Assembly: GCF_900636515.1 (NCBI RefSeq)
Contig: NZ_LR134287.1
Location: 1,178,001-1,242,000 of the forward strand
DNA length: 64,000 bases
Source: Neisseria animalis
GTDB taxonomy: Bacteria > Pseudomonadota > Gammaproteobacteria > Burkholderiales > Neisseriaceae
Direction: 5' to 3'
Under the pieces are notes generated by a model. The model made no database searches, had not been told where the DNA came from, and worked only from the letters and a program-made list of their open reading frames with translations. The position numbers and the translations under genes are program-made. Of the stretch, positions 1 to 64,000 are shown piece by piece. Numbering within the stretch: the stretch's first letter is position 1; every line of letters begins with the position of its first letter.

Positions 1-444
1 GCAGTTGGCAAAATGGATTTCACCGCCACCAAGCAAGGTTGCTCCTTCATAGATTTGATAAAACGGATTGGGGCTGATGACAACGGGTTTGCTGCCGTCT
101 GTAACAGGGTCCAGTACGGTTTGGATAAAGGAAAACAGGGCCTCCCGACTGCCTAAAACCGGGAGGATTTCGGTATTCGGGCAGATTTTCAGGCCGTCAT
201 ACCGACGGCAAATCCAGTCGGCACAGGCTTGGCGCAATTCGGGCAGTCCTGCAGTCAGGGGGTAGGCGGAAAGTTCGGCAAGTGAAGAGGCCAAGGCCTC
301 GGTAACGACTTTCGGCGTAGCGTGTTTGGGTTCGCCGATGTGCAGGGGAACGGGCGTTATGCCTTCAGGTGCATCAAGTCCCTGCATGGCTTCGCGCAGA
401 CGTGCAAACGGATAGGGTTGCAGTTGTTCGAGTAAAGAGTTCAT
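1..444 (-). CDS. dapC: Succinyldiaminopimelate aminotransferase DapC, N-terminal 148 residues (cut by window edge)
   Basis: PLP-dependent class I aminotransferase of the lysine/meso-diaminopimelate branch. It would convert N-succinyl-2-amino-6-ketopimelate and glutamate to N-succinyl-LL-diaminopimelate in the cytoplasm. Only the first 148 residues are visible. The start MNSLLEQLQPYPFARL, the LHIGEPK segment near residue 35, YPLTAGLPELRQAC at 61-74, the cofactor-phosphate loop GSREALF at 98-104 and SPNPFYQ at 124-130 fit the DapC branch of fold-type I transaminases. The catalytic lysine lies outside the window. The gene reads away from guaB, with a pair of inverted uptake motifs between the two. 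Assignment to DapC rather than another class I transaminase rests on my memory of the Neisseria protein. Confidence 0.85.
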   Translation of the reverse strand, partial: MNSLLEQLQPYPFARLREAMQGLDAPEGITPVPLHIGEPKHATPKVVTEALASSLAELSAYPLTAGLPELRQACADWICRRYDGLKICPNTEILPVLGSREALFSFIQTVLDPVTDGSKPVVISPNPFYQIYEGATLLGGGEIHFANC

Positions 445-446
445 AA

Positions 447-2162
<1,716 letters not shown>

Positions 2163-2170
2163 TATGAGTA

Positions 2171-2209
2171 AGGCCGTCTGCAAATCCGGAAAAGGGTTTC
2201 AGACGGCCT
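2171..2209 (+). terminator. Uptake-motif hairpin after guaB
   Basis: AGGCCGTCTG and CAGACGGCCT form a 10-bp stem just after the guaB stop. There is no clear T-tract, so termination is plausible rather than certain. The first arm is of the CA type and the second of the AA type. Confidence 0.55.
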
Positions 2210-2279
2210 GCTGATGTACTGAACATTTCAGGTTCGGAATTTATTCAGATGGTCTGAATGAGGCCGGCAAACCGGTTTT

Positions 2280-3715
<1,436 letters not shown>

Positions 3716-3753
3716 TCAGCCGCAGCCAAGGCGGCAGAAAACAGAGTAAAGGG

Positions 3754-3781
3754 CGCGGACAAACCGTCCGCGTTCCTTTTT
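3754..3781 (+). terminator. Rho-independent terminator after eno
   Basis: CGCGGAC-loop-GTCCGCG stem followed by TTCCTTTTTAT. It separates eno from ftsB and has no uptake motif, unlike most terminators here. Confidence 0.8.
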
Positions 3782-3842
3782 ATGGTTTGAAGAGTTGTGC
3801 AACTTTCGGAATATTCCACCGGCCAATGCAGAGTAATAAAGT

Positions 3843-4121
3843 ATGAAGTGGGTAACTGTTGTTTTATCGATTGCTATCGTGTATTTCCAATATAGCCTTT
3901 GGTTTGGTAAAGGCAGTGTAGGGCATACGAAAGAATTGCAAGAGCAACTCATATTGCAGACCGAAAAAAACCAAACGCTTGTTTTGCGAAATAATTTTCT
4001 GGCGGCAGAAGTAAACGACTTGGCAAACGGGCAAGAGGCCATTTCAGAAATTGCCCGGGTGGAATTAGGTTATGTTCAAGAAGGCGAGACGTATTACCGC
4101 TTTGTCGAACATAAGCGTTGA
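3843..4121 (+). CDS. ftsB: Cell division protein FtsB
   Basis: Small bitopic divisome protein that, with FtsL and FtsQ, activates septal peptidoglycan synthesis by FtsWI. It has 92 residues: a short cytoplasmic start, a transmembrane helix at about residues 2-20 (WVTVVLSIAIVYFQYSLWFG), then a periplasmic coiled coil (about 30-65, ending RNNFLAAEVNDLANG) and the conserved ARVELGYVQEGETYYRF tail. Size, topology and location after eno agree with FtsB. No strong ribosome-binding site is seen before the ATG. Confidence 0.9.
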   Translation: MKWVTVVLSIAIVYFQYSLWFGKGSVGHTKELQEQLILQTEKNQTLVLRNNFLAAEVNDLANGQEAISEIARVELGYVQEGETYYRFVEHKR

Positions 4122-4130
4122 TGATAAAAA

Positions 4131-4163
4131 GTCGTCTGCGGCGTATTTGCAGACGGCTTTTTT
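4131..4163 (+). terminator. Uptake-motif terminator after ftsB
   Basis: GTCGTCTGC pairs with GCAGACGGC and is followed by six T residues. The left arm carries a C-to-T change relative to the uptake motif. Confidence 0.75.
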
Positions 4164-4257
4164 ACCGATTCGGTTTCAAAATGGCAGTATAAAAACGGAA
4201 GCCGTTATATTTTAATATGGTCAATACCTTATCTGCCATACAATATATGCAGCAGGT

Positions 4258-6123
4258 ATGAAAACAGGCGGAAATACCGTGTCAGACAAATCACAGCCTT
4301 TCGATCTCGATATTTTTCTCCGAAACCTCCCCGCATTGCCGGGCGTGTACCGCATGTTTGATTCGGATAACAATGTGTTATACGTTGGAAAAGCCGTTAA
4401 TCTCAAGAGACGGGTATCGAGTTATTTTCAGAAAAACGATCTTTCGCCACGTATCCGTTTAATGCTGAAACAGGTGCACCACATCGAAACCACCATTACC
4501 CGCAGTGAAGCCGAAGCCTTGATTTTGGAAAATAATTTCATCAAAGCATTGGCTCCGAAATACAATATTCTGTTTCGAGACGATAAAAGCTATCCTTATC
4601 TGATGCTTTCAGGGCATGAATTTCCGCAAATGGCCTATTATCGTGGCGCACTTAAAAAACCGAACCAATATTTCGGTCCTTATCCCAATGGCTATGCCGT
4701 GCGTGACAGCATTCAGATTCTGCAGAGGGTATTCAAGTTGCGGACCTGTGAAGACAGTGTATTCGAACATCGCGACCGTGCTTGTTTGCTGTATCAGATT
4801 AAGCGGTGTTCCGGCCCTTGTGTCGGTCATATTTCCGCCGAGGATTACCGGGCCAATGTTGCTGAAGCCGCAACGTTTCTCAATGGCAAAACCGATGAGC
4901 TGATTCAGATTTTGCACCATAAAATGAATCAGGCGGCCGCCGCACTGCAATTTGAAGAAGCGGCGCGTTTCCGGGATCAGATACAGGCTTTGGGTCTGAT
5001 GCAGAGCCAGCAGTTTATCGACAGTAAAAATCCCAACAATCCCAATGATATAGACTTACTCGCCCTTGCCGTTGCAGACGGCCTTGTCTGCGTTCATTGG
5101 GTCAGCATACGCGGTGGGCGGCACGTCGGCGACAAAAGTTTCTTTCCCGATGTCAAAGACGATCCCGAGCCAAACGGGCAGGATTATGCGGAAGCCTTTG
5201 TGGCACAACATTATCTCGGCAAAACGAAACCCGATGTCATCATCAGCAATTTCAGCATACCCGAAGCCATTCAGACGGCATTGAACAGCGAACACGGCAA
5301 ACAGATTCAATTTGTGCATAAAACCATCGGGGAGCGCAAAGTATGGTTGAAAATGGCGGAGCAAAACGCCCGTGTCGCGATTGAGCAGCGGCATCAGCAG
5401 CAGAGCAGCCAGCAACACCGCATCAATGAATTGGCACGGATTCTCAATATGGATTCAGACAGCCTCAACCGCTTGGAATGTTTCGACATCAGCCATACCC
5501 AAGGCGAGGCCACCATTGCCAGTTGCGTGGTTTATGACGAACAAAATATCCAACCTTCGCAATACCGCCGCTACAATATTACCACTGCCAAAGCAGGGGA
5601 CGACTATGCCGCCATGCGTGAAGTATTGCGGCGGCGGTACGGTAAAATGCAGGAGGCCGAGGCAAATGGCGAAACAGTAAAATGGCCGGATGTTGTATTG
5701 ATTGACGGTGGCAAAGGGCAAATCGGAGTAGCCGTCGATGTTTGGGAAGAACTCGGATTGCACATCCCCTTGGTCGGAATTGCCAAAGGTCCCGAGCGCA
5801 AGGCAGGATTGGAAGAATTGATTCTTCCGTTTAGCGGAGAGACCTTCCGTCTGCCGCCGCACAGCCCCGCATTGCATCTTTTGCAAACCGTGCGCGATGA
5901 GTCCCACCGTTTCGCCATTACCGGACACCGTAAAAAGCGCGATAAATCCCGTGTAACCTCATCTCTTAACGATATTGAAGGCATCGGTCCCAAGCGCAAA
6001 AAAGCCCTGTTTACCCGTTTTGGTGGTTTGCGCGGCCTCATGGCGGCAAGTAAAGAAGATTTGGCGCAGGTTGAAGGCATCAGCACGGCATTGGCAGAAA
6101 AAATTTATGACTACTTGCATTGA
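4258..6123 (+). CDS. uvrC: UvrABC system protein C (excinuclease subunit)
   Basis: Makes the 3' and 5' incisions around lesions in nucleotide excision repair, after UvrA/UvrB loading. About 621 residues from the ATG at 4258; a GTG at 4279 has a better-placed ribosome-binding site (GGCGGA) and would give 614. The N-terminal GIY-YIG nuclease is clear (LPGVYRMFD and VLYVGKAVNLKRR, about 27-53), then a UVR motif near 215-250 (ALQFEEAARFRDQI), the RNase H-like C-terminal nuclease (FDISHTQGE, VLIDGGKGQ) and tandem helix-hairpin-helix motifs near the end (DIEGIGPKRKKALF). A decayed copy of its last codons lies about 0.3 kb downstream. Confidence 0.96.
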   Translation: MKTGGNTVSDKSQPFDLDIFLRNLPALPGVYRMFDSDNNVLYVGKAVNLKRRVSSYFQKNDLSPRIRLMLKQVHHIETTITRSEAEALILENNFIKALAPKYNILFRDDKSYPYLMLSGHEFPQMAYYRGALKKPNQYFGPYPNGYAVRDSIQILQRVFKLRTCEDSVFEHRDRACLLYQIKRCSGPCVGHISAEDYRANVAEAATFLNGKTDELIQILHHKMNQAAAALQFEEAARFRDQIQALGLMQSQQFIDSKNPNNPNDIDLLALAVADGLVCVHWVSIRGGRHVGDKSFFPDVKDDPEPNGQDYAEAFVAQHYLGKTKPDVIISNFSIPEAIQTALNSEHGKQIQFVHKTIGERKVWLKMAEQNARVAIEQRHQQQSSQQHRINELARILNMDSDSLNRLECFDISHTQGEATIASCVVYDEQNIQPSQYRRYNITTAKAGDDYAAMREVLRRRYGKMQEAEANGETVKWPDVVLIDGGKGQIGVAVDVWEELGLHIPLVGIAKGPERKAGLEELILPFSGETFRLPPHSPALHLLQTVRDESHRFAITGHRKKRDKSRVTSSLNDIEGIGPKRKKALFTRFGGLRGLMAASKEDLAQVEGISTALAEKIYDYLH

Positions 6124-6152
6124 TATACCGCTTCAAATACAACCAAGGATAT

Positions 6153-6259
6153 TATAGTCATTTAAAATAAGAATGATACAGCGTTGCTTTGCCTTGCCGT
6201 ACTATGTGTACTGTCTGCGGCTTCGCTGCCTTGTCTCATTCTTATTTTATTCGACTATA
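6153..6259 (-). repeat. Correia-like 107-bp element, copy 1
   Basis: Full-length element with termini TATAGTCATTTAAAATAAG and its partner ending ATTTTATTCGACTATA. The internal part CTGTCTGCGGCTTCGCTGCC and GCGTTGCTTTGCCTTGCC resembles the core of neisserial Correia repeats, but the ends differ from the classical TATAGTGGATTAA. A similar flank lacking the element follows at 6390-6460. Confidence 0.9.
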
Positions 6260-6269
6260 AAGTAAGCAA

Positions 6270-6303
6270 AAGGCCGTCTGCAAATTAAAATGCAGACGGC
6301 CTT
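6270..6303 (+). terminator. Uptake-motif hairpin downstream of uvrC, first copy
   Basis: AAGGCCGTCTGCA and TGCAGACGGCCTT form a strong stem. It is the first of two copies that belong to a direct repeat with a 189-bp offset. Confidence 0.7.
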
Positions 6304-6385
6304 AAGCGTATTGGGTTATATGATTTTTACAGAAAATCCTGCCATGCGGCCAAGCCGAGACAAACAGACAAGGTTCATCACAACG

Positions 6386-6445
6386 CAGGCAGAAAAGATT
6401 GATGATGACCTGCATGGATATATTGTTTCAAATCCTGTTCAGAGT
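6386..6445 (+). pseudogene. Decayed duplicate of the uvrC 3' end
   Basis: Translated in frame this reads QAEKIDDDLHGYIVSNPVQ, against ALAEKIYDYLH followed by its stop and the read-through YTASNTTK at the real uvrC end. The stop TGA has become GGA. It is too short to be functional and is best explained as duplication of the gene end. Confidence 0.65.
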
Positions 6446-6458
6446 ATGAAAAAAGCAC

Positions 6459-6492
6459 AAGGCCGTCTGCAAATCAAAATGCAGACGGCCTT
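6459..6492 (+). terminator. Uptake-motif hairpin, second copy
   Basis: AAGGCCGTCTGC and GCAGACGGCCTT pair as in the first copy, in the duplicated segment. Confidence 0.6.
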
Positions 6493-6711
6493 AAGCGTAT
6501 TGGTTATATGATTTTTACATAAAATCCTGCCGCGCGGCCAAACCGAGATAAGTAGGCAAGATTCATCACAACTCATAGATAGCCGTTTCATACAAAATGA
6601 TACAGTGTGGCCGTACCTTGTTTAAAGACGAGAGATTGTTTAAGCAGTAGCTTATCCTTATAGTCTGCGCTGTACCGCTTTGTTTGTTTTGCCTTATTCG
6701 ATATAAAAACA

Positions 6712-6744
6712 ATAAAAAAAGCAGCCATTTAACCGGCTGCTTTT
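6712..6744 (-). terminator. Terminator of tRNA-Pro
   Basis: Read on the minus strand, GCAGCC-loop-GGCTGC is followed by a run of T residues, just after the tRNA CCA end. Confidence 0.85.
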
Positions 6745-6752
6745 CAAATTTT

Positions 6753-6829
6753 TGGTCGGAGTGAAAGGATTCGAACCTTCGACCCCTTGCACCCCATGCA
6801 AGTGCGCTACCAGACTGCGCCACACTCCG
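6753..6829 (-). tRNA. tRNA-Pro (anticodon GGG)
   Basis: Cloverleaf of 77 nt on the minus strand. The acceptor stem CGGAGTG pairs with CACTCCG, the D-arm is GCGCAGTCTGGTAGCGC, the anticodon loop is ATGGGGT with anticodon GGG, the T-arm is GGTTCGAATCC and a CCA end is encoded. It decodes CCC and CCU. Confidence 0.95.
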
Positions 6830-6976
6830 ACTCAGAAAAAGGCATTATACTTGTTTTATTTGGCAGTTGGCTAGGGGTTTTGAGAAGGATTTTGGGAAGA
6901 CGGATTTAGTATTTTGTTTTATTTATATAAAATGTAAAAATTCGGTAATGGGGATTTGGGCGTAAAAATACGGAAA

Positions 6977-7083
6977 TATAGTCGAATAAAATAAGAATGA
7001 GACAAGGCAGCAAAGCCGCAGACAGTACACATAGTACGGCAAGGCAAAGCAACGCTGTATCATTCTTATTTTAAATGACTATA
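6977..7083 (+). repeat. Correia-like 107-bp element, copy 2
   Basis: TATAGTCGAATAAAATAAGA at the left and TTATTTTAAATGACTATA at the right, opposite in orientation to copy 1. One internal base differs (GGCAGCAAAGCC instead of GGCAGCGAAGCC). It lies between tRNA-Pro and typA. Confidence 0.9.
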
Positions 7084-7231
7084 ACGGTACTGCCGTTTGA
7101 TAATTGATTGATGGTGAAAAACGGAAGCTGCGGCGGCGTGATATTGCCGTTTGCAGACGGCCTGTGCTGCGATGGCTAATGTAAAAATACGGCGGGTACG
7201 GGATTACCTTTTATATATTCGCTTATTTTCC

Positions 7232-7240
7232 TGTTATAAT
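7232..7240 (+). promoter_or_regulatory. Extended -10 promoter of typA
   Basis: TGTTATAAT, a perfect -10 with the TG extension, 37 bases before the ATG. The upstream region is AT-rich (TTTTATATATTC) without a clear -35. Confidence 0.6.
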
Positions 7241-7276
7241 AGCCAGTTATTTTTAGAAAGCCGAAACAGTTTTACC

Positions 7277-9085
7277 ATGAAAGCAATCCGCAATATCGCC
7301 ATCATCGCCCACGTCGACCACGGCAAAACCACATTAGTAGACCAACTTTTACGCCAATCCGGCACCTTCCGCGACAACCAGCAGGTTGACGAGCGCGTGA
7401 TGGACAGCGGCGACATCGAAAAAGAGCGCGGCATTACCATTCTTGCCAAAAACACCGCCATCGAATACGAAGGCTACCACATCAACATCGTCGATACGCC
7501 GGGACACGCCGACTTCGGCGGCGAGGTAGAGCGCGTATTGGGCATGGTTGACTGCGTTGTCCTGCTGGTTGATGCCCAAGAAGGCCCGATGCCGCAAACC
7601 CGTTTCGTTACCAAAAAAGCACTGGCTTTGGGTTTGAAACCGATTGTGGTCATCAATAAAATCGACAAACCGAGCGCGCGTCCGAGCTGGGTAATCGACC
7701 AAACATTCGAACTGTTCGACAACCTGGGTGCAACCGATGAACAACTGGACTTCCCGATTGTGTACGCTTCCGGCTTGAGCGGTTTTGCCCGTTTGGAAGA
7801 AAACGGTACGGAAACCGATATGCGCGTTTTGTTTGAAACCATTTTGAAACATACGCCCGCTCCGAGCGGCAGTGCCGACGAAACCCTTCAGCTCCAAATT
7901 TCCCAACTTGACTATGACAACTATACCGGCCGCCTCGGTATCGGCCGCATCTTGAACGGCCGTATCCGCCCCGGCCAAACCGTTGCCGTGATGAACCACG
8001 AGCAGCAAGTGGCGCAAGGCCGCATCAACCAGCTTTTGGGTTTCAAAGGCTTGGAGCGCGTGCCTTTGGAAGAAGGCGAAGCCGGCGACATCGTGATTAT
8101 CTCCGGCATTGAAGACATCGGTATCGGCGTAACCATTACCGACAAAGACAACCCCAAAGGTTTGCCGATGCTGAGCGTGGACGAGCCGACGCTGACCATG
8201 GACTTCATGGTCAACACCAGCCCGCTGGCCGGTACCGAAGGCAAGTTTGTGACTTCGCGCCAAATCCGCGACCGCCTGAATAAAGAATTGCTGACCAACG
8301 TTGCCCTGCGCGTGGAAGACACCGAAGATGCCGACGTATTCCGCGTATCCGGCCGCGGCGAACTGCACCTGACCATTCTGCTGGAAAACATGCGCCGCGA
8401 AGGTTTTGAGCTGGCCGTTGCCAAACCGCGCGTGGTGTACCGCGAAATCAACGGTCAAAAATGCGAGCCGTATGAGAACCTGACTGTCGATGTGCCCGAC
8501 GACAACCAAGGCGCAGTGATGGAAGAACTCGGCCGCCGCCGTGGCGAATTGACCAATATGGAAAGCGACGGCAACGGCCGCACCCGTTTGGAATACCACA
8601 TTCCCGCACGCGGCCTGATCGGTTTCCAAGGCGAATTTATGACCATGACCCGCGGTACCGGCCTGATGAGCCACGTTTTCGACGATTACGCCCCGGTCAA
8701 ACCGGATATGCCCGGCCGCCACAACGGCGTATTGGTTTCCCAAGAACAAGGCGAAGCAGTGGCTTACGCATTGTGGAACTTGGAAGACCGCGGCCGCATG
8801 TTTGTATCGCCGGGCGACAAAATCTACGAAGGCATGATTATCGGTATTCACAGCCGCGACAATGATTTGGTGGTGAACCCGCTGAAAGGCAAAAAGCTCA
8901 CCAACGTACGCGCCAGCGGTACCGATGAAGCTGTGCGCCTGACCACGCCGATTAAGCTGACTTTGGAAGGCGCGGTAGAGTTTATCGATGATGATGAATT
9001 GGTAGAGATTACTCCGCAATCCATTCGTCTGCGTAAACGCTACCTGAGCGAGCTGGAACGCCGCCGCCACTTCAAGAAAGACTGA
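7277..9085 (+). CDS. typA: Ribosome-binding translational GTPase TypA/BipA
   Basis: EF-G-like GTPase that binds the ribosome and aids 50S assembly and stress or cold adaptation. It has 602 residues from [19 protein letters not shown]; the start at 7277 matches the family N-terminus. The G1 loop is HVDHGKTT (12-19), with [15 protein letters not shown] and NKID further along. Domain 2, the EF-G-like III and V domains and the TypA-specific C-terminus ([18 protein letters not shown]) are present. Its last codons and terminator region are repeated three more times immediately downstream, so transcripts face four successive hairpins. Confidence 0.96.
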
Positions 9086-9672
9086 AACGGATAACGTGAT
9101 TGGTTTGAAATAAAGCAAAGGCCGTCTGCAAAAGCCATGATTGGGCATTTTACAGACGGCTTTTTTGCATTTTTCGGTTTAATCCTTTTGTTTACACAAA
9201 CACTATTTAAGTAGGCATGAATGTTGTTGCTATTTCAAGAAAGACTAAATCGGATAACGTGATTGTTTTGAAATAAAGCAAAGGCCGTCTACAAAAGCCA
9301 TGATTGGGCATTTTACAGACGGCTTTTTTGCATTTTTCGGTTTAATCCTTTTGTTTACACAAACACTATTTAAGTAGGCATGAATGTTGTTGCTATTTCA
9401 AGAAAGACTAAATCGGATAACGTGATTGTTTTGAAATAAAGCAAAGGCCGTCTACAAAAGCCATGATTGGGCATTTTACAGACGGCTTTTTTGTGTTTTT
9501 CGGTTTAATCCTTTTGTTTGCACAAACACTATTTAAGTAGGCATGAATGTTGTTGCTATTTCAAGAAAGACTAAAACGGATAACTTGATTGGTTTGAAGC
9601 CAAGCAAAGGCCGTCTGTAAAAACCATGATGGGGCATTTTGCAGACGGCTTTTTGCGTTTGGCGGTTTAATC
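9071..9672. repeat. Four-copy, 163-bp tandem array of the typA 3' end and terminator
   Basis: The segment TTCAAGAAAGACT starts at 9071, 9234, 9397 and 9560, an exact period of 163 bases. Each unit carries the final typA codons (stop TGA in copy 1, TAA in the others), GGATAACGTGATTG, AAATAAAGCAAAGGCCGTCT, a loop, TTTTACAGACGGCTTTTTT and CGGTTTAATCC. Copies 1-3 continue with TTTGTTTACACAAACACTAT and AAGTAGGCATGAATG. The fourth copy runs into the hemH 3' end. The uptake arms differ: CTGC in copy 1, CTAC in copies 2 and 3, CTGT in copy 4. This is not a CRISPR array, because the whole unit is repeated. Confidence 0.93.
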
Positions 9673-10677
9673 CCAGCCTTGCAGATTGCGCTTCACTAAA
9701 TCTGCCAGAGCTTCAACCCATACGGGGCTGTCGTTCAGGCAGGGGATATAGTGGAACTGCGTACCGCCGGCTTCATGGAACTGCTCGCGTCCGGCCAGTG
9801 CGATTTCTTCCATGGTTTCCAAGCAGTCTGCCATAAATCCGGGGCAGAATACGTCCAGTTTTTCTACGCCTTTTTTCGGCAATTCGTCAAATAAGGCTTG
9901 TGTGCTCGGGCCTACCCATTTTGCTTTGCCAAATTGGCTTTGGAACGAGACGACATATTCGCTTTCAGAAAGCCCCAGCGCATCGGCCAGCAGTTTGGCG
10001 GTATGGCGGCATTCTTCAGGGTAGGGATCGCCGTCGTCGCTGCTTTTTTGCGGAATACCGTGGAAACTCAACATCAGTTTGTCACCGCGCCCGTGTTGCG
10101 CCCAATATGCTTCGATGTGTTGCTTCATGGCTCCGATGTAGCCTGCATCGTCGTAAAAACGTGCAATGGTTCGCAGCCCCATTTGGTTGCGCTGTTTCAG
10201 CAGTTGGGCAAATATTTTATCCAAAGCGGCTCCGGTGCTGGAGGCTGCATATTGGGGATAGAGCGGTACAACCAGCAGTCTGCCGACACCTTGTGCTTTC
10301 AAATCGGACAAGACATCTGCAATGCCGGGATTGCCGTACGTCATGGCATGGCGCACGATGATTTCGGGGAATTTGGCGGATAATGCCGCGGTTTGCCGTT
10401 CGGTATAAACGGCCAGCGGTGAGCCTTCGTCAAACCAGACTTTTTCGTAGCCGTGCGCCGATTTTTTCGGGCGCAGCGTCAGCACCAAGCCCCGCAATAC
10501 CGGCTGCCACAACCATTTCGGCAGTTCTACCACACGGTGGTCGGACAGAAAGTCGCGCAGATAGGGTTTGACTGCTTCGGCGGTCGGAGCATCGGGCGTG
10601 CCTAAGTTGAGCAGCAGAACGGCGGTTCGGTTTTGTTGGTTGTAGGAAAGGGGCGGTTCGGGCAGAAAGTATGACAT
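9667..10677 (-). CDS. hemH: Ferrochelatase
   Basis: Inserts Fe2+ into protoporphyrin IX as the last step of haem synthesis, at the inner face of the membrane. The protein is 336 residues. The N-terminus has AVLLLNLGTPDAP, the centre VPLYPQYAASSTGA, and the catalytic histidine is His206 in LSFHGIP. The C-terminal half has SFQSQFGKAKWVGPST and the acidic stretch ETMEEIALAGREQF. It converges on typA, and its stop codon lies inside the last unit of the tandem array. Confidence 0.96.
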   Translation of the reverse strand: MSYFLPEPPLSYNQQNRTAVLLLNLGTPDAPTAEAVKPYLRDFLSDHRVVELPKWLWQPVLRGLVLTLRPKKSAHGYEKVWFDEGSPLAVYTERQTAALSAKFPEIIVRHAMTYGNPGIADVLSDLKAQGVGRLLVVPLYPQYAASSTGAALDKIFAQLLKQRNQMGLRTIARFYDDAGYIGAMKQHIEAYWAQHGRGDKLMLSFHGIPQKSSDDGDPYPEECRHTAKLLADALGLSESEYVVSFQSQFGKAKWVGPSTQALFDELPKKGVEKLDVFCPGFMADCLETMEEIALAGREQFHEAGGTQFHYIPCLNDSPVWVEALADLVKRNLQGWD

Positions 10678-10778
10678 GACGGGGAATTTTGTTTGCTGAA
10701 AAGTTAACTGAGCTTATTGTAGCAATGAATGAGCCGTCTGGGTATGGCGGCAGGTATTTTTCAGACGGCATGATGTCC

Positions 10779-10979
10779 TCAATAGGCATCGGGAATGTGT
10801 TTGAAATACAGCATCACCAGATACCAAATCAGGGTTGCCGCCGCCGCGCCCAGCATGACCCACGCGCTGATTTGCATCACTTCGCGAAGGGCGCGTTTTT
10901 GCTTGCGGCTGAACAGGCGGTTGATAATCAGCGCGATAAAGGCAAACAATAAGAAAATTCGGAACAGGCGGCCTATCAT
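10779..10979 (-). CDS. Small two-helix membrane protein, function unknown
   Basis: 66 residues from the ATG at 10979 (MIGRLFRIFLLFAFIALIIN). Helices lie at about residues 4-22 and 41-60, separated by a very basic loop (RLFSRKQKRALREVMQ). The longer reading from 11012 begins inside a partial uptake motif and is less likely. I do not recognise a characterised family. It reads in the same direction as hemH, about 100 bases upstream, so the two might be co-transcribed. Confidence 0.65.
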   Translation of the reverse strand: MIGRLFRIFLLFAFIALIINRLFSRKQKRALREVMQISAWVMLGAAAATLIWYLVMLYFKHIPDAY

Positions 10980-11109
10980 GGGAAAGGTATCGGTATTGAT
11001 GCCGTCTGCCAAACAGGGCAGGCGGCGGGGTAAACAGGAAAACGCATTTTGCAGACGGCCTTTATCCTTATGCGGGCGGCAATGCCGTGCAAAACATATT
11101 TCGAACCGC

Positions 11110-11115
11110 TATAAT
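11110..11115 (+). promoter_or_regulatory. -10 element of metX
   Basis: TATAAT, 42 bases before the metX start. No convincing -35 hexamer and no methionine riboswitch-like fold are seen. Confidence 0.5.
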
Positions 11116-11156
11116 ACCTTTTTTGCCGTCCGTCTTGTAAGCAATTTGGGAAAATC

Positions 11157-12296
11157 ATGAATAAAAAGGGCTCGGTAGGGATAGTTGTCCCGGAAAAAAT
11201 TCCGTTTGAAACGCCGTTGGTTTTGGAAAACGGCCAGACTTTGCCGCGTTTCGACTTGATGATTGAAACTTACGGTACGCTCAATGCCGATAAAAGCAAT
11301 GCGGTATTGGTTTGCCATGCCTTGTCGGGTCATCACCATGTAGCAGGGTATCATTCCCCGCAAGAGAAACACCCGGGCTGGTGGGACAGCATGGTCGGGC
11401 CGGGTAAGCCGATTGATACGGACCGCTTTTTTGTTGTTGGTTTGAACAATTTGGGTGGTTGCCACGGCAGTACCGGCCCCTTGGCGGAAAACCCCGAGAC
11501 CGGCAGGGATTACGGCGCGGATTTTCCCGTGGTTACCGTCAAAGACTGGGTACGTTCCCAAGCAATGCTGGCGGACTATTTGGGCGTAACACAATGGGCG
11601 GCAGTTGTCGGCGGCAGCTTGGGCGGCATGCAGGCTTTGCAATGGACGATTGATTTCCCCGAACGCGTGCGCCATGCCTTGGTCATCGCTTCTGCTCCCA
11701 AACTGTCGGCACAAAATATCGCATTTAATGATGTGGCGCGGCAGGCGATTCTTACCGATCCGGATTTTGACGGCGGACATTATGCCAAAGAAAGCAAGAT
11801 TCCGACGCGCGGTTTGCGGATTGCCCGCATGATGGGTCACATCACTTATCTTGCCGAAGACGGTTTGGGCGAGAAATTCGGTCGGGATTTGCGCTCGGAC
11901 GGCTATCAGTACGGCTACGGCGTGGAATTTGAAATCGAATCCTACCTGCGCTACCAAGGTGATAAGTTTGCCGGACGTTTTGATGCAAACACTTATCTTC
12001 TGATGACCAAAGCACTGGATTATTTCGATCCGGCAGCGGAATACGGCCATAATCTGCAAAAAGCCTTAAAACACGTTCAGGCGAAGTTTTTCGTGGCCAG
12101 TTTCAGCACCGACTGGCGTTTTTCGCCCGAACGCTCGAAAGAATTGGTTAAAGCATTGATTGCGGCCCGCAAACCGGTGCAGTACATCGAAGTACAGTCC
12201 AACCACGGGCATGATGCGTTTTTGATGGAAGACGAGCCGTATATCCGGGCAGTGGCGGCATATATGAATAATGTTTACGAGGACGCGCAATCATGA
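11157..12296 (+). CDS. metX: Homoserine O-acyltransferase MetX
   Basis: Activates homoserine by acylation, the first dedicated step of methionine synthesis. It is a 379-residue alpha/beta hydrolase: nucleophile Ser154 in GGSLGGMQ, an Asp in FSTDWRF near 316 and His352 in NHGHDAF. MetX-type proteins are usually annotated as acetyltransferases, but some use succinyl-CoA, and the donor cannot be settled by eye. metW overlaps it by four bases (ATGA), the arrangement typical of metXW operons. Confidence 0.95.
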
Positions 12297-12874
12297 AGTT
12301 ACGCGATGATTTGCAACTGATTTATGATTGGATTCCGGCAGGCAGCCGCGTGTTGGATTTGGGCTGCGGCGATGGCGAACTGCTTTCGGCTTTGGTAACG
12401 AGCAAGCAATGCAGCGGTTACGGCATTGAAATCAAAACCGACAGCGTGGTGGCTGCCATTGCGCGCGGAGTCAATGTGATACAGGCCGATTTGGAGCGCG
12501 GTTTGGAAGAATTTGGCGACAATACTTTTGATGTGATTGTATTGAGCCAGACCATACAGTCGATGCAGAATACCGAAAGCATTTTGCGCGGCCTGATGCG
12601 TGTGGCAAAAGAAGCGATTGTCAGCTTTCCGAACTTCGGCTATTGGCACAACCGCTTGCAAATCGCATTGGGCGGGCGTATGCCGGTATCCGAACGTATG
12701 CCGTATCATTGGTATAATACGCCGAATATCCATCTCTGCACGCTTAAAGATTTTGAGTTGCTGTGCGGCAAAAACGACATCCGCGTATTGGAACGGGCGG
12801 TAATGACCGGCAGTAAACGGGTGGAAAAACTGCCGAACCTGTTGGGCAGTTTGGCATTCTACCGCGTCGGTTGA
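12293..12874 (+). CDS. metW: Methionine biosynthesis protein MetW
   Basis: Partner of MetX in proteobacterial metXW operons. It is 193 residues with a class I methyltransferase-like fold: [12 protein letters not shown] at about residues 20-31 is the SAM-binding motif I, and [11 protein letters not shown] is in the motif IV position. MetW is thought to be needed for full MetX activity rather than to act as an ordinary methyltransferase. It is translationally coupled to metX through the ATGA overlap. The gene is followed by a Correia-like element and a bidirectional hairpin. Confidence 0.93.
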
Positions 12875-12920
12875 ATATCCGCCGAATACGGGAAAGGTTT
12901 GTACGCCATCTTTCGGGCAA

Positions 12921-13027
12921 TATAGTCATTTAAAATAAGAATGATACAGCGTTGCTTTGCCTTGCCGTACTATGTGTACTGTCTGCGGCTTCGCTGCCTT
13001 GTCTCATTCTTATTTTATTCGACTATA
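12921..13027 (-). repeat. Correia-like 107-bp element, copy 3
   Basis: TATAGTCATTTAAAATAAGA at the left, TTATTTTATTCGACTATA at the right. It sits between the convergent genes metW and the DUF945 gene, directly before their shared hairpin. Confidence 0.9.
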
Positions 13028-13058
13028 AAAGGCCGTCTGCATTTTGCAGACGGCCTTT
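13028..13058. terminator. Bidirectional uptake-motif terminator
   Basis: AAAGGCCGTCTGCA-TTT-TGCAGACGGCCTTT, a nearly perfect 14-bp palindrome between convergent genes, with A-runs and T-runs on each side. Confidence 0.8.
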
Positions 13059-13084
13059 GGTTTGCAACATTGGGCATCAACTGT

Positions 13085-14653
13085 TTACGGGGCGGAAGCT
13101 GCAGACTCCGGCAGGATTTCTTCCCCTTCGTTAAGATCGAAAGCCGGTTCCGGTTCACTTTCCAAAACCTTGCCGTTCAACGTCAGCTTGTTGTTTTTCA
13201 AAATCATACGGGTTTGTACATTACCGCCGTTCAGCGTCAGGTATTGGTCGCGTGCCATCGATTGAATGGTGCTGTCCACCATCAGACGCAAAGTTTCGTT
13301 GATGTCTTCAATTGCGGCTTCTCCCGCTGCCTCATCTTCGGGATTGACGCTGAAAATACTGCGCGCCTGATTGACGGCAAGCTGCTCCAAAAGTTTTTGC
13401 GGCACACTCATGGTCAAATCGGCATCGGTTTTTTGCAGCATATCGGCAAGATGGTTCAAATCTTTCTGCTTCAAACCCTCAAACGCCAAGCGGCCGCTGA
13501 CATTGACCGAGCCTTGCGGCATGGTAAAGGCGAAAGTTTTGATGTTGATAACGGGATTGTTGGTAAACAAACCGGAGGCTTGGTTTTTGGCCGTATGGAG
13601 CAGCTCGTTTTGAATCTGCTCTTCGCTCATTTGGCGGTCGGCGATTTCGGCAAGTTTGTTTTTCAAGGCCAGCAAGCCCGGCGCATCAAGATGTTCGGCA
13701 GCGATATGAATATCCAAAGGACCATATTGCTCGTCGCCGTATACCAGTTTGTCAAAGCGGAAGCGGCCTTCGCTGTTGATGAAGTTGCCTTGTTCTCCGG
13801 TATCCGTAGAGAAATCCAGCTTGCGGACTTCGATAACGGAAGGCGCAATCGTGCCGGTCGGATTGATGAACGCGCCGATTTGCAGATTGGTCACCAGATT
13901 CACCAATTCGTTTAAGCGGACGCTGTAATCGATATTCTCTTTCCATTGCAGGCGGAACGTATCCAGCGTGGTGGTGCTTTTTCCCAGCGACAAGCGGTTT
14001 GCGCCGTCTGCAGTTTCCGATTGGTAGCGCAGGTTTTCCAGCAATACATCGCCTTTGTCGGCCAGCTTCACTTGCAGGGAAGGCATGGCGTAATCGTGCC
14101 GGTAAGCAGAAAAACCGTTTTGATAGGCGGTTGTACCGTTCAGACCCTGCCAAACCAGCCGGATGCCCGAAAGCTCCTCATAATCAAACGCCGGAACGGA
14201 CAATTTCATCTCGCCGCTGCCGTTGAAATAAACGGTATTGCTCATGCTCAACGGCGTTTCATTGCCGAAGAAGCGAGCCAATACTTTGGCGGTTTCGGGG
14301 TGGTAGCGAAACTCGGTTTCCACATGCGCGCGCGAACCGAAGCCGCCCGCAAACGGGCCGTGGGTAATGTGGTTGACAATGGTAAGCGGCTCTTGCAGCA
14401 CCGTTTTCAGGTTGTCGGGCAGATATTTCTGGGTATTTTGAAGCAGAGTCGGTTTCAAGCGGACAACAGTTGTTTCGGTCGAGCCGAACCAGCCGCGATC
14501 GTATTGGTGCGATTCGACCGTTAAAAAGCCGGATTCCTGCAAAAGCTGCTGCTGGCGGGTCAGGCTTTGTTCGGCTTTGATGCCGAGATAATAGGGCGTA
14601 CCGAGCGCGGCAGCGGCAACAACGGCGGCTGCCGGAATCAGAAACTTTTTCAT
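13085..14653 (-). CDS. YdgA-family protein (DUF945)
   Basis: 522 residues from MKKFLIPAAAVVAAAALGTP, which gives an N-terminal signal or membrane anchor (about 3-24) and an envelope location. Typical DUF945 features follow: ESGFLTVESHQYDRGWFGSTETT near residue 45, INHxTHGPF-type text (VNHITHGPFAGG) near 97, and repeated beta-rich segments to an acidic C-terminus. The function of this family is not established; E. coli YdgA is an inner-membrane protein with a large periplasmic domain. An open frame extends upstream to 15373, but that part is antisense to pdxH and is rejected as coding. Confidence 0.85.
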   Translation of the reverse strand: MKKFLIPAAAVVAAAALGTPYYLGIKAEQSLTRQQQLLQESGFLTVESHQYDRGWFGSTETTVVRLKPTLLQNTQKYLPDNLKTVLQEPLTIVNHITHGPFAGGFGSRAHVETEFRYHPETAKVLARFFGNETPLSMSNTVYFNGSGEMKLSVPAFDYEELSGIRLVWQGLNGTTAYQNGFSAYRHDYAMPSLQVKLADKGDVLLENLRYQSETADGANRLSLGKSTTTLDTFRLQWKENIDYSVRLNELVNLVTNLQIGAFINPTGTIAPSVIEVRKLDFSTDTGEQGNFINSEGRFRFDKLVYGDEQYGPLDIHIAAEHLDAPGLLALKNKLAEIADRQMSEEQIQNELLHTAKNQASGLFTNNPVINIKTFAFTMPQGSVNVSGRLAFEGLKQKDLNHLADMLQKTDADLTMSVPQKLLEQLAVNQARSIFSVNPEDEAAGEAAIEDINETLRLMVDSTIQSMARDQYLTLNGGNVQTRMILKNNKLTLNGKVLESEPEPAFDLNEGEEILPESAASAP

Positions 14654-14788
14654 TGCTTCAAATGAGAACAGGTATAAAGCAGCAAGCATAGCATTTTTTA
14701 CTGTATTTGTCTTTGAAGGGGCTGCGGAGGCCGTCTGCAAATGGATATTTATGTTAGAATATCTCTGTGGTTTATCAGGAGGATGGCG

Positions 14789-15421
14789 ATGGATTTGCAC
14801 AATATCCGCGAAGATTACAGCAAGCGCGAATTGTCGGAGGCAGAATGCGATGCCAGCCCGATTGTGCAGTTTGAGCAATGGTTGGACGAAGCCATCCGCT
14901 CGCAAGTCAACGAGCCGACGGCGGTAAACGTGGCGGCGGTAGACGGAGCAGGGCGGCCGAACAACCGCGTGGTGTTGCTGAAGGAAGTCAATCCGCAGGG
15001 CTTTGTGTTTTTTACCAACTACCAAAGCCGAAAAGGCCGCTCGTTTGAAGCCAACCCCTTTGCCGCAATGACGTTTTTCTGGCCGGAGCTGGAGCGGCAG
15101 GTGCGCATCGAGGGGCGGATTGAAAAACTCGATGCCGCCGCTTCCGACGAATATTTCGAGAGCCGCCCTTATACCAGCCGCATCGGCGCGTGGGCGAGTG
15201 CGCAAAGCGAAGTATTGTCGGGCAAAGCCGCGCTGGTGGCCAAAGCCGCCGCCGTCGGCGCACGCCATCCGCTGCATGTGCCGCGTCCGCCGCATTGGGG
15301 CGGCTATATCGTGATTCCCGACCGCGTGGAGTTTTGGCAGGGGCGGCCGAGCCGCCTGCATGACCGTATCCAATATCGTTTGGAAAACGGCGTGTGGATA
15401 AAAAAGCGTTTGTCGCCTTAA
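14789..15421 (+). CDS. pdxH: Pyridoxine/pyridoxamine 5'-phosphate oxidase
   Basis: FMN enzyme that oxidises pyridoxine or pyridoxamine 5'-phosphate to PLP, the cofactor of DapC, SerC and the class-V enzyme in this window. The start at 14789 ([10 protein letters not shown]) has CAGGAGG seven bases upstream and gives 210 residues. Family segments include [20 protein letters not shown] (FMN binding, about 56-75), [28 protein letters not shown], and the C-terminal [20 protein letters not shown] with the substrate-binding arginine and histidine (RLHDR). It starts about 135 bases from the divergent DUF945 gene. Confidence 0.96.
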
Positions 15422-15472
15422 AAAATTTCGCCGAGAATCAATAAAATAGGGTAGAATCCCGAACCGTTACCG

Positions 15473-15509
15473 GAGGCCGTCTGAATATTTCGGATTTTCA
15501 GACGGCTTT
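15473..15509 (+). terminator. Uptake-motif hairpin after pdxH (AA type)
   Basis: GGCCGTCTGAA and TTCAGACGGC with a short loop. Both arms use the canonical GTCTGAA form, unlike most hairpins in the window. Confidence 0.65.
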
Positions 15510-15556
15510 GTGATTTATTAGAGTGAAGCTTGCAAAAAGTGAAAATATTCAGCGGT

Positions 15557-15661
15557 GTCATTCCCGCGCAGGCGGGAATCTACTGTTGAAGTGTGCTAAC
15601 CTGTTTTAAAACAATATGTTATTTGATTTTTGAAGCGGATTCCCGCCTGCGCGGGAATGAC
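15557..15661. repeat. dRS3-flanked mosaic repeat (NIME-like)
   Basis: ATTCCCGCGCAGGCGGGAAT at 15560-15579 and its reverse form ATTCCCGCCTGCGCGGGAAT at 15639-15658 match the neisserial dRS3 consensus ATTCCC-N8-GGGAAT. Preceding GTC and following GAC extend the inverted repeat. The 59 bases between them would be one RS unit. The stretch from pdxH to rluB holds this, the hairpin after pdxH and the rluB leader. Confidence 0.85.
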
Positions 15662-15738
15662 GGTTGAGCGTTTGAATATTTTTAATTTCTGCAACAGTCT
15701 TCACACAAAACCGCCTGCCGCAACCGCCGCAGAAGAAC

Positions 15739-15759
15739 CGTTTTCCCGCGGGGAAAACG
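15739..15759 (+). promoter_or_regulatory. Perfect leader hairpin upstream of rluB
   Basis: CGTTTTCCC-GCG-GGGAAAACG, a 9-bp stem with a 3-base loop, ends four bases before the AGGAG ribosome-binding site (15764-15768) of rluB. It has no T-tract. It could affect translation; no known riboswitch fits. Confidence 0.55.
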
Positions 15760-15775
15760 CGTTAGGAGATGAAAT

Positions 15776-16855
15776 ATGGCCAAACAACCTTCCAGCAAAC
15801 GCGAGTGGCGCGACGGTGCCGCCGCTTCCCCGAAAAAAAACGCTGCCAAGCGCGGCGGCAGCTTCAAGGGCAAAAGCAAACCCCGGGCAACCGGTGCGGA
15901 GCATACGGAGCAGCCGCGCCGCAAGTTTGCAGACGGCCTGAATAAAGGCAGGCCGGAAAGTGTGCAAAACGAGCGCGCGCCGAAGCAGCGTGCTTCCAAA
16001 GCCAAAAAACTGGTGGTGCGCAACCCCAACCAAAAAATCATGGAGCGCGCCCGCGATTTGAAGGAACGCCGCAGCGATTTGTCGCGCTTCGAGCCGGAGC
16101 GTTTGCAGAAAGTTTTGGCGGCTTCCGGTGTGGGTTCGCGCCGTGAGATGGAAGAATGGATTACCAACGGCTGGGTAACGGTCAACGGGCAGGTGGCGCA
16201 GTTGGGCGACAAAGTAACGCCGGACGACCATGTAACCGTGAAAGGCAGCATCATCAAGCTCAAATGGGCCGACCGTCTGCCGCGCATCATTCTGTATTAC
16301 AAACAGGAGGGCGAAATTGTTTCGCGCGACGATCCGCAGGGCCGCGTCAGCATTTTCGACCGTCTGCCGCAGGCCGCCAGCAGCCGTTGGGTTGCCATCG
16401 GCCGTCTCGACATCAATACCAGCGGTTTGCTGATTCTGACCACTTCGGGCGAATTGGTACAGCGTTTCGCACATCCGAGTTTTGAGGTGGAACGCGAATA
16501 CGCCGTGCGCGTGCTGGGCGAATTAAGCACCGAGCAGATGCGTGTTTTGACCGAAGAGGGCGTGATGCTGGAAGACGGTTTGGCGAAAGTCGAGCGGATT
16601 TACGAGCAGGGCGGCGAGGGTGCCAACAAGTGGTACAACGTGGTCATCAAAGAAGGCCGCAACCGCGAAGTGCGCCGGATTTTTGAAAGCCAAGGCTTGA
16701 CCGTAAGCCGCTTGGTACGCGTCGGCTTCGGCCCCATCGGTTTGCCCAACCGCCTCAAGCGCGGCCAATTCTACGAACTGAACCCGGCAGAAGTGGCGAA
16801 TATCGTGAAATGGGCGGACATGGGTCTGCCGGGCGAACGCCGCCGCAAGGGATAA
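15776..16855 (+). CDS. rluB: 23S rRNA pseudouridine synthase RluB
   Basis: Converts U2605 (E. coli numbering) of 23S rRNA to pseudouridine. 359 residues. The first 90 or so are a low-complexity basic extension rich in Lys, Arg and Ala, likely RNA-binding and variable in the family. Then come an S4-like domain (LQKVLAASGVGSRREMEEWI, about 105-124) and the RsuA/RluB catalytic domain with GRLDINTSGLLILT (Asp near 226). KEGRNREVRRIFESQGLTV and LRRGQFYEL-type text (LKRGQFYELNPAE) close it. The annotation as RluB rather than RluE/RsuA rests on the length and C-terminus. Confidence 0.93.
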   Translation: MAKQPSSKREWRDGAAASPKKNAAKRGGSFKGKSKPRATGAEHTEQPRRKFADGLNKGRPESVQNERAPKQRASKAKKLVVRNPNQKIMERARDLKERRSDLSRFEPERLQKVLAASGVGSRREMEEWITNGWVTVNGQVAQLGDKVTPDDHVTVKGSIIKLKWADRLPRIILYYKQEGEIVSRDDPQGRVSIFDRLPQAASSRWVAIGRLDINTSGLLILTTSGELVQRFAHPSFEVEREYAVRVLGELSTEQMRVLTEEGVMLEDGLAKVERIYEQGGEGANKWYNVVIKEGRNREVRRIFESQGLTVSRLVRVGFGPIGLPNRLKRGQFYELNPAEVANIVKWADMGLPGERRRKG

Positions 16856-16869
16856 TCATCGGATTGGAT

Positions 16870-16975
16870 AAGGCGGTACGTTTCCCTATCGCCGAATCGC
16901 ACAGAGTGAGACAAGTCTGCACCGCCGCAAACAGTACGGGGTGGCAGGCTTGTTGCTTTGGCGGTTGTTAAGCCC
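16870..16975 (+). repeat. Possible very degenerate Correia-like relic
   Basis: GAGTGAGACAAG, GCACCGCCGCAAACAGTACG and GCAGGCTTGTTGCTTTGGCG echo the family's GAATGAGACAAGG, GCCGCAGACAGTAC and GGCAAAGCAACG, but neither terminus survives. The rest of the interval between rluB and the sulfate-binding gene holds only copy 4 and a hairpin. Confidence 0.35.
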
Positions 16976-17026
16976 TTTTTTCGGGTATGGAGAAACAGCG
17001 CCGTGTCATTTTGTGTGAAATGACGG

Positions 17027-17133
17027 TATAGTCGAATAAAATAAGAATGAGACAAGGCAGCGAAGCCGCAGACAGTACACATAGTACGGCAAGGCAAAGC
17101 AACGCTGTATCATTCTTATTTTAAATGACTATA
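17027..17133 (+). repeat. Correia-like 107-bp element, copy 4
   Basis: Full length, TATAGTCGAATAAAATAAGA to TTATTTTAAATGACTATA, directly abutting a bidirectional hairpin. It lies between the convergent rluB and sulfate-binding genes. Confidence 0.9.
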
Positions 17134-17134
17134 A

Positions 17135-17199
17135 AAAGGCCGTCTGCAAACAGCAATGCGAATCATAGATTTCAACTTGCTGTTTTGCAGACGGCCTTT
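17135..17199. terminator. Long uptake-motif hairpin between rluB and the sulfate-binding gene
   Basis: AAAGGCCGTCTGCAAA with CAGCAA pairs with TTGCTG and TTTTGCAGACGGCCTTT, closing a loop of about 20 bases. It serves convergent genes on both sides. Confidence 0.75.
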
Positions 17200-17213
17200 G
17201 TTTTGCCCGATAT

Positions 17214-18239
17214 TCAGCGGGTATTCAGGCGGTCGAATATTCCGCCGTCGGCAAAGAAGTTTGTCATGATTTCCGGCCAACTGCCCAGCGTTTCGTTGGG
17301 GCGGAAGGTATTGAGTTTGGGAAAATCCGTGCGGTGCCGTGCCAGAATTTCAGCGTTGCCCGGGCGGAAGTACATCTTGGCTGCAAGCTCCTGTGCGGGG
17401 TCGCTCCATAAATATTGCAGGTATGCGCGGGCGGCTTCGCGGGTTCCTTTCTTGGCTGTTACGCTTTCGACCACGGCAACGGGGCTTTCTGCTTCGGCGG
17501 TATAGCTGGGATAGACGATTTCAAATTGGTCGGGCAGCAGATTTCGGCTGATGAAGTTTGCTTCGTTTTCCAAGGTTACCAGCACATCGCCGATTTCGCG
17601 TTGGGTAAAGCTGGTGCTGGCGGCGCGGCTGCCGTTTTCAAACATGGGTACGTTGGCCAGAACTTTGCGGGTAAAAGTTTCGGCTTCGGTTTGGCTGCCG
17701 TAGGTTTTCAGCGCGTAACCGTACAGGCTGAGAAAGGCATAGCGTCCGTTGCCGCTGGTTTTCGGATTGGCAAAAACGACTTTCACGTCGGAATCGGCCA
17801 ATACATGCCAATCGGTAATGTCTTTCGGATTGCCTTTGCGTACCAGAAAGACGGTTGCGCTGCTAAACGGTACGGCCTGATTGGGCAGGCTGTCCGCCCA
17901 GTCGGAAGCAACCAAGCCGCGTTGTGCCAGCGTGTCGATGTCGGAGGTTTGGTTCATGGTCACGACATCGGCGGGCAGACCGTTGGCAACAGACATCGCC
18001 TGTTTGCTGGATCCGCCGTGTGATTGTTGGATATGGAGGTCGATATCGGGGCGGATTTTTTTAAATTCGCGGACAAACAGCGGATTGTATTCTTTGTAGA
18101 AATCGCGGGAAACATCGTAGGAGACGTTTAGGATTTTCATGTATTCGCCGGCATCGGCAGTGGCCTGCGTGCGCGAACAAGCGGCGGCAAGGGTAAGTGC
18201 GGCAGCAAATCCTAATGCCCAGCAGAGGGTTTTGCTCAT
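17214..18239 (-). CDS. sbp: Periplasmic sulfate-binding protein
   Basis: Substrate-binding component of a sulfate/thiosulfate ABC importer. 341 residues with an N-terminal hydrophobic segment (LGFAAALTLAAAC, Cys21), which could be a lipoprotein signal, although Ala rather than Leu at -3 makes the lipobox weak. The mature part begins ILNVSYDVSRDFYKEYNPLF and contains QQSHGGSSKQAMSV (about 72-85), VTMNQTSDID, FANPKTSGNGRY and PSYTAEAESPVAVV, all typical of Sbp/CysP. No permease or ATPase genes of this transporter are next to it, so the partner components must be elsewhere. Confidence 0.92.
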   Translation of the reverse strand: MSKTLCWALGFAAALTLAAACSRTQATADAGEYMKILNVSYDVSRDFYKEYNPLFVREFKKIRPDIDLHIQQSHGGSSKQAMSVANGLPADVVTMNQTSDIDTLAQRGLVASDWADSLPNQAVPFSSATVFLVRKGNPKDITDWHVLADSDVKVVFANPKTSGNGRYAFLSLYGYALKTYGSQTEAETFTRKVLANVPMFENGSRAASTSFTQREIGDVLVTLENEANFISRNLLPDQFEIVYPSYTAEAESPVAVVESVTAKKGTREAARAYLQYLWSDPAQELAAKMYFRPGNAEILARHRTDFPKLNTFRPNETLGSWPEIMTNFFADGGIFDRLNTR

Positions 18240-18448
18240 GTGTTTCGTCCTGAAAATAGCTGTGCTGACAGGACGCTACTTTAGCGGTGCGGGCGGAGAA
18301 AGGGAAAGAATGCGTGATTGTATGAAAAGGATTTTTGGTTATATGGGCAAACGGTGCTGCTGTTAATTCTGCCGTTAACATAGCCGTTTGCCATCATAAG
18401 GATAGGCGTGGCTGCTTTATCCCGTTCCGAGTCGTGAGAATATGATAA

Positions 18449-18489
18449 AAAGGCCGTCTGCAAAACAAGGGTATTTTGCAGACGGCCTG
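18449..18489 (-). terminator. Uptake-motif hairpin after the SEC-C gene
   Basis: AAAAAGGCCGTCTGC and GCAGACGGCC pair across a short loop; on the minus strand it gives a stem followed by a T-run. The remaining 18240-18448 holds the promoter side of sbp and no gene I can see. Confidence 0.75.
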
Positions 18490-18500
18490 AAAGCAGGCAA

Positions 18501-19163
18501 TCAATTTTTGCCGCAGCAGGCTTTGTATTTTTTGCCGCTGCCGCAAGGGCAGGGATCGTTGCGGCCGGTTTTGGCACCTTCGCGGCGCACGGTTTGCGGT
18601 TTGTTGCGTACTGCCTGCCAGTACAGGGCAATGTCGAGCAGGACGTGCGGCAGTTCGGACTCAAGCTGGGTAAGCTCTTTGTCGCTCAGTTGGAGAATGG
18701 CTTCGCCGTTTTCTTCATCGTCATAAATGCCGCCCAATGCCATCACCGGATAGAACAAGTCTTCAAACTCTTCTGATGCGGCCGCTTCAAACCAGTCGGT
18801 CGGAACGGTATCCAGCGCGTAAAGATAGGCATTGCACCAAGTATAGAAATCGGGATTGCCCGCGTCGTCTTCGTAGAGCAGCAGTTCGGGCAGGGTTTTG
18901 GCTGCGAGTGCATTGCGTATGTCTTCAATCATCGCTTGGACCAATTGTTTGACTTCGTTGCGGGCGGCTTCGTCAAACAAATCTTCATCGCCCAACACTT
19001 CGGACAGCCAGTCGGTTGCGTCAACCGGATCGGGGCCGCTGGACAAGGCAAGCATGAAGCCCTGCACTTCGTCGCAACGCATGGTGCTGCCGGTTTCCGA
19101 TTGGGAATCTAATAGGGCGGCAAGACGTTGGTATGCGGGATTGTCGAAAGCCGGAGAAGTCAT
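18501..19163 (-). CDS. UPF0149/YecA-type protein with SEC-C zinc motif
   Basis: 220 residues, acidic and helical. The N-terminal domain ([18 protein letters not shown] at about 30-47, [16 protein letters not shown]) resembles the UPF0149/YecA fold. The C-terminus [17 protein letters not shown] is a metal-binding SEC-C motif (Cys-X-Cys...Cys-Cys), like that at the end of SecA. The role of this family is not well established. It is in the same orientation as the SpoU-type gene, 53 bases downstream of it, so they may form an operon. Confidence 0.85.
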
Positions 19164-19216
19164 GGTGTGTTCCTTTTGGTAGGGAAAACGGCAAAATGCC
19201 GTCTGTAAAACAGTAT

Positions 19217-19999
19217 TTAAGCGAGCCGTTGGCGCATTTGTTCAAACAGGCATACGGTTGCCGCCATGGCAACATTCAATGATTCGGTTTGCCCGGGCAT
19301 GGGGATTTTGACGGTGTGGCTGACCGCCGCCAATATCTCCTCGCTCACACCGCAGCCTTCGTTGCCGAACACCCACGCGGAAGGGGCGCTCAAATCCAAA
19401 TCGTAGAGGCTGAAATTATGCTGTTCTGATAAAGCGGTTGCGCGTATGGGGTGCGGATAGGCGGCAAACCATGTCGGAAGGTCGGTGCGGGTATGCACTT
19501 CCAGCAGAAAGTGCGCGCCCATTCCTGCCCGTAAGACTTTGGGCGACCAGACATCGGCACAATCTTTGCTGCAAATCAGTTGTGTGATACCCGCGGCGGC
19601 GGCACTGCGGATAACCGTGCCGACATTGCCGGGATCTTGTACGCGGTCGAGTACCACGCAATCTCCGTTGCGGGGCAGATTGGGGGAGCGGGGAATCGTA
19701 ATCAGCGTCATCACATCGTCCGCATCGCTCAGGCTGGTAATTTTTGCCAATGCGCCATCGCCAATCAGCGTGATTTTGTCATCAGGCAGCGCATTAAGGG
19801 CCGTCTGCAATTCGGCATTTTGCAGCTGCGCCTGCGGCAGGTAAACTTGAAGCGGCATCAAACCTGCCTGCAGATAGCTTTTGAGCAGGTGGATACCTTC
19901 CAATACCGTTTGCCCGTGTTCGCGGCGGCTGCGTGCGGAGGTCAGCAGCTTGGAGAGATGTTTGAGCTGCTCGTTGTGTGCGGACGTAATTGATTTCAT
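19217..19999 (-). CDS. SpoU/TrmH-family RNA 2'-O-methyltransferase
   Basis: SAM-dependent ribose methyltransferase of the SPOUT class; the RNA target cannot be read from sequence. 260 residues from [19 protein letters not shown] (the ATG at 19999 fits the family start; an upstream frame overlaps an uptake motif). The N-terminal substrate-binding domain has [13 protein letters not shown]. The knotted catalytic domain shows motif 1 ([18 protein letters not shown]), motif 2 ([12 protein letters not shown]) and motif 3 ([18 protein letters not shown]). It resembles RlmB-like proteins. It is divergent from argB with about 110 bases between. Confidence 0.88.
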
Positions 20000-20089
20000 G
20001 GCAGCATTATAGCTGCTTTCAGACGGCATAAACAGGGCTTTTTCCCTTGTTTCGGCTGCTCTTTAGTATTAACATTCAGGTTTGCCTAA

Positions 20090-21001
<912 letters not shown>

Positions 21002-21017
21002 ATTTGAAACGGCATAT

Positions 21018-21044
21018 TTTGCAGACGGCATTGCCGTCTGCAAA
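21018..21044 (+). terminator. Uptake-motif palindrome between argB and panC
   Basis: TTTGCAGACGGCA-TTGCCGTCTGCAAA is almost perfectly self-complementary with hardly any loop. It may act as a weak terminator. Confidence 0.55.
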
Positions 21045-21071
21045 TCATCTTAATCATCATCAAATACTGTT

Positions 21072-21908
21072 ATGCACATCATACATACGATTCAAGCATT
21101 GCGCGAATGGCGCAAAACCGCAGGCAGCGTGGCATTTGTTCCGACCATGGGCAATCTGCACGAAGGGCATTTGGCATTGGTGCGGGAAGCAAAAAAACAC
21201 GCTGATAATGTTGTTGTCAGCATTTTCGTCAACCGCCTGCAATTCGGGCAGGGCGAAGATTTCGACCAATACCCGCGCACCCTGCAGCAGGATGCCGACA
21301 AACTGGCCGATGAAGGCGTGGCCGTTGTGTTCGCGCCTGACGAGAAAGAGCTGTATCCGAATGTCGAGCAACGCTACAATGTCGAGCCGCCGTATTTGCA
21401 AAACGAATTATGCGGCAAATTCCGGCCGGGCCATTTTCGGGGTGTGGCCACTGTTGTCAGCAAACTGTTTAATATCGTTGCGCCCGATGCCGCCTGTTTC
21501 GGCAAAAAAGATTACCAGCAGCTTGCCATTATTAAAGGCTTGGTGGAAGACTTGAATTTCAATATCAAGATTATTCCTGTCGATACCGGCCGTGCGGCAG
21601 ACGGCTTGGCACTTTCCAGCCGCAACCAATATTTGAGCGACAGCGAGCGTGCCGAAGCGCCGCGCCTCTATCGGGAGCTGCAAAAAGCCGCCGCCTCCAT
21701 CAGCGCAGGCAGTACCGATTATGCCGGTATCGAAGAACAAGCGGCAGCAGCGTTGGTTGCCGCCGGCTGGTCGGTGGATTATTTTGAAATCCGACACGCT
21801 GAAAATCTGGCGGTTGCCCGACAAGGCGATAAAAAACTGGTGATTTTGGCTGCCGCGCGTTTGGGCAAAACACGGTTGATTGACAATTTGGAAGTGTCGA
21901 CGGTGTAA
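21072..21908 (+). CDS. panC: Pantothenate synthetase
   Basis: Joins pantoate and beta-alanine using ATP, the last step of pantothenate synthesis. 278 residues. The nucleotide-binding motif [10 protein letters not shown] (about 24-33) and the KMSKS-equivalent LSSRNQYLS are present, along with [19 protein letters not shown] and FGKKDYQQL. Many PanC proteins have FVNPxQF where this one has FVNRLQF; Pro to Arg is a small oddity. panB, the previous enzyme of the pathway, is about 9 kb away on the other strand rather than adjacent. Confidence 0.95.
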
Positions 21909-22074
21909 GGCAGGCAGCTTGCCACAATCCAAAACAAGCGCGATACGGCGTGGCTTCGGCATAATCTCTGCACGCTTTTACAAGCCGTTTCAGTTTGGAT
22001 TGAAACAGGGAAACCAACGCCGTATCAAACCGAATTGAAACGGTGGTCTCGTTTTCCGTTGCCTGATTCATCAT

Positions 22075-22144
22075 AAAAGGCCGTCTGCAAAATGGATACC
22101 TTCAGTAACAATACTGTGTATCCATTTTACAGACGGCCTTTTAT
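22075..22144. terminator. Long uptake-motif hairpin between panC and serC
   Basis: AAAAGGCCGTCTGCAAAATG continues as GATAC, then a short loop, and pairs with GTATCCATTTTACAGACGGC and CTTTT. The stem is over 20 bp, bidirectional, between convergent genes. 21909-22074 shows no gene I can support. Confidence 0.8.
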
Positions 22145-22248
22145 AGTCATTTAAAATAAGAATGATACAGCGTTGCTTTGCCTTGCCGTACTATGTGTAC
22201 TGTCTGCGGCTTCGCTGCCTTGTCTCATTCTTATTTTATTCGACTATA
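22142..22248 (-). repeat. Correia-like 107-bp element, copy 5
   Basis: Full length, starting inside the T-run of the preceding hairpin (TATAGTCATTTAAAATAAGA) and ending CGACTATA. It lies downstream of serC. Confidence 0.9.
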
Positions 22249-22322
22249 TATGTAGAACGCGGCAAACAGTGTAACGCGGGGTGCCGCCGGCGTACCGATC
22301 GCCCGTTTGCTTAGCCATCTTC

Positions 22323-23429
22323 TTAACCGTAACGGCGTTGGAAATCCGCCATAAAGTCGATTAAGGCTTCTACACCTTCCAAAGGCATGGCATTGTAAAT
22401 GCTGGCGCGCATGCCGCCGATGGATTTGTAGCCTTTTAGCAAACGCAGGCCGCACAGCTCCGCTTCTTGTATGAATTTTTTGTCCAAATCCGCGTTGGCA
22501 GTTTTGAAAATCACATTCATCTTCGAGCGCGCGCCGTCTGCAATTGGATTTTGGTAAAAACCGCCGCTGCCATCAATGGCTTGGTACAGCTTTTGCGCTT
22601 TCAACTGATTGACGGCTTCAATTTTTTTCACACCGCCTTGGGTTTGCAGCCAGCGGAATACCAAACCCGACATATAAATCGGATAAGTTGCGGGCGTGTT
22701 GTACATACCGTCTTTATCGATATGCGTTTGATAATTGAACACAGCAGGAATATTCTTAGGGCAGCGTGCCAGCAAATCTTCCCGAATAATCACCACCGTT
22801 ACGCCGGCCGGCCCGATGTTTTTCTGTGCGCCGGCATAAATCAGACCAAAATCCGCCACATTGATTTCGCGCGATAAAATCTCGCTCGACATATCGCAAA
22901 CCAGCGGCGGCATGCCGTCTGCAAGTTTCGGCATCGTTTGGTATTGTAAGCCGTGTACCGTTTCATTGCTGACAAAATGTACGAAAGCCGAATCTTTATC
23001 AATATCCCAACTCTCCACAGCAGGCAGATTGTAATAACCGAACTGCTCGCCGCCGTGTGCCGCCAGATGAATGCGGGCATCAGTCAGCAGCGGCATCTGC
23101 TCATATGCCAAACGGCTCCAGTTGCCCGTTACCACCGCATCCGCACGCTTGAAACCGTGCGCCAGATTCATGGCAACCATATTGAATTGGGTAGTCGCGC
23201 CGCCTTGTAAAAAAAGCACTTTATAGTTGTTAGGAATAGCCAGCAGTTGGCGCAAATCCTGTTTGGCATGATACAGAATGCTCATGAACATATCCGAACG
23301 GTGGCTCATCTCAACAACGGAAAAGCCAGTACCGTTGTAGTCCAGCATTTCTTGCTGTGCAGTACGCAATACGGATTCCGGCAATACGGCAGGACCGGCG
23401 GAGAAATTGTAAATCGGGCGGACAGACAT
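22323..23429 (-). CDS. serC: Phosphoserine aminotransferase
   Basis: PLP enzyme making phosphoserine from 3-phosphohydroxypyruvate (serine synthesis) and acting in PLP synthesis. 368 residues, class V aminotransferase. The start MSVRPIYNFSAGPAVLPESV is diagnostic. LQGGATTQFNMVAMNL (about 74-89), CDMSSEILSREINV and the cofactor lysine Lys203 in YAGAQKNIGPAGV follow. The end has RASIYNAMPLEGVEALIDFM. It reads in the same direction as the LysR gene upstream, separated by about 120 bases. Confidence 0.96.
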   Translation of the reverse strand: MSVRPIYNFSAGPAVLPESVLRTAQQEMLDYNGTGFSVVEMSHRSDMFMSILYHAKQDLRQLLAIPNNYKVLFLQGGATTQFNMVAMNLAHGFKRADAVVTGNWSRLAYEQMPLLTDARIHLAAHGGEQFGYYNLPAVESWDIDKDSAFVHFVSNETVHGLQYQTMPKLADGMPPLVCDMSSEILSREINVADFGLIYAGAQKNIGPAGVTVVIIREDLLARCPKNIPAVFNYQTHIDKDGMYNTPATYPIYMSGLVFRWLQTQGGVKKIEAVNQLKAQKLYQAIDGSGGFYQNPIADGARSKMNVIFKTANADLDKKFIQEAELCGLRLLKGYKSIGGMRASIYNAMPLEGVEALIDFMADFQRRYG

Positions 23430-23552
23430 GGGCTGCTTTCATGATTCTGATGGAAAAGAATGTTTCCGATTGTAGAGCGCGGGTGGGTTTTCTGCAAGTC
23501 TTTGGGTTTGGCGCATTTCAAATTACCACTGGGATAGATTGGGTTTGACACT

Positions 23553-24455
23553 TTAAATGCGGGTAAGGGGATTGGAAAGGACGGAAAAATCTGCAAACCA
23601 ACTTCTCAGGGTAGTTTTGATGTGTTCCAACGCAGCATTTTTAGAAGCCGGAATATGGTTGTGGCTGACTAAAAATATCCGCCGCCACGGTGTAGAGCCG
23701 TACAACGGTCGGCACATCAGCCCGTATTGCTGCATGAGCATTCGGCAGAGACTGGTGGGTACAAACATCCAGCCGTCGTGTTCTAACAGGGGAAGGGCGG
23801 TATTGAGGGAGTCGCAGCGGATGCCGCTGAGGCCGTCTGCAAAAATGCCTTGCCGCCACAAATGGTAATGCCAGCCCCATTCAATATAGATTTCCTGCCT
23901 ACCATCAAGCATTTCCGGAGTAAGAGGAGTTGAGGGAGGCGGAAGTGAGCGCCCTGCGACCCAAATGTCTTCTTTCAGCAATTCTTCAAGCTGTATATGG
24001 GTTTCTTTATGGGTAACGTCGGTAATCAGCCCTAAATCAAGTCTGCGGTTGGCCACTTGGCTGACAATTTCCCTGCTGTGTAAGTTGCATATATCGAGTT
24101 TGCAATAGCCGCTGCGGGCGATGGTTTGATACAGGGGAGGCAGAATGTGCAGATTCAGACTTTCAATAGCACCGATGTGTACGGTAACGTGGTTTTCTTC
24201 TTGTTTGAACTGTTTGATTTCTTCAGACAGGGTAAGCCAGTTGACGGCGATTTTCAGAAATTTCTCTCCCTGTACGGTCAGTCGGGCTTCTTTGCTGCCG
24301 GGTTCTCTGTGGATTAATACGCTGCCTAAAGCATCTTCCAATTGTTTGAGGCGGTAGCTGACGGTGGATTGGGTAATGTTGAGCTGTTCGGCCGCCCGGG
24401 TCAGGCTTTTGGTTACGGCGATGGCGATAAATGCTTCTAAAAAGGCGTGTTTCAC
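23553..24455 (-). CDS. LysR-type transcriptional regulator
   Basis: 300 residues. The N-terminal winged helix-turn-helix (AVTKSLTRAAEQLNITQSTV, about 13-32, then SYRLKQLEDALG) is followed by the LysR effector domain (VHIGAIESLNLHILPPLYQT near 90). It is divergent from the PLP enzyme and symporter genes, the usual geometry for a LysR protein controlling its neighbour, so it probably regulates that pair in response to their substrate. A T-N11-A palindrome lies in the shared promoter region. The coding sequence contains a CA-type uptake motif near 23830, suggesting long residence in this lineage. Confidence 0.9.
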   Translation of the reverse strand: MKHAFLEAFIAIAVTKSLTRAAEQLNITQSTVSYRLKQLEDALGSVLIHREPGSKEARLTVQGEKFLKIAVNWLTLSEEIKQFKQEENHVTVHIGAIESLNLHILPPLYQTIARSGYCKLDICNLHSREIVSQVANRRLDLGLITDVTHKETHIQLEELLKEDIWVAGRSLPPPSTPLTPEMLDGRQEIYIEWGWHYHLWRQGIFADGLSGIRCDSLNTALPLLEHDGWMFVPTSLCRMLMQQYGLMCRPLYGSTPWRRIFLVSHNHIPASKNAALEHIKTTLRSWFADFSVLSNPLTRI

Positions 24456-24480
24456 GGCATTTCCTCTATTGTCCGCAATT

Positions 24481-24495
24481 ATTCAAATTTTGAAT
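24481..24495. promoter_or_regulatory. Likely LysR operator
   Basis: ATTCAAA-T-TTTGAAT, a perfect 7-bp inverted repeat that contains a T-N11-A LysR box (24482-24494). It sits 26 bases before the LysR start and about 45 bases upstream of the -10 of the divergent PLP gene. Confidence 0.65.
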
Positions 24496-24540
24496 ATTCT
24501 ATATGTAAACTTTCCGTTTTTCCATTAAAAACCATACATC

Positions 24541-24569
24541 TATAATGAATTTAACCGCATCGGGCGGTT
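24541..24569 (+). promoter_or_regulatory. -10 element and leader hairpin of the PLP-enzyme operon
   Basis: TATAAT at 24541-24546 with no good -35, consistent with activator dependence. Just after it, AACCGC-ATCGG-GCGGTT (24553-24569) forms a small hairpin near the probable 5' end of the transcript. Confidence 0.5.
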
Positions 24570-24593
24570 TGTTTTCATATAGAGGAGATGATG

Positions 24594-25844
24594 ATGTTTA
24601 CACCGTCTTTATCGGCAGAAATCCGCAGCCGCTTTGCTTTTGTCGAGCATGATCCTGATTACGGATCCCGTTTGTTTTTCGATAATTCGGGCGGTTCACT
24701 GCGTTTGAAAGAAGCCGTCAGAGTAAAGGAAACAATAGACTTGCTTCCGGATTGCTCGGAAAGGCAGCACCGTAGAGCCGTGGATTTTCAGGAATGGATT
24801 GAACGGGGAACCCAAGATATTTTGCAAGTCATGTTTGGCACAAAAAGAGGCGCATTGATGGTGGAGCAGAGTGCTTCACAGGCGATGTTTCAGATTGTTG
24901 CCGCCATTATGGAACATATCGGTGGTGGTAATGCGGTTACAACCAATGTCGAACACCCGTCTGCTTATGATGCAGTCAAGTTTTATTGTCAGAAAAACGG
25001 TTGCGAATTCCGTGTTGCTCAGGTCGGGAGAGATGGTTTCGTTACCCCTGAGGCTGTAGCGGAGCAAGTAGATGGGCAAACGGTTTTGGTGAGCGTGATC
25101 GCTTCGTCTAATATTTCAGGAAACATTATGGATTTGGCCGGCATTATCCGTGCGGTCAAAGAAAAAAATCCGCAAGCTTATATCATTACGGATGCCGTAC
25201 AGCATATGCCGCATGGCACTTTAGATGTAGAAGCATTGGGATTGGACGCCGCAAATTTCGCACCGTATAAATTTTTTGGCAGCAGAGGTGTAGGATTTGC
25301 CTATCTTTCCCCCAGACTGGCGACACTGCCTCATCACAAACTGCTGGACAAACCTGCTGATTTTTGGATTTTAGGTACGCCCACCCCTGCGTTATTTGCT
25401 TCGTTTTCCGCAGTTATCGACTATGTGTGTTGGCTGGGAAAACAGTGCGGCGGTCATGGCGGACGGCGTGAACTGTATTTGGAGGGTATGCACGCAATCG
25501 AGCAACAGGAACGTTTTTTGCTGCACCGCTTATTGGAAGGAGGCGGGGAAGTTCCCGGCTTGCGCCACCAGCCCAAGGTAAAAGTGTATGCAGACAGTCC
25601 GGATTTATCCCGTAGGGATTTGATTGTTGCTATGGGGATTGACGGTTGGGATTTTGAAGCACTACGCCAAGCCTACGATCAAGCGGGTGTTGTGGTGTAT
25701 GAAAGGGTGAACAGCAGTATTTATTCCCGCCGTATTGTTGAAGCATTGGGGCTGACCGGTGCTTTGCGTGTTTCTCCCCTGCATTGCCATACGGCAGCGG
25801 ATATTGACCGTTTTTTAACCATTACGGCCGAATTGGCAAGCTAA
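24594..25844 (+). CDS. Class-V PLP-dependent enzyme, cysteine-desulfurase-like, substrate unknown
   Basis: 416 residues in the fold-type I, aminotransferase class V group that includes NifS/CsdA-like proteins. Three ATGs follow the AGAGGAG site; the third (24594) has the best spacing. Visible cofactor residues are Asp200 and His204 in TDAVQH and the Schiff-base lysine Lys226 in APYKFFGSRG. FFDNSGGS near 28 and VEHPSAYDA near 119 are typical of the group. I do not see the SGxxC loop that carries the catalytic cysteine of true desulfurases; the C-terminus reads RVSPLHCHTAADIDRFL. It may be a lyase or other elimination enzyme. It is followed after about 34 bases by a symporter gene, so the pair looks like uptake plus breakdown of one amino-acid-like compound. 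Confidence 0.8.
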   Translation: MFTPSLSAEIRSRFAFVEHDPDYGSRLFFDNSGGSLRLKEAVRVKETIDLLPDCSERQHRRAVDFQEWIERGTQDILQVMFGTKRGALMVEQSASQAMFQIVAAIMEHIGGGNAVTTNVEHPSAYDAVKFYCQKNGCEFRVAQVGRDGFVTPEAVAEQVDGQTVLVSVIASSNISGNIMDLAGIIRAVKEKNPQAYIITDAVQHMPHGTLDVEALGLDAANFAPYKFFGSRGVGFAYLSPRLATLPHHKLLDKPADFWILGTPTPALFASFSAVIDYVCWLGKQCGGHGGRRELYLEGMHAIEQQERFLLHRLLEGGGEVPGLRHQPKVKVYADSPDLSRRDLIVAMGIDGWDFEALRQAYDQAGVVVYERVNSSIYSRRIVEALGLTGALRVSPLHCHTAADIDRFLTITAELAS

Positions 25845-25878
25845 TTCTATAAAAATATCAAGAATAAAGGAGAAAATG

Positions 25879-27099
25879 ATGAAACAATTCAGTTTATCGA
25901 CCAAAGTTGCCATTGGTTTTGTCATCGGTATTGTGTTGGGTCTGATATTTAAAGAAGATATTCTCATCATTAAACCGATAGGAACGATTTTTCTTACGCT
26001 CATCAAAATGATTGTTGTGCCGCTGGTGTTTTTCTCCATCGCTTCAAGCGTTGCCGGTATCGACAATATCCAACGCTTACGGCGCATCGGTACCCAAACC
26101 TTATTGTATTATGTGCTGACTACCTTAATCGCAGGCTGTATCGGGTTGTTTGTTGCGCATCTGCTCAAACCCGGCGCAGGGATTGATATTGCCGCATTAC
26201 CTATATCTGCTCAAACAATGGAAAGTAAGGAAATTCCCGGTATCGGGCAGACGCTTGTCGGAATGTTTCCTGCCAATCCGTTTCAATCTTTGGTAGAAGG
26301 GAATTTGGTGCAGGTGATTGTGTTTTCTCTGTTTTTAGGAATTTCCGTTGTGTTGTTGGGAGAAAAAGCGCAGTTGGTCAAAAATCTGATGAATACCGGC
26401 ACGGAGGTAATGTATAAAATGACTTCTTTGGTCATGGCATTTTCTCCTTACGGGGTGGCCGCACTTATTGCCTGCTCTATTGGAGAGTACGGCATACAGA
26501 TTTTTGGTCCGCTCGCCCGTTTTATTTTGACCGATTATTTGGGGTTGCTTGCCGTAATCTTGTCGATGTATCTGCTGATGCTCAAGTTTATTGCCAAAGT
26601 GCCTGTGGGAATGTTTTTCAAGAAAATATTGCCGATTTGGGCGGTAACCGCCAGCACCACCAGCAGTTCCGGTACTTTGCCGGTAACAACGGAAATTGTT
26701 GAAAAGAAAATGGGCGTGCATAACGAGTTGGCGCAATTTACCCTGCCTGTAGGGGCGACTATGAATATGAACGGGGCGGTCGTGTATTATGCTGCTGCAG
26801 TTATTTTCGTTTCTCAAATTTACGGCGTGGAGTTGGATCTGACTTCGCAAATAATCCTGATTCTGTTAACTGCTTTAGTCTCCATCGGCTCGCCCGGCAT
26901 TCCCGGAGGAGGCATAGTGATGACGGTTATGCTGCTTTCAACCATGGGATTGCCGCTGGAAATTATGGGCTTGATTGCAGGCATGTACCGTATTCTCGAT
27001 ATGGGGCATACTACCTTAAATGTAACCGGCGATGTGGTCAGCACGCTGTGTATTGCCCGTAAAGAAAACATGCTGGATCAGGAAATATTCAAAAGCTGA
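25879..27099 (+). CDS. DAACS-family sodium- or proton-coupled symporter with altered substrate site
   Basis: 406 residues, inner membrane, of the glutamate/aspartate/dicarboxylate transporter family. The second ATG (25879) is better placed behind AAAGGAG. The hairpin loops HP1 (TASTTSSSGTLP, about 258-268) and HP2 (SIGSPGIPGGG, 335-345) are clear. The usual NMDGT is NMNGA (296-300). The last helix reads LDMGHTTLNVTGD, with His377 where the aspartate transporter GltPh has Arg397, the residue binding the acidic side chain. A substrate other than Asp or Glu is therefore likely. Its partner is the PLP enzyme just upstream. Confidence 0.88.
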   Translation: MKQFSLSTKVAIGFVIGIVLGLIFKEDILIIKPIGTIFLTLIKMIVVPLVFFSIASSVAGIDNIQRLRRIGTQTLLYYVLTTLIAGCIGLFVAHLLKPGAGIDIAALPISAQTMESKEIPGIGQTLVGMFPANPFQSLVEGNLVQVIVFSLFLGISVVLLGEKAQLVKNLMNTGTEVMYKMTSLVMAFSPYGVAALIACSIGEYGIQIFGPLARFILTDYLGLLAVILSMYLLMLKFIAKVPVGMFFKKILPIWAVTASTTSSSGTLPVTTEIVEKKMGVHNELAQFTLPVGATMNMNGAVVYYAAAVIFVSQIYGVELDLTSQIILILLTALVSIGSPGIPGGGIVMTVMLLSTMGLPLEIMGLIAGMYRILDMGHTTLNVTGDVVSTLCIARKENMLDQEIFKS

Positions 27100-27186
27100 T
27101 TGAGATTTTTTCAATGTTTTGTTGTTGATGAACAATAACGATGATTGATTTTATCGGTTGAGTATATTTTTTTAAGGTGTTTTGAC

Positions 27187-27231
27187 TAAAAAGGCCGTCT
27201 GCAAAATATGGTTTTTGCAGACGGCCTTTTT
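27187..27231 (+). terminator. Uptake-motif terminator after the symporter gene
   Basis: AAAAAGGCCGTCTGCAAAA pairs with TTTTGCAGACGGCCTTTTT. It also serves the convergent 42-residue gene. Confidence 0.85.
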
Positions 27232-27240
27232 CATGCCTGA

Positions 27241-27369
27241 TTATTTTTGCGGTTTGATTTCAAATAATTCAGGGTGTTTTTTGACATATTCTGTTGCAAC
27301 AAATCCGCCGCCGATGATGACGGCCAGAATAACGGCCATGATGGCCATTGCCCAAACAAATTTATCCAT
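27241..27369 (-). CDS. 42-residue single-span membrane peptide
   Basis: The frame runs from ATG (complement of 27367-27369) to TAA. It begins MDKFVWAMAIMAVILAVIIG, giving one transmembrane helix at about residues 4-24, then GGFVATEYVKKHPELFEIKP and two lysine/glutamine-type residues to the end. The sharp change from hydrophobic helix to polar charged tail, the compact location between two hairpins, and the same direction as ilvD downstream of it suggest a real small gene. Function unknown; no strong ribosome-binding site is seen. Confidence 0.65.
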   Translation of the reverse strand: MDKFVWAMAIMAVILAVIIGGGFVATEYVKKHPELFEIKPQK

Positions 27370-27385
27370 AGCTGGCTTTCATGAT

Positions 27386-27430
27386 GCCGTCTGCAAATGT
27401 GGGATTCGGTCTTATTTGCAGACGGCTTTG
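27386..27430 (-). terminator. Uptake-motif hairpin after ilvD
   Basis: GCCGTCTGCAAAT and ATTTGCAGACGGC pair across a loop of about 15 bases, eight bases beyond the ilvD stop. Confidence 0.65.
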
Positions 27431-27437
27431 CGCGGGC

Positions 27438-29303
27438 TTAGTCTTTACGCTCGATTTGGCTGACATCGCGAACTGCGCCTTTGTCGGCGGAGGTCGCCAT
27501 CAGTCCGTAGGCGCGCAGGGCTTGGGAAACGTAGCGGTCGCGGTTTTCAGGCTGCCAGGCTTTGCTGCCGCGGCTTTCCATTTCGGCGCGGCGTGCGGCC
27601 AATTCTTCGTCGGACACCGCCAGATTGATGCTGCGGTTGGGGATGTCGATTTCGATGGTATCGCCTTCGCGCACCAAACCGATGGCGCCGCCCTCGGCCG
27701 CCTCGGGGGAAACGTGGCCGATGCTCAGGCCGGAGGTGCCACCGGAGAAGCGTCCGTCGGTCAGCAGGGCGCAGGCTTTGCCCAAACCTTTTGATTTCAA
27801 ATAGGAAGTCGGATACAGCATTTCCTGCATGCCGGGGCCGCCTTTGGGGCCTTCGTAACGGATGATGACGATGTCGCCTGCCGTGATTTCGTTGGCGAGA
27901 ATGCCTTCCACGGCGGCATCCTGGCTTTCAAACACGCGGGCGCGGCCGGTGAATTTGAGGATGCTGTCGTCCACACCGGCGGTTTTCACCACGCAGCCGC
28001 GCTCGGCGATGTTGCCGAACAATACCGCCAGACCGCCGTCTTGCGAGTAGGCGTGTTCCACGCTGCGGATACAGCCTTTTTCCCTGTCCAAGTCCAGCGT
28101 TTTCCACATGCGGTTTTGCGAGAAGGCTTCGGTGGTGCGCACGCCGCCGGGCGCGGCTTTGAAACGCTCGATGGCGGCGGTGTTTTCGGGATTGGTTACG
28201 TCCCATTGTTTGATGGCTTCGCCCAAAGTCGGCGCGTGGATGGTGGAAACATCGGTATGCAGTTTGCCTGCTTTTTCCAATTCGCGCAGGATGGCGAAAA
28301 TGCCGCCCGCACGGTGCACGTCTTCCATGTAGTAGTCGTGGTTGTTGGGCGCGGTTTTGCAGATGCAGGGCACGACGCGGCTCAAGCGGTCGATGTCGGC
28401 CATTTTGAAATCCACGCCCGCTTCGTTGGCTACGGCCAGAAGGTGCAGGATGGTGTTGGTGCTGCCGCCCATGGCGATGTCCATGGTCATGGCGTTTTCA
28501 AAGGCTTTTTTGGTGGCGATGCTGCGCGGCAAAACGCTTTCGTCGTTTTGCTCGTAATAGCGGCGGGTAATCTCCACAATCAGACGGCCTGCTTCCAAAA
28601 ACAAATCTTTGCGTCCCGCATGAGTGGCGAGATAAGAGCCGTTGCCCGGCAGAGACAGACCCAGTGCTTCGGTGAGGCAGTTCATGGAATTGGCGGTGAA
28701 CATGCCGGAGCAGGAGCCGCAAGTGGGGCAGGCGTTTTGCTCGACTTCTTGGATTTGCGCGTCGGAAACGTTGTCGTCCGCCGCCTCAATCATCGCATCA
28801 ATCAAATCCAAACGGCGTTCGTCGGCAATATTGATGGCACCGATCACCTTCCCTGCCTCCATCGGGCCGCCGGAAACGAAAATGGTCGGAATATTGAGGC
28901 GCATGGCGGCCATCAGCATTCCGGGGGTGATTTTGTCGCAGTTGGAAATGCACACCAGCGCGTCGGCGCAGTGGGCGTTGACCATGTATTCGATGGAATC
29001 CGCAATCAAATCTCGGCTGGGCAGCGAATACAGCATGCCGCTGTGTCCCATGGCGATGCCGTCGTCCACCGCGATGGTGTTGAATTCTTTGGCAATCGCG
29101 CCGGCCTTTTCGATTTCGCGCGCCACAAGCTGACCCATATCGTGCAGGTGGACATGGCCGGGCACGAATTGGGTGAACGAGTTGGCGATGGCGATAATCG
29201 GTTTGCCGAAATCGGCATCGGCCACGCCGGTGGCGCGCCACAAGGCGCGCGCGCCCGCCATGTTGCGGCCGTGGGTGGAGGTTTTGGAGCGGTAGTCCGG
29301 CAT
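27438..29303 (-). CDS. ilvD: Dihydroxy-acid dehydratase
   Basis: Fe-S enzyme dehydrating dihydroxy acids in isoleucine and valine synthesis. 621 residues. The N-terminus [26 protein letters not shown], the cysteine-containing [16 protein letters not shown] (about 120-135) and [21 protein letters not shown] (about 190-210) supply the cluster ligands. The C-terminal domain has [13 protein letters not shown] and [27 protein letters not shown]. Nothing is broken. Other ilv genes are not adjacent in this window. Confidence 0.97.
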
Positions 29304-29517
29304 TTGAAAGTCCTTTTAATGTTTGCGGACGGTTAAAATCAGAAACTCGCAATGTTGATGTGAACCGGCCGTATTGTTGTTCTGTTTGAAAAAGACCGCC
29401 GTTTTACAGACGGCATAAAGAGGTAAAATTTTTGCCATTTTATACCAAATTGCGCAGTTGTGGCAGGCAATAAAAGATGTATTTGCTACAACAGTATTTA
29501 CTTCTCTAAATTAGAGA
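29304..29517. other. Intergenic stretch upstream of ilvD
   Basis: It holds the ilvD promoter side, one partial uptake motif near 29407 (TTTTACAGACGGCAT) and AT-rich sequence. I see no gene or repeat here. Confidence 0.5.
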
Positions 29518-29549
29518 CAGAAAAATACCGTACCTGTGCGGTACGGTAT
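29518..29549 (-). terminator. Terminator of the YkvI-like gene
   Basis: On the minus strand, ATACCGTACC-GCACA-GGTACGGTAT leads into TTTTTCTG. It has no uptake motif. The 29550-29600 stretch (GGACAAAGCCGCAAACAGTA) faintly recalls a Correia-like core. Confidence 0.75.
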
Positions 29550-29608
29550 CATTCTGATACAGGACAAAGCCGCAAACAGTAATTCCCGAGAGGGGCAGTA
29601 AAGCCGTT

Positions 29609-30844
29609 TTACTGTTCTTGGTTTTCTTCTTTGACCAAATCGCGTATGTCTTCTTTAATCGACTTGCTGTCAATAACCGAAGCCTTGCCCAACCTTTGAT
29701 AGCGGCGGCTGTCGGATTCGGTAAAGTTTTGGTCGTCGTCATATTTTTTTTCTTGCAGGGCAATCATTCTCCGGCGGATGATTTTTTCGCGGTGCATATT
29801 GCGTTTTTCGCGTACCCACGCCGCAATCAGGATGACCAGCATCAGAATGCCGAGATAACCCAAAACCGGATACATCATGCCGACCAACTCTTTAAAACCC
29901 AAAAACGACAAACCGAAACCGATGGCAACCAAAACAATCATATAGGTGCGTTCTTTCGGAATATTGCCGCCCGCAAAGCGTTTTGCCAGCGCGTAATACA
30001 GGCTGAACGCGGTATTGAAAATCAGGCCGAAAATAACAACCGCATAGGCAAGCGCAAACATCGGATTGATTTCCTGCGCCAGCGTCAGCATCGGAATATC
30101 GGCATGCATTACTTTACCGACATTGGCAAACAATACAAGAGCCGCTACGGCACTGATTAATCCGACCAGCGCACCGCCCAATGCGCCGCCTTTCTGAGCC
30201 ACGCCGATACGCATAACGGAACCGCCCAATACAAAAGCCATAGAAATACCGGTCATTACGCACAGCGCAAAATAATTTAAAACCGATACGCCGATATTGG
30301 GCAGCGCAGTCGGGATACTGCGGCTGACGGTGTCCAGATAATCGAAGTCATAGCTTTTACCGATAAAAGTATAGGCGGCAATCGGTATAATCATGATGAT
30401 GATGATGGGCGTGAATACACCGATAACTTGGGTAATTTTTTCAAAATTCAAAAAGCTGACACCGATAATCAGCAATGCGCAAACCAACGCCCCCAGCCAA
30501 GAAGGAAAGCCGAACTGCTGGTTCAGATTTGCGCCTGCACCGGCAATCATCACAAAACCGATCACGAAGCAGGACGTAATCAGTGCAATGTCCAAAACTT
30601 TATTGGCCACCGGGTGCGCGATTTTCGATAACACTTCCGAATGGTCGTTAGACTGGTAATAACAGCCCAACATCATAATCAGGCGGCCGAATACGGTATG
30701 CATAACGAACAATACCGCGATACCGGCCATGCCCCATTTTCCGAAACTGACGAAATACTGCATCAGCTCCTGTCCCGACGACAATCCTGCGCCGACGATT
30801 ACGCCTACATAGGCAAGTGCGATTCTGATGATTTTACCGATCAA
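29609..30844 (-). CDS. YkvI-like polytopic membrane protein (putative transporter)
   Basis: 411 residues with about ten hydrophobic helices between residues 5 and 345, starting MIGKIIRIALAYVGVIVGAG. The first helix with GAGLSSGQELMQYF resembles the unwound glycine-rich helix of APC-superfamily transporters. The last 65 residues are a charged cytoplasmic tail (REKIIRRRMIALQEKKYDDD). The family name YkvI comes from B. subtilis and has no settled substrate. It appears to be a single-gene unit with its own terminator. Confidence 0.8.
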   Translation of the reverse strand: MIGKIIRIALAYVGVIVGAGLSSGQELMQYFVSFGKWGMAGIAVLFVMHTVFGRLIMMLGCYYQSNDHSEVLSKIAHPVANKVLDIALITSCFVIGFVMIAGAGANLNQQFGFPSWLGALVCALLIIGVSFLNFEKITQVIGVFTPIIIIMIIPIAAYTFIGKSYDFDYLDTVSRSIPTALPNIGVSVLNYFALCVMTGISMAFVLGGSVMRIGVAQKGGALGGALVGLISAVAALVLFANVGKVMHADIPMLTLAQEINPMFALAYAVVIFGLIFNTAFSLYYALAKRFAGGNIPKERTYMIVLVAIGFGLSFLGFKELVGMMYPVLGYLGILMLVILIAAWVREKRNMHREKIIRRRMIALQEKKYDDDQNFTESDSRRYQRLGKASVIDSKSIKEDIRDLVKEENQEQ

Positions 30845-30918
30845 AACAAATCCTAGTCTCTTGATTGAAATAGACTATGATTATATCAGTTTTAACAATT
30901 ATTCGCAAAATGGGTATC

Positions 30919-30963
30919 AGGCCGTCTGCAAAAACGCTTGGAAACAGATTTGCAGACGGCCTT
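30919..30963. repeat. Inverted uptake-motif pair upstream of the YkvI-like gene
   Basis: AGGCCGTCTGCAAA and TTTGCAGACGGCCTT flank a loop. It lies between two minus-strand genes (YkvI-like and panB), so it is upstream of one and downstream of the other. Confidence 0.7.
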
Positions 30964-31008
30964 ACACGCTCCGGCAGCTAAAGGACCGGCGCAAAACCAT
31001 ATTGATGA

Positions 31009-31042
31009 AAAACCGCATTCAAATTATCTGAATGCGGCTTGT
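31009..31042 (-). terminator. Terminator of panB
   Basis: Read on the minus strand, GCCGCATTCAG-loop-TGAATGCGG is followed by TTTTTCAT, 27 bases after the panB stop. Confidence 0.8.
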
Positions 31043-31068
31043 TTGAAGCATGGGATTTGCGGCGTTTT

Positions 31069-31857
31069 CTAGGCAAACGTATGTTCGGCAGCAGGGAAAG
31101 TTTTGTCTTTCACCGCGCGGACATAGGCTTCAACCGCCGCTTGAATGCTGCTTTGACCCTGCATAAAGTTTTTCACGAATTTTGCAGTTTTGCCGGGGAA
31201 TACGCCCAACATATCGTGCATCACCAAAACTTGGCCGTCGCAATCCACACCGGCACCGATGCCGATGGTCGGGCAGCGGACGGTTTCGGTAACCTGCTTG
31301 CCCAAAGCCGCCGGTACGCATTCCATCAACACAATCGCCGCACCTGCTTCATCATGTGCGGTTGCATCGTTGATCAGCGCTTGGGCGCTGTCGCCCCTGC
31401 CTTGCACCTTATAACCGCCGAAAGCAAACACGGATTGCGGCGTCAAGCCGATATGGGCGCAGACGGGAATGCCGCGAAGTTGGAGAAACTCGGTGGTTTC
31501 CGCCATCCAAACGCCGCCTTCGAGTTTGACCATGTGTGCGCCTGCCGCCATCAGTTCTGCCGCCGCAGCGAAAGCCTGTTCTTTACTTTGCTGGTATGTA
31601 CCGAAGGGCAAATCGGCAACAATCATGGCATTTTTTGCACCGCGGGCCACGCATTCGGTGTGGTAGCACATATCGCGCAGACTGACGGGCAGGGTGGAGG
31701 AGCGGCCCTGAACCGTCATGCCCAAGGAGTCTCCGACCAGCAGGACATCCACGCCGGCATCGTCCATCAGCGCGGCAAAGCTGGCTTCGTAGGCGGTCAG
31801 CATGGTGATTTTTTCGCCTTCCGCTTTCATTTTCTGCAGGGTGTTGATTGTAATCAT
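31069..31857 (-). CDS. panB: 3-methyl-2-oxobutanoate hydroxymethyltransferase
   Basis: Adds a hydroxymethyl group from methylene-tetrahydrofolate to ketoisovalerate, making ketopantoate. 262 residues, TIM barrel. [35 protein letters not shown] leads into [19 protein letters not shown] (about 41-59), and [30 protein letters not shown] and [11 protein letters not shown] follow; Mg2+ ligands are among the acidic residues of these segments. It is separated from panC (21072-21908), though both serve pantothenate synthesis. Confidence 0.96.
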
Positions 31858-31940
31858 GTGGCTTGCCCGTCTGTTTGCAGACGGCCTTTATCAGATTAAA
31901 ACGCGTTATTATAAGGCTTTGGGGAAGATGTGTACAAAAC

Positions 31941-31972
31941 AAAACCGCCTAATCGCAGGATTAGGCGGTTTG
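31941..31972 (-). terminator. Terminator of the tRNA-Thr pair
   Basis: On the minus strand AACCGCCTAATC-CTGC-GATTAGGCGGTT is followed by TTGTTTTG, four bases past the CCA of the distal tRNA. Confidence 0.85.
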
Positions 31973-31975
31973 GAT

Positions 31976-32051
31976 TGGTGCCGGCGGCAGGATTCGAACT
32001 CGCGACCCCCTGATTACAAGTCAGGTGCTCTACCAACTGAGCTACACCGGC
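31976..32051 (-). tRNA. tRNA-Thr (anticodon TGT), distal copy
   Basis: 76-nt cloverleaf: acceptor GCCGGTG with CGCCGGC-type 3' strand, D-arm AGCTCAGTTGGTAGAGC, anticodon arm CCTGACTTGTAATCAGG with anticodon TGT, T-arm GCGAGTTCGAATC, and encoded CCA. It is identical in the tRNA body to the copy 31 bases upstream. Confidence 0.95.
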
Positions 32052-32082
32052 ATAGGAAACATTCAAAACATTTCCTGAAAAC

Positions 32083-32158
32083 TGGTGCCGGCGGCAGGAT
32101 TCGAACTCGCGACCCCCTGATTACAAGTCAGGTGCTCTACCAACTGAGCTACACCGGC
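32083..32158 (-). tRNA. tRNA-Thr (anticodon TGT), proximal copy
   Basis: Same 76-nt sequence and fold as the neighbouring copy, including CCA. The two are separated by 31 bases and share one downstream terminator, so they are probably one transcript that arose by tandem duplication. Confidence 0.95.
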
Positions 32159-32287
32159 AGGAAAGCTGGCATTATGCTTGCAAAATGTTTTTTTGGCAAG
32201 ATGAAATTTCAGGGTGTCGGCTGTTTTCAATAAAAAATTTTGATTTTAAATGAAATTAAATCAGGCAATATCGGCATGTGAAGCGTA

Positions 32288-32388
32288 AAGGCCGTCTGCA
32301 AAATGCGTGATTTGCCGGATAAACCTGTATCCGCCACGTCGTTGCGGCAGACTGTTTTGAGGACAAATCGTTTTGCAGACGGCCTTTT
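32288..32388 (-). repeat. Widely spaced inverted uptake motifs downstream of purE
   Basis: AAAGGCCGTCTGCAAAA at 32288 and TTTTGCAGACGGCCTTTT at about 32371 face each other over about 65 bases. It could fold, but the long loop makes a terminator doubtful. Confidence 0.5.
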
Positions 32389-32441
32389 GCCGCCGATTAT
32401 CGAAATAAAGGGCGGATTGCTGTTACAGCGCTTGCGGAGCG

Positions 32442-32927
32442 TTATGCTTCGGGCAAGGTCATGGCCAGAACGGTTTGTTCTTGTTTGGCTCTGAAATCGG
32501 CCAGTTTTTGAGCCAACTCGGGATTTTCATTGGCCAGCAGGGAAACGGCAAACAGCGCGGCATTGGCTGCTCCGGCTTCTCCGATGGCGAAAGTAGCCAC
32601 CGGAACACCTTTGGGCATTTGAACGATGGAGAGCAACGAATCTTCGCCGCGGAGGTATTTGCTCGGTACGGGTACGCCGAGTACGGGAACGGTGGTTTTG
32701 GCGGCCACCATGCCCGGCAGATGTGCCGCGCCGCCCGCACCGGCGATGATGGCTTTGATGCCTCGGTCGCGTGCGGTTTCGGCATATTCAAACATCAAGT
32801 CGGGGGTGCGGTGGGCGGAAACGACGCGTGCTTCGTATTCTACGCCGAATTGTTTCAAAAACTCCGCCGCATGCTGCATAACCGGCCAGTCGCTGTTGCT
32901 GCCCATGATGATGCCTACTTGAATCAT
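32442..32927 (-). CDS. purE: N5-carboxyaminoimidazole ribonucleotide mutase
   Basis: Rearranges N5-CAIR to CAIR in purine synthesis. 161 residues from [20 protein letters not shown], preceded by GGAGAAATAC. The phosphate/nucleotide loop MGSNSDW (8-14), VVSAHRTPD (about 38-46), [11 protein letters not shown] (about 70-80) and GVPVPS are the class I PurE signature. An upstream in-frame extension translates an uptake motif and is rejected. purK is not next to it in this window. Confidence 0.96.
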
Positions 32928-32970
32928 GTATTTCTCCATAAAAGACGGGGTGTTAAGGGAAGGTAGTAAG

Positions 32971-33012
32971 CATTTTGCAGACGGCTTTTGCGGTAAGGCC
33001 GTCTGCAAAATG
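32971..33012 (-). terminator. Uptake-motif hairpin between the TPR lipoprotein gene and purE
   Basis: GCATTTTGCAGACGGC and GCCGTCTGCAAAATGC form a 16-bp stem with a short loop. Confidence 0.65.
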
Positions 33013-33050
33013 CGGTGTAGTCCGTATCGTTATCGGCAGTCCGAACTCAA

Positions 33051-33812
33051 TCAACGCTGTCTGACTGCCGCGGCCGCACGTTTGGCGGCGGTGCTGTCGG
33101 GATAGGTTTGTATCAGCTTGCGCCATGTGTTGCGGGCAATGTCTTTCTGCTGCATCCGGTATTGGCATTGCCCGATACTGTACAGCGCATCGGGGGCTTG
33201 CGCCGTTCCTTTGAAACGGTTGGCATAACGCCCGCCGATTTCGATAACGGATTCGCAATTACCCATACGCTGTTGGCTTTGCAGCAGCAGATACATATTG
33301 CGGCGGGCCGCTTCGCTGCCGTTGCCGCCGTCTGCACCGCGCAAGACGGCTGCGGCGGCGGTAAAGTTGCCGCGTTGGTAGAATTTCAGGGCTTGGTTGT
33401 ACAGGCGTATTTCATTTTGGGCAACGGAATCGGCTTCGGCAACCGTTGCCCCGCCGTTTGCCAGATAGTTGTTTTTCAGTTTGGCATCGTTCAGGCGGTT
33501 GGAGGTAGCGGGTTTGGCTGCGGTGCGCTTCGGCGTATTGCGGCGCTCGATCTGTTGGATGCGGGTATTCAGCAATTCAATTTCGCGCTCCAAACGGGCA
33601 ACCTGAATGCCGATTTGGTCGATTTGGGTTTGCTTGTCCAGTTGCGGATAAGGAATGCCGGCGGCAGGAAGCGGCTCAGCCGGAATATCGGGCAAAACGA
33701 AGCTGTCTTCATTGTCTTGTACGGCTTGAACGTTGCGGGGCTGCGTTGCGGTAACGCAGGCGGTCAGGGCAAAAGTGCTGAGTAAGAGGAGTGTAGCGTG
33801 TGTTTTCGTCAT
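33051..33812 (-). CDS. TPR-containing lipoprotein, YbgF/CpoB-like
   Basis: 253 residues. A lipoprotein signal ends LSTFALTAC (Cys19), so it should be anchored in the envelope. Residues about 62-93 (QIGIQVARLEREIELLNTRI) predict a coiled coil, and the C-terminal 120 residues hold tetratricopeptide repeats (EIRLYNQALKFYQRGNFTAA, DALYSIGQCQYRMQQKDIA, TYPDSTAAKRA). This architecture recalls CpoB, which links Tol-Pal to peptidoglycan synthesis, but no tol-pal genes are nearby, so the role is inferred only from architecture. It ends a run with the methyltransferase and DUF3460 genes. Confidence 0.8.
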   Translation of the reverse strand: MTKTHATLLLLSTFALTACVTATQPRNVQAVQDNEDSFVLPDIPAEPLPAAGIPYPQLDKQTQIDQIGIQVARLEREIELLNTRIQQIERRNTPKRTAAKPATSNRLNDAKLKNNYLANGGATVAEADSVAQNEIRLYNQALKFYQRGNFTAAAAVLRGADGGNGSEAARRNMYLLLQSQQRMGNCESVIEIGGRYANRFKGTAQAPDALYSIGQCQYRMQQKDIARNTWRKLIQTYPDSTAAKRAAAAVRQR

Positions 33813-33815
33813 TTT

Positions 33816-34484
33816 TTATTTTTTGAGTAACAGGGTAAGACCGTCGCCGACGGGCAGGGTAATCGGTACGATGCGCGGATCGTGCGGGAGGTTGCGGTTG
33901 AAATCCTGCAGGATTTTCAGGCTGGGCGGTACGTTTTCCGATGGATTTTCAATCACCCTGCCGTTGAGCAGTACATTATCGATGGCGACGACACCGCCGC
34001 TGCGTACCAGCTTCAGGCAACGCTCGAAATATTGGGGCGTGGGCGGTTTGTCTGCATCGATGAGCGCCAAATCATAGCTGCCCGCTTCGCCTGAGGCAAT
34101 CAAATCGTCCAGCGTCAACAGCGCCGGTTGGAGGTGCAGGGTGATTTTGTGCGCCACGCCTGCCGCCTGCCATGTTTCCCGTGCGATGTCGGTAAAGGTT
34201 ACATTGATGTCGCAGGCGGTAACCGTGCCGTGTTCGGGCAATGTGAGTGCCACAGCGGTGCTGCTGTAACCGGTGAATACGCCCACTTCCAAATATTTTT
34301 CGGCACGAATCAGGCGCGCCAGCCATGTCAGCAATGCCGCCTGTTCGCGGGCAATCGCCATTTTGCCGAGACGGTGGTTTTCGGTGCGGGCGCGCAATGC
34401 GGTCAAAACGGGGTGTTCCGCTTCGCCGATTTCGTTGAGGTAGTTTTGCAGAAGGGGCGGGACGTTGGTTGTGGTGGTGGTCAT
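33816..34484 (-). CDS. Class I SAM-dependent O-methyltransferase (CCoAMT-like)
   Basis: 222 residues from MTTTTTNVPPLLQNYLNEIG; an earlier in-frame ATG would overlap the upstream gene, so the start at 34484 is preferred. Family 3 O-methyltransferase features: GKMAIAREQAALLTWLARL, motif I LEVGVFTGYSSTAVALTL (about 65-82), TACDIN, LALIDADKP (metal ligand) and GGVVAIDNVL. The physiological substrate is unknown; relatives methylate catechol-type hydroxyls. The stop is three bases from the TPR gene start, so the two are translationally close. Confidence 0.88.
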   Translation of the reverse strand: MTTTTTNVPPLLQNYLNEIGEAEHPVLTALRARTENHRLGKMAIAREQAALLTWLARLIRAEKYLEVGVFTGYSSTAVALTLPEHGTVTACDINVTFTDIARETWQAAGVAHKITLHLQPALLTLDDLIASGEAGSYDLALIDADKPPTPQYFERCLKLVRSGGVVAIDNVLLNGRVIENPSENVPPSLKILQDFNRNLPHDPRIVPITLPVGDGLTLLLKK

Positions 34485-34512
34485 ATTTTCGGATACGGCA
34501 GCCGGTTCGGAA

Positions 34513-34698
34513 TCAGTTTTGATAATAGGTATAGGGTTGCTTTTCCACTTTGGCCGCTTCAAATCCCGCTTGTTCCTGCGGGTTCAGCTCGACATCCCAC
34601 AACAGGTTGCGGTTTTCCATACGCTCGGTTTCCAGCTCGGGATTGTCCGCAATCAGTTGGTCTAAAAATTGTGTGGCATCGGATCGGTAGTGATACAT
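34513..34698 (-). CDS. Small DUF3460-type protein
   Basis: 61 residues: MYHYRSDATQFLDQLIADNP then ELETERMENRNLLWDVELNP and a short tail. It is acidic, soluble and lacks a signal. It resembles the short DUF3460 proteins of beta-proteobacteria, whose function is unknown; the family name is from memory. It is first in a probable three-gene unit with the methyltransferase and lipoprotein genes (28-base and 3-base gaps). Confidence 0.8.
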   Translation of the reverse strand: MYHYRSDATQFLDQLIADNPELETERMENRNLLWDVELNPQEQAGFEAAKVEKQPYTYYQN

Positions 34699-34777
34699 GG
34701 CTGTTCCTGTGACATTCGGATTCAGACCGCTATTATAACGGATATTTTTCGGGGCAACAGAGCTTGAGGGATTTTCA

Positions 34778-34783
34778 GGTATA
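34778..34783 (+). promoter_or_regulatory. -10-like element upstream of pcnB
   Basis: GGTATAATGG about 190 bases before pcnB. A GC-rich inverted stretch (GCCGCTGCG, TGTAGCGGCGGGG) and one uptake motif (34840) lie between. Confidence 0.4.
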
Positions 34784-34875
34784 ATGGCGGGCGGTTGCCG
34801 CTGCGAAGTGTAGCGGCGGGGTCAGGGATATTGAAGCAAAGGCCGTCTGCAAATTTTGTATAGCATTAGATAAAA

Positions 34876-34889
34876 ATGATAATAATCAT
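34876..34889. promoter_or_regulatory. Possible Fur-box-like palindrome upstream of pcnB
   Basis: ATGAT-AATA-ATCAT inside GATAAAAATGATAATAATCA resembles the GATAAT-rich Fur consensus. It is about 85 bases before the pcnB start. The match is partial and the target gene is not a classical iron gene. Confidence 0.35.
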
Positions 34890-34972
34890 ATTGTTGTACA
34901 AGATTTTGGAAACGGACTGCTGCTTGGACGCGGCAGTTTCGGACGGCATTATCCAGTGAAGAAGAGAAAAAT

Positions 34973-36319
34973 ATGTTGAAAAAATGGTTGCACAAAGTCT
35001 TGCCCGGGAAAAAGGCGGCGGTGCACAAAGAAATCATCGGCTACGCGCAACACGGAATCAGTGCCGATATGTTGAGTTTTGCCGCCGAGAAAGTGGTAGG
35101 CCGTCTGCAAGATGCGGGTTTTCAGGCTTATATTGTCGGCGGGGCGGTACGCGATTTGCTGCTGGGGGTCGAGCCTAAAGATTTTGACGTGGCAACCAAT
35201 GCCACACCCGAAGAAGTGCGCCGCATTTTCCGCCGCAGCCGCATTATCGGCCGCCGTTTTCAAATCGTTCATGTGATGGTGGGGCCGGAAACCATTGAAG
35301 TAACAACCTTCCGGGGCGGCAATAAGGCCTTGCACAACGCACAGGGCCGGATTATGAAAGACAACACCTACGGCACCATCGAAGAAGATGCCATGCGCCG
35401 CGATTTTACCTGTAATGCCCTGTATTACGATCCCGTCCGTCAGGAGATTCTCGATTTTCATCGCGGAGTGGAGGACATAGCGGATAAGAAGCTGGTGATG
35501 ATTGGCGAACCGGCAGCGCGTTATCAGGAAGACCCCGTTCGGATTTTGCGTGCGGTACGTTTGTCGGGCAAACTCGGTTTTGAAGTCGAAACGCAGACGG
35601 CAGCACCGATTTCCGAATATGCAGGCCGTCTGAAAAACGAACCTGTTGCGCGGCTGTTTGACGAAATTCTCAAGCTGCTGTTTTCCGGCCATGCACGAAA
35701 ATGCCTGAGCAGGCTGAACAGCTTGGAGGTGTCGGACAACATCCATCCGCTGCTGACCGCGCTCAAAGCCGCCGACCGCCCCGAAAACCGCATCATCGCT
35801 CTGGCCTTGAAAAATACCGACGAACGCTTGCGTGAAGACAAATCGGTATCAGTAGGCTTTGTACTGGCCGCAATTTTGTGGCCGCAGGTCAACCGCTACT
35901 GGCAGCAGTACCAACAGCAGGGGCAGCGTCCTGCACCCGCTTTGTCGGAGGCGGTCAACACCTTGCGCGAACAGGTAGAGAAAGGCTGGGGCGTGCCGCA
36001 ACGGTTTACCGCCACCATGCGCGAGATTTGGCAGTTTCAACCGCAATTTGCCAACACGCGCGGCGCACGTCCGCACCGCCTGATTGCCCAAGCCCGTTTC
36101 CGCGCCGCTTATGATTTTATGGTATTGCGCGGGCAAACCGGCGAAGCCGATGCCGATTTGATACAGTGGTGGACGGATTTTCAACATGCAGACGAAGAAA
36201 CCCGCGCCATGATGACGATGGCAGCGCAACAGCATTCTGCCCAACAATATGCAGACGGAAAATCCAAACGCAAACGCCGCCGCAAACCGCGTAAGAAAAA
36301 GCCTGCCGAATCGGAATAA
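34973..36319 (+). CDS. pcnB: Poly(A) polymerase I
   Basis: Adds 3' poly(A) tails that mark RNAs for decay. 448 residues. The nucleotidyltransferase head has YIVGGAVRDLLLGVEPKDFDVATNATPEE (about 54-82), with the two catalytic aspartates in KDFDVAT. Then come RRSRIIGRRFQIVHV, RRDFTCNALYYDP and QEDPVRILRAVRLSGKLGF. The lysine/arginine-rich C-terminus (SKRKRRRKPRKKKPAE) is typical of PcnB and separates it from tRNA nucleotidyltransferase (Cca). The coding sequence contains uptake motifs of both CA (35100) and AA (35622) type. Confidence 0.94.
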   Translation: MLKKWLHKVLPGKKAAVHKEIIGYAQHGISADMLSFAAEKVVGRLQDAGFQAYIVGGAVRDLLLGVEPKDFDVATNATPEEVRRIFRRSRIIGRRFQIVHVMVGPETIEVTTFRGGNKALHNAQGRIMKDNTYGTIEEDAMRRDFTCNALYYDPVRQEILDFHRGVEDIADKKLVMIGEPAARYQEDPVRILRAVRLSGKLGFEVETQTAAPISEYAGRLKNEPVARLFDEILKLLFSGHARKCLSRLNSLEVSDNIHPLLTALKAADRPENRIIALALKNTDERLREDKSVSVGFVLAAILWPQVNRYWQQYQQQGQRPAPALSEAVNTLREQVEKGWGVPQRFTATMREIWQFQPQFANTRGARPHRLIAQARFRAAYDFMVLRGQTGEADADLIQWWTDFQHADEETRAMMTMAAQQHSAQQYADGKSKRKRRRKPRKKKPAESE

Positions 36320-36371
36320 AGGTTTTGTCGGTCGGCTGAAATAAGCATGAGATAAGGCCGTACAGCCATAT

Positions 36372-36478
36372 TATAGTCATTTAAAATAAGAATGATACAG
36401 CGTTGCTTTGCCTTGCCGTACTATGTGTACTGTCTGCGGCTTCGCTGCCTTGTCTCATTCTTATTTTATTCGACTATA
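36372..36478 (-). repeat. Correia-like 107-bp element, copy 6
   Basis: Full length: TATAGTCATTTAAAATAAGA to CGACTATA, between pcnB and a terminator hairpin. Confidence 0.9.
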
Positions 36479-36505
36479 TTTGATGCCAAACGGTGCTAAA
36501 AATTC

Positions 36506-36573
36506 AAAAAGCCGTCTGCAAACAGACACATCAATCTCTGATTGCGCTGTGCTGTTTGCAGACGGCTTTTTGA
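36506..36573. terminator. Uptake-motif hairpin after pcnB and the autotransporter remnant
   Basis: AAAAAGCCGTCTGCAAACAG pairs with CTGTTTGCAGACGGCTTTTT across about 25 bases. It is bidirectional. Confidence 0.75.
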
Positions 36574-36587
36574 TTACCGGCCGAATT

Positions 36588-36851
36588 TTACCATTGGAAA
36601 CGGTAGCCGATATTGGCTTGATAGGCGCGGCGGCTTCTGCTGCCTTGTTCGGTTTCGATTTCCGCGCTCAGGCTGTGTTTCGGCGACAACATCGCACGCA
36701 AACCGGCGCGGGCAGCGAAGCGGTTGCCGGCATGGGCGATTTTGAAGTGGGCGTTGTTGAAGCGGGTATCGGTGTCGCCGTGGCTGCCGACATAATACAA
36801 ACCTGCATACGGATGCAGCGTTGCACCGCCGGCGGCAAATGCCGTCTGCAA
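36588..36851 (-). pseudogene. C-terminal remnant of an autotransporter beta-barrel
   Basis: The frame reads HPYAGLYYVGSHGDTDTRFN, KIAHAGNRFAARAGLRAML, then SAEIETEQGSRSRRAYQANI and GYRFQW before the stop. Alternating hydrophobic and polar residues and the aromatic C-terminus are those of the last strands of a type V autotransporter barrel. About 80 residues survive; an intact barrel alone is about 270. The only in-frame ATG lies in an uptake motif (MQTAF). No signal peptide or passenger is found upstream before crcB. I read it as a deletion relic whose terminator remained. Confidence 0.7.
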
Positions 36852-37005
36852 AATGCGGAATCGGACGGTATCGGTTTGTTTTAAAATCAGATGTATCGTA
36901 AAACTTGGTTACGCAACCGTCAAGATTTTTAAATTTGGTGAAGCGGCGGCATTTGTTGGAAAGCGGTCGGGGCATGGGAAGCAACTGCAGACGGCAGTCA
37001 GCGTA

Positions 37006-37368
37006 TTATTTGAATTGCTGCACCAGCCAGATACCGGCGGCGGTCAGTACGATGGAGCCGCCGAGATGGAGTGCGGCGGAAAGGAACGCTGCACCCCAAC
37101 GCTGCGACTGCATCAGGTTGACGATTTCCAGCGAAAAACCGGAAAAGGTAGTGAGGCTGCCGAGAAAGCCGGTAATCAGCAACAAACGCCATTGCGGATG
37201 CTGTATCCATTCGGCGCAAATACCGATGGCAAACGCGCCTATCCAGTTGGCGGCAAGAATAGCAGGGGAAAACAGCCAACTGCCTGCGGCAAACAATGTG
37301 CCGAGCAGCCAGCGGAGAAGGGCGCCGGATATTGCGCCGACAGCGATGGGAAGCAGTGTGTGTAACAT
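37006..37368 (-). CDS. crcB: Fluoride channel CrcB/Fluc
   Basis: 120 residues with four transmembrane helices; dual-topology dimers export fluoride. The N-terminus has VGAISGALLRWLLG, then ILAANWIGAFAIGI (about 40-53) and the diagnostic GFLGSLTTFSGFSLE (about 87-101) containing the phenylalanine and threonine pore residues, with Ser in place of the Thr often found in TTFST. No fluoride riboswitch was recognised upstream. It shares direction with cls, which lies upstream and is separated from it by a hairpin. Confidence 0.92.
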   Translation of the reverse strand: MLHTLLPIAVGAISGALLRWLLGTLFAAGSWLFSPAILAANWIGAFAIGICAEWIQHPQWRLLLITGFLGSLTTFSGFSLEIVNLMQSQRWGAAFLSAALHLGGSIVLTAAGIWLVQQFK

Positions 37369-37410
37369 TATCGGAGGGTGGGTTGTCCGCTTGCGTTGTG
37401 GAGAGCCGTC

Positions 37411-37458
37411 AAAGGCCGTCTGTAAAATCAGTGTAGGGCGGTTTTGCAGACGGCCTTT
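37411..37458 (-). terminator. Uptake-motif hairpin after cls
   Basis: AAAGGCCGTCTGTAAAA pairs with TTTTGCAGACGGCCTTT, 22 bases past the cls stop; one arm carries TGT instead of TGC. Confidence 0.7.
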
Positions 37459-37479
37459 CCGGTATTTTGCAGAGATTGG

Positions 37480-38973
37480 TTACAGCAAGGGGCTGACCAA
37501 TCTTACCGTATTTTCTACCAAACCCCACCATTTGGAGCGTTGCTGCCAGCTTTTGACGCTGATGTAGCTGCTGTCGGCAAGATAGCTTTGCTGAAGGGCG
37601 TAGATTTTTGCGGTGGTGTTTTTATCATAAATGGCCAAGCTGATTTCCAGATTCAGGAAAAAGCTCCGCATGTCCATGTTTACCGTGCCGAACAGGGAAT
37701 AGTCTTCATCGATGGTTAAGGTTTTGGCGTGCAGCAGTCCGCCTTCGAATGCTGCGATTTTAACGCCTGCTTCCAGCAGCATGGGGTAATAGGCGCGGGA
37801 GGCATAGCGCACCATCAGCGAATCGACTTTGGCCGGCACAATCAGGGTAACTTCCACACCGCGTTTGGCGGCTATGGTTAAGGCCAGCAGCAGCGGCTCG
37901 TCGGGAACGAAATACGGTGTGGTAATTGTAACCTTGCGCGTTGCAGAGTGTATGGCGCTGATAATGGTTTCGTAAATAACGTGGCTGCCCTGTTCGGGAG
38001 CGGAGGGAATCACTTGCGCCACAACATCGCCCTGCCGCATTTTTTCGGGCAAGAGTTTGGGAATGCGCTCTTGGTGTTCGGTCAGGTATTGCTGTATGCC
38101 TTGCAGGTTTTCATCGTTTTCCACAGCGAGATCGGCAAAGAATACGGCGGAAAGTTCCAATACCAGCGGGCCGGTGCAGCGCATCATGACATCTACCCAT
38201 TCGCCGACACCGGAATCTTTTTTAAAGTAATGCGGGTCAGCCAGATTGAAGCTGCCCGTATAGCCGATTTTGCTGTCGATAACGAGGATTTTGCGGTGGT
38301 TTCGCAAGTCGGTGCGGGTAAACAAGGTGCGCCAGATACCGACGGGCAGGGCGCGTTCGACTTCAACGCCCGCTTCACGCAAACGCTTGACCCAACTGCT
38401 TTTGAAAAAACCGCTGCTGCCCACGCCGTCTGCCAGTATCGCGCAATCTATACCGCGTTTTGAGGCGCGTATCAGGGCTTCAAGCAGGTTTTCAATTCTG
38501 CCTTTGGGGTCGATGATGTAAAACGCCAGCATACAGGAATGCTCTGCCGCCTCAATATCGGCAATCATACGCTCGACAATACTGTCGGTTGTTGAAAGCA
38601 GTGTTACCGCATTACTCTGCGTCGCTCCCAATCCGGTTATGCCGGCCGCCGCTTTGCTGATGCCGTAGTAATGCGGTTTGAGCTGATGGCTGACATCCAA
38701 ATAAACATCAGCAAGATATTTGTCGGCAAATCCCCGGTAAAAGCGGTTCATTTCGTCCGTCCGTTTTGCCCGCGCCGTACCCAAACGCGGTTCGCCGATG
38801 AGCAGATAGGTAACCGTGCCGAATAAAGGAAAGAGAAACAGAATAATCAGCCAGGCAAAAGTCGAACCGATGTTTTTCTGTTTGTACAATACGCGGAGCA
38901 TACAGCCTAATGCGGCAACAGTATGGATAAACAGGAAAACTTCCGCCCAGCGGATCTGGCTGAAAAACTGCAT
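37480..38973 (-). CDS. cls: Cardiolipin synthase (ClsA-type)
   Basis: Phospholipase D-superfamily enzyme condensing phosphatidylglycerol into cardiolipin at the inner membrane. 497 residues. Two N-terminal membrane helices (about 8-26 and 38-58, FAWLIILFLFPLFGTVTYLL) precede two HKD motifs: RNHRKILVID near residue 225 and HAKTLTIDE near 415. FVPDEPLLLALTIAAKRGVEV and NMDMRSFFLNLEISL are also typical. It is divergent from alaS. Confidence 0.94.
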   Translation of the reverse strand: MQFFSQIRWAEVFLFIHTVAALGCMLRVLYKQKNIGSTFAWLIILFLFPLFGTVTYLLIGEPRLGTARAKRTDEMNRFYRGFADKYLADVYLDVSHQLKPHYYGISKAAAGITGLGATQSNAVTLLSTTDSIVERMIADIEAAEHSCMLAFYIIDPKGRIENLLEALIRASKRGIDCAILADGVGSSGFFKSSWVKRLREAGVEVERALPVGIWRTLFTRTDLRNHRKILVIDSKIGYTGSFNLADPHYFKKDSGVGEWVDVMMRCTGPLVLELSAVFFADLAVENDENLQGIQQYLTEHQERIPKLLPEKMRQGDVVAQVIPSAPEQGSHVIYETIISAIHSATRKVTITTPYFVPDEPLLLALTIAAKRGVEVTLIVPAKVDSLMVRYASRAYYPMLLEAGVKIAAFEGGLLHAKTLTIDEDYSLFGTVNMDMRSFFLNLEISLAIYDKNTTAKIYALQQSYLADSSYISVKSWQQRSKWWGLVENTVRLVSPLL

Positions 38974-39169
38974 TTCGATAAGGTTTTAAGGGTAAAGTAC
39001 GGATTATAGCGGAAATCACATGAATATTCGCGTTCCGCACATTTTATCCGTATAGCTTGAAATGGCGATTTGCGGTAAGATACGGAGATTGTTTTTATTT
39101 TACAGACGGCATTAAAACCTGCTGTCTGCATATTCCGACAACAGACACCCTAATTTAGAAAACACCATC

Positions 39170-42061
39170 ATGACTACTTCCGAACTGCGCCAAAAATTCC
39201 TGAAATATTTCGAACAGCACGGCCACCAAGTCGTGCGTTCCTCCTCACTCGTGCCGCACGACGACCCCACGCTGCTGTTTACCAACGCCGGCATGAACCA
39301 ATTTAAAGACGTATTCCTCGGTTTCGACAAACGCCCGTACAACCGCGCCACCACCGCGCAGAAATGCGTGCGCGCCGGCGGCAAACACAACGATTTGGAA
39401 AATGTCGGCTACACCGCCCGCCACCACACCTTTTTTGAAATGATGGGCAATTTTTCGTTCGGCGATTATTTCAAACGCGATGCGATTCACTTTGCATGGG
39501 GCTTCCTTACCGGCAAAGAATGGCTGAACCTGCCGAAAGAAAAACTGCTGGCTACCGTGTATGCAGAAGACGACGAAGCCTACAACATCTGGTTGAACGA
39601 AATCGGTATGCCGGCCGAGCGCATCGTGCGTATCGGCGACAACAAAGGCAGCCGCTATGCTTCCGACAATTTCTGGCAGATGGGCGATACCGGCCCCTGC
39701 GGCCCGTGTACCGAAATTTTCTACGACCACGGCGAAGAAATCTGGGGCGGCATTCCGGGCAGCCCGGAAGAAGACGGCGACCGTTGGATTGAAATCTGGA
39801 ACTGCGTATTCATGCAATACAACCGCGACGAGGCGGGCAACATGAACCCGCTGCCCAAGCCGAGCGTGGATACCGGTATGGGCTTGGAGCGCATGGCGGC
39901 GGTGATGCAGGGCGTGCACAGTAATTACGAAATCGATTTGTTCCAAGACCTGCTCAAAGCGGTTGCCCGTGAAACCGGCAGCGAATTCAGCATGGACGTG
40001 CCCAGTCTGAAAGTGATTGCCGACCATATCCGTTCGTGTTCCTTCCTGATTGCAGACGGCGTGATGCCCTCCAACGAAGGCCGCGGTTATGTATTGCGCC
40101 GCATCATCCGCCGCGCCGTGCGCCACGGTTACAAATTGGGTCAGAAAAACGCCTTTTTCTACAAACTTGTACCTGACTTAGTGAAAGAAATGGGCGATGC
40201 TTATCCGGAGCTGAAAGAAAAACAAACCCAGATTATGGAAGCCTTGCGCGGCGAAGAAACGCGGTTCGGACAAACCTTGGAAACCGGCATGGGTTTGTTT
40301 AACCAAGTATTGAACGGCATGAAATTCATGAAGCTGGAAAGCCTGCTGCCGTCTGGAAATGCCGCACCGCTGACCTTAAAAACTTCAGACGGCCTCGAGT
40401 TTTCCGCCGTATCGCGAAACATCGGCGGCAACAAGCAAATTGCCGTTACCCCGAAGGCAGAAGGCCGTCTGAACGAAACCGTTACCGTCAGCCTTCAAGA
40501 TGTGGTGGAAGATGGTGAAGTACCGGCGCAAGGCAAACCGTTTGCCGATGCTTTGGAAAAATACCTCAACGAAAACATCGCCAACAGCAAACTGATTATT
40601 TCCGGCGAACACATTTTCAAACTGTACGATACCTACGGTTTTCCGTACGACCTTACCGCAGACATGGCACGCGAATTGGGTATTGAGTTGGACGAAGAAG
40701 GTTTCGAGCGCGAAATGGAAGCGCAACGCAACCGCGCCCGCGCCGCCCAAAACTTCAAAGCCAACACCCAGCTGGCTTACGAAGGCCGAGATACCGAATT
40801 CAAAGGCTATACCGAACGCCAAACCGAAGCAAAGATCATCGCGCTTTACCAAGACGGCGAAGCTGTGGACGAGTTGGCCGAAGGCGAAACCGGCGCGGTG
40901 GTGATTGATTTCACGCCGTTTTATGCCGAATCGGGCGGCCAGGTCGGCGATGTCGGTTTCATCTTCGCAGGCGACAACCGTTTTGAAGTACGCGATACGC
41001 AAAAAATCAAAGCTGCCGTATTCGGTCAATTCGGCGTGCAGGTTTCAGGCCGTCTGAAAGTGGGCGATGCCGTTACCGCCAAAATCGACAACGACATCCG
41101 CAATGCCAATATGCGCAACCACAGCGCAACGCACCTGATGCACAAAGCCCTGCGCGATGTATTGGGCAGCCACGTCGAACAAAAAGGTTCGTTGGTAACC
41201 GCCGAATCCACCCGTTTCGATATTTCGCACCCGCAGGCCGTTACCGCCGAGGAAATCGCCGAAGTAGAACGCCGCGTGAACGCCGCCATTTTGGCCAATG
41301 TGGAAGTGAACGCCGCCATCATGAGCATGGAAGATGCACAAAAATCCGGTGCCATGATGCTGTTCGGCGAAAAATACGGCGACGAAGTGCGCGTATTGAA
41401 AATGGGTGACTTCTCCACCGAATTGTGCGGCGGTACCCACGTTGCGCGCACCGGCGACATCGGCCTCTTCAAAATCGTTTCCGAAGGCGGTATCGCCGCC
41501 GGCATCCGCCGTATCGAAGCCATCACCGGTTTCAATGCCCTGCAATGGGCGCAAAGCCAAGAACGCTTGGTGAAAGACATTATCGCTGAAGTGAAAGCAC
41601 AAACCGAAAAAGACGTATTGGCCAAAATCCAAGCCAATGCCGCGCAAACCAAAGCATTGGAAAAAGAATTGGCCAAAGCCAAATCCGAACTGGCGGTACA
41701 CACGGGCGCGGCTTTGTTTGACAACGCAAAAGACTTGGGCGCGGCCAAACTCATCGCCGCCCAAATCGATGCCGAAGCAGGCGCATTGCGCGACATCGTG
41801 ACGGACCTGACCGGAAAAGCTGACAACGCCGTGGTGCTGCTGGCTGCGGTTAATGACGGCAAAGTCTCCCTCTGCGCGGGCGTATCCAAACCGCTGACTG
41901 CCAAAGTCAAAGCCGGCGACTTGGTGAAAACCGTGGCCGAGCAAATCGGCGGCAAAGGCGGCGGCCGTCCCGATTTGGCGCAGGCAGGCGGTAGTGATGT
42001 TGAGAAACTGGCTGATGCACTGGGAAGTGTGGAAGGCTGGATTGGCAGTAAGCTGGGTTGA
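39170..42061 (+). CDS. alaS: Alanyl-tRNA synthetase with an extra ~90-residue insertion
   Basis: Charges tRNA-Ala and edits mischarged Ser/Gly. 963 residues; the usual Neisseria protein is about 874. The class II catalytic domain ([24 protein letters not shown] motif near 22-43, [28 protein letters not shown]), editing domain ([12 protein letters not shown] near 650, then CGGTH with zinc ligands) and C-Ala ([15 protein letters not shown]) are intact. Extra sequence lies at about residues 385-478, between [11 protein letters not shown] and [17 protein letters not shown], where family members have about ten residues. It contains three uptake-like motifs. The frame is open throughout, so it is probably functional. 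Confidence 0.95.
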
Positions 42062-42081
42062 TTTGAGATTTGATATAACAG

Positions 42082-42133
42082 AGGCCGTCTGCAAATTTTA
42101 GCTTCAACGCTAAAATTTGCAGACGGCCTTTTC
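42082..42133 (+). terminator. Uptake-motif terminator after alaS
   Basis: GAGGCCGTCTGCAAATTTTA then GC pairs with GCTAAAATTTGCAGACGGCC followed by TTTTC. The stem is about 20 bp. Confidence 0.85.
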
Positions 42134-42159
42134 TATGGAACGGAATCAATCTCCCGGCC

Positions 42160-42178
42160 TGAGACCTTTGCAAAATTC
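42160..42178 (+). repeat. Short motif often seen at neisserial insertion-sequence edges
   Basis: TGAGACCTTTGCAAAATTC. I recall such a sequence at neisserial IS boundaries, but no transposase or partner end is nearby, so this is tentative. Confidence 0.25.
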
Positions 42179-42204
42179 AATGCGCCTGCCTGTGGGGAGG
42201 ATTT

Positions 42205-42233
42205 TATAGTCGGTTTGACACAGAATGACATGG
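42205..42233 (-). repeat. Left-end fragment of an older Correia-like element
   Basis: TATAGTCGGTTTGACACAGA then ATGACATGG, similar to the degenerate copy upstream of eno, stopping exactly where the full copy 7 begins. A younger element seems to have inserted in or replaced part of the older one. Confidence 0.6.
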
Positions 42234-42340
42234 TATAGTCGAATAAAATAAGAATGAGACAAGGCAGCGAAGCCGCAGACAGTACACATAGTACGGCAAG
42301 GCAAAGCAACGCTGTATCATTCTTATTTTATTCGACTATA
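42234..42340 (+). repeat. Correia-like 107-bp element, copy 7 (both ends alike)
   Basis: Unlike the other copies, both termini have the GAATAAAAT form (TATAGTCGAATAAAATAAGA and TTATTTTATTCGACTATA). The inverted repeats are therefore more perfect than in the mixed-end copies. Confidence 0.9.
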
Positions 42341-42351
42341 TTATCTGTCCA

Positions 42352-42395
42352 TAAAAAGGCCGTCTGCAAAATCGGATTTGCAGACGGCCTTTTTG
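42352..42395 (-). terminator. Uptake-motif terminator after potD
   Basis: AAAAAGGCCGTCTGCAAA-loop-TTTGCAGACGGCCTTTTT; on the minus strand it follows potD. Confidence 0.85.
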
Positions 42396-42424
42396 ATATC
42401 ATCGCTTCATCAGGCAGCAGTATT

Positions 42425-43576
42425 TTATTGTCCTGCTTTCAGACCTTGCCACAACCGAACGGAAAGTTTGCTGGTATCGTTTGATTTAGGTGCAATCAGG
42501 AAACTTTTTTCCAATACGGCTTCACTCGGGAAGATGGAATCATCAGCAGCATATTGCGCTTCCATCAGCTTGCGGGCAGGTTGGCTTGCCGGAGCGTAGG
42601 TAACGAAATTGCCGTTTTTCGCAGCGATTTCGGGATCGAGCGTGTAATTGATGTATTGGTGCGCGTTGGCAACATTTTGTGCATCAATCGGAATCATGAA
42701 CGAATCTACCCAAACGCCTACACCGCTTTTGGGTGTCAATACTTGAATATTGATGCCGTTGCCCGCTTCTTTGGCGCGGGTTTTGGCAATGTTCAAGTCG
42801 CCGCCGTAGCCGATGGCCACGCAAAGATTGCCTGCGGCCATATCATCGATATAGCCGGAAGAGGTAAAGCGTTTGATGTCGGAACGCACTTTTTTCATCA
42901 TTTCAACAGCGGCTTTGATGTCTTCAGGGTTCTCGCTGTTGGGCTCTTTGCCGATGTAGTTCAAGGCAAGCGGAATTTGTTCGATGGCGCTGTCGAAATA
43001 GCTGATGCCGCAGGATTTCAGCTTGGCGGTATATTCGGGATTAAACACCAAGTCCCATTCGTTTTCAGGCAGTTGGTCTGTACCCAATGCTTTGGCAACC
43101 ATATCTTTATTGATGGCCAGCGTGTTCAGGCCCCAGAAATACGGTACGGCGTATTTGTTGCCCGGATCGACAGAGGCAAGCATTTCCAACAATTTGGGGT
43201 CGATGTTGCCGTAGTTGGGGATTTGGCTTTTGTCGATTTCCTGATACGCGCCTGCTTTAATCTGACGGCCGACATTGGACACAGAAGGAGCAACCAGATC
43301 ATAACCGGATTTTCCGGTCAGCACTTTGGCTTCCAATGCTTCGTTGCTGTCGTAATAGTCATAGCGGATTTTAACGCCGTTGGCCTTTTCAAATTCGACC
43401 AAGGTTTCGGGATCGACGTAATCGGACCAGTTGTAGATATTGAGATTCCCACTTTGGGCTGCGGCATTTTGCGGTTCGGATGAGGAGCGGGCGGTTTCGG
43501 CAGATTGTTTTTCCGAACCACCGCAAGCGGCTAAGGCGAGCGCTGCAACGGCAGCGGCAAAAAGAGATTTTTTCAT
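42425..43576 (-). CDS. potD: Spermidine/putrescine-binding lipoprotein PotD
   Basis: Solute-binding component of a polyamine ABC importer. 383 residues from MKKSLFAAAVAALALAACGG, with a lipoprotein signal and acylated Cys18. The mature part has a Ser/Ala/Gln linker, then LNIYNWSDYVDPETLVEFEK (near 46), YYDSNEALEAKV, YAVPYFWGLNTLAINK, GYGGDLNIAK and VDSFMIPIDAQN, which line the polyamine site in the family. A longer upstream frame is rejected because it has no signal. No pot permease or ATPase gene is next to it. Confidence 0.93.
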   Translation of the reverse strand: MKKSLFAAAVAALALAACGGSEKQSAETARSSSEPQNAAAQSGNLNIYNWSDYVDPETLVEFEKANGVKIRYDYYDSNEALEAKVLTGKSGYDLVAPSVSNVGRQIKAGAYQEIDKSQIPNYGNIDPKLLEMLASVDPGNKYAVPYFWGLNTLAINKDMVAKALGTDQLPENEWDLVFNPEYTAKLKSCGISYFDSAIEQIPLALNYIGKEPNSENPEDIKAAVEMMKKVRSDIKRFTSSGYIDDMAAGNLCVAIGYGGDLNIAKTRAKEAGNGINIQVLTPKSGVGVWVDSFMIPIDAQNVANAHQYINYTLDPEIAAKNGNFVTYAPASQPARKLMEAQYAADDSIFPSEAVLEKSFLIAPKSNDTSKLSVRLWQGLKAGQ

Positions 43577-43936
43577 GGATACAGTCCTTTTGTTTGAAAT
43601 ATCGGAAAATTGCAGCGGTGGGCGGGCTTGTTGCCGTTGCGGGCAGCCTTTGCCACATACAAAAGGAAAACTGTGGGGGCGGCCGCCCGGAGTGTCCGCT
43701 TGCAGCCCTTGGGTTTCAAGGTTCGCATTAAACGGCAAAAGCCTTGCAAATGCAATACCTTAAAATGAGAAAAATTGCTTTTTCCACTATTATTTCCGCT
43801 ATGGTTTTCATCATAAACAAAAAATAATCGGATATGTATATTCGGACGGCATGACGAGTATGTCGCGGATTTGTCAAAACTGCCAAAATTGTGGGAAAAT
43901 TGCGGGATTAAATTTATCTTATCAAAGGGCGACACC
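43577..43936. other. Intergenic region between divergent potD and rppH
   Basis: Holds the promoters of both genes. It includes a GC-rich stretch near 43670-43700 and an AT-rich one from 43760 to 43840 (AAAAATTGCTTTTTCC and ATAAACAAAAAATAATCGG) and a partial uptake motif near 43848. No gene is supported. Confidence 0.5.
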
Positions 43937-44452
43937 GTGTTAGACAGAGAAGGCTATCGCCCCAATGTCGGGATTATTCTGACCAACGACCGCAACGAGG
44001 TATTTTGGGGCAAGCGTGTACGCCAGCATTCGTGGCAGTTTCCGCAAGGCGGCATCAAGCCGGGCGAAAGCCCTGAAACGGCGATGTACCGCGAGCTTTT
44101 GGAAGAAGTCGGCCTCCTGCCGCAGCATGTGAAAATTCTGGGGCGTACAAAGGATTGGTTGCGCTATGATGTGCCGTCGCATTGGGTGCGGCGCGAATGG
44201 CGAGGCTCCTATCGGGGGCAAAAGCAGATTTGGTATCTGCTGCGTTTGGTAGGGCGTGAAAGCGATGTCAATCTGCGCGCCACCCGTTACCCCGAATTCG
44301 ACGGCTGGCGTTGGCACCAATATTGGGCACCGGTAGATGAAGTAATCGACTTCAAGCGAGACGTATATCTCGGTGCTTTAAGCGAATTGTCCCGCTTCCT
44401 GCGTGGTTTGGAAAGCTTTGCCGAGTTTTCCGCGCGTACCGCCGACAATTAA
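43937..44452 (+). CDS. rppH: RNA pyrophosphohydrolase RppH
   Basis: Removes 5' pyrophosphate from mRNA to start 5'-end-dependent decay. 171 residues. The start is a GTG at 43937: [14 protein letters not shown] follows directly, as in the family, with AAAGGG upstream, whereas the upstream ATG adds 22 unrelated residues. The Nudix box [20 protein letters not shown] with VGL is intact (about 39-61). [26 protein letters not shown] and [10 protein letters not shown] are RppH features. parE follows after 73 bases. Confidence 0.95.
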
Positions 44453-44525
44453 AACCGACAACGCTTTCAGACTGTCTGGAAGCGTTGTTTTTCATGATTT
44501 TGCAGACGGCCTCATATTATTATTT

Positions 44526-46514
44526 ATGGCACAAAAACAAACACAATACAGCGAATCCAGCATCACCGTCCTCAAGGGACTCGAGCCGGTTAAAGAACGT
44601 CCGGGCATGTACACCCGCACCGACAGCCCCACCCACATTTGTCAGGAAGTCATCGACAATGCCGCTGACGAAGCCTTGGGCGGCTATGCTTCCGAAATCC
44701 AAGTGGAAATCCACGACGACGGTTCCTTGTCGGTAAAAGACAACGGCCGAGGCATTCCCGTCGGCATCCATCCGGCCGAAGGCCTGCCGGTGGTGGAGCT
44801 GGTATTCACCCAGCTGCACGCGGGCGGCAAATTCAACAAAAAAGACGGCGGCAGTGCCTACGCTTTTTCCGGCGGGCTGCACGGCGTGGGCGTATCCGTT
44901 ACCAACGCACTCTCTTCCCGTTTGGAAGTGACCGTCAAGCGCGAAGGTAAAATCCACCGCATCGTTTTTTCAGACGGCTTCGTCATCGGGCCGCTCACCG
45001 AAATCGGCAAATGCGCGGTTAAAGATTCCGGTACCGAAGTACGCGTCTGGCCAAACGGCAAATATTTTGAAACCCCGCAATACAGCATTCCCGAATTGGA
45101 GCGTTTGCTGCGCGCCAAAGCCGTGTTGCTTTCCGGAGTTACCGTATCGCTGACACGCCGTCTGAAAGGCGCGGACGAAGCCGTCACGCAAACCTGGCAT
45201 TATCCCGACGGCCTCAAAAGCTATCTGGCCGACCTCATCAGCGAAGCCCGGGAAGCCGTGCCCGTATTTTCCTGTGAAAACTATATTTCAGACGGCCACG
45301 AGGGCGACTTTTCCGTTGGCGAAGGCGCGGCTTTTGCCCTGACTTGGCTGGAAGAAGGCAGCTGTGCCAACGAAAGCTATGTCAACCTGATTCCCACCCC
45401 GCTGGGCGGTACCCACGAAGCCGGCCTGAAACAAGCCGTTTTCCAAGCCGTCAACAACTTCATCACCCTGCACAACCTCCTGCCGCGCGGCGTAAAAGTG
45501 CAGAGTGACGACGTATTCGGCAAAGCCGCATTCGTATTGAGCGCGCGCGTGCTCGACCCGCAGTTTCAAGGCCAAACCAAAGACAAACTCACCAACCGCG
45601 ACGCACTCAAGCTCGTTGCCGCCGTGGCGGGCGACCCGCTCGAATTATGGCTCAACCAAAACGTCGAATTCGGCAAAAAAATCGCCGACCTCGCCATCAA
45701 ACAAGCCCAAGCCCGCATGCGCTCGGTGAAAAAAATCGAGAAGAAAAAAGGCAGCGGCGTGGCCGTATTGCCCGGCAAGCTCACCGATTGCGAAAGCGAA
45801 GACATCCGCGAAAACGAGCTGTTTCTAGTCGAAGGAGACTCCGCCGGCGGCTCCGCCAAACTCGCCCGCGACAAAGCCACACAAGCCATTCTGCCCCTGC
45901 GCGGCAAAGTGCTCAACAGCTTTGAAGTCCACCCCGACCAGCTGTTCGGCAATGCCGAAATCCACGATATTTCCGTCGCCATCGGTGTCGACCCCCACGG
46001 AGCGGGCGACAGCCCCGACCTCAGCGGCCTGCGCTACGGCAAAATCGCCATCCTCTCCGATGCCGACGTGGACGGCTCACACATCCAAGTATTGCTGCTC
46101 ACCCTGTTTTACCGCCACTTCCCCAAGCTGATTGCAGACGGCCATATCTACGTTGCACAGCCGCCACTGTTCCGCGTCGACGTATCCGCGCAAGGCAAAT
46201 CCAAGCCCGCCCGCAAATTCTACGCCCTCGACCAAGGCGAACTCGACAGCATCTTGGAGCGGCTGCAAAAAGAAGGCCTGAGCGACAACAAATACTCCAT
46301 CAGCCGTTTCAAAGGCTTGGGCGAAATGAATCCCGACCAGCTCAAAGACACCACCATGCACCCCGACACCCGCCGCCTGCTGCAAGTGCAGATTCCCGAC
46401 GGCGCAGCGGAGGATACGCAAAATATTTTCGTCAAACTGATGGGCAAGGGCGAAGCCGCCAGCCGCCGTGCTTGGATGGAGGCCGAAGGCGATACCGCCG
46501 AAGTGGATATTTGA
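44526..46514 (+). CDS. parE: DNA topoisomerase IV subunit B
   Basis: ATPase subunit of topoisomerase IV, which decatenates chromosomes together with ParC. 662 residues from MAQKQTQYSESSITVLKGLE. The GHKL ATPase motifs are EVIDNAADEALGG (about 41-53), VKDNGRGIPVGIH and SGGLHGVGVSVTNALS; the TOPRIM domain has LVEGDSAGGSAKLARD and SDADVDGSHIQVLLL, with PLRGKVLN. The overall length and the KFNKKDGGSAYAFSGGLHG segment favour ParE over GyrB. The upstream in-frame extension overlaps rppH and is rejected. Uptake motifs of both types lie inside the gene. Confidence 0.95.
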   Translation: MAQKQTQYSESSITVLKGLEPVKERPGMYTRTDSPTHICQEVIDNAADEALGGYASEIQVEIHDDGSLSVKDNGRGIPVGIHPAEGLPVVELVFTQLHAGGKFNKKDGGSAYAFSGGLHGVGVSVTNALSSRLEVTVKREGKIHRIVFSDGFVIGPLTEIGKCAVKDSGTEVRVWPNGKYFETPQYSIPELERLLRAKAVLLSGVTVSLTRRLKGADEAVTQTWHYPDGLKSYLADLISEAREAVPVFSCENYISDGHEGDFSVGEGAAFALTWLEEGSCANESYVNLIPTPLGGTHEAGLKQAVFQAVNNFITLHNLLPRGVKVQSDDVFGKAAFVLSARVLDPQFQGQTKDKLTNRDALKLVAAVAGDPLELWLNQNVEFGKKIADLAIKQAQARMRSVKKIEKKKGSGVAVLPGKLTDCESEDIRENELFLVEGDSAGGSAKLARDKATQAILPLRGKVLNSFEVHPDQLFGNAEIHDISVAIGVDPHGAGDSPDLSGLRYGKIAILSDADVDGSHIQVLLLTLFYRHFPKLIADGHIYVAQPPLFRVDVSAQGKSKPARKFYALDQGELDSILERLQKEGLSDNKYSISRFKGLGEMNPDQLKDTTMHPDTRRLLQVQIPDGAAEDTQNIFVKLMGKGEAASRRAWMEAEGDTAEVDI

Positions 46515-46528
46515 TTGGCTTTATTGGC

Positions 46529-46576
46529 AAAAGGCCGTCTGCAAATCTCAATGCTGAAATTTGCAGACGGCCTTTT
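46529..46576 (+). terminator. Uptake-motif terminator after parE
   Basis: AAAAGGCCGTCTGCAAAT-loop-ATTTGCAGACGGCCTTTT. Confidence 0.85.
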
Positions 46577-46981
46577 CATGGAAAATCCGTATGAAACTTA
46601 GAATCCGATCGGCTGTGCAAGCGCATACATTAATCTTCACGATACAGCCGTTTCCATTTGGTTTGATACAGCCTTGCTACATCTGTCGTACTGTCTGTAC
46701 CGTTTGCGGTTTGCATCAAGCCAAATGAAAACGACTCGATAATCGAATGATACGGGATAAGTCCGTCAGCCCACAGCAGGGGGCAAACGCTTCGTTTGGA
46801 GTCTTGATGCTTCATAAGTTTCTCTGAACGAAGTGAGGCAAATGCCGTACCATGCTTTTTAATGGTTTGCCAACTCAAACCGTCATCATTTTACCCGTCG
46901 CCAAATGCTCGTCCCAAACGCTTGTCCCGACCGATTTGCTATATAATGCTATTTTTCTGATTAGCTCACTGTTGTTTTGCC
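46577..46981. other. Gene-poor stretch with degenerate repeat relics
   Basis: CATTTGGTTTGATACAGCC at about 46655 and TGCATCAAGCCAAATG at about 46713 are inverted. With the GTACTGTCTGTACCGTTTGC between them they resemble a heavily decayed Correia-like element. The remainder (TGGAGTCTTGATGCTTCATA, AATGCCGTACCATGC) I do not recognise. The promoter of the ABC-F gene probably lies near TGCTATATAATGC (about 46938). Confidence 0.4.
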
Positions 46982-48895
46982 ATGAACATTCTGCAAGTTG
47001 AAAACGCTTCATTCGCCGTCGGCCACGTCGCGCTGCTCGACAAAACCTCTTTCCAACTCGACAGCGGCGAAAAAATCGGCCTCATCGGGCGCAACGGTGC
47101 GGGCAAGTCGTCGTTTCTCAAAATATTGGCCGGCGTACAAAAACTCGACGACGGCCAGATTGTCCTGCAAAACAACCTCAAAATCGTATATGTGCCGCAA
47201 GAATCGTTTTTCGACAACACCGCCTCCGTATTTGACGTCGTTGCCGAAGGCTTGGGCGAAATACGCGATTTGCTGCGCCGCTACCACCAAGTCAGCCACG
47301 CGCTCGAAAACGGCAGCGACGGGCATTTGTTAAAAGAACTCAACGAACTGCAATCGCAAATCGAAGCTCAAGATGGCTGGAAACTCGATGCCGCCGTCAA
47401 ACAGACCATCAGCGAACTCGGCCTGCCCGAGCATGAGGCTGTCGGCAACCTCTCCGGCGGCCAGAAAAAACGCGTTGCCTTGGCGCAGGCATGGGTGCAG
47501 AAGCCCGATGTGTTACTGCTTGACGAGCCGACCAACCACCTCGACATCGATGCCATCATCTGGTTGGAAAACCTGCTCAAAGCGTTTGACGGCAGCCTGG
47601 TGGTGATTACCCACGACCGCCGTTTTCTCGACAACACCGCTACCCGCATCGTCGAACTCGACCGCGGTATTCTGCGCTCCTACCCCGGCTCCTTCAGCAA
47701 ATACAGCGAAAAAAAAGCCCGAGAATTGGCCGTGGAAGCGGAACACAACCGCCTGTTCGACAAATTCCACGCCCAAGAAGAAGCATGGATACGCAAAGGC
47801 ATCGAAGCGCGCCGCACCCGCAACGAAGGCCGCGTGCGCCGCCTTGAAGAGCTGCGCCGCCAGCGTGCCGAACGCCGCAACGTACAAGGCCAAGTCAACT
47901 TCAAACTCGACAGCGGCGAGAAAAGCGGCAAAATCATCGCCGAATTGGAACACGCCTCCTTCCAATACGGCGACAAAGCCATCATGGACAAATTCTCCGC
48001 CATCATCCAGCGCGGCGACAAAATCGGCCTCATCGGCCCCAACGGCATCGGCAAAACCACTTTCCTCAAGCTGATTTTGGGCGAGCTGCAACCCACCTAC
48101 GGCCGCATCCGCATCGGCAGCAAGCAGGAAGTGGCCTATTTCGACCAATTCCGCAGCGCATTAAACGAAAACGACACCGTGTTCTACACCTTGGGGCAGG
48201 GCAACGACTATGTCGAAATCGGCGGCAAAAAACGCCATGTGATGAGCTATCTGGAAGATTTCCTCTTCCACCCCGCCCGTGCGCAAAGCCCCGTATCCTC
48301 GCTATCCGGCGGCGAACGCAACCGCCTCCTGCTGGCCAAACTCTTCACCCGCCCCGCCAATATTCTGGTACTCGACGAGCCCACCAACGACCTCGACATC
48401 GACACTCAGGAATTATTGGAAGAGCTCCTGCGCGACTATCAAGGCACCGTATTCCTCGTTTCCCACGACCGGATGTTTCTCGACAACGTCATCACCCAAA
48501 GCATCGTATTTGAAGGGCAAGGCCGTCTGAAAGAATACATTGGCGGCTACGACGACTATATCGACGCAAAAAAACGCGAAGCCGCCGTTACCGCACAAAA
48601 CACACACAAAGCCGCCGTTCAGACGGCCTCCGAGGAAAAAGCCAAACCCAAAGCCAACCGCACGGTCAAACTTTCCTACAAAGAACAGCGCGAACTCGAT
48701 GCGCTGCCCGATGAAATCGCCGTGCTGGAAACCGAACAGGCCGAACTCAACGCACAGCTTTCCGACCCTGAAATTTTCAAAGACTACGAAAAAGCCGGCG
48801 CACTGCAAAACCGTGCCGAAGAAATCGAAATGCTGCTGCTGGAAAAACTGGAACGCTGGGAATGGCTCGAAGCCAAGCAAAACGGCGGGCAGTAA
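46982..48895 (+). CDS. ABC-F family ATPase (Uup-like)
   Basis: Cytoplasmic, membrane-independent ABC protein with two nucleotide-binding domains; ABC-F proteins act on ribosomes or, for Uup, in DNA stability. 637 residues: Walker A GRNGAGKSS (about 36-44) and GPNGIGKTT (about 350), signatures LSGGQKKR and LSGGERNR, Walker B LLLDEPTNHLD and LVLDEPTNDLD. The basic inter-domain linker follows the first domain (RTRNEGRVRRLEELRRQRAE). A C-terminal coiled coil of about 100 residues (LDALPDEIAVLETEQAELNA) is the Uup-type feature. Confidence 0.9.
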   Translation: MNILQVENASFAVGHVALLDKTSFQLDSGEKIGLIGRNGAGKSSFLKILAGVQKLDDGQIVLQNNLKIVYVPQESFFDNTASVFDVVAEGLGEIRDLLRRYHQVSHALENGSDGHLLKELNELQSQIEAQDGWKLDAAVKQTISELGLPEHEAVGNLSGGQKKRVALAQAWVQKPDVLLLDEPTNHLDIDAIIWLENLLKAFDGSLVVITHDRRFLDNTATRIVELDRGILRSYPGSFSKYSEKKARELAVEAEHNRLFDKFHAQEEAWIRKGIEARRTRNEGRVRRLEELRRQRAERRNVQGQVNFKLDSGEKSGKIIAELEHASFQYGDKAIMDKFSAIIQRGDKIGLIGPNGIGKTTFLKLILGELQPTYGRIRIGSKQEVAYFDQFRSALNENDTVFYTLGQGNDYVEIGGKKRHVMSYLEDFLFHPARAQSPVSSLSGGERNRLLLAKLFTRPANILVLDEPTNDLDIDTQELLEELLRDYQGTVFLVSHDRMFLDNVITQSIVFEGQGRLKEYIGGYDDYIDAKKREAAVTAQNTHKAAVQTASEEKAKPKANRTVKLSYKEQRELDALPDEIAVLETEQAELNAQLSDPEIFKDYEKAGALQNRAEEIEMLLLEKLERWEWLEAKQNGGQ

Positions 48896-48940
48896 TCCGC
48901 ATAAGGCCGTCTGCAAAACCGTACGAAATAAGATATTCCG

Positions 48941-49624
48941 ATGATTTTCTATCCTGAATGGTTCGGCAGCCTGTGGATACAGGCAGCATGGTTGCCCTTA
49001 ATCCTGCTGCTGGGCATGACTGCGCGCCGGGCCTTGGCAGCCATACAGCAATACCGTACCGCGGCAGCCCTTGCCGTGATGCTGCTGGCGACAGCATGGA
49101 GTCTGACCGCTACAACCGACAGCGGCACATTGGCCGGTATCAGCTATCATCTGCTTGCCGTCAACCTTGCCGCACTGATGTTGGGCGCACCTGCCGTGTG
49201 TTGGATTGCTGCCTTGCTGATGCTGCCTTACGTTTGGCTGCATACCGGAAGTTTGGCGACTTATCCGCTGAATACGTTGCTGCTGTTGCTGCCGCCGCTT
49301 GCGGTCAACCTGACGGCACGTTATTGCGTCAACCGCCTGCCGCCCAATATTTTTATCTTTATCTTTCTCAACGGCTTTCTCGCTTCCGCTGCCGGTATTG
49401 TGTTTACAGGTCTGCTTTTAACCGCATTTTTATCGGTTGGCAGCGGATTTGCAGACGGCGGTTTGTGGGGCAATGCCTTTCCCGTTTTCTTTCTGATTGC
49501 TTGGGCAGAGGCTTTTTTAAGCGGTATTGCCACGGCAATTTTCATTGCATTGAAGCCGCAGTGGATCAGTACTTTTGATGACAACCGTTATTTGAAACGG
49601 CAAAACCGTATTTGGCAGGATTGA
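48941..49624 (+). CDS. CbiM-like / ECF-type permease family membrane protein
   Basis: 227 residues with about six to seven hydrophobic helices. It resembles the CbiM-type components of energy-coupling-factor (cobalt/nickel) transporters, e.g. AGISYHLLAVNLAALMLGAP near 65 and IAWAEAFLSGIATAIFIAL near 190. The usual CbiM N-terminal MHIxxG metal-binding motif is absent (it starts MIFYPEWFGSLW), and no T-component or ATPase gene is adjacent. Metal transport is therefore doubtful and the substrate is unknown. It converges on ung with only three bases between stops. Confidence 0.7.
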   Translation: MIFYPEWFGSLWIQAAWLPLILLLGMTARRALAAIQQYRTAAALAVMLLATAWSLTATTDSGTLAGISYHLLAVNLAALMLGAPAVCWIAALLMLPYVWLHTGSLATYPLNTLLLLLPPLAVNLTARYCVNRLPPNIFIFIFLNGFLASAAGIVFTGLLLTAFLSVGSGFADGGLWGNAFPVFFLIAWAEAFLSGIATAIFIALKPQWISTFDDNRYLKRQNRIWQD

Positions 49625-49627
49625 TGT

Positions 49628-50296
49628 TCAGACGGCCTGAATCTGCCAATCGATGGCCGTTAAGCCGTGTTGCTGCAGATAGCTGTTGGCTTGCGAGAAG
49701 TGGCGGCAGCCGAAGAAACCTCGGTAGGCCGAAAGCGGGGAAGGATGCGGAGCGGTCAAAACCAAATGGCGGTTGCGGTCGATAAACGCTCCTTTTTTTT
49801 GTGCATGGCTTCCCCAAAGCATGAACACGATGTGTTCTCTGTGTTGGTTGAGTTGCGCGATAACGCGGTCGGTAAATTTCTCCCAGCCGAGGGACGCGTG
49901 GGAATGTGCTTGTCCGGCACGCACGGTCAGGACTGTATTGAGCAGCAATACGCCTTGCTCTGCCCAAGATTGCAGGCAGCCGTGTTGGGGAATCTGAAAA
50001 CCTTCGATGTCGTCGGCCAGTTCTTTGTAGATATTTACCAGCGAGGGCGGAACGGCGATGTCGGGGCGGACGGAAAACGCCAAGCCGTGTGCCTGTCCTG
50101 CGCCGTGGTAGGGATCTTGCCCCAAGATGACGACTTTGACTTGGTGAAATTCGGTGGCTTTGAAAGCATTGAAGACATCGGCAGCAGGCGGGTAGATGAT
50201 TTGTCCGCCCTCACGTTCTTGGCGTACGCTGTGTATGATGTGTTGTAAATAAGCCTGTTCTTTTTCTGCGCCGATTGCGTCGTGCCAAGTGTGCAT
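49628..50296 (-). CDS. ung: Uracil-DNA glycosylase
   Basis: Excises uracil from DNA to start base excision repair. 222 residues from [20 protein letters not shown]; the upstream frame extends into an uptake motif and is rejected. Family 1 motifs: [20 protein letters not shown] (the water-activating Asp in GQDPYHG, about 61-67), [17 protein letters not shown] and [21 protein letters not shown] with the catalytic His. The last codons and stop (QAV then TGA) are encoded by an AA-type uptake motif (GGCCGTCTGAA), so the motif has been built into the gene end. Confidence 0.96.
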
Positions 50297-50378
50297 GGAT
50301 TCGCTCCTGAGATTTGCAGACGGCATTATATAGCGGAATGCTTGAAAAATCGAAATGGCTGTGTTTGCCCGGAATCAT

Positions 50379-50426
50379 AAAAACCGTCTGAATCGGTTGG
50401 CATACCCCATATTCAGACGGCTTGTT
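50379..50426 (-). terminator. Uptake-motif hairpin downstream of the cyclophilin gene
   Basis: ACCGTCTGAAT pairs with ATTCAGACGGC across about 20 bases. It is of the AA type and lies between the cyclophilin stop and the ung start. Confidence 0.55.
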
Positions 50427-50497
50427 TGCGGAAAATTGTTATCGGATAACGCTGAGCAAAATGCAGCCAAGCAGACCGTAGCAATTAACGCTTGATT

Positions 50498-51064
50498 TTA
50501 CTGTGAAATCTGCACGCTTTTAATCAGCACGGGTTTGACGGGTACATCTTGATGGAAACCGCGGCCGGCGGTTTTGCTTTGGCTGATGAGTTTGACAACA
50601 TTCATGCCGGAAGTAACTTTGCCGAATACGGTATAGCCGTAGCCTTGCGGTGTTTTGTTTTTAAAGTTGAGAAAATCATTATCGGCGGTATTGATGAAAA
50701 ACTGGCTGGTGGCGGAATGCGGATTGCCGGTGCGGGCCATGGCAATGGTGCCGACGGTGTTTTTCAAGCCGTTGTCGGCTTCGTTGCTGATGGCTTTGTC
50801 AACAGGCTTGGCGGTCATGTCGGCTGTGTAGCCGCCGCCCTGAATCATGAAGCCGTCGATAACGCGATGGAAAACGGTGTTGTTGTAAAAGCCTTTTTTG
50901 GCGTACGCGACGAAGTTGGCAACGGTTTTCGGTGCTTTTTTCTCGTCCAACAACAATTCGATTTTGCCCATATTGGTGTCGATTACCGCTTTGGTTTGCG
51001 CGGAGGCAGTAAAGGAAGCTGCCAACATCAGCGCGCAGAAAGTGCTTTGAGTGAAGATGTTCAT
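50498..51064 (-). CDS. Periplasmic peptidyl-prolyl cis-trans isomerase (cyclophilin type)
   Basis: Catalyses proline isomerisation during folding. 188 residues. A signal peptide (MNIFTQSTFCALMLAASFTA, cleavage likely after SAQ or ASA near 22-23) directs it to the periplasm. The cyclophilin core shows VAYAKKGFYNNTVFHRVIDG, FMIQGGGYTADM, NPHSATSQFFIN and YTVFGKVTSGMNVV, including the catalytic Arg and Phe. It matches PpiA-type enzymes. It lies 35 bases downstream of the DUF456 gene in the same direction, so probably in one operon. Confidence 0.9.
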   Translation of the reverse strand: MNIFTQSTFCALMLAASFTASAQTKAVIDTNMGKIELLLDEKKAPKTVANFVAYAKKGFYNNTVFHRVIDGFMIQGGGYTADMTAKPVDKAISNEADNGLKNTVGTIAMARTGNPHSATSQFFINTADNDFLNFKNKTPQGYGYTVFGKVTSGMNVVKLISQSKTAGRGFHQDVPVKPVLIKSVQISQ

Positions 51065-51099
51065 AATATTCTCTTTGGATTGAGGTAAAAGGGAAGCTT

Positions 51100-51591
51100 T
51101 TAGGCAAACCAACTGATGATCCACATGGTCAACAGCGTTAATACGATGGTCAGCGCGCAGCCGATTTTGGCAACGGTACCGATAATGAAGCCGATGAGTG
51201 TGCCGAAGCTGACTTTGCCTGCCTGCCACATATCCTTGCGGGTAATAAATTCACCGACCGCCGCACCAATCATCGGACCGAACAACAACCCGGGCAGCGA
51301 GAAGAATGCGCCGGCGATACCGCCGATGAATGCGCCCCACACGGCAAGTTTGTCTGCACCGGTATATTTCGCCCCGAGCATTCCGGCAACGTAATCCATT
51401 GCAGTGCCGATAACGGCGACAATGGCCAGAAAAATCAAAGTGGTCGAGCCGAAAATTTGGTAGTCTCCGGCATGAGCCAGCAACCATGCGCCGCCGAACA
51501 TCAAGCCCAAACCGGGAATGGCGGGATAAATCGTGCCGAGCAATCCTGCGGTAACGGCAATCAAGCCGAGAATGATGAAAACAACAGTCAT
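51100..51591 (-). CDS. DUF456 family membrane protein
   Basis: 163 residues from MTVVFIILGLIAVTAGLLGT with AGGAATACC upstream. It is almost entirely hydrophobic, with about four to five helices and a glycine-rich centre (AVWGAFIGGIAGAFFSLPGL then LFGPMIGAAVGEF). PxIPGLGLMFGGAWL near residue 23 is characteristic of DUF456. Function is unknown. Longer in-frame reading to 51831 passes through a Correia-like element and is rejected. Confidence 0.85.
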   Translation of the reverse strand: MTVVFIILGLIAVTAGLLGTIYPAIPGLGLMFGGAWLLAHAGDYQIFGSTTLIFLAIVAVIGTAMDYVAGMLGAKYTGADKLAVWGAFIGGIAGAFFSLPGLLFGPMIGAAVGEFITRKDMWQAGKVSFGTLIGFIIGTVAKIGCALTIVLTLLTMWIISWFA

Positions 51592-51710
51592 GGTATTCCT
51601 TTGGTTGGAGAAGGAGTGAAATATACAGACGGCCTTTATGGTCGGAAGCAGGCAAAAAATGCAGCGTGTATTATTGCGCCAATCCGAAATTCTGCAAGCA
51701 TGATTTGTGC

Positions 51711-51744
51711 AAAAAAATAAAAATCCGGGTAAACACCCGGACTT
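51711..51744 (-). terminator. Terminator of ttcA
   Basis: On the minus strand GTCCGGGTGTTTACCCGGAT leads into TTTTATTTTTTTG. A Correia-like element separates it from the ttcA stop, so it seems to have been displaced about 107 bases from the gene. Confidence 0.8.
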
Positions 51745-51851
51745 TATAGTCGAATAAAATAAGAATGAGACAAGGCAGCGAAGCCGCAGACAGTACACAT
51801 AGTACGGCAAGGCAAAGCAACGCTGTATCATTCTTATTTTAAATGACTATA
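51745..51851 (+). repeat. Correia-like 107-bp element, copy 8
   Basis: Full length: TATAGTCGAATAAAATAAGA to TTTTAAATGACTATA. It lies between ttcA and its likely terminator. Confidence 0.9.
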
Positions 51852-51876
51852 TTTTGACGCCGCAGAGATATTGAGA

Positions 51877-52836
51877 TTACATACCGCAGCCGTTTTTCGG
51901 TTTGCTGGCCAGAATATTGATGACCTTGCGCTCCGGCTTGGTTTCGATTTTGATTTCGCTGTCGTCTTCTTCAAGGCCGTCTGCAAAACGCTCGGGCATG
52001 GTTTCGCTGTCAAATGCCAAGTCGCCGCCGTGTTTCAGATTCTGTCCGCGCTCCAAGCCGGCAAAGTCAAACAGTTCGGTATCCGCCAAATGCGAGGGAA
52101 CGATGTTTTGCAGAGCGGAAAACATGGATTCGATGCGCCCCGGGAAACGCTTGTCCCAATCGCGCAGCATATCGCCGATGACTTGGCGTTGCAGATTGGG
52201 CTGCGAGCCGCACAGGTTGCACGGGATAATCGGGAATTGCTTCAATTCGGCATATTTGACCAAGTCTTTTTCTTTAACATAGGCCAGCGGGCGGATAACG
52301 ATATGTTCGCCGTTGTCGGATACCAGTTTCGGCGGCATGGCTTTGAGTTTGCCGCCGTAAAACATATTCAGAAACAGCGTGGCCAAAATATCATCGCGGT
52401 GGTGGCCGAGGGCGATTTTGGTGCAGCCCAATTCTTTGGCGGTGCGGTACAGAATGCCGCGGCGCAGGCGGCTGCACAGCGAGCAGGTGGTTTTGCCTTC
52501 TTCCAGTACGCGCTTCACGGTGGAGTAGGTGTCTTCTTCGACGATTTTGTAATCCACGCCGATGCTGTCGAGATATTCGGGCAGGACGTGTTCGGGAAAC
52601 CCGGGTTGTTTTTGGTCGAGATTGACGGCAACGAGCGAGAAATCAATCGGTGCGCTGGCTTGGAGTTGGCGCAGAATATCCAAAAGGGCATAGCTGTCTT
52701 TGCCGCCCGATAAGCAGACCATGATTTTGTCGCCCGGCTCAATCATGTTGAAGTCGTTGATGGCATCGCCTACGGCGTGGCGCAGGCGTTTGCTGAGTTT
52801 GTTGTTTTCTAATTCTTGTTTGGTTTTTTTAGACAT
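51877..52836 (-). CDS. ttcA: tRNA 2-thiocytidine synthetase TtcA
   Basis: Thiolates C32 of certain tRNAs using ATP and an Fe-S cluster. 319 residues. The PP-loop is [13 protein letters not shown] (about 41-53), and two CxxC pairs, [12 protein letters not shown] (about 118) and [10 protein letters not shown] (about 208), bind the cluster. [13 protein letters not shown] text ([20 protein letters not shown]) is also present. The C-terminal 50 residues are poorly conserved. A CA-type uptake motif is inside the coding sequence near 51975. The 150 bases upstream hold a 14-G tract. Confidence 0.96.
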
Positions 52837-52914
52837 AATGGTGGGATAGAAAATACTGGGCAGGAAAGACGGTATTTTACTGGAAAATGCTTTTCAAGCG
52901 AATGTTTAATGCCG

Positions 52915-52950
52915 TCTGCAAACAGATATTTTGTGCAATCTGTTTGCAGA
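52915..52950 (-). terminator. Hairpin between fghA and ttcA
   Basis: TCTGCAAACAGAT-loop-ATCTGTTTGCAGA forms a 13-bp stem that incorporates an uptake motif. It has no T-run. Confidence 0.5.
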
Positions 52951-52985
52951 TTGTCGGATATGTTCATCTTGCCGCACATTCGTTC

Positions 52986-52999
52986 GGGGGGGGGGGGGG
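52986..52999. repeat. Homopolymeric tract of 14 G
   Basis: Fourteen consecutive G residues between fghA and ttcA. Tracts of this length slip during replication and in Neisseria often mark phase-variable loci. No convincing coding frame runs through it, so any effect would be on transcription or on a lost gene. Confidence 0.9.
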
Positions 53000-53059
53000 C
53001 GCCTCATGATTTGAGCAGCCTGATGAACCTCTGCCCAAAGCTGTGATGTCTGTACCGCC

Positions 53060-53902
53060 TTACAACCCCAACGCTTGTGCATGAAACTCGATATGGGTGT
53101 CGATAAAGCTGGCGATGAAAAAATAGCTGTGGTCATAGCCGGGGCGCATTTTGAACTGTATGTCGAATCCACAGGCGCGGGCGGTGCGGACGAAGGTTTC
53201 GGGTTGCAGCTCCTGCGGGTAAAAACTGTCGGCATCGCCTTGATCGATGAGAATCGGCAGCTTACCGGAAGCTGTTTGCAATAATTCCGTGCTGTCGTAT
53301 TGTTTCCATGAGTTGCTGTTGCCGCCCAAATAGGCGCTAAAGGCTTTTTGTCCCCACGGAGTTTGGCAGGGGTTGACAATAGGGGCGAATGCGGAAACGG
53401 CAGCATAGCGTTCAGGATTTTTCAGAGCAATTTGCAACGCGCCGTGTCCGCCCATGCTGTGGCCGAAAATACTGCGTTTGTCGCTTACGGGAAATTCGGA
53501 TTCGATGAGGGCGGGCAGTTCCGAAACGATATAGTCGTACATTCGGTAATGGGGTGCCCAAGGCTGTTCGGTGGCATTGAGATAGAAGCCTGCACCTTGT
53601 CCCAAATCGTAACCCTCTGCATCGGCAATATCTTCACCGCGGGGCGAAGTGTCGGGCATCACCAGAGCGATACCCCATTGGGCAGCAAAACGCTGCGCGC
53701 CGGACTTTTGCGTAAAATTTTCGTCGGTGCAGGTCAGGCCGGACAGCCAGTATAAAACAGGAACTTTATAGCCTTGCAGGGCTTGCGGGGGGAGATAGAC
53801 GGCAAAAGTCATGTCGCATTGCGTGGTTTCGGAAAAATGGCGGTAGCGGCGTTGCGAGCCGTTAAACAGTTTATTTTCGGAAATCAGGGTAAGTGCGGTC
53901 AT
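53060..53902 (-). CDS. fghA: S-formylglutathione hydrolase
   Basis: Hydrolyses S-formylglutathione to formate and glutathione in formaldehyde detoxification; an esterase D homologue. 280 residues from MTALTLISENKLFNGSQRRY. The nucleophile is Ser in FGHSMGGHGALQIAL (about 146-160), Asp in IDQGDADSFYP and His in RPGYDHSYFFI complete the triad. The family segments LYWLSGLTCTDENF and DTSPRGEDIADAEGYDLGQGAGFY are present. The partner formaldehyde dehydrogenase gene (adhC) is not adjacent. Confidence 0.95.
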   Translation of the reverse strand: MTALTLISENKLFNGSQRRYRHFSETTQCDMTFAVYLPPQALQGYKVPVLYWLSGLTCTDENFTQKSGAQRFAAQWGIALVMPDTSPRGEDIADAEGYDLGQGAGFYLNATEQPWAPHYRMYDYIVSELPALIESEFPVSDKRSIFGHSMGGHGALQIALKNPERYAAVSAFAPIVNPCQTPWGQKAFSAYLGGNSNSWKQYDSTELLQTASGKLPILIDQGDADSFYPQELQPETFVRTARACGFDIQFKMRPGYDHSYFFIASFIDTHIEFHAQALGL

Positions 53903-54023
53903 GACAGTGCTTCTCTTTATATTATTAAGTATCTGCGGAATGATAGGGGATTGGAACGGTTTATGCAAATTTGCAGACGGCCTTGATGCTGCTTAAAAGC
54001 CGTCTGTTCAATGGTTTGGTAAT

Positions 54024-54216
54024 CTATACACAAACTTTGTGGATAACTTTGTGGATAGTATCGGTATAAGGTGAAAAAACGTTTAACTGACAATGCGGCG
54101 CTTAAGTTGATTAAAAAGTAATCAAAATAAATTATTTAAAATCAATATGTTATAAATCATTCAAAATATAGTCGCCAATTATATAAAATTCCTAAGCAAA
54201 ACAAAGTAGTGGATAA
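54024..54216. promoter_or_regulatory. AT-rich region with DnaA-box-like sites
   Basis: TGTGGATAA at 54038-54046 is a perfect DnaA box (TTATCCACA on the other strand). CTATACACA (54024-54032), TGTGGATAG (54050-54058) and AGTGGATAA (54208-54216) each differ by one base. Between them the sequence is very AT-rich (GATTAAAAAGTAATCAAAAT, then AATTATTTAAAATC). This lies within the 411-base gap before proS, which otherwise holds two partial uptake motifs (53975-54005) and the proS promoter. Confidence 0.5.
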
Positions 54217-54273
54217 TTTTTTGAAATAATGGATTGACAGCGGAAAAATTGTCAAAAATTTGTTGCTTTGCGT

Positions 54274-54279
54274 TACAAT
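54274..54279 (+). promoter_or_regulatory. -10 of proS
   Basis: TACAAT 34 bases before the proS ATG; TTGTCA at 54249-54254 could be the -35 with slightly long spacing of 19. Confidence 0.4.
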
Positions 54280-54313
54280 ATACGATTATTTTCGAGCAGA
54301 CAGAAACCACATC

Positions 54314-56029
54314 ATGAAAGCCAGTCAATTTTTTATCTCTACTTTAAAGGAAGCACCTGCCGAAGCATCGCTTGCCAGCCATAAATTGATGCTGCGTGCC
54401 GGTTTGATCAAAGGCGTTGCCTCGGGTCTGTACACTTGGATGCCGATGGGTCTGCGCGTGTTGCGCAAAGTGGAAAACATCGTGCGCGAAGAAATGAACC
54501 GCTCGGGCAGCGTGGAATTGCTGATGCCGGTGGTACAGCCGGCCGAATTGTGGCAGGAGAGCGGACGCTGGGAGTTTTACGGTAAAGAATTGCTGCGCCT
54601 CAAAGACCGCAAAGATGCCGATTTCTGCATGGGGCCGACCTGCGAAGAAGTCATCACCGACATCGTGCGCAAGGAAATCAACAGCTACAAGCAGCTGCCG
54701 AAAAATTTCTACCATATCCAAACCAAATTCCGCGATGAAATCCGCCCCCGCTTCGGCGTGATGCGCGCGCGCGAGTTTGTCATGAAAGACGCGTATTCGT
54801 TCCATGCCGATTATGAATCGCTGGTGCGCGACGGCTATCAGCCCATGTATGATGCCTACTGCCGCATTTTCGACCGCTTGGGGCTGAACTACCGTCCCGT
54901 TGCCGCCGACACGGGCAGCATCGGCGGCACCGGTTCGCACGAATTCCAAGTATTGGCCGAAAGCGGCGAAGACGTCATCGCATACAGCGATGCTTCCGAT
55001 TTTGCCGCCAATGTCGAGCTGGCACCGACACTGCCGCTGTCGGGCGAACGTGCTCCGGCAGGCAAAGCTTTGGAAAAAGTCCACACGCCGGATGTAAAAA
55101 CCATTGCCGCGCTGGTAGCGTTTCTCAATGTTCCTGTTGAGCAAACGCTGAAATCCATCGTAGTCGAAGGTGAAGAAGAGGGCGAATTGGTGTTGCTGCT
55201 GCTGCGTGGCGATCATGAGTTCAACGACATCAAGGCCGAAAAACTCGCAGGCGTAAAATCGCCGCTGGCCATGGCATCGCCCGAGCTGATTCGCGCCCAA
55301 TTCGGTGCAGACGGCGGATCGCTCGGTCCCGTAGGCTTCAAGGGTAAAGTCTATGCCGATTTTGCTACGGAAAAAGGCGCGGATTGGGTAATCGGTGCCA
55401 ATGAGAACGACTACCACTATACCGGTTTCAATTTCGGACGCGATGCGGCAGAACCGGAGTTTGTTGATTTGCGTAATGTCGTGGAAGGCGATCCGAGCCC
55501 CGACGGTAAAGGCCGTCTGAAACTGGCACGCGGTATCGAAGTCGGCCATGTGTTCCAACTGCGCGACAAATATTCCAAAGCCCTGAACGCCTCGTTTTTG
55601 GACAACAACGGTAAAGCGCAAATCATGGAAATGGGCTGCTACGGCATCGGCGTAACCCGCATCGTGGCTGCCGCCATCGAGCAGAATAACGACGAACGCG
55701 GCATTATCTGGACGGATGCCATGGCTCCGTTTGAAGTCGTTATCGTGCCGATGAACTACAAAAAATCCGAAGCCGTACGCGAGGCCGCCGACCGGATTTA
55801 TGCCGAACTGGCTGCCGCCGGAGCAGACGTATTGCTCGACGACCGCGACGAACGCGCAGGCGTGCTGCTCAACGATTCCGAATTGCTCGGTATCCCGCAC
55901 CGCATCGTCATCGGCGACCGCGCATTGAAAGAAGGCAACGTCGAATACGCCCGCCGCCGCGACAACGAACCGCAAAGCGTGGCATTAAACGAGATTACAG
56001 CAAAAGTACTTGAAGCATTGAAAGTGTAA
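54314..56029 (+). CDS. proS: Prolyl-tRNA synthetase (bacterial type)
   Basis: Charges tRNA-Pro and edits Ala-tRNA-Pro. 571 residues from [20 protein letters not shown]; the ATG at 54314 fits the family start. Class II motifs are [20 protein letters not shown] with REEM (motif 1), [27 protein letters not shown] (motif 2, about 137-163) and [17 protein letters not shown] (motif 3, about 440). The bacterial editing insertion lies at about 225-400 ([28 protein letters not shown]). The C-terminal anticodon-binding domain is complete. It carries an AA-type uptake motif near 55510. Confidence 0.97.
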
Positions 56030-56061
56030 AATAACTTTAGAATAAATACCGTCTGTAAAAT

Positions 56062-56400
56062 AAACTGCACCCTGTAAGTTGAACTCTCAACCAACTTAAA
56101 CTGAGGTGCAGTTTTCTTTTCTTATGAGCAAATACATATTAAACTTCAAACATCAAGCTGTCTCACGTTATCAGTTTAAGCAGGCAGCAATGCTCTGCAA
56201 ACGCTCTCCATATTTCCCGTACCCACTTGCACCGTTGGGTTGCTGCATATGACGGCAGTAGTCTTTGTTGTACTCAGATACCCGCAGACAATCCCTTTAT
56301 TGCCAACAAGCCTAATGACGAAAAAACACCGACGGTTCTTCTTGAAGAGCCTTGGTATCTTAGAGTTGAGGTAACTTATTTAAAAATTTGGAAGAAATAA
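56062..56400 (+). mobile_element. Decayed IS3-family fragment (orfA remnant)
   Basis: From an ATG at 56124 the frame reads MSKYILNFKHQAVSRYQFKQ, then shifts: SLQTLSISRTHLHRWVAAYD and later PNDEKTPTVLLEEPWYLRVE with VTYLKIWKK are in other frames. Together they resemble IS3-type OrfA (helix-turn-helix, then the leucine-rich segment). Upstream, AAACTGCACC and GGTGCAGTTT (56062-56115) are inverted and could include the IS end or double as a terminator for proS. No orfB is present. The fragment ends at the Correia-like element. Confidence 0.65.
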
Positions 56401-56402
56401 AG

Positions 56403-56453
56403 TATAGTCGAATAAAATAAGAATGAGACAAGTCAGCGAAGCCGCAGACAGTA
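56403..56453 (+). repeat. Correia-like element, copy 9, left half only
   Basis: TATAGTCGAATAAAATAAGA to GCCGCAGACAGTA, with one change (AAGTCAGC for AAGGCAGC), then the match ends abruptly where the prophage sequence begins. The right half is not found within the window. Confidence 0.85.
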
Positions 56454-56520
56454 TGAAACCCATTGAGATAAATATATAGACTCTGTGAGATAAATGGGAT
56501 GAAGCGGGCTGAAATGGGTT
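56454..56520. mobile_element. Terminus of a Mu-like transposable prophage
   Basis: The sequence starts with the dinucleotide TG, as transposable phage ends do, directly after the broken Correia-like element. TGAGATAAAT occurs at 56464-56473 and again at 56486-56495, a 22-base spacing, as expected for transposase-binding repeats of Mu-type ends. A weaker third block (TGAAATGGG) is near 56510. Confidence 0.6.
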
Positions 56521-56565
56521 TTGGTGGGATTGGATTTGTGAAATAGCGTTGCACAGGGTGTAATG

Positions 56566-56602
56566 AAAATAAACGGGCAGATTTTGCCCGTTTTTGCTTT
56601 TT
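56566..56602 (-). terminator. Terminator of the prophage head-gene operon
   Basis: AAACGGGCA-loop-TGCCCGTTT, flanked by A- and T-rich sequence, directly after the stop of the virion morphogenesis gene. Confidence 0.75.
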
Positions 56603-57042
56603 TAGAGACCTGCTTTGAGTGATTCGAGCGCGATATCGATGATGCGTTTGTCGGCTCCGTTTTGGAGTTGGCCGCTGCCGTTGATGGGGAGGTATGGTCT
56701 GGCCGGAATAGTGACTTTTCTGCCGCGTCCGGCTTGGCCGCCGAGATGGTGGATAGCGGCATAGGGTTTGTTGCTGCCGATTCGTGCGAAGTCGTTGCCG
56801 ACTTGGGTGGAAATGCTGGCGGCAAGTTGGCCGGTCAGTTGCAGGGTTTTGCCGCCTTGCGCCGCGCGTTTGCTTTGTGGCCATTTGTCACCGCCGAAAC
56901 TCTCATTCTCAAAGTTTTCTTCGGTGAGTGAAATCATTTCTGTGGCCACGCCTCTCATCATTTTGCGTGAGTTGCCTAGGTTGGTTAACAGCTGGCTCAA
57001 GCTGCGGTCTACTGATTTTGAGTCTAGGTTGATTTCAATCAT
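56602..57042 (-). CDS. Phage virion morphogenesis protein (Mu gpG / P2 S-like)
   Basis: 146 residues from MIEINLDSKSVDRSLSQLLT. The family pattern is clear: GVATEMISLTEENFENESF, then WPQSKRAAQGGKTLQLTGQL, IGSNKPYAAIHHLGGQAGRG and the C-terminal RPYLPI. Such proteins take part in tail completion or head-tail joining. The start is two bases past the stop of the upstream F-like gene, so they are co-translated. It is the last gene before the operon terminator and the prophage end. In Mu, protease and major capsid genes would follow; they are missing here. Confidence 0.85.
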   Translation of the reverse strand: MIEINLDSKSVDRSLSQLLTNLGNSRKMMRGVATEMISLTEENFENESFGGDKWPQSKRAAQGGKTLQLTGQLAASISTQVGNDFARIGSNKPYAAIHHLGGQAGRGRKVTIPARPYLPINGSGQLQNGADKRIIDIALESLKAGL

Positions 57043-57044
57043 GG

Positions 57045-57950
57045 TCAGCCTTTCAAGACTTTTTGCACCCATGCTAAATCGGCGGCAGATAAAGCTGCTT
57101 TGAATTTGGCATTGCCCATCATGATTTTCAGCGCGATTCGGGCGATGTCGGGGTGGACGGCGTGGGCTTTTTGAATGGCAACCGAAGCCATGCGTGAGAG
57201 CATGGTTTGACCTTGGTTGGCATTGAAACCTGCGCTCGGTGCGACAAATTTGCCGTCGATACGCAAGCCGGTGCGTTGAGCATAGCGGGCTTCGCCTGTG
57301 TATTCGTTGCTGCTGATGTCGACTGTTTGGGTTTCGAGGGTCGGGCTGGGCAAGGCGCGGCTTTCGCCTGCTGCTCGGGACAAGGGGCGCACGCGGCAGC
57401 GGCAGCGGAAATCGAGTGGCGGATACATGGTATTCCAGACCGGGTCGGTGGCGGCATAGACGCGACCGTGCATGCGGCGGTGGCTGTCGCGGGTGCGGCT
57501 GTCGTTGATGGCAACGTACTGCCAATACGGATGGGTATCCACAGAATCCATCATTTCGGCATAGCGTCCGGCCATGTAGGCCGATTGCATGTTGGTCAGG
57601 TAGATGGTTTTCAGACGATGCGGGCTGCCGAGCTGTACGGTTTGGGCTTCGCCGGTGTCCGGATTGGTTGCTTGGGTGCGTCCCCACCAGCCCTTGCTTT
57701 GTAATACCGGCGTGAGTGTTTTTTGGAACTGTTCCAGCGTTTGGCCGGTCTCGGCGGCGTTGACAACGGCGCGATAAATATCATTGGCCACGTCCATACC
57801 TGCGGTTTTGGCCACGGTGAACGCGGTGGCGTGCGCGTCGTCGAGCATGTCTTGCCAATCCCACGAAACGGCCACGCCTTTTTGCTTCAGGTATTCGACC
57901 GCTGCTTCCGGCTCCAGGCCGAAAATTGCCTTGATGTCTTCCGGAGTCAT
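57045..57950 (-). CDS. Phage minor head protein F (SPP1 gp7-like)
   Basis: 301 residues. The conserved head-morphogenesis domain is at about 115-205: LKTIYLTNMQSAYMAGRYAE, WQYVAINDSRTRDSHRRMHG and YPPLDFRCRCRVRPLS, where His and Cys residues may bind metal. The family (Mu gpF/SPP1 gp7) is needed for head assembly or DNA ejection. Its ATG overlaps the portal stop by one base (57950). The C-terminal part (ISSNEYTGEARYAQRTGLRI) is less conserved. Confidence 0.88.
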   Translation of the reverse strand: MTPEDIKAIFGLEPEAAVEYLKQKGVAVSWDWQDMLDDAHATAFTVAKTAGMDVANDIYRAVVNAAETGQTLEQFQKTLTPVLQSKGWWGRTQATNPDTGEAQTVQLGSPHRLKTIYLTNMQSAYMAGRYAEMMDSVDTHPYWQYVAINDSRTRDSHRRMHGRVYAATDPVWNTMYPPLDFRCRCRVRPLSRAAGESRALPSPTLETQTVDISSNEYTGEARYAQRTGLRIDGKFVAPSAGFNANQGQTMLSRMASVAIQKAHAVHPDIARIALKIMMGNAKFKAALSAADLAWVQKVLKG

Positions 57951-59422
57951 CAGCTCATCTCCTGCGCCGCTTCAATGCGTCCGACCAAACCGGACAGGAA
58001 AATCACACGCGCCAGTTCGTTTTGCAAGGCGGTGTCATCCATATTCGGGAACTGCTCGGCCAAGCGGTCGAGAATATTGTCTTCGGTTTCGCCGCGCTGC
58101 AAATCCTGCACCAATAAGGCAGTCAGGTTGCGGCCTTGCTGGTTCAGCTCGGCTGTATTCGGCGCGAGCGTGTCTAAAATCAAGCCCGCATCGGTTTCTG
58201 CACCATCCCAACCTTCGGCAAAATCAGCAGCGGTCGGGGTGATGGCATCTTCTTCAACGATATCGCCGTCTTCCAAACCATAAGTGCGTTTCCAATATTG
58301 CGGGGTGAATTTCACACCCGCACCGAACAGCATATTGTCGCGCTCGGCACGCTCTTTTGTACCTGATTCTTCATTTTCAAACAGTTCGAATTTTGGGCAA
58401 ACCACATCGCCGAAATTCAGCGATACCACCCATTCAATCAGCTCATTAAACGCCGCTTCGACAATACGGCGGTCGCTGTCGCGGATATCATCGGCGATTT
58501 CCAAGCCTGCGCTGGCACTGGCATGGTTGGTTTCTTTGTCGGTGGTTTGGTCTTGGCCAAGCAAGGCGATGTTGATGCCGGATTTACACTCTTTCAGCAG
58601 CTTGTCGAAAGCATCTACCGATGATGATTTGCCGCTGGCTTCGTGAATTTCGACACTCGAATCGTTCGGAATCGTGCCGACCGAATTGCTGATTAAGGCT
58701 TCTAGCGCATCAAGCAGCTTTTCGGTGTCGCTGTGGGTGTTGGAGCGCGGCTCTTTGCCAATCAACCATGGTGCACCGTATTTTTCGGTGAAACTCACCC
58801 AGAATTTCAGGCCGCCGCGCTTGAACGTAACCAGCCAAAAGACCAAGCCCAAATCACCCAAACCGTAGGGATTAAGATAGTCGTCTTCATGACGTGGGCA
58901 AAGGAATTTATAAGGCGGCAGCGGCTCTTGGCTCAAGCCGTTTTCGATGAAAATCAATTCTCGGTCATCATTAAAGGCAAACCACTCTTGCGGCTTGGCT
59001 ACGATTTCAGACGGCAGCCATTGACTGCCTTTCTGCCAGATAATTTCAATCGGTTGATAACCGAAAAAAGCGGCATTCATGATGTCTTTGCAAAATTTAT
59101 ACACATCAACATCCGCAACCAGCCAATTTTCGACAAAATCCAATACCCGCTCATCGACTTCATCGCCACTTAATTTCCAATCCAGGCGGGCAACGGCGGC
59201 TTTACGGCGGCGCACGAAGCTGCCGACCAGCTCATCGCGCAACAATTCGCGGTAAACAGAGATTTGTTTGCCCATCTTGCGCAAAATCGGGTCGGGATTC
59301 GGCAGCCAACCGCCGAAGCCGTTTAAAAACTGACGCGATACGGCGATGTGGCCGCTTAAATCCTCGGGTTTGAAGGTTACGCTGCCGTGTTGGGTTTTGA
59401 GTTTGAAATGCGGTTTTTTCAT
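57950..59422 (-). CDS. Phage portal protein (DUF935, Mu gp29-like)
   Basis: 490 residues. The ring-forming portal through which DNA is packaged. N-terminal KPHFKLKTQHGSVTFKPEDL, RRKAAVARLDWKLSGDEVDE and FGYQPIEIIWQKGSQWLP (about 125-142), and CPRHEDDYLNPYGLGDLGLV followed by GAPWLIGKEPRSN, are typical of Mu gp29-type portals. It appears full length and undamaged. In intact phages the terminase large subunit lies directly upstream; here only its C-terminal stub remains at 59571-59740. Confidence 0.9.
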   Translation of the reverse strand: MKKPHFKLKTQHGSVTFKPEDLSGHIAVSRQFLNGFGGWLPNPDPILRKMGKQISVYRELLRDELVGSFVRRRKAAVARLDWKLSGDEVDERVLDFVENWLVADVDVYKFCKDIMNAAFFGYQPIEIIWQKGSQWLPSEIVAKPQEWFAFNDDRELIFIENGLSQEPLPPYKFLCPRHEDDYLNPYGLGDLGLVFWLVTFKRGGLKFWVSFTEKYGAPWLIGKEPRSNTHSDTEKLLDALEALISNSVGTIPNDSSVEIHEASGKSSSVDAFDKLLKECKSGINIALLGQDQTTDKETNHASASAGLEIADDIRDSDRRIVEAAFNELIEWVVSLNFGDVVCPKFELFENEESGTKERAERDNMLFGAGVKFTPQYWKRTYGLEDGDIVEEDAITPTAADFAEGWDGAETDAGLILDTLAPNTAELNQQGRNLTALLVQDLQRGETEDNILDRLAEQFPNMDDTALQNELARVIFLSGLVGRIEAAQEMS

Positions 59423-59570
59423 TTTCAGACGGCCTTAAGGTTCATACATCAAATTGAAAACGGAATGCCAAATTATTGGAATAGAACGCAGCCACAGTAA
59501 TACCATCTGCGCTGTTTTTTTAGGCTTGTAACGCGGATAAAAACACCTACCAGCCACAATAACGGGTAAA

Positions 59571-59740
59571 TCAGTTTGTCAGTCTGCTGCGGCGTTTGAT
59601 TTTTCGGCTGGCCACGCGTACTGGCCCGGCATTCAGCTCTCGACTCGCGTAATGCGCCAACACCAAGGCAATCGCCGCGTCGCCGTGGCGTTTTCTGCCG
59701 TCTTGTCCTTTGGTGCGTGTGTCGGGAATGCGTGGCACGC
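59571..59740 (-). pseudogene. Terminase large subunit, C-terminal stub
   Basis: The minus-strand frame ends at 59571 and reads VPRIPDTRTKGQDGRKRHGD, then AAIALVLAHYASRELNAGPV and a basic tail RVASRKIKRRSRLTN. KRHGDAAIALVLAHYASRE is the hallmark end of Mu-type terminase/ATPase-nuclease proteins (usually 500 or more residues). The match breaks at about 59740, where plus-strand tape-measure sequence starts. No packaging motor can be made from this. Confidence 0.8.
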
Positions 59741-61319
59741 CTTTTTATCCAACGCCTTTATCAGCTTGGGCAAAACACCGGAAGTAGCGGGTACGGCCAT
59801 CAACGGTATGCTGACCAAGCTGATGACGGCCGACAAGCAGGGAAAGAAATTTCAGGCGGTTTTGGAGGGTATGGGTACAGATGCCAAAGCCCTGAAAAAA
59901 GCGATTGCCGAAAACGGCGAGCAGGCTCTGATGGATTTTCTGAGACAGATTGAAAAGCTGCCAAAAGAAAACCAGATGGGCGCATTGGTCGATTTGTTCG
60001 GCTTGGAATATGCCGACGATGTGGCTGCGTTGGTTGGTGGCTTGGATACCTATAAGAAGTCCATTGATGAGCTGAAAAAAGCCGGTAAAGGCGGCAAGCC
60101 TGAATTTATGGGCAGCATGGAGAAAGAATTTGCTGCACGTTCGGCCACTACTGAAAACGGCCTAACGCTGATGAAAAACGGCTTTGCTGAGCTGAAAACG
60201 GTAGTCGGAGACCGACTGCTACCCGTGATTAATAAGGTTTCCGCATTTATAGGAAATCTTACCCAAAATTTAGCCGATTTTGCGGCTAAGAATCCGGAAG
60301 TCGTCGATGGCTTGTTGTTGATTGGCGGCGTGATTGCCGGGTTGATTATCGGTTTTTCTGCGTTTACTGCCGTAATGGGCGTGTTCTCGATGGGTTGGAT
60401 AGCTGCAGCCAAGGCCGTTTCTCCAATGATTTCCTTATTGGGAGCAGTTCGTAAAACCATGTCGTTTTTTGGGCGGGGCATTATATCTGTTATCCGTTTT
60501 CTGCCCATGCTCGGTTCGGCATTTTTGAAATTGGGTGCCTTCTTAATGGCCAATCCGATTTTCCTTGCCCTTGGCCTGTTGGCCGTTGCCGCTTACATGC
60601 TCTACAACAACTGGGCATCAGTGGTGGCCGGTGCAAAAGCGTTGTGGCAAAGCTTGGTGATATTTTTCAGCGGACTTTGGGCGCAAATCACGGCTTTCTT
60701 CAGCAGCGGCATCGGTAATATTGCGGCCACTATTCTCAATTTTTCGCCACTCGGTTTGTTTTATCAGGCATTTGCCAGTGTGATGAGCTGGTTTGGTGTC
60801 ACCTTGCCGTCAACCTTTACCGGCTTTGGCCGTATGTTGATTCAGGGTTTGATTAACGGCATTAAATCAGCAGCCGCAGCGGTATATAACACGATTGCCT
60901 CTATCGGTAATTCGATTAAGGCCAAATTCCAAGCGGTGATGGATATTCATTCGCCGAGTCGTGAGTTCAGACGTTTTGGTGGCTTTATTACCCAAGGTTT
61001 GGATATTGGTATCCGTCGCACGGCCAACCGGCCAATCGGTACGGTCGGTGCATGGGCAGGCCGTCTGAAAGACAGTTTCGGAAGCCGTATCGGCCAGCTG
61101 CGTGCCGATGTGGCCGCGCGGGTATCCGGCAGCCGCGCCGATTTCGAGCAAGCGCGACAGGCTGCGGCTGCCGGTGGCGTGACCATTCATTTCAACCCGA
61201 CCATCAACGCGCCGGGCGGAGACCCTGCTCAAATTCAGACGGCCTTGCAAATGGGCTTGCGCGAATTTGAAACGTTGTTTCACCGCATGATGGCCGACCG
61301 TGAGCGGAGGGCTTTCTGA
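59652..61319 (+). pseudogene. Tail tape measure protein, N-terminally truncated
   Basis: The plus-strand frame is open from 59652, but roughly the first 30 residues are antisense to the terminase stub. Homologous-looking sequence begins at about 59748 with NAFISLGKTPEVAGTAINGM. It continues MLTKLMTADKQGKKFQAVLE, LVDLFGLEYADDVAALVGGL, and hydrophobic helices at about residues 220-245 and 295-330. The C-terminus (MDIHSPSREFRRFGGFITQG, IHFNPTI) is typical of TP901/P2-type tape measures. About 525 residues remain; intact ones are usually longer. The stop overlaps the start of the U-like gene by one base. Confidence 0.8.
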
Positions 61320-62215
61320 TGTATGCAATGTTGGGGGATGTGAGGTTTGAAACCTTGCAAAGCTTTGCCAGCTTGGAAGCGCAGCACTCGGCCAAGTTTG
61401 CCAAGCACGAGGTATTAAAAGGCCGCCCGCGCTTACAGGCGATGGAAAACGACCTAACCACACTGCGCTTTGGCTTAAAACTGCATTGGATGTTGGGCAA
61501 TCCCGACACGGCTTATAAGGGTTTGCTGGCAGCTTTGGAAGCGCAGCAGGCGGTGTCGCTGGTTTATGGCTCAGGCCGCTTTGTCGGCTGGTTTGTCATT
61601 GAGAGCCTGACCGAGCGCACCTTGATTCAGGACAGTAAAGGCCGCACGGCCGCGCGTGAGCTGGATATCGAACTGACGGAATTTGTCGGTGACCCGAATA
61701 ATCCGCTGCCGACTCCGGCGATTATCAGCGGCAAGCAAAACCCATTGCTCTCACTGTTGCCCGAATCGGTACAGGCGCAAGCGGCAGATGTGATGCAGGC
61801 GGTTGAAACCGGTGTGAAAGTCTATCGTGCGGCAGAAAACGGCATAGAGCAAATGCAAGGCATCATCGCGGCGGCTAAAGAGTTGCGCAATGATTCCGCC
61901 GGTGCGCTGAATTTAATCGGCGATGCGCTCGGCGTGGGCGGTGATGTATTGGGCAAGCTCAATGGTTTACCGGAAGTAACGGCTTTGTTGGGTGATTTAT
62001 CCGGCGCGGCTGAAATGGCCACGCAGCTTGGTGCAGCCGGAAATGCGCTCGGCAGTACGGTGGCAAGCATGCGTGCAGGTTACGAGAGCGGAACTATCGG
62101 CGGCTGGTTGGATGCGGCTGGAGACTCAATTACTACGGCCTCCGAAGCGGTGGCTAATGGTGCATCGGCCGTTGAAAAGTTGACCGGTTGGCTGGCGACA
62201 AGGAGTGATGGATGA
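61319..62215 (+). CDS. Phage tail protein U-like (P2 gpU) with a long C-terminal extension
   Basis: 298 residues. The first 130 or so match the P2 gpU pattern (MYAMLGDVRFETLQSFASLE, LHWMLGNPDTAYKGLLAALE, VYGSGRFVGWFVIESLTERT). P2 gpU is only about 160 residues; here another 150 follow, mostly Ala/Gly/Leu-rich helix (SVQAQAADVMQAVETGVKVY, GDALGVGGDVLGKLNGLPEV). Its ATG overlaps the tape-measure stop, and the next gene overlaps its stop (ATGA). gpU-type proteins work at the tail terminus. Confidence 0.85.
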   Translation: MYAMLGDVRFETLQSFASLEAQHSAKFAKHEVLKGRPRLQAMENDLTTLRFGLKLHWMLGNPDTAYKGLLAALEAQQAVSLVYGSGRFVGWFVIESLTERTLIQDSKGRTAARELDIELTEFVGDPNNPLPTPAIISGKQNPLLSLLPESVQAQAADVMQAVETGVKVYRAAENGIEQMQGIIAAAKELRNDSAGALNLIGDALGVGGDVLGKLNGLPEVTALLGDLSGAAEMATQLGAAGNALGSTVASMRAGYESGTIGGWLDAAGDSITTASEAVANGASAVEKLTGWLATRSDG

Positions 62216-62430
62216 GCGCGGTTTTACGCTATACGACCAAAGATGGTGACCGCTGGGATTTGATTGCCCATAAACACTACGGCAACGCTTTGCTGATTGA
62301 CGGCCTGATTGCGGCCAATCCACATTTACCGTTGGCCGAAGAGTTTGTCAGCGGCTTGACGGTGTTTGTGCCGGTGCTAGAAAGCAAGCCGAAAAACAGT
62401 CAGGCCGATTTGCCGCCTTGGATGCGCTGA
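62212..62430 (+). CDS. Phage tail protein X (P2 gpX-like)
   Basis: 72 residues from MSAVLRYTTKDGDRWDLIAH. The LysM-like pattern GDRWDLIAHKHYGNALLIDG with LIAANPHLPL matches P2 gpX, a small tail-assembly protein. It overlaps the U-like gene by four bases and is followed eleven bases later by the D-like gene. Confidence 0.88.
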   Translation: MSAVLRYTTKDGDRWDLIAHKHYGNALLIDGLIAANPHLPLAEEFVSGLTVFVPVLESKPKNSQADLPPWMR

Positions 62431-62440
62431 AAGGGTTGAA

Positions 62441-63541
62441 ATGGATATTAAAGGTTTCTTGTCCGGCTTGGCCGCTCAAGGCGGTACGGGTGGCACTCAT
62501 CCGGTAACCAAGCCGGATTTCACATTGAGCTACGAAAACAAGGATATTACAGGCGACATTGCCCCCTATCTGATTTCATTTGTTTACACAGATTACCTCG
62601 AGGGGCAATCTGATGAGCTGCAGGTCGAATTTGAAGATGTGGACGGTCGCTGGCTGCGTGGCTGGTATCCGGAGCAAGGCGATGCGCTGGCATTGAGCTT
62701 GGGCGACCAATTTACCGGCTTGGTAGATTTGGGCAGCTTTGAGATTGCGGAAATTGAATACAACCACCCACCATCAACGGTGAGCCTGAAGGCGTTGTCG
62801 GCGGGCATTACCAAGGCCAGCCGCACTTTAAAAGGCCGTGCGTATGAAAATACCACGCTGGCCGAGATTGTGCGCCAAGTGGCAGGCCATCTGAAATTGC
62901 AGCCCGCTGGGCAAGTGAAAGACATCAAAATCAAGCGTGTGACCCAGTATCAGGAGCGCGATATTGAGTTTTTGAGCCGTTTGGCCAAAGAGTATGGCCA
63001 CACCTTTAAGGTTGTCGGGAATAAGCTGGTATTCGCCGACAACGTCAGGCTGAAAGAGCGTGAAGCGGTGGTGATATTGAGTCCTGAAGACATGACCCGA
63101 ATCCGCCTGCGCGATTTGATTAAAGGTGTACCGACCCAAGTAGAAATGCGCGGCTACGACCCGAAAACCAAGAAAACGGTGTCGGCTACGCGTAAAACCA
63201 AGTCTCTGCGCCCGAAATCCAAACGTGGCCACACCGGCGACACCTTGAAAATCGTGCCGAATAAAGGCGAAAGCCAAACGCAGCTCAATGCCCGCGCCGA
63301 TGCGGCTTTGGCTGATGCGCAAGACGACCAATGCGCCGGAAACATCACATTGTTTGGTAATGCGCTGCTGGTGGCCGGTCAAACCGTGCGCCTGAAAGAC
63401 ATGGGTAAGTTTTCCGGTAAGTATCTGGTGAAACAGGCGCGGCATGAGTATCGCCGCAGCAGCGGCTACACCACCGAACTGGAAATTAAGATGATTGAGT
63501 ATATCGATGATGAGGAGCAGCAGGATGCAGCAAACGCATGA
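62441..63541 (+). CDS. Phage tail protein D / late control protein (P2 gpD-like)
   Basis: 366 residues. Hub component of the contractile-tail baseplate, a relative of Mu gp44 and T4 gp27. Family sequence is clear at VYTDYLEGQSDELQVEFEDV (near 48), RGWYPEQGDALALSLG, SRTLKGRAYENTTLAEIVRQ and QYQERDIEFLSRLAKEYGHT (about 170-189), and the end has GKYLVKQARHEYRRSSGYTT. Complete and undamaged. The next gene starts 17 bases before its stop. Confidence 0.9.
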   Translation: MDIKGFLSGLAAQGGTGGTHPVTKPDFTLSYENKDITGDIAPYLISFVYTDYLEGQSDELQVEFEDVDGRWLRGWYPEQGDALALSLGDQFTGLVDLGSFEIAEIEYNHPPSTVSLKALSAGITKASRTLKGRAYENTTLAEIVRQVAGHLKLQPAGQVKDIKIKRVTQYQERDIEFLSRLAKEYGHTFKVVGNKLVFADNVRLKEREAVVILSPEDMTRIRLRDLIKGVPTQVEMRGYDPKTKKTVSATRKTKSLRPKSKRGHTGDTLKIVPNKGESQTQLNARADAALADAQDDQCAGNITLFGNALLVAGQTVRLKDMGKFSGKYLVKQARHEYRRSSGYTTELEIKMIEYIDDEEQQDAANA

Positions 63542-64000
63542 TTTTGGGGCGACCCTGCAATTCGGCGTGGTATCGGCGGTGGATGAAGCCGGTCACAATC
63601 TGCGCGTCAAAATCCCTGCCCTAGAAGACATGGAAACCGACTGGCTGCCTATGGCTACACCGGCCGCCGGTGGCAATCAGTTTTACAGCCTGCCCGACGA
63701 GGGCGAGCAAGTTGTCTGCCTGCTGGACGCCCGTGGCGAAAACGGCTGCGTGATTGGCGCTATTTACAGCGCAGCCGATAAGCCACCGGCCAGCAGCAAA
63801 GACAAATGGGTACGCCGCTTTAAAAACGGTACGATTATTGAACACGACCGCAAAACGGGAGATATACTGGTCAAAACCGACGGCGTGGTGACAATTGATG
63901 CCGATGCCGTGGTGAAAAAAACCTTGACGGTTGAAGGTCTGTTTACTTATACCGCCGGCATGTCTGGTCAAGGTGGTAGTGGTGCGGCGGCCAAAATTGA
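63525..64000 (+). CDS. Phage baseplate assembly protein V-like (cut by window edge)
   Basis: First 158 residues, from MQQTHDFGATLQFGVVSAVD, with GAGGAGCAG as ribosome-binding site inside the preceding gene. ALEDMETDWLPMATPAAGGN, LPDEGEQVVCLLDARGENGC and IYSAADKPPASSKDKWVRRF, then TIIEHDRKTGDILVKTDGVV are the OB-fold and start of the spike beta-helix of gpV/Mu gp45-type puncturing devices. The C-terminus lies outside the window. Confidence 0.88.
   Translation, partial: MQQTHDFGATLQFGVVSAVDEAGHNLRVKIPALEDMETDWLPMATPAAGGNQFYSLPDEGEQVVCLLDARGENGCVIGAIYSAADKPPASSKDKWVRRFKNGTIIEHDRKTGDILVKTDGVVTIDADAVVKKTLTVEGLFTYTAGMSGQGGSGAAAKI

Follow-up and report, generated by a model that had tools for sequence, protein, structure and literature searches.

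Organization of the locus

The window analyzed here, a 64,000-nucleotide stretch of the Neisseria animalis genome, contains a gene for a LysR-type regulator (positions 23553-24455, minus strand, 300 amino acids) that is divergent from two plus-strand genes. The first of these codes for a class-V PLP enzyme, referred to below as ENZ (24588-25844; 418 amino acids, or 416 when the third ATG, at 24594, is taken as the start), and the second for a symporter of the DAACS (SDF) family (25876-27099; 407 amino acids, or 406 from the second ATG, at 25879). Gene coordinates and strands agree with the arrangement given in a preliminary description of this DNA; the 34-base gap reported there between the ENZ and symporter genes is the distance to the second symporter ATG, the first being 31 bases away. 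The residue numbers used throughout (Lys226 and Asp200 of ENZ, His377 and NMNGA 296-300 of the symporter) match the shorter starts.

Both domains of a LysR-type regulator, the HTH (PF00126, 66 bits) and the substrate-binding domain (PF03466, 51.5 bits), were found above the Pfam cut-offs in the divergent gene product, while none of the NCBIfam cut-offs was attained among the 25 matches listed. The shared promoter region carries a 17-bp palindrome, TATTCAAATTTTGAATA, at positions 24480-24496, which from its sequence is a candidate LysR operator; the 15-mer palindrome noted earlier lies inside it, T-N11-A core included. When the 132-base intergenic stretch was shuffled 2000 times, a perfect palindrome with arms of at least 7 bases and a 1-base centre arose in 30 of the shuffles; the whole window contains eight of that class. 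ATTCA-N5-TGAAT, likewise a T-N11-A sequence, occupies the equivalent place in the promoter of the Bergeriella denitrificans locus (L032). Just 3′ of the symporter gene, two copies of the local uptake sequence in inverted orientation to each other (at 27192 and 27216) are followed by a T run; judging from the sequence and the motif positions, this region (27190-27231) may constitute a terminator-like end of the cassette.

Substrate pocket of the symporter

The symporter matches the SDF family over nearly its full length (PF00375, residues 7-395, 403.4 bits against a gathering score of 27.9) and aligns over its full length with PDB entry 9bgz (392.5 bits), which we take to be AncInt because its Asp366/Arg369 numbering equals the AncInt numbering in the accessible part of PMC12668577. 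The predicted structure has a pLDDT of 78.2. According to the same part of that paper, Asp394 of GltPh holds the amino group of the substrate and Asn401 its main-chain carboxylate, while Arg397 and Thr314 bind the side-chain carboxylate. HMMER and MAFFT alignments place His377 (27007-27009, plus strand) at the position of Arg397 and NMNGA 296-300 (26764-26778, plus strand) at that of the GltPh NMDGT motif, as had been proposed, so that Ala300 takes the place of Thr314. Asp and Asn are aligned with Asp394 and Asn401. The residues for an acidic side chain are altered and those for the amino-acid backbone are retained, which supports the earlier argument for a substrate other than Asp or Glu.

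Among the matches listed, all 120 nearest relatives of the symporter have NMNGA; at the position of His377, 116 of them have His and one has Asn, the remaining three being unmatched by the search pattern. Symporter reading frames in the wider set of 84 loci described below also show Arg (four, one of them on the opposite strand, in L072), Leu (seven) or Ala (two) at this position, so that the pocket is not uniform across the wider family.

Conservation and distribution of the gene pair

Symporter-first searches of 773 genomes retrieved eight close symporters. All seven His-type symporters adjoin an ENZ gene, and the sole Thr-type symporter has no ENZ gene next to it; the gene-neighbourhood check suggested in the preliminary description thus shows a conserved, adjacent pair. 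Adjacent pairs are present in Neisseriaceae, Bacillales and Clostridia. ENZ itself was found in 4 of 83 Neisseriaceae, and its nearest relatives beyond this family are in Bacillota. We found no description of a LysR/class-V/DAACS unit in the open-access literature searched.

The neighbourhood counts given below refer to 84 loci in which genes were called mechanically, the ENZ reading frame being lost in 10 of them; for eight GC-rich loci genes were called a second time, and these new calls do not enter the counts. The named loci comprise the best 80 of 307 confirmed relatives. Some loci are duplicates: L003 and L032 are either one and the same or identical in sequence, as are L004 and L042; L115 duplicates L035, and L002 is the window itself. 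Families of neighbour clusters were assigned from one representative per cluster.

The prevailing uptake 12-mer, AGGCCGTCTGCA, occurs 41 times in the window, with one copy in the LysR gene (23830) and none in the ENZ and symporter genes. This had been read as a sign of later acquisition of the two plus-strand genes. The motif counts hold, but they are weak evidence, since the 10-mer GCCGTCTGCA, present 64 times in 64 kb, would be expected about 2.5 times in 2.5 kb (a hand-calculated Poisson probability of about 0.08 for zero copies), and a motif pair directly follows the symporter gene. Acquisition of the ENZ-symporter pair fits the patchy distribution in Neisseriaceae, the tree and the GC content, which is lower in the ENZ gene (0.487) and in the symporter gene (0.452) than in the window (0.517).

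Family and active site of ENZ

ENZ belongs to the class V superfamily (PF00266, 101.5 bits against a gathering score of 21.5), and its PLP lysine, Lys226, is invariant in an alignment of 21 sequences. Sixteen NCBIfam families matched at E 0.001, every one below its cut-off; the best, TIGR01976, reached 118.4 bits over most of the protein, far from the 352.35 bits required for membership. The AlphaFold model (pLDDT 85.6) has a SufS-like fold, though absence from the list of fold matches does not exclude a family.

No cysteine of ENZ aligns with the catalytic loop of IscS or SufS, which bears out the earlier statement that the loop is missing. Filing ENZ as a cysteine desulfurase is rejected on this ground and on its scores (80.8 bits against 475 for SufS, other desulfurases being lower). 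A selenocysteine lyase assignment likewise fails, with no catalytic Cys and 31 bits against the SclA cut-off of 525. Matches to DndA and SspA (about 79 bits) reflect the same desulfurase homology, and we do not adopt an anti-phage reading.

The PLP lysine is preceded by tyrosine and not histidine (Tyr225-Lys226 in the 416-amino-acid numbering; 25266-25271, plus strand). In a survey that read 111 of 115 loci, Tyr was present in all 89 ENZ loci of at least 40% identity. A TIGR01976-like protein, L006, has it too, so the Tyr-Lys pair is not diagnostic. It is also found in two kynureninases scoring above their family cut-off. The kynureninase model TIGR01814 itself did not match ENZ at E 0.001, and matched one of the 21 relatives (5.1e-8). 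By alignment, ENZ retains the PLP-stacking His. It therefore combines the two sequence features of an Fgm3-type lyase, Tyr before the PLP lysine and the stacking His, a combination that is not diagnostic. Of the near-full-length matches between the ENZ family profile and solved structures, that to Fgm3 scores highest (77 bits; the next, 1t3i, has 67.6).

Neighbour genes and a proposed pathway

We consider that the LysR, ENZ and symporter genes travel together and that their products probably import and degrade an amino acid other than Asp or Glu. The reading that we prefer, and put forward tentatively, is LysR-controlled uptake of a non-acidic, probably γ-substituted L-amino acid, which ENZ cleaves with release of alanine. 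LysR would bind the palindrome of the shared promoter; responding to the substrate or to a product as its effector, it would activate the ENZ-symporter unit. The symporter would bring in an L-α-amino acid with a non-carboxylate side chain, most likely γ-hydroxylated or otherwise γ-substituted. Held as a PLP aldimine on Lys226, the substrate would lose its side chain, most likely by a cut between Cβ and Cγ of the retro-aldol or kynureninase-like type, giving L-alanine and an aldehyde or acid.

The conserved pairing and the altered pocket speak for this reading. A γ-substituted substrate is suggested by a PRK06207 PLP enzyme and a RidA-like protein, each found in 5 of the 84 loci; the best named relative of the former is GntC, a γ-hydroxy-arginine cyclodehydratase, and it scores below the GntC cut-off. 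The open-access literature yielded no canavanine link for such a GntC-like partner, and the accessible part of PMC10018355 names neither RidA nor a transporter. Alanine release is suggested because in Shouchella clausii, though in no other locus, an alanine dehydrogenase gene (594 bits against a cut-off of 391.85) directly adjoins the unit, and because an alanine-type symporter cluster lies near the unit in 4 of 84 loci. Cleavage between Cβ and Cγ is suggested by the missing cysteine, the stacking His, a Tyr-Lys pair as in kynureninases and Fgm3, and the rank of Fgm3 among structure matches.

Glycerate kinase, 2-hydroxyacid dehydrogenase and 5-oxoprolinase-like genes also occur near the unit; these neighbours have no simple account under an alanine-releasing lyase.

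The main rival, in our judgment somewhat doubtful, makes ENZ a transaminase that moves the amino group of a serine-like neutral amino acid to pyruvate (or glyoxylate), served by a serine-type symporter; the product hydroxypyruvate would be reduced to glycerate and phosphorylated, with alanine as co-product. Glycerate kinase clusters in 5 of 84 loci agree with it; the gene lies directly 3′ of ENZ in L040 and L085, and L062 holds ENZ, symporter, 2-hydroxyacid dehydrogenase, pyruvate kinase and glycerate kinase genes together. The alanine dehydrogenase of L033 would recycle the alanine, and threonine/serine-ammonia-lyase-like genes (L084 and L088) and ThrE-like exporters (three to four loci) also speak for a serine-like substrate. 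However, the glycerate genes belong to an 11-row clade that makes up the half of the tree without the window's clade, the window cassette has no adjacent hydroxypyruvate reductase or glycerate kinase, and the relatives of ENZ in fold and sequence are lyases and desulfurases. A route in which 5-oxoprolinase-like enzymes open a lactam, such as 4-hydroxy-5-oxoproline, and ENZ turns the resulting amino acid into alanine and glyoxylate, the latter then reduced by the hydroxyacid dehydrogenase, seems to us quite unlikely. A LamB/YcsF cluster (c3) in 13 of 84 loci and CT_A_B and CT_C_D clusters in 10 each, lying opposite ENZ and mostly with a LysR gene (cluster c2) in between, would suit it, as would the 2-hydroxyacid dehydrogenase in 13 of 84 loci, for which the representative reaches 208.7 bits with glyoxylate reductase, short of the cut-off. 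Yet no such genes adjoin the window cassette, these families rest on one representative per cluster, and the His/Ala pocket is ill-suited to a glutamate-like substrate.

The pocket also bears on the view that ENZ acts on aspartate, as a β-decarboxylase or a UstD-like decarboxylative aldolase, the symporter having remained an aspartate carrier: in the clade of the window, neither of the two residues that hold the side chain of aspartate is kept, and UstD matches the C-terminal half of ENZ with E = 1.1, which makes this view very unlikely. We regard as similarly improbable a desulfurase-like lyase that releases alanine from an amino acid containing sulfur or selenium. The majority of sequence and fold matches of ENZ are cysteine desulfurases or selenocysteine lyases, but the absent cysteine, the Tyr in place of His and the SclA score argue against this chemistry, and among the neighbour clusters given a family we recognised none connected with sulfur or selenium.

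The specificity of DAACS carriers serves as a model problem in the study of membrane transport, and here a conserved clade has both side-chain-carboxylate residues replaced. Since carrier and enzyme are paired, the specificity of one and the function of the other can be tested jointly, each constraining the other. If ENZ is indeed an alanine-releasing C-C lyase, a function would be available for a group now named "aminotransferase class V-fold" or "cysteine desulfurase / selenocysteine lyase". A broader scenario, which we judge unlikely, is that a His/Ala subfamily of DAACS carriers co-evolved with a new bacterial PLP C-C lyase into a mobile route from γ-hydroxy-amino acids to alanine and an aldehyde.

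Comparison with known systems

The symporter shares with AncInt and GltPh (PDB 9bgz and 1xfh) the PF00375 fold family, the Asp for the amino group and the Asn for the main-chain carboxylate; it differs from them by His for Arg397, Ala for Thr314, Asn for Asp312 and a PLP-enzyme partner. SclA, a selenocysteine lyase of class V, likewise has a DAACS carrier as its partner. In our comparison, none of seven genomes had a protein above the SclA cut-off, an SDF-like gene (22.7% identity) lay beside one of six loci, and no paper on SclA with a partner carrier was found in the open-access literature.

SufS, IscS and other cysteine desulfurases have the catalytic Cys and, where ENZ has Tyr, a His before the lysine, and ENZ scores far below their cut-offs. 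TIGR01976 (VC1184) is the closest NCBIfam family and includes Tyr-Lys in one such protein, but ENZ stays far under its cut-off. Kynureninases (TIGR01814) are class V enzymes with the Tyr-Lys pair and, in the aligned sequences, Phe where ENZ retains the stacking His; nothing relevant on their Tyr/Lys numbering was found in the open-access literature. Fgm3 (PDB 9x4u) is fungal and biosynthetic, has low identity to ENZ and only putatively shares its reaction. In the accessible part of PMC10367076, it performs retro-aldol cleavage of γ-hydroxy-arginine with a His stacked on PLP, and it resembles ENZ in its near-full-length profile match, the Tyr before the PLP lysine and this stacking His.

Organisation of the cassette and its promoter

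The host genome (2.24 Mb) is a single contig, in which the window occupies G000:C1:1178001-1242000. The LysR gene (23553-24455, minus strand; Pfam HTH_1/LysR_substrate) is divergent from the gene for the class-V PLP enzyme (24588-25844, plus strand; Pfam Aminotran_5), and the DAACS symporter gene (25876-27099, plus strand; Pfam SDF) starts 31 bases after the enzyme gene. Among the matches listed, none of the three products reached an NCBIfam cut-off. The divergent genes are separated by a stretch containing a 17-bp palindrome (24480-24496); an equally good one was present in 30 of 2000 shuffles of this intergenic stretch, and ATTCA-N5-TGAAT is retained at the same position in the promoter of Bergeriella denitrificans. 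On the 3' side of the symporter gene, the local uptake sequence forms an inverted pair followed by a T run. In the whole window, the uptake-sequence variant AGGCCGTCTGCA is present in 41 copies versus 13 of AGGCCGTCTGAA, with C replacing the usual A near the motif end.

Conservation of the symporter-enzyme pair

The preliminary description proposed a gene-neighbourhood check of whether the pair is conserved. It is: all seven symporters with His at position 397 (GltPh numbering) that were located independently of the enzyme adjoin it. In Neisseriaceae, a close symporter (E<=1e-70) was found in 4 of 83 genomes; enzyme orthologues (56-100% identity) are present in the same four and adjoin the symporter in each, and 74 other genomes contain low-identity enzyme matches only. 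In the order of Bacillus renqingensis (299 genomes), two genomes carry a close symporter (E<=1e-120), in both cases adjoining the enzyme, which is itself found in five (E<=1e-100). Where the enzyme lacks a close symporter, loci L116 and L117 have, as we read them, a flanking LysR gene and a further symporter, and the 4.2 kb locus L114 contains neither. Close symporters (E<=1e-110) are also found in two of 391 Clostridia genomes. One (L167) has His and follows the enzyme. The other (L168/L170) has Thr at position 397 and NMNGG, and is preceded by a gene read as dihydrodipicolinate-synthase-like; no enzyme gene was found near it in the 13 kb of L170. It is perhaps a sister carrier for a different substrate.

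A scan of genome contigs confirmed 307 enzyme relatives. The best 80, three Neisseriaceae loci and the window made up 84 loci, whose independence is overstated because two locus pairs are duplicates. A symporter ORF was present somewhere in the retrieved stretch at 31 loci (33 ORFs, two being fragments without the 397 site); the 31 ORFs carrying the site have His (18), Leu (7), Arg (4) or Ala (2). At one locus (L036:8293-10997) the symporter frame is split around another ORF, its parts lying at 8293-8694 and 10149-10997, as if interrupted.

Origin of the cassette

The preliminary description noted that the lack of uptake motifs in the two plus-strand genes would suit later acquisition. Horizontal acquisition is likely, as judged from the enzyme tree, the Bacillus and Brevibacillus matches, the lower GC content and the serC loci. 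The nearest named relative of both plus-strand genes is Bergeriella denitrificans, also of Neisseriaceae. In a midpoint-rooted tree of 28 rows, the window enzyme and that of Bergeriella (83%) fall within a 15-row clade (support 95/89) with weakly supported internal branching order. Its other members are Bacillaceae together with three rows, of which two are identical, that belong to a further genus of Neisseriaceae. The best enzyme matches outside Neisseriaceae are from Bacillus and Brevibacillus (ca. 65%). The GC content is 0.487 for the enzyme gene and 0.452 for the symporter gene vs 0.517 for the window. In the window, serC (22323-23429) adjoins the cassette. Out of 45 genomes with serC matches, 30 loci were read; LysR and the enzyme stand beside serC in the window and genome G017 only, and are absent within ca. 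1.5 kb of it in the other 28 (among L123-L152). Since serC has other neighbours in these 28 Neisseria loci, the chromosome has been rearranged around serC.

Neighbouring genes and putative function

Neighbour clusters of the 84 loci were assigned to families from one representative each. In Shouchella clausii (L033), an alanine dehydrogenase gene directly follows the symporter. A PRK06207 PLP enzyme (L034, L072, L078, L080, L088) and a RidA-like protein (L034, L072, L080, L084, L088) are each encoded at five loci, as is glycerate kinase; a sodium:alanine-type symporter is found at four and an RpiR-type regulator at nine. LamB/YcsF (PxpA-like) is encoded at 13 loci, three from Oceanobacillus and ten with a Lachnospiraceae-type arrangement, in which LysR, CT_C_D, CT_A_B, 2-hydroxyacid dehydrogenase and LamB/YcsF genes lie opposite the enzyme; a symporter with Leu at position 397 is often added, and some genes are missing in some loci. 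An AraC-type regulator and a 375-residue protein (cluster c6) are each found at 12 loci and co-occur at nine. The latter (L037:5840-6967 and 11 other gut loci) has no Pfam or NCBIfam match; by eye, it appears to contain Asp-box-like repeats of a beta-propeller. Across the wider family, substrates have probably diversified.

Most likely, the cassette serves to take up and cleave a non-acidic L-amino acid under control of the LysR protein. No description of a LysR/class-V PLP enzyme/DAACS symporter unit was found in the open-access literature searched. We tentatively favour cleavage of a gamma-substituted amino acid by the enzyme, with release of alanine. That the enzyme is instead a serine-like transaminase appears somewhat less probable, and a route of the lactam or 4-hydroxyglutamate type is unlikely. 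An aspartate-using enzyme seems improbable, and so does a sulfur or selenium lyase.

The symporter pocket compared with aspartate transporters

The closest solved structure to the window symporter is 9bgz ("Aspartate transporter", 392 bits), which we take as the reconstructed ancestor AncInt, because its aligned Asp366 and Arg369 match the AncInt numbering in PMC12668577. In these transporters, the aspartate side chain is bound mainly through Arg397, and Thr314 is an additional substrate-coordinating residue; Asp394 binds the amino group, and the main-chain carboxylate is bound by Asn401. Selectivity against neutral amino acids and against dicarboxylates depends on Arg397 and Asp394 (PMC12668577). 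His377, earlier equated with Arg397, does fall at that position in our alignments. In the 120 nearest symporter relatives listed, NMNGA is invariant and position 397 is His in 116 and Asn in one, the pattern being unmatched in three; NMD is present in a more distant symporter with His (L113/L119, 57% identity). Replacement of Asp312 might affect the coupling to sodium. Compared with 9bgz and GltPh-type aspartate transporters, the window symporter retains the equivalents of Asp394 and Asn401, whereas Arg397 is replaced by His, Thr314 by Ala and Asp312 by Asn: a pocket that, as predicted from these residues, is still suited to an alpha-amino acid but not to an acidic side chain.
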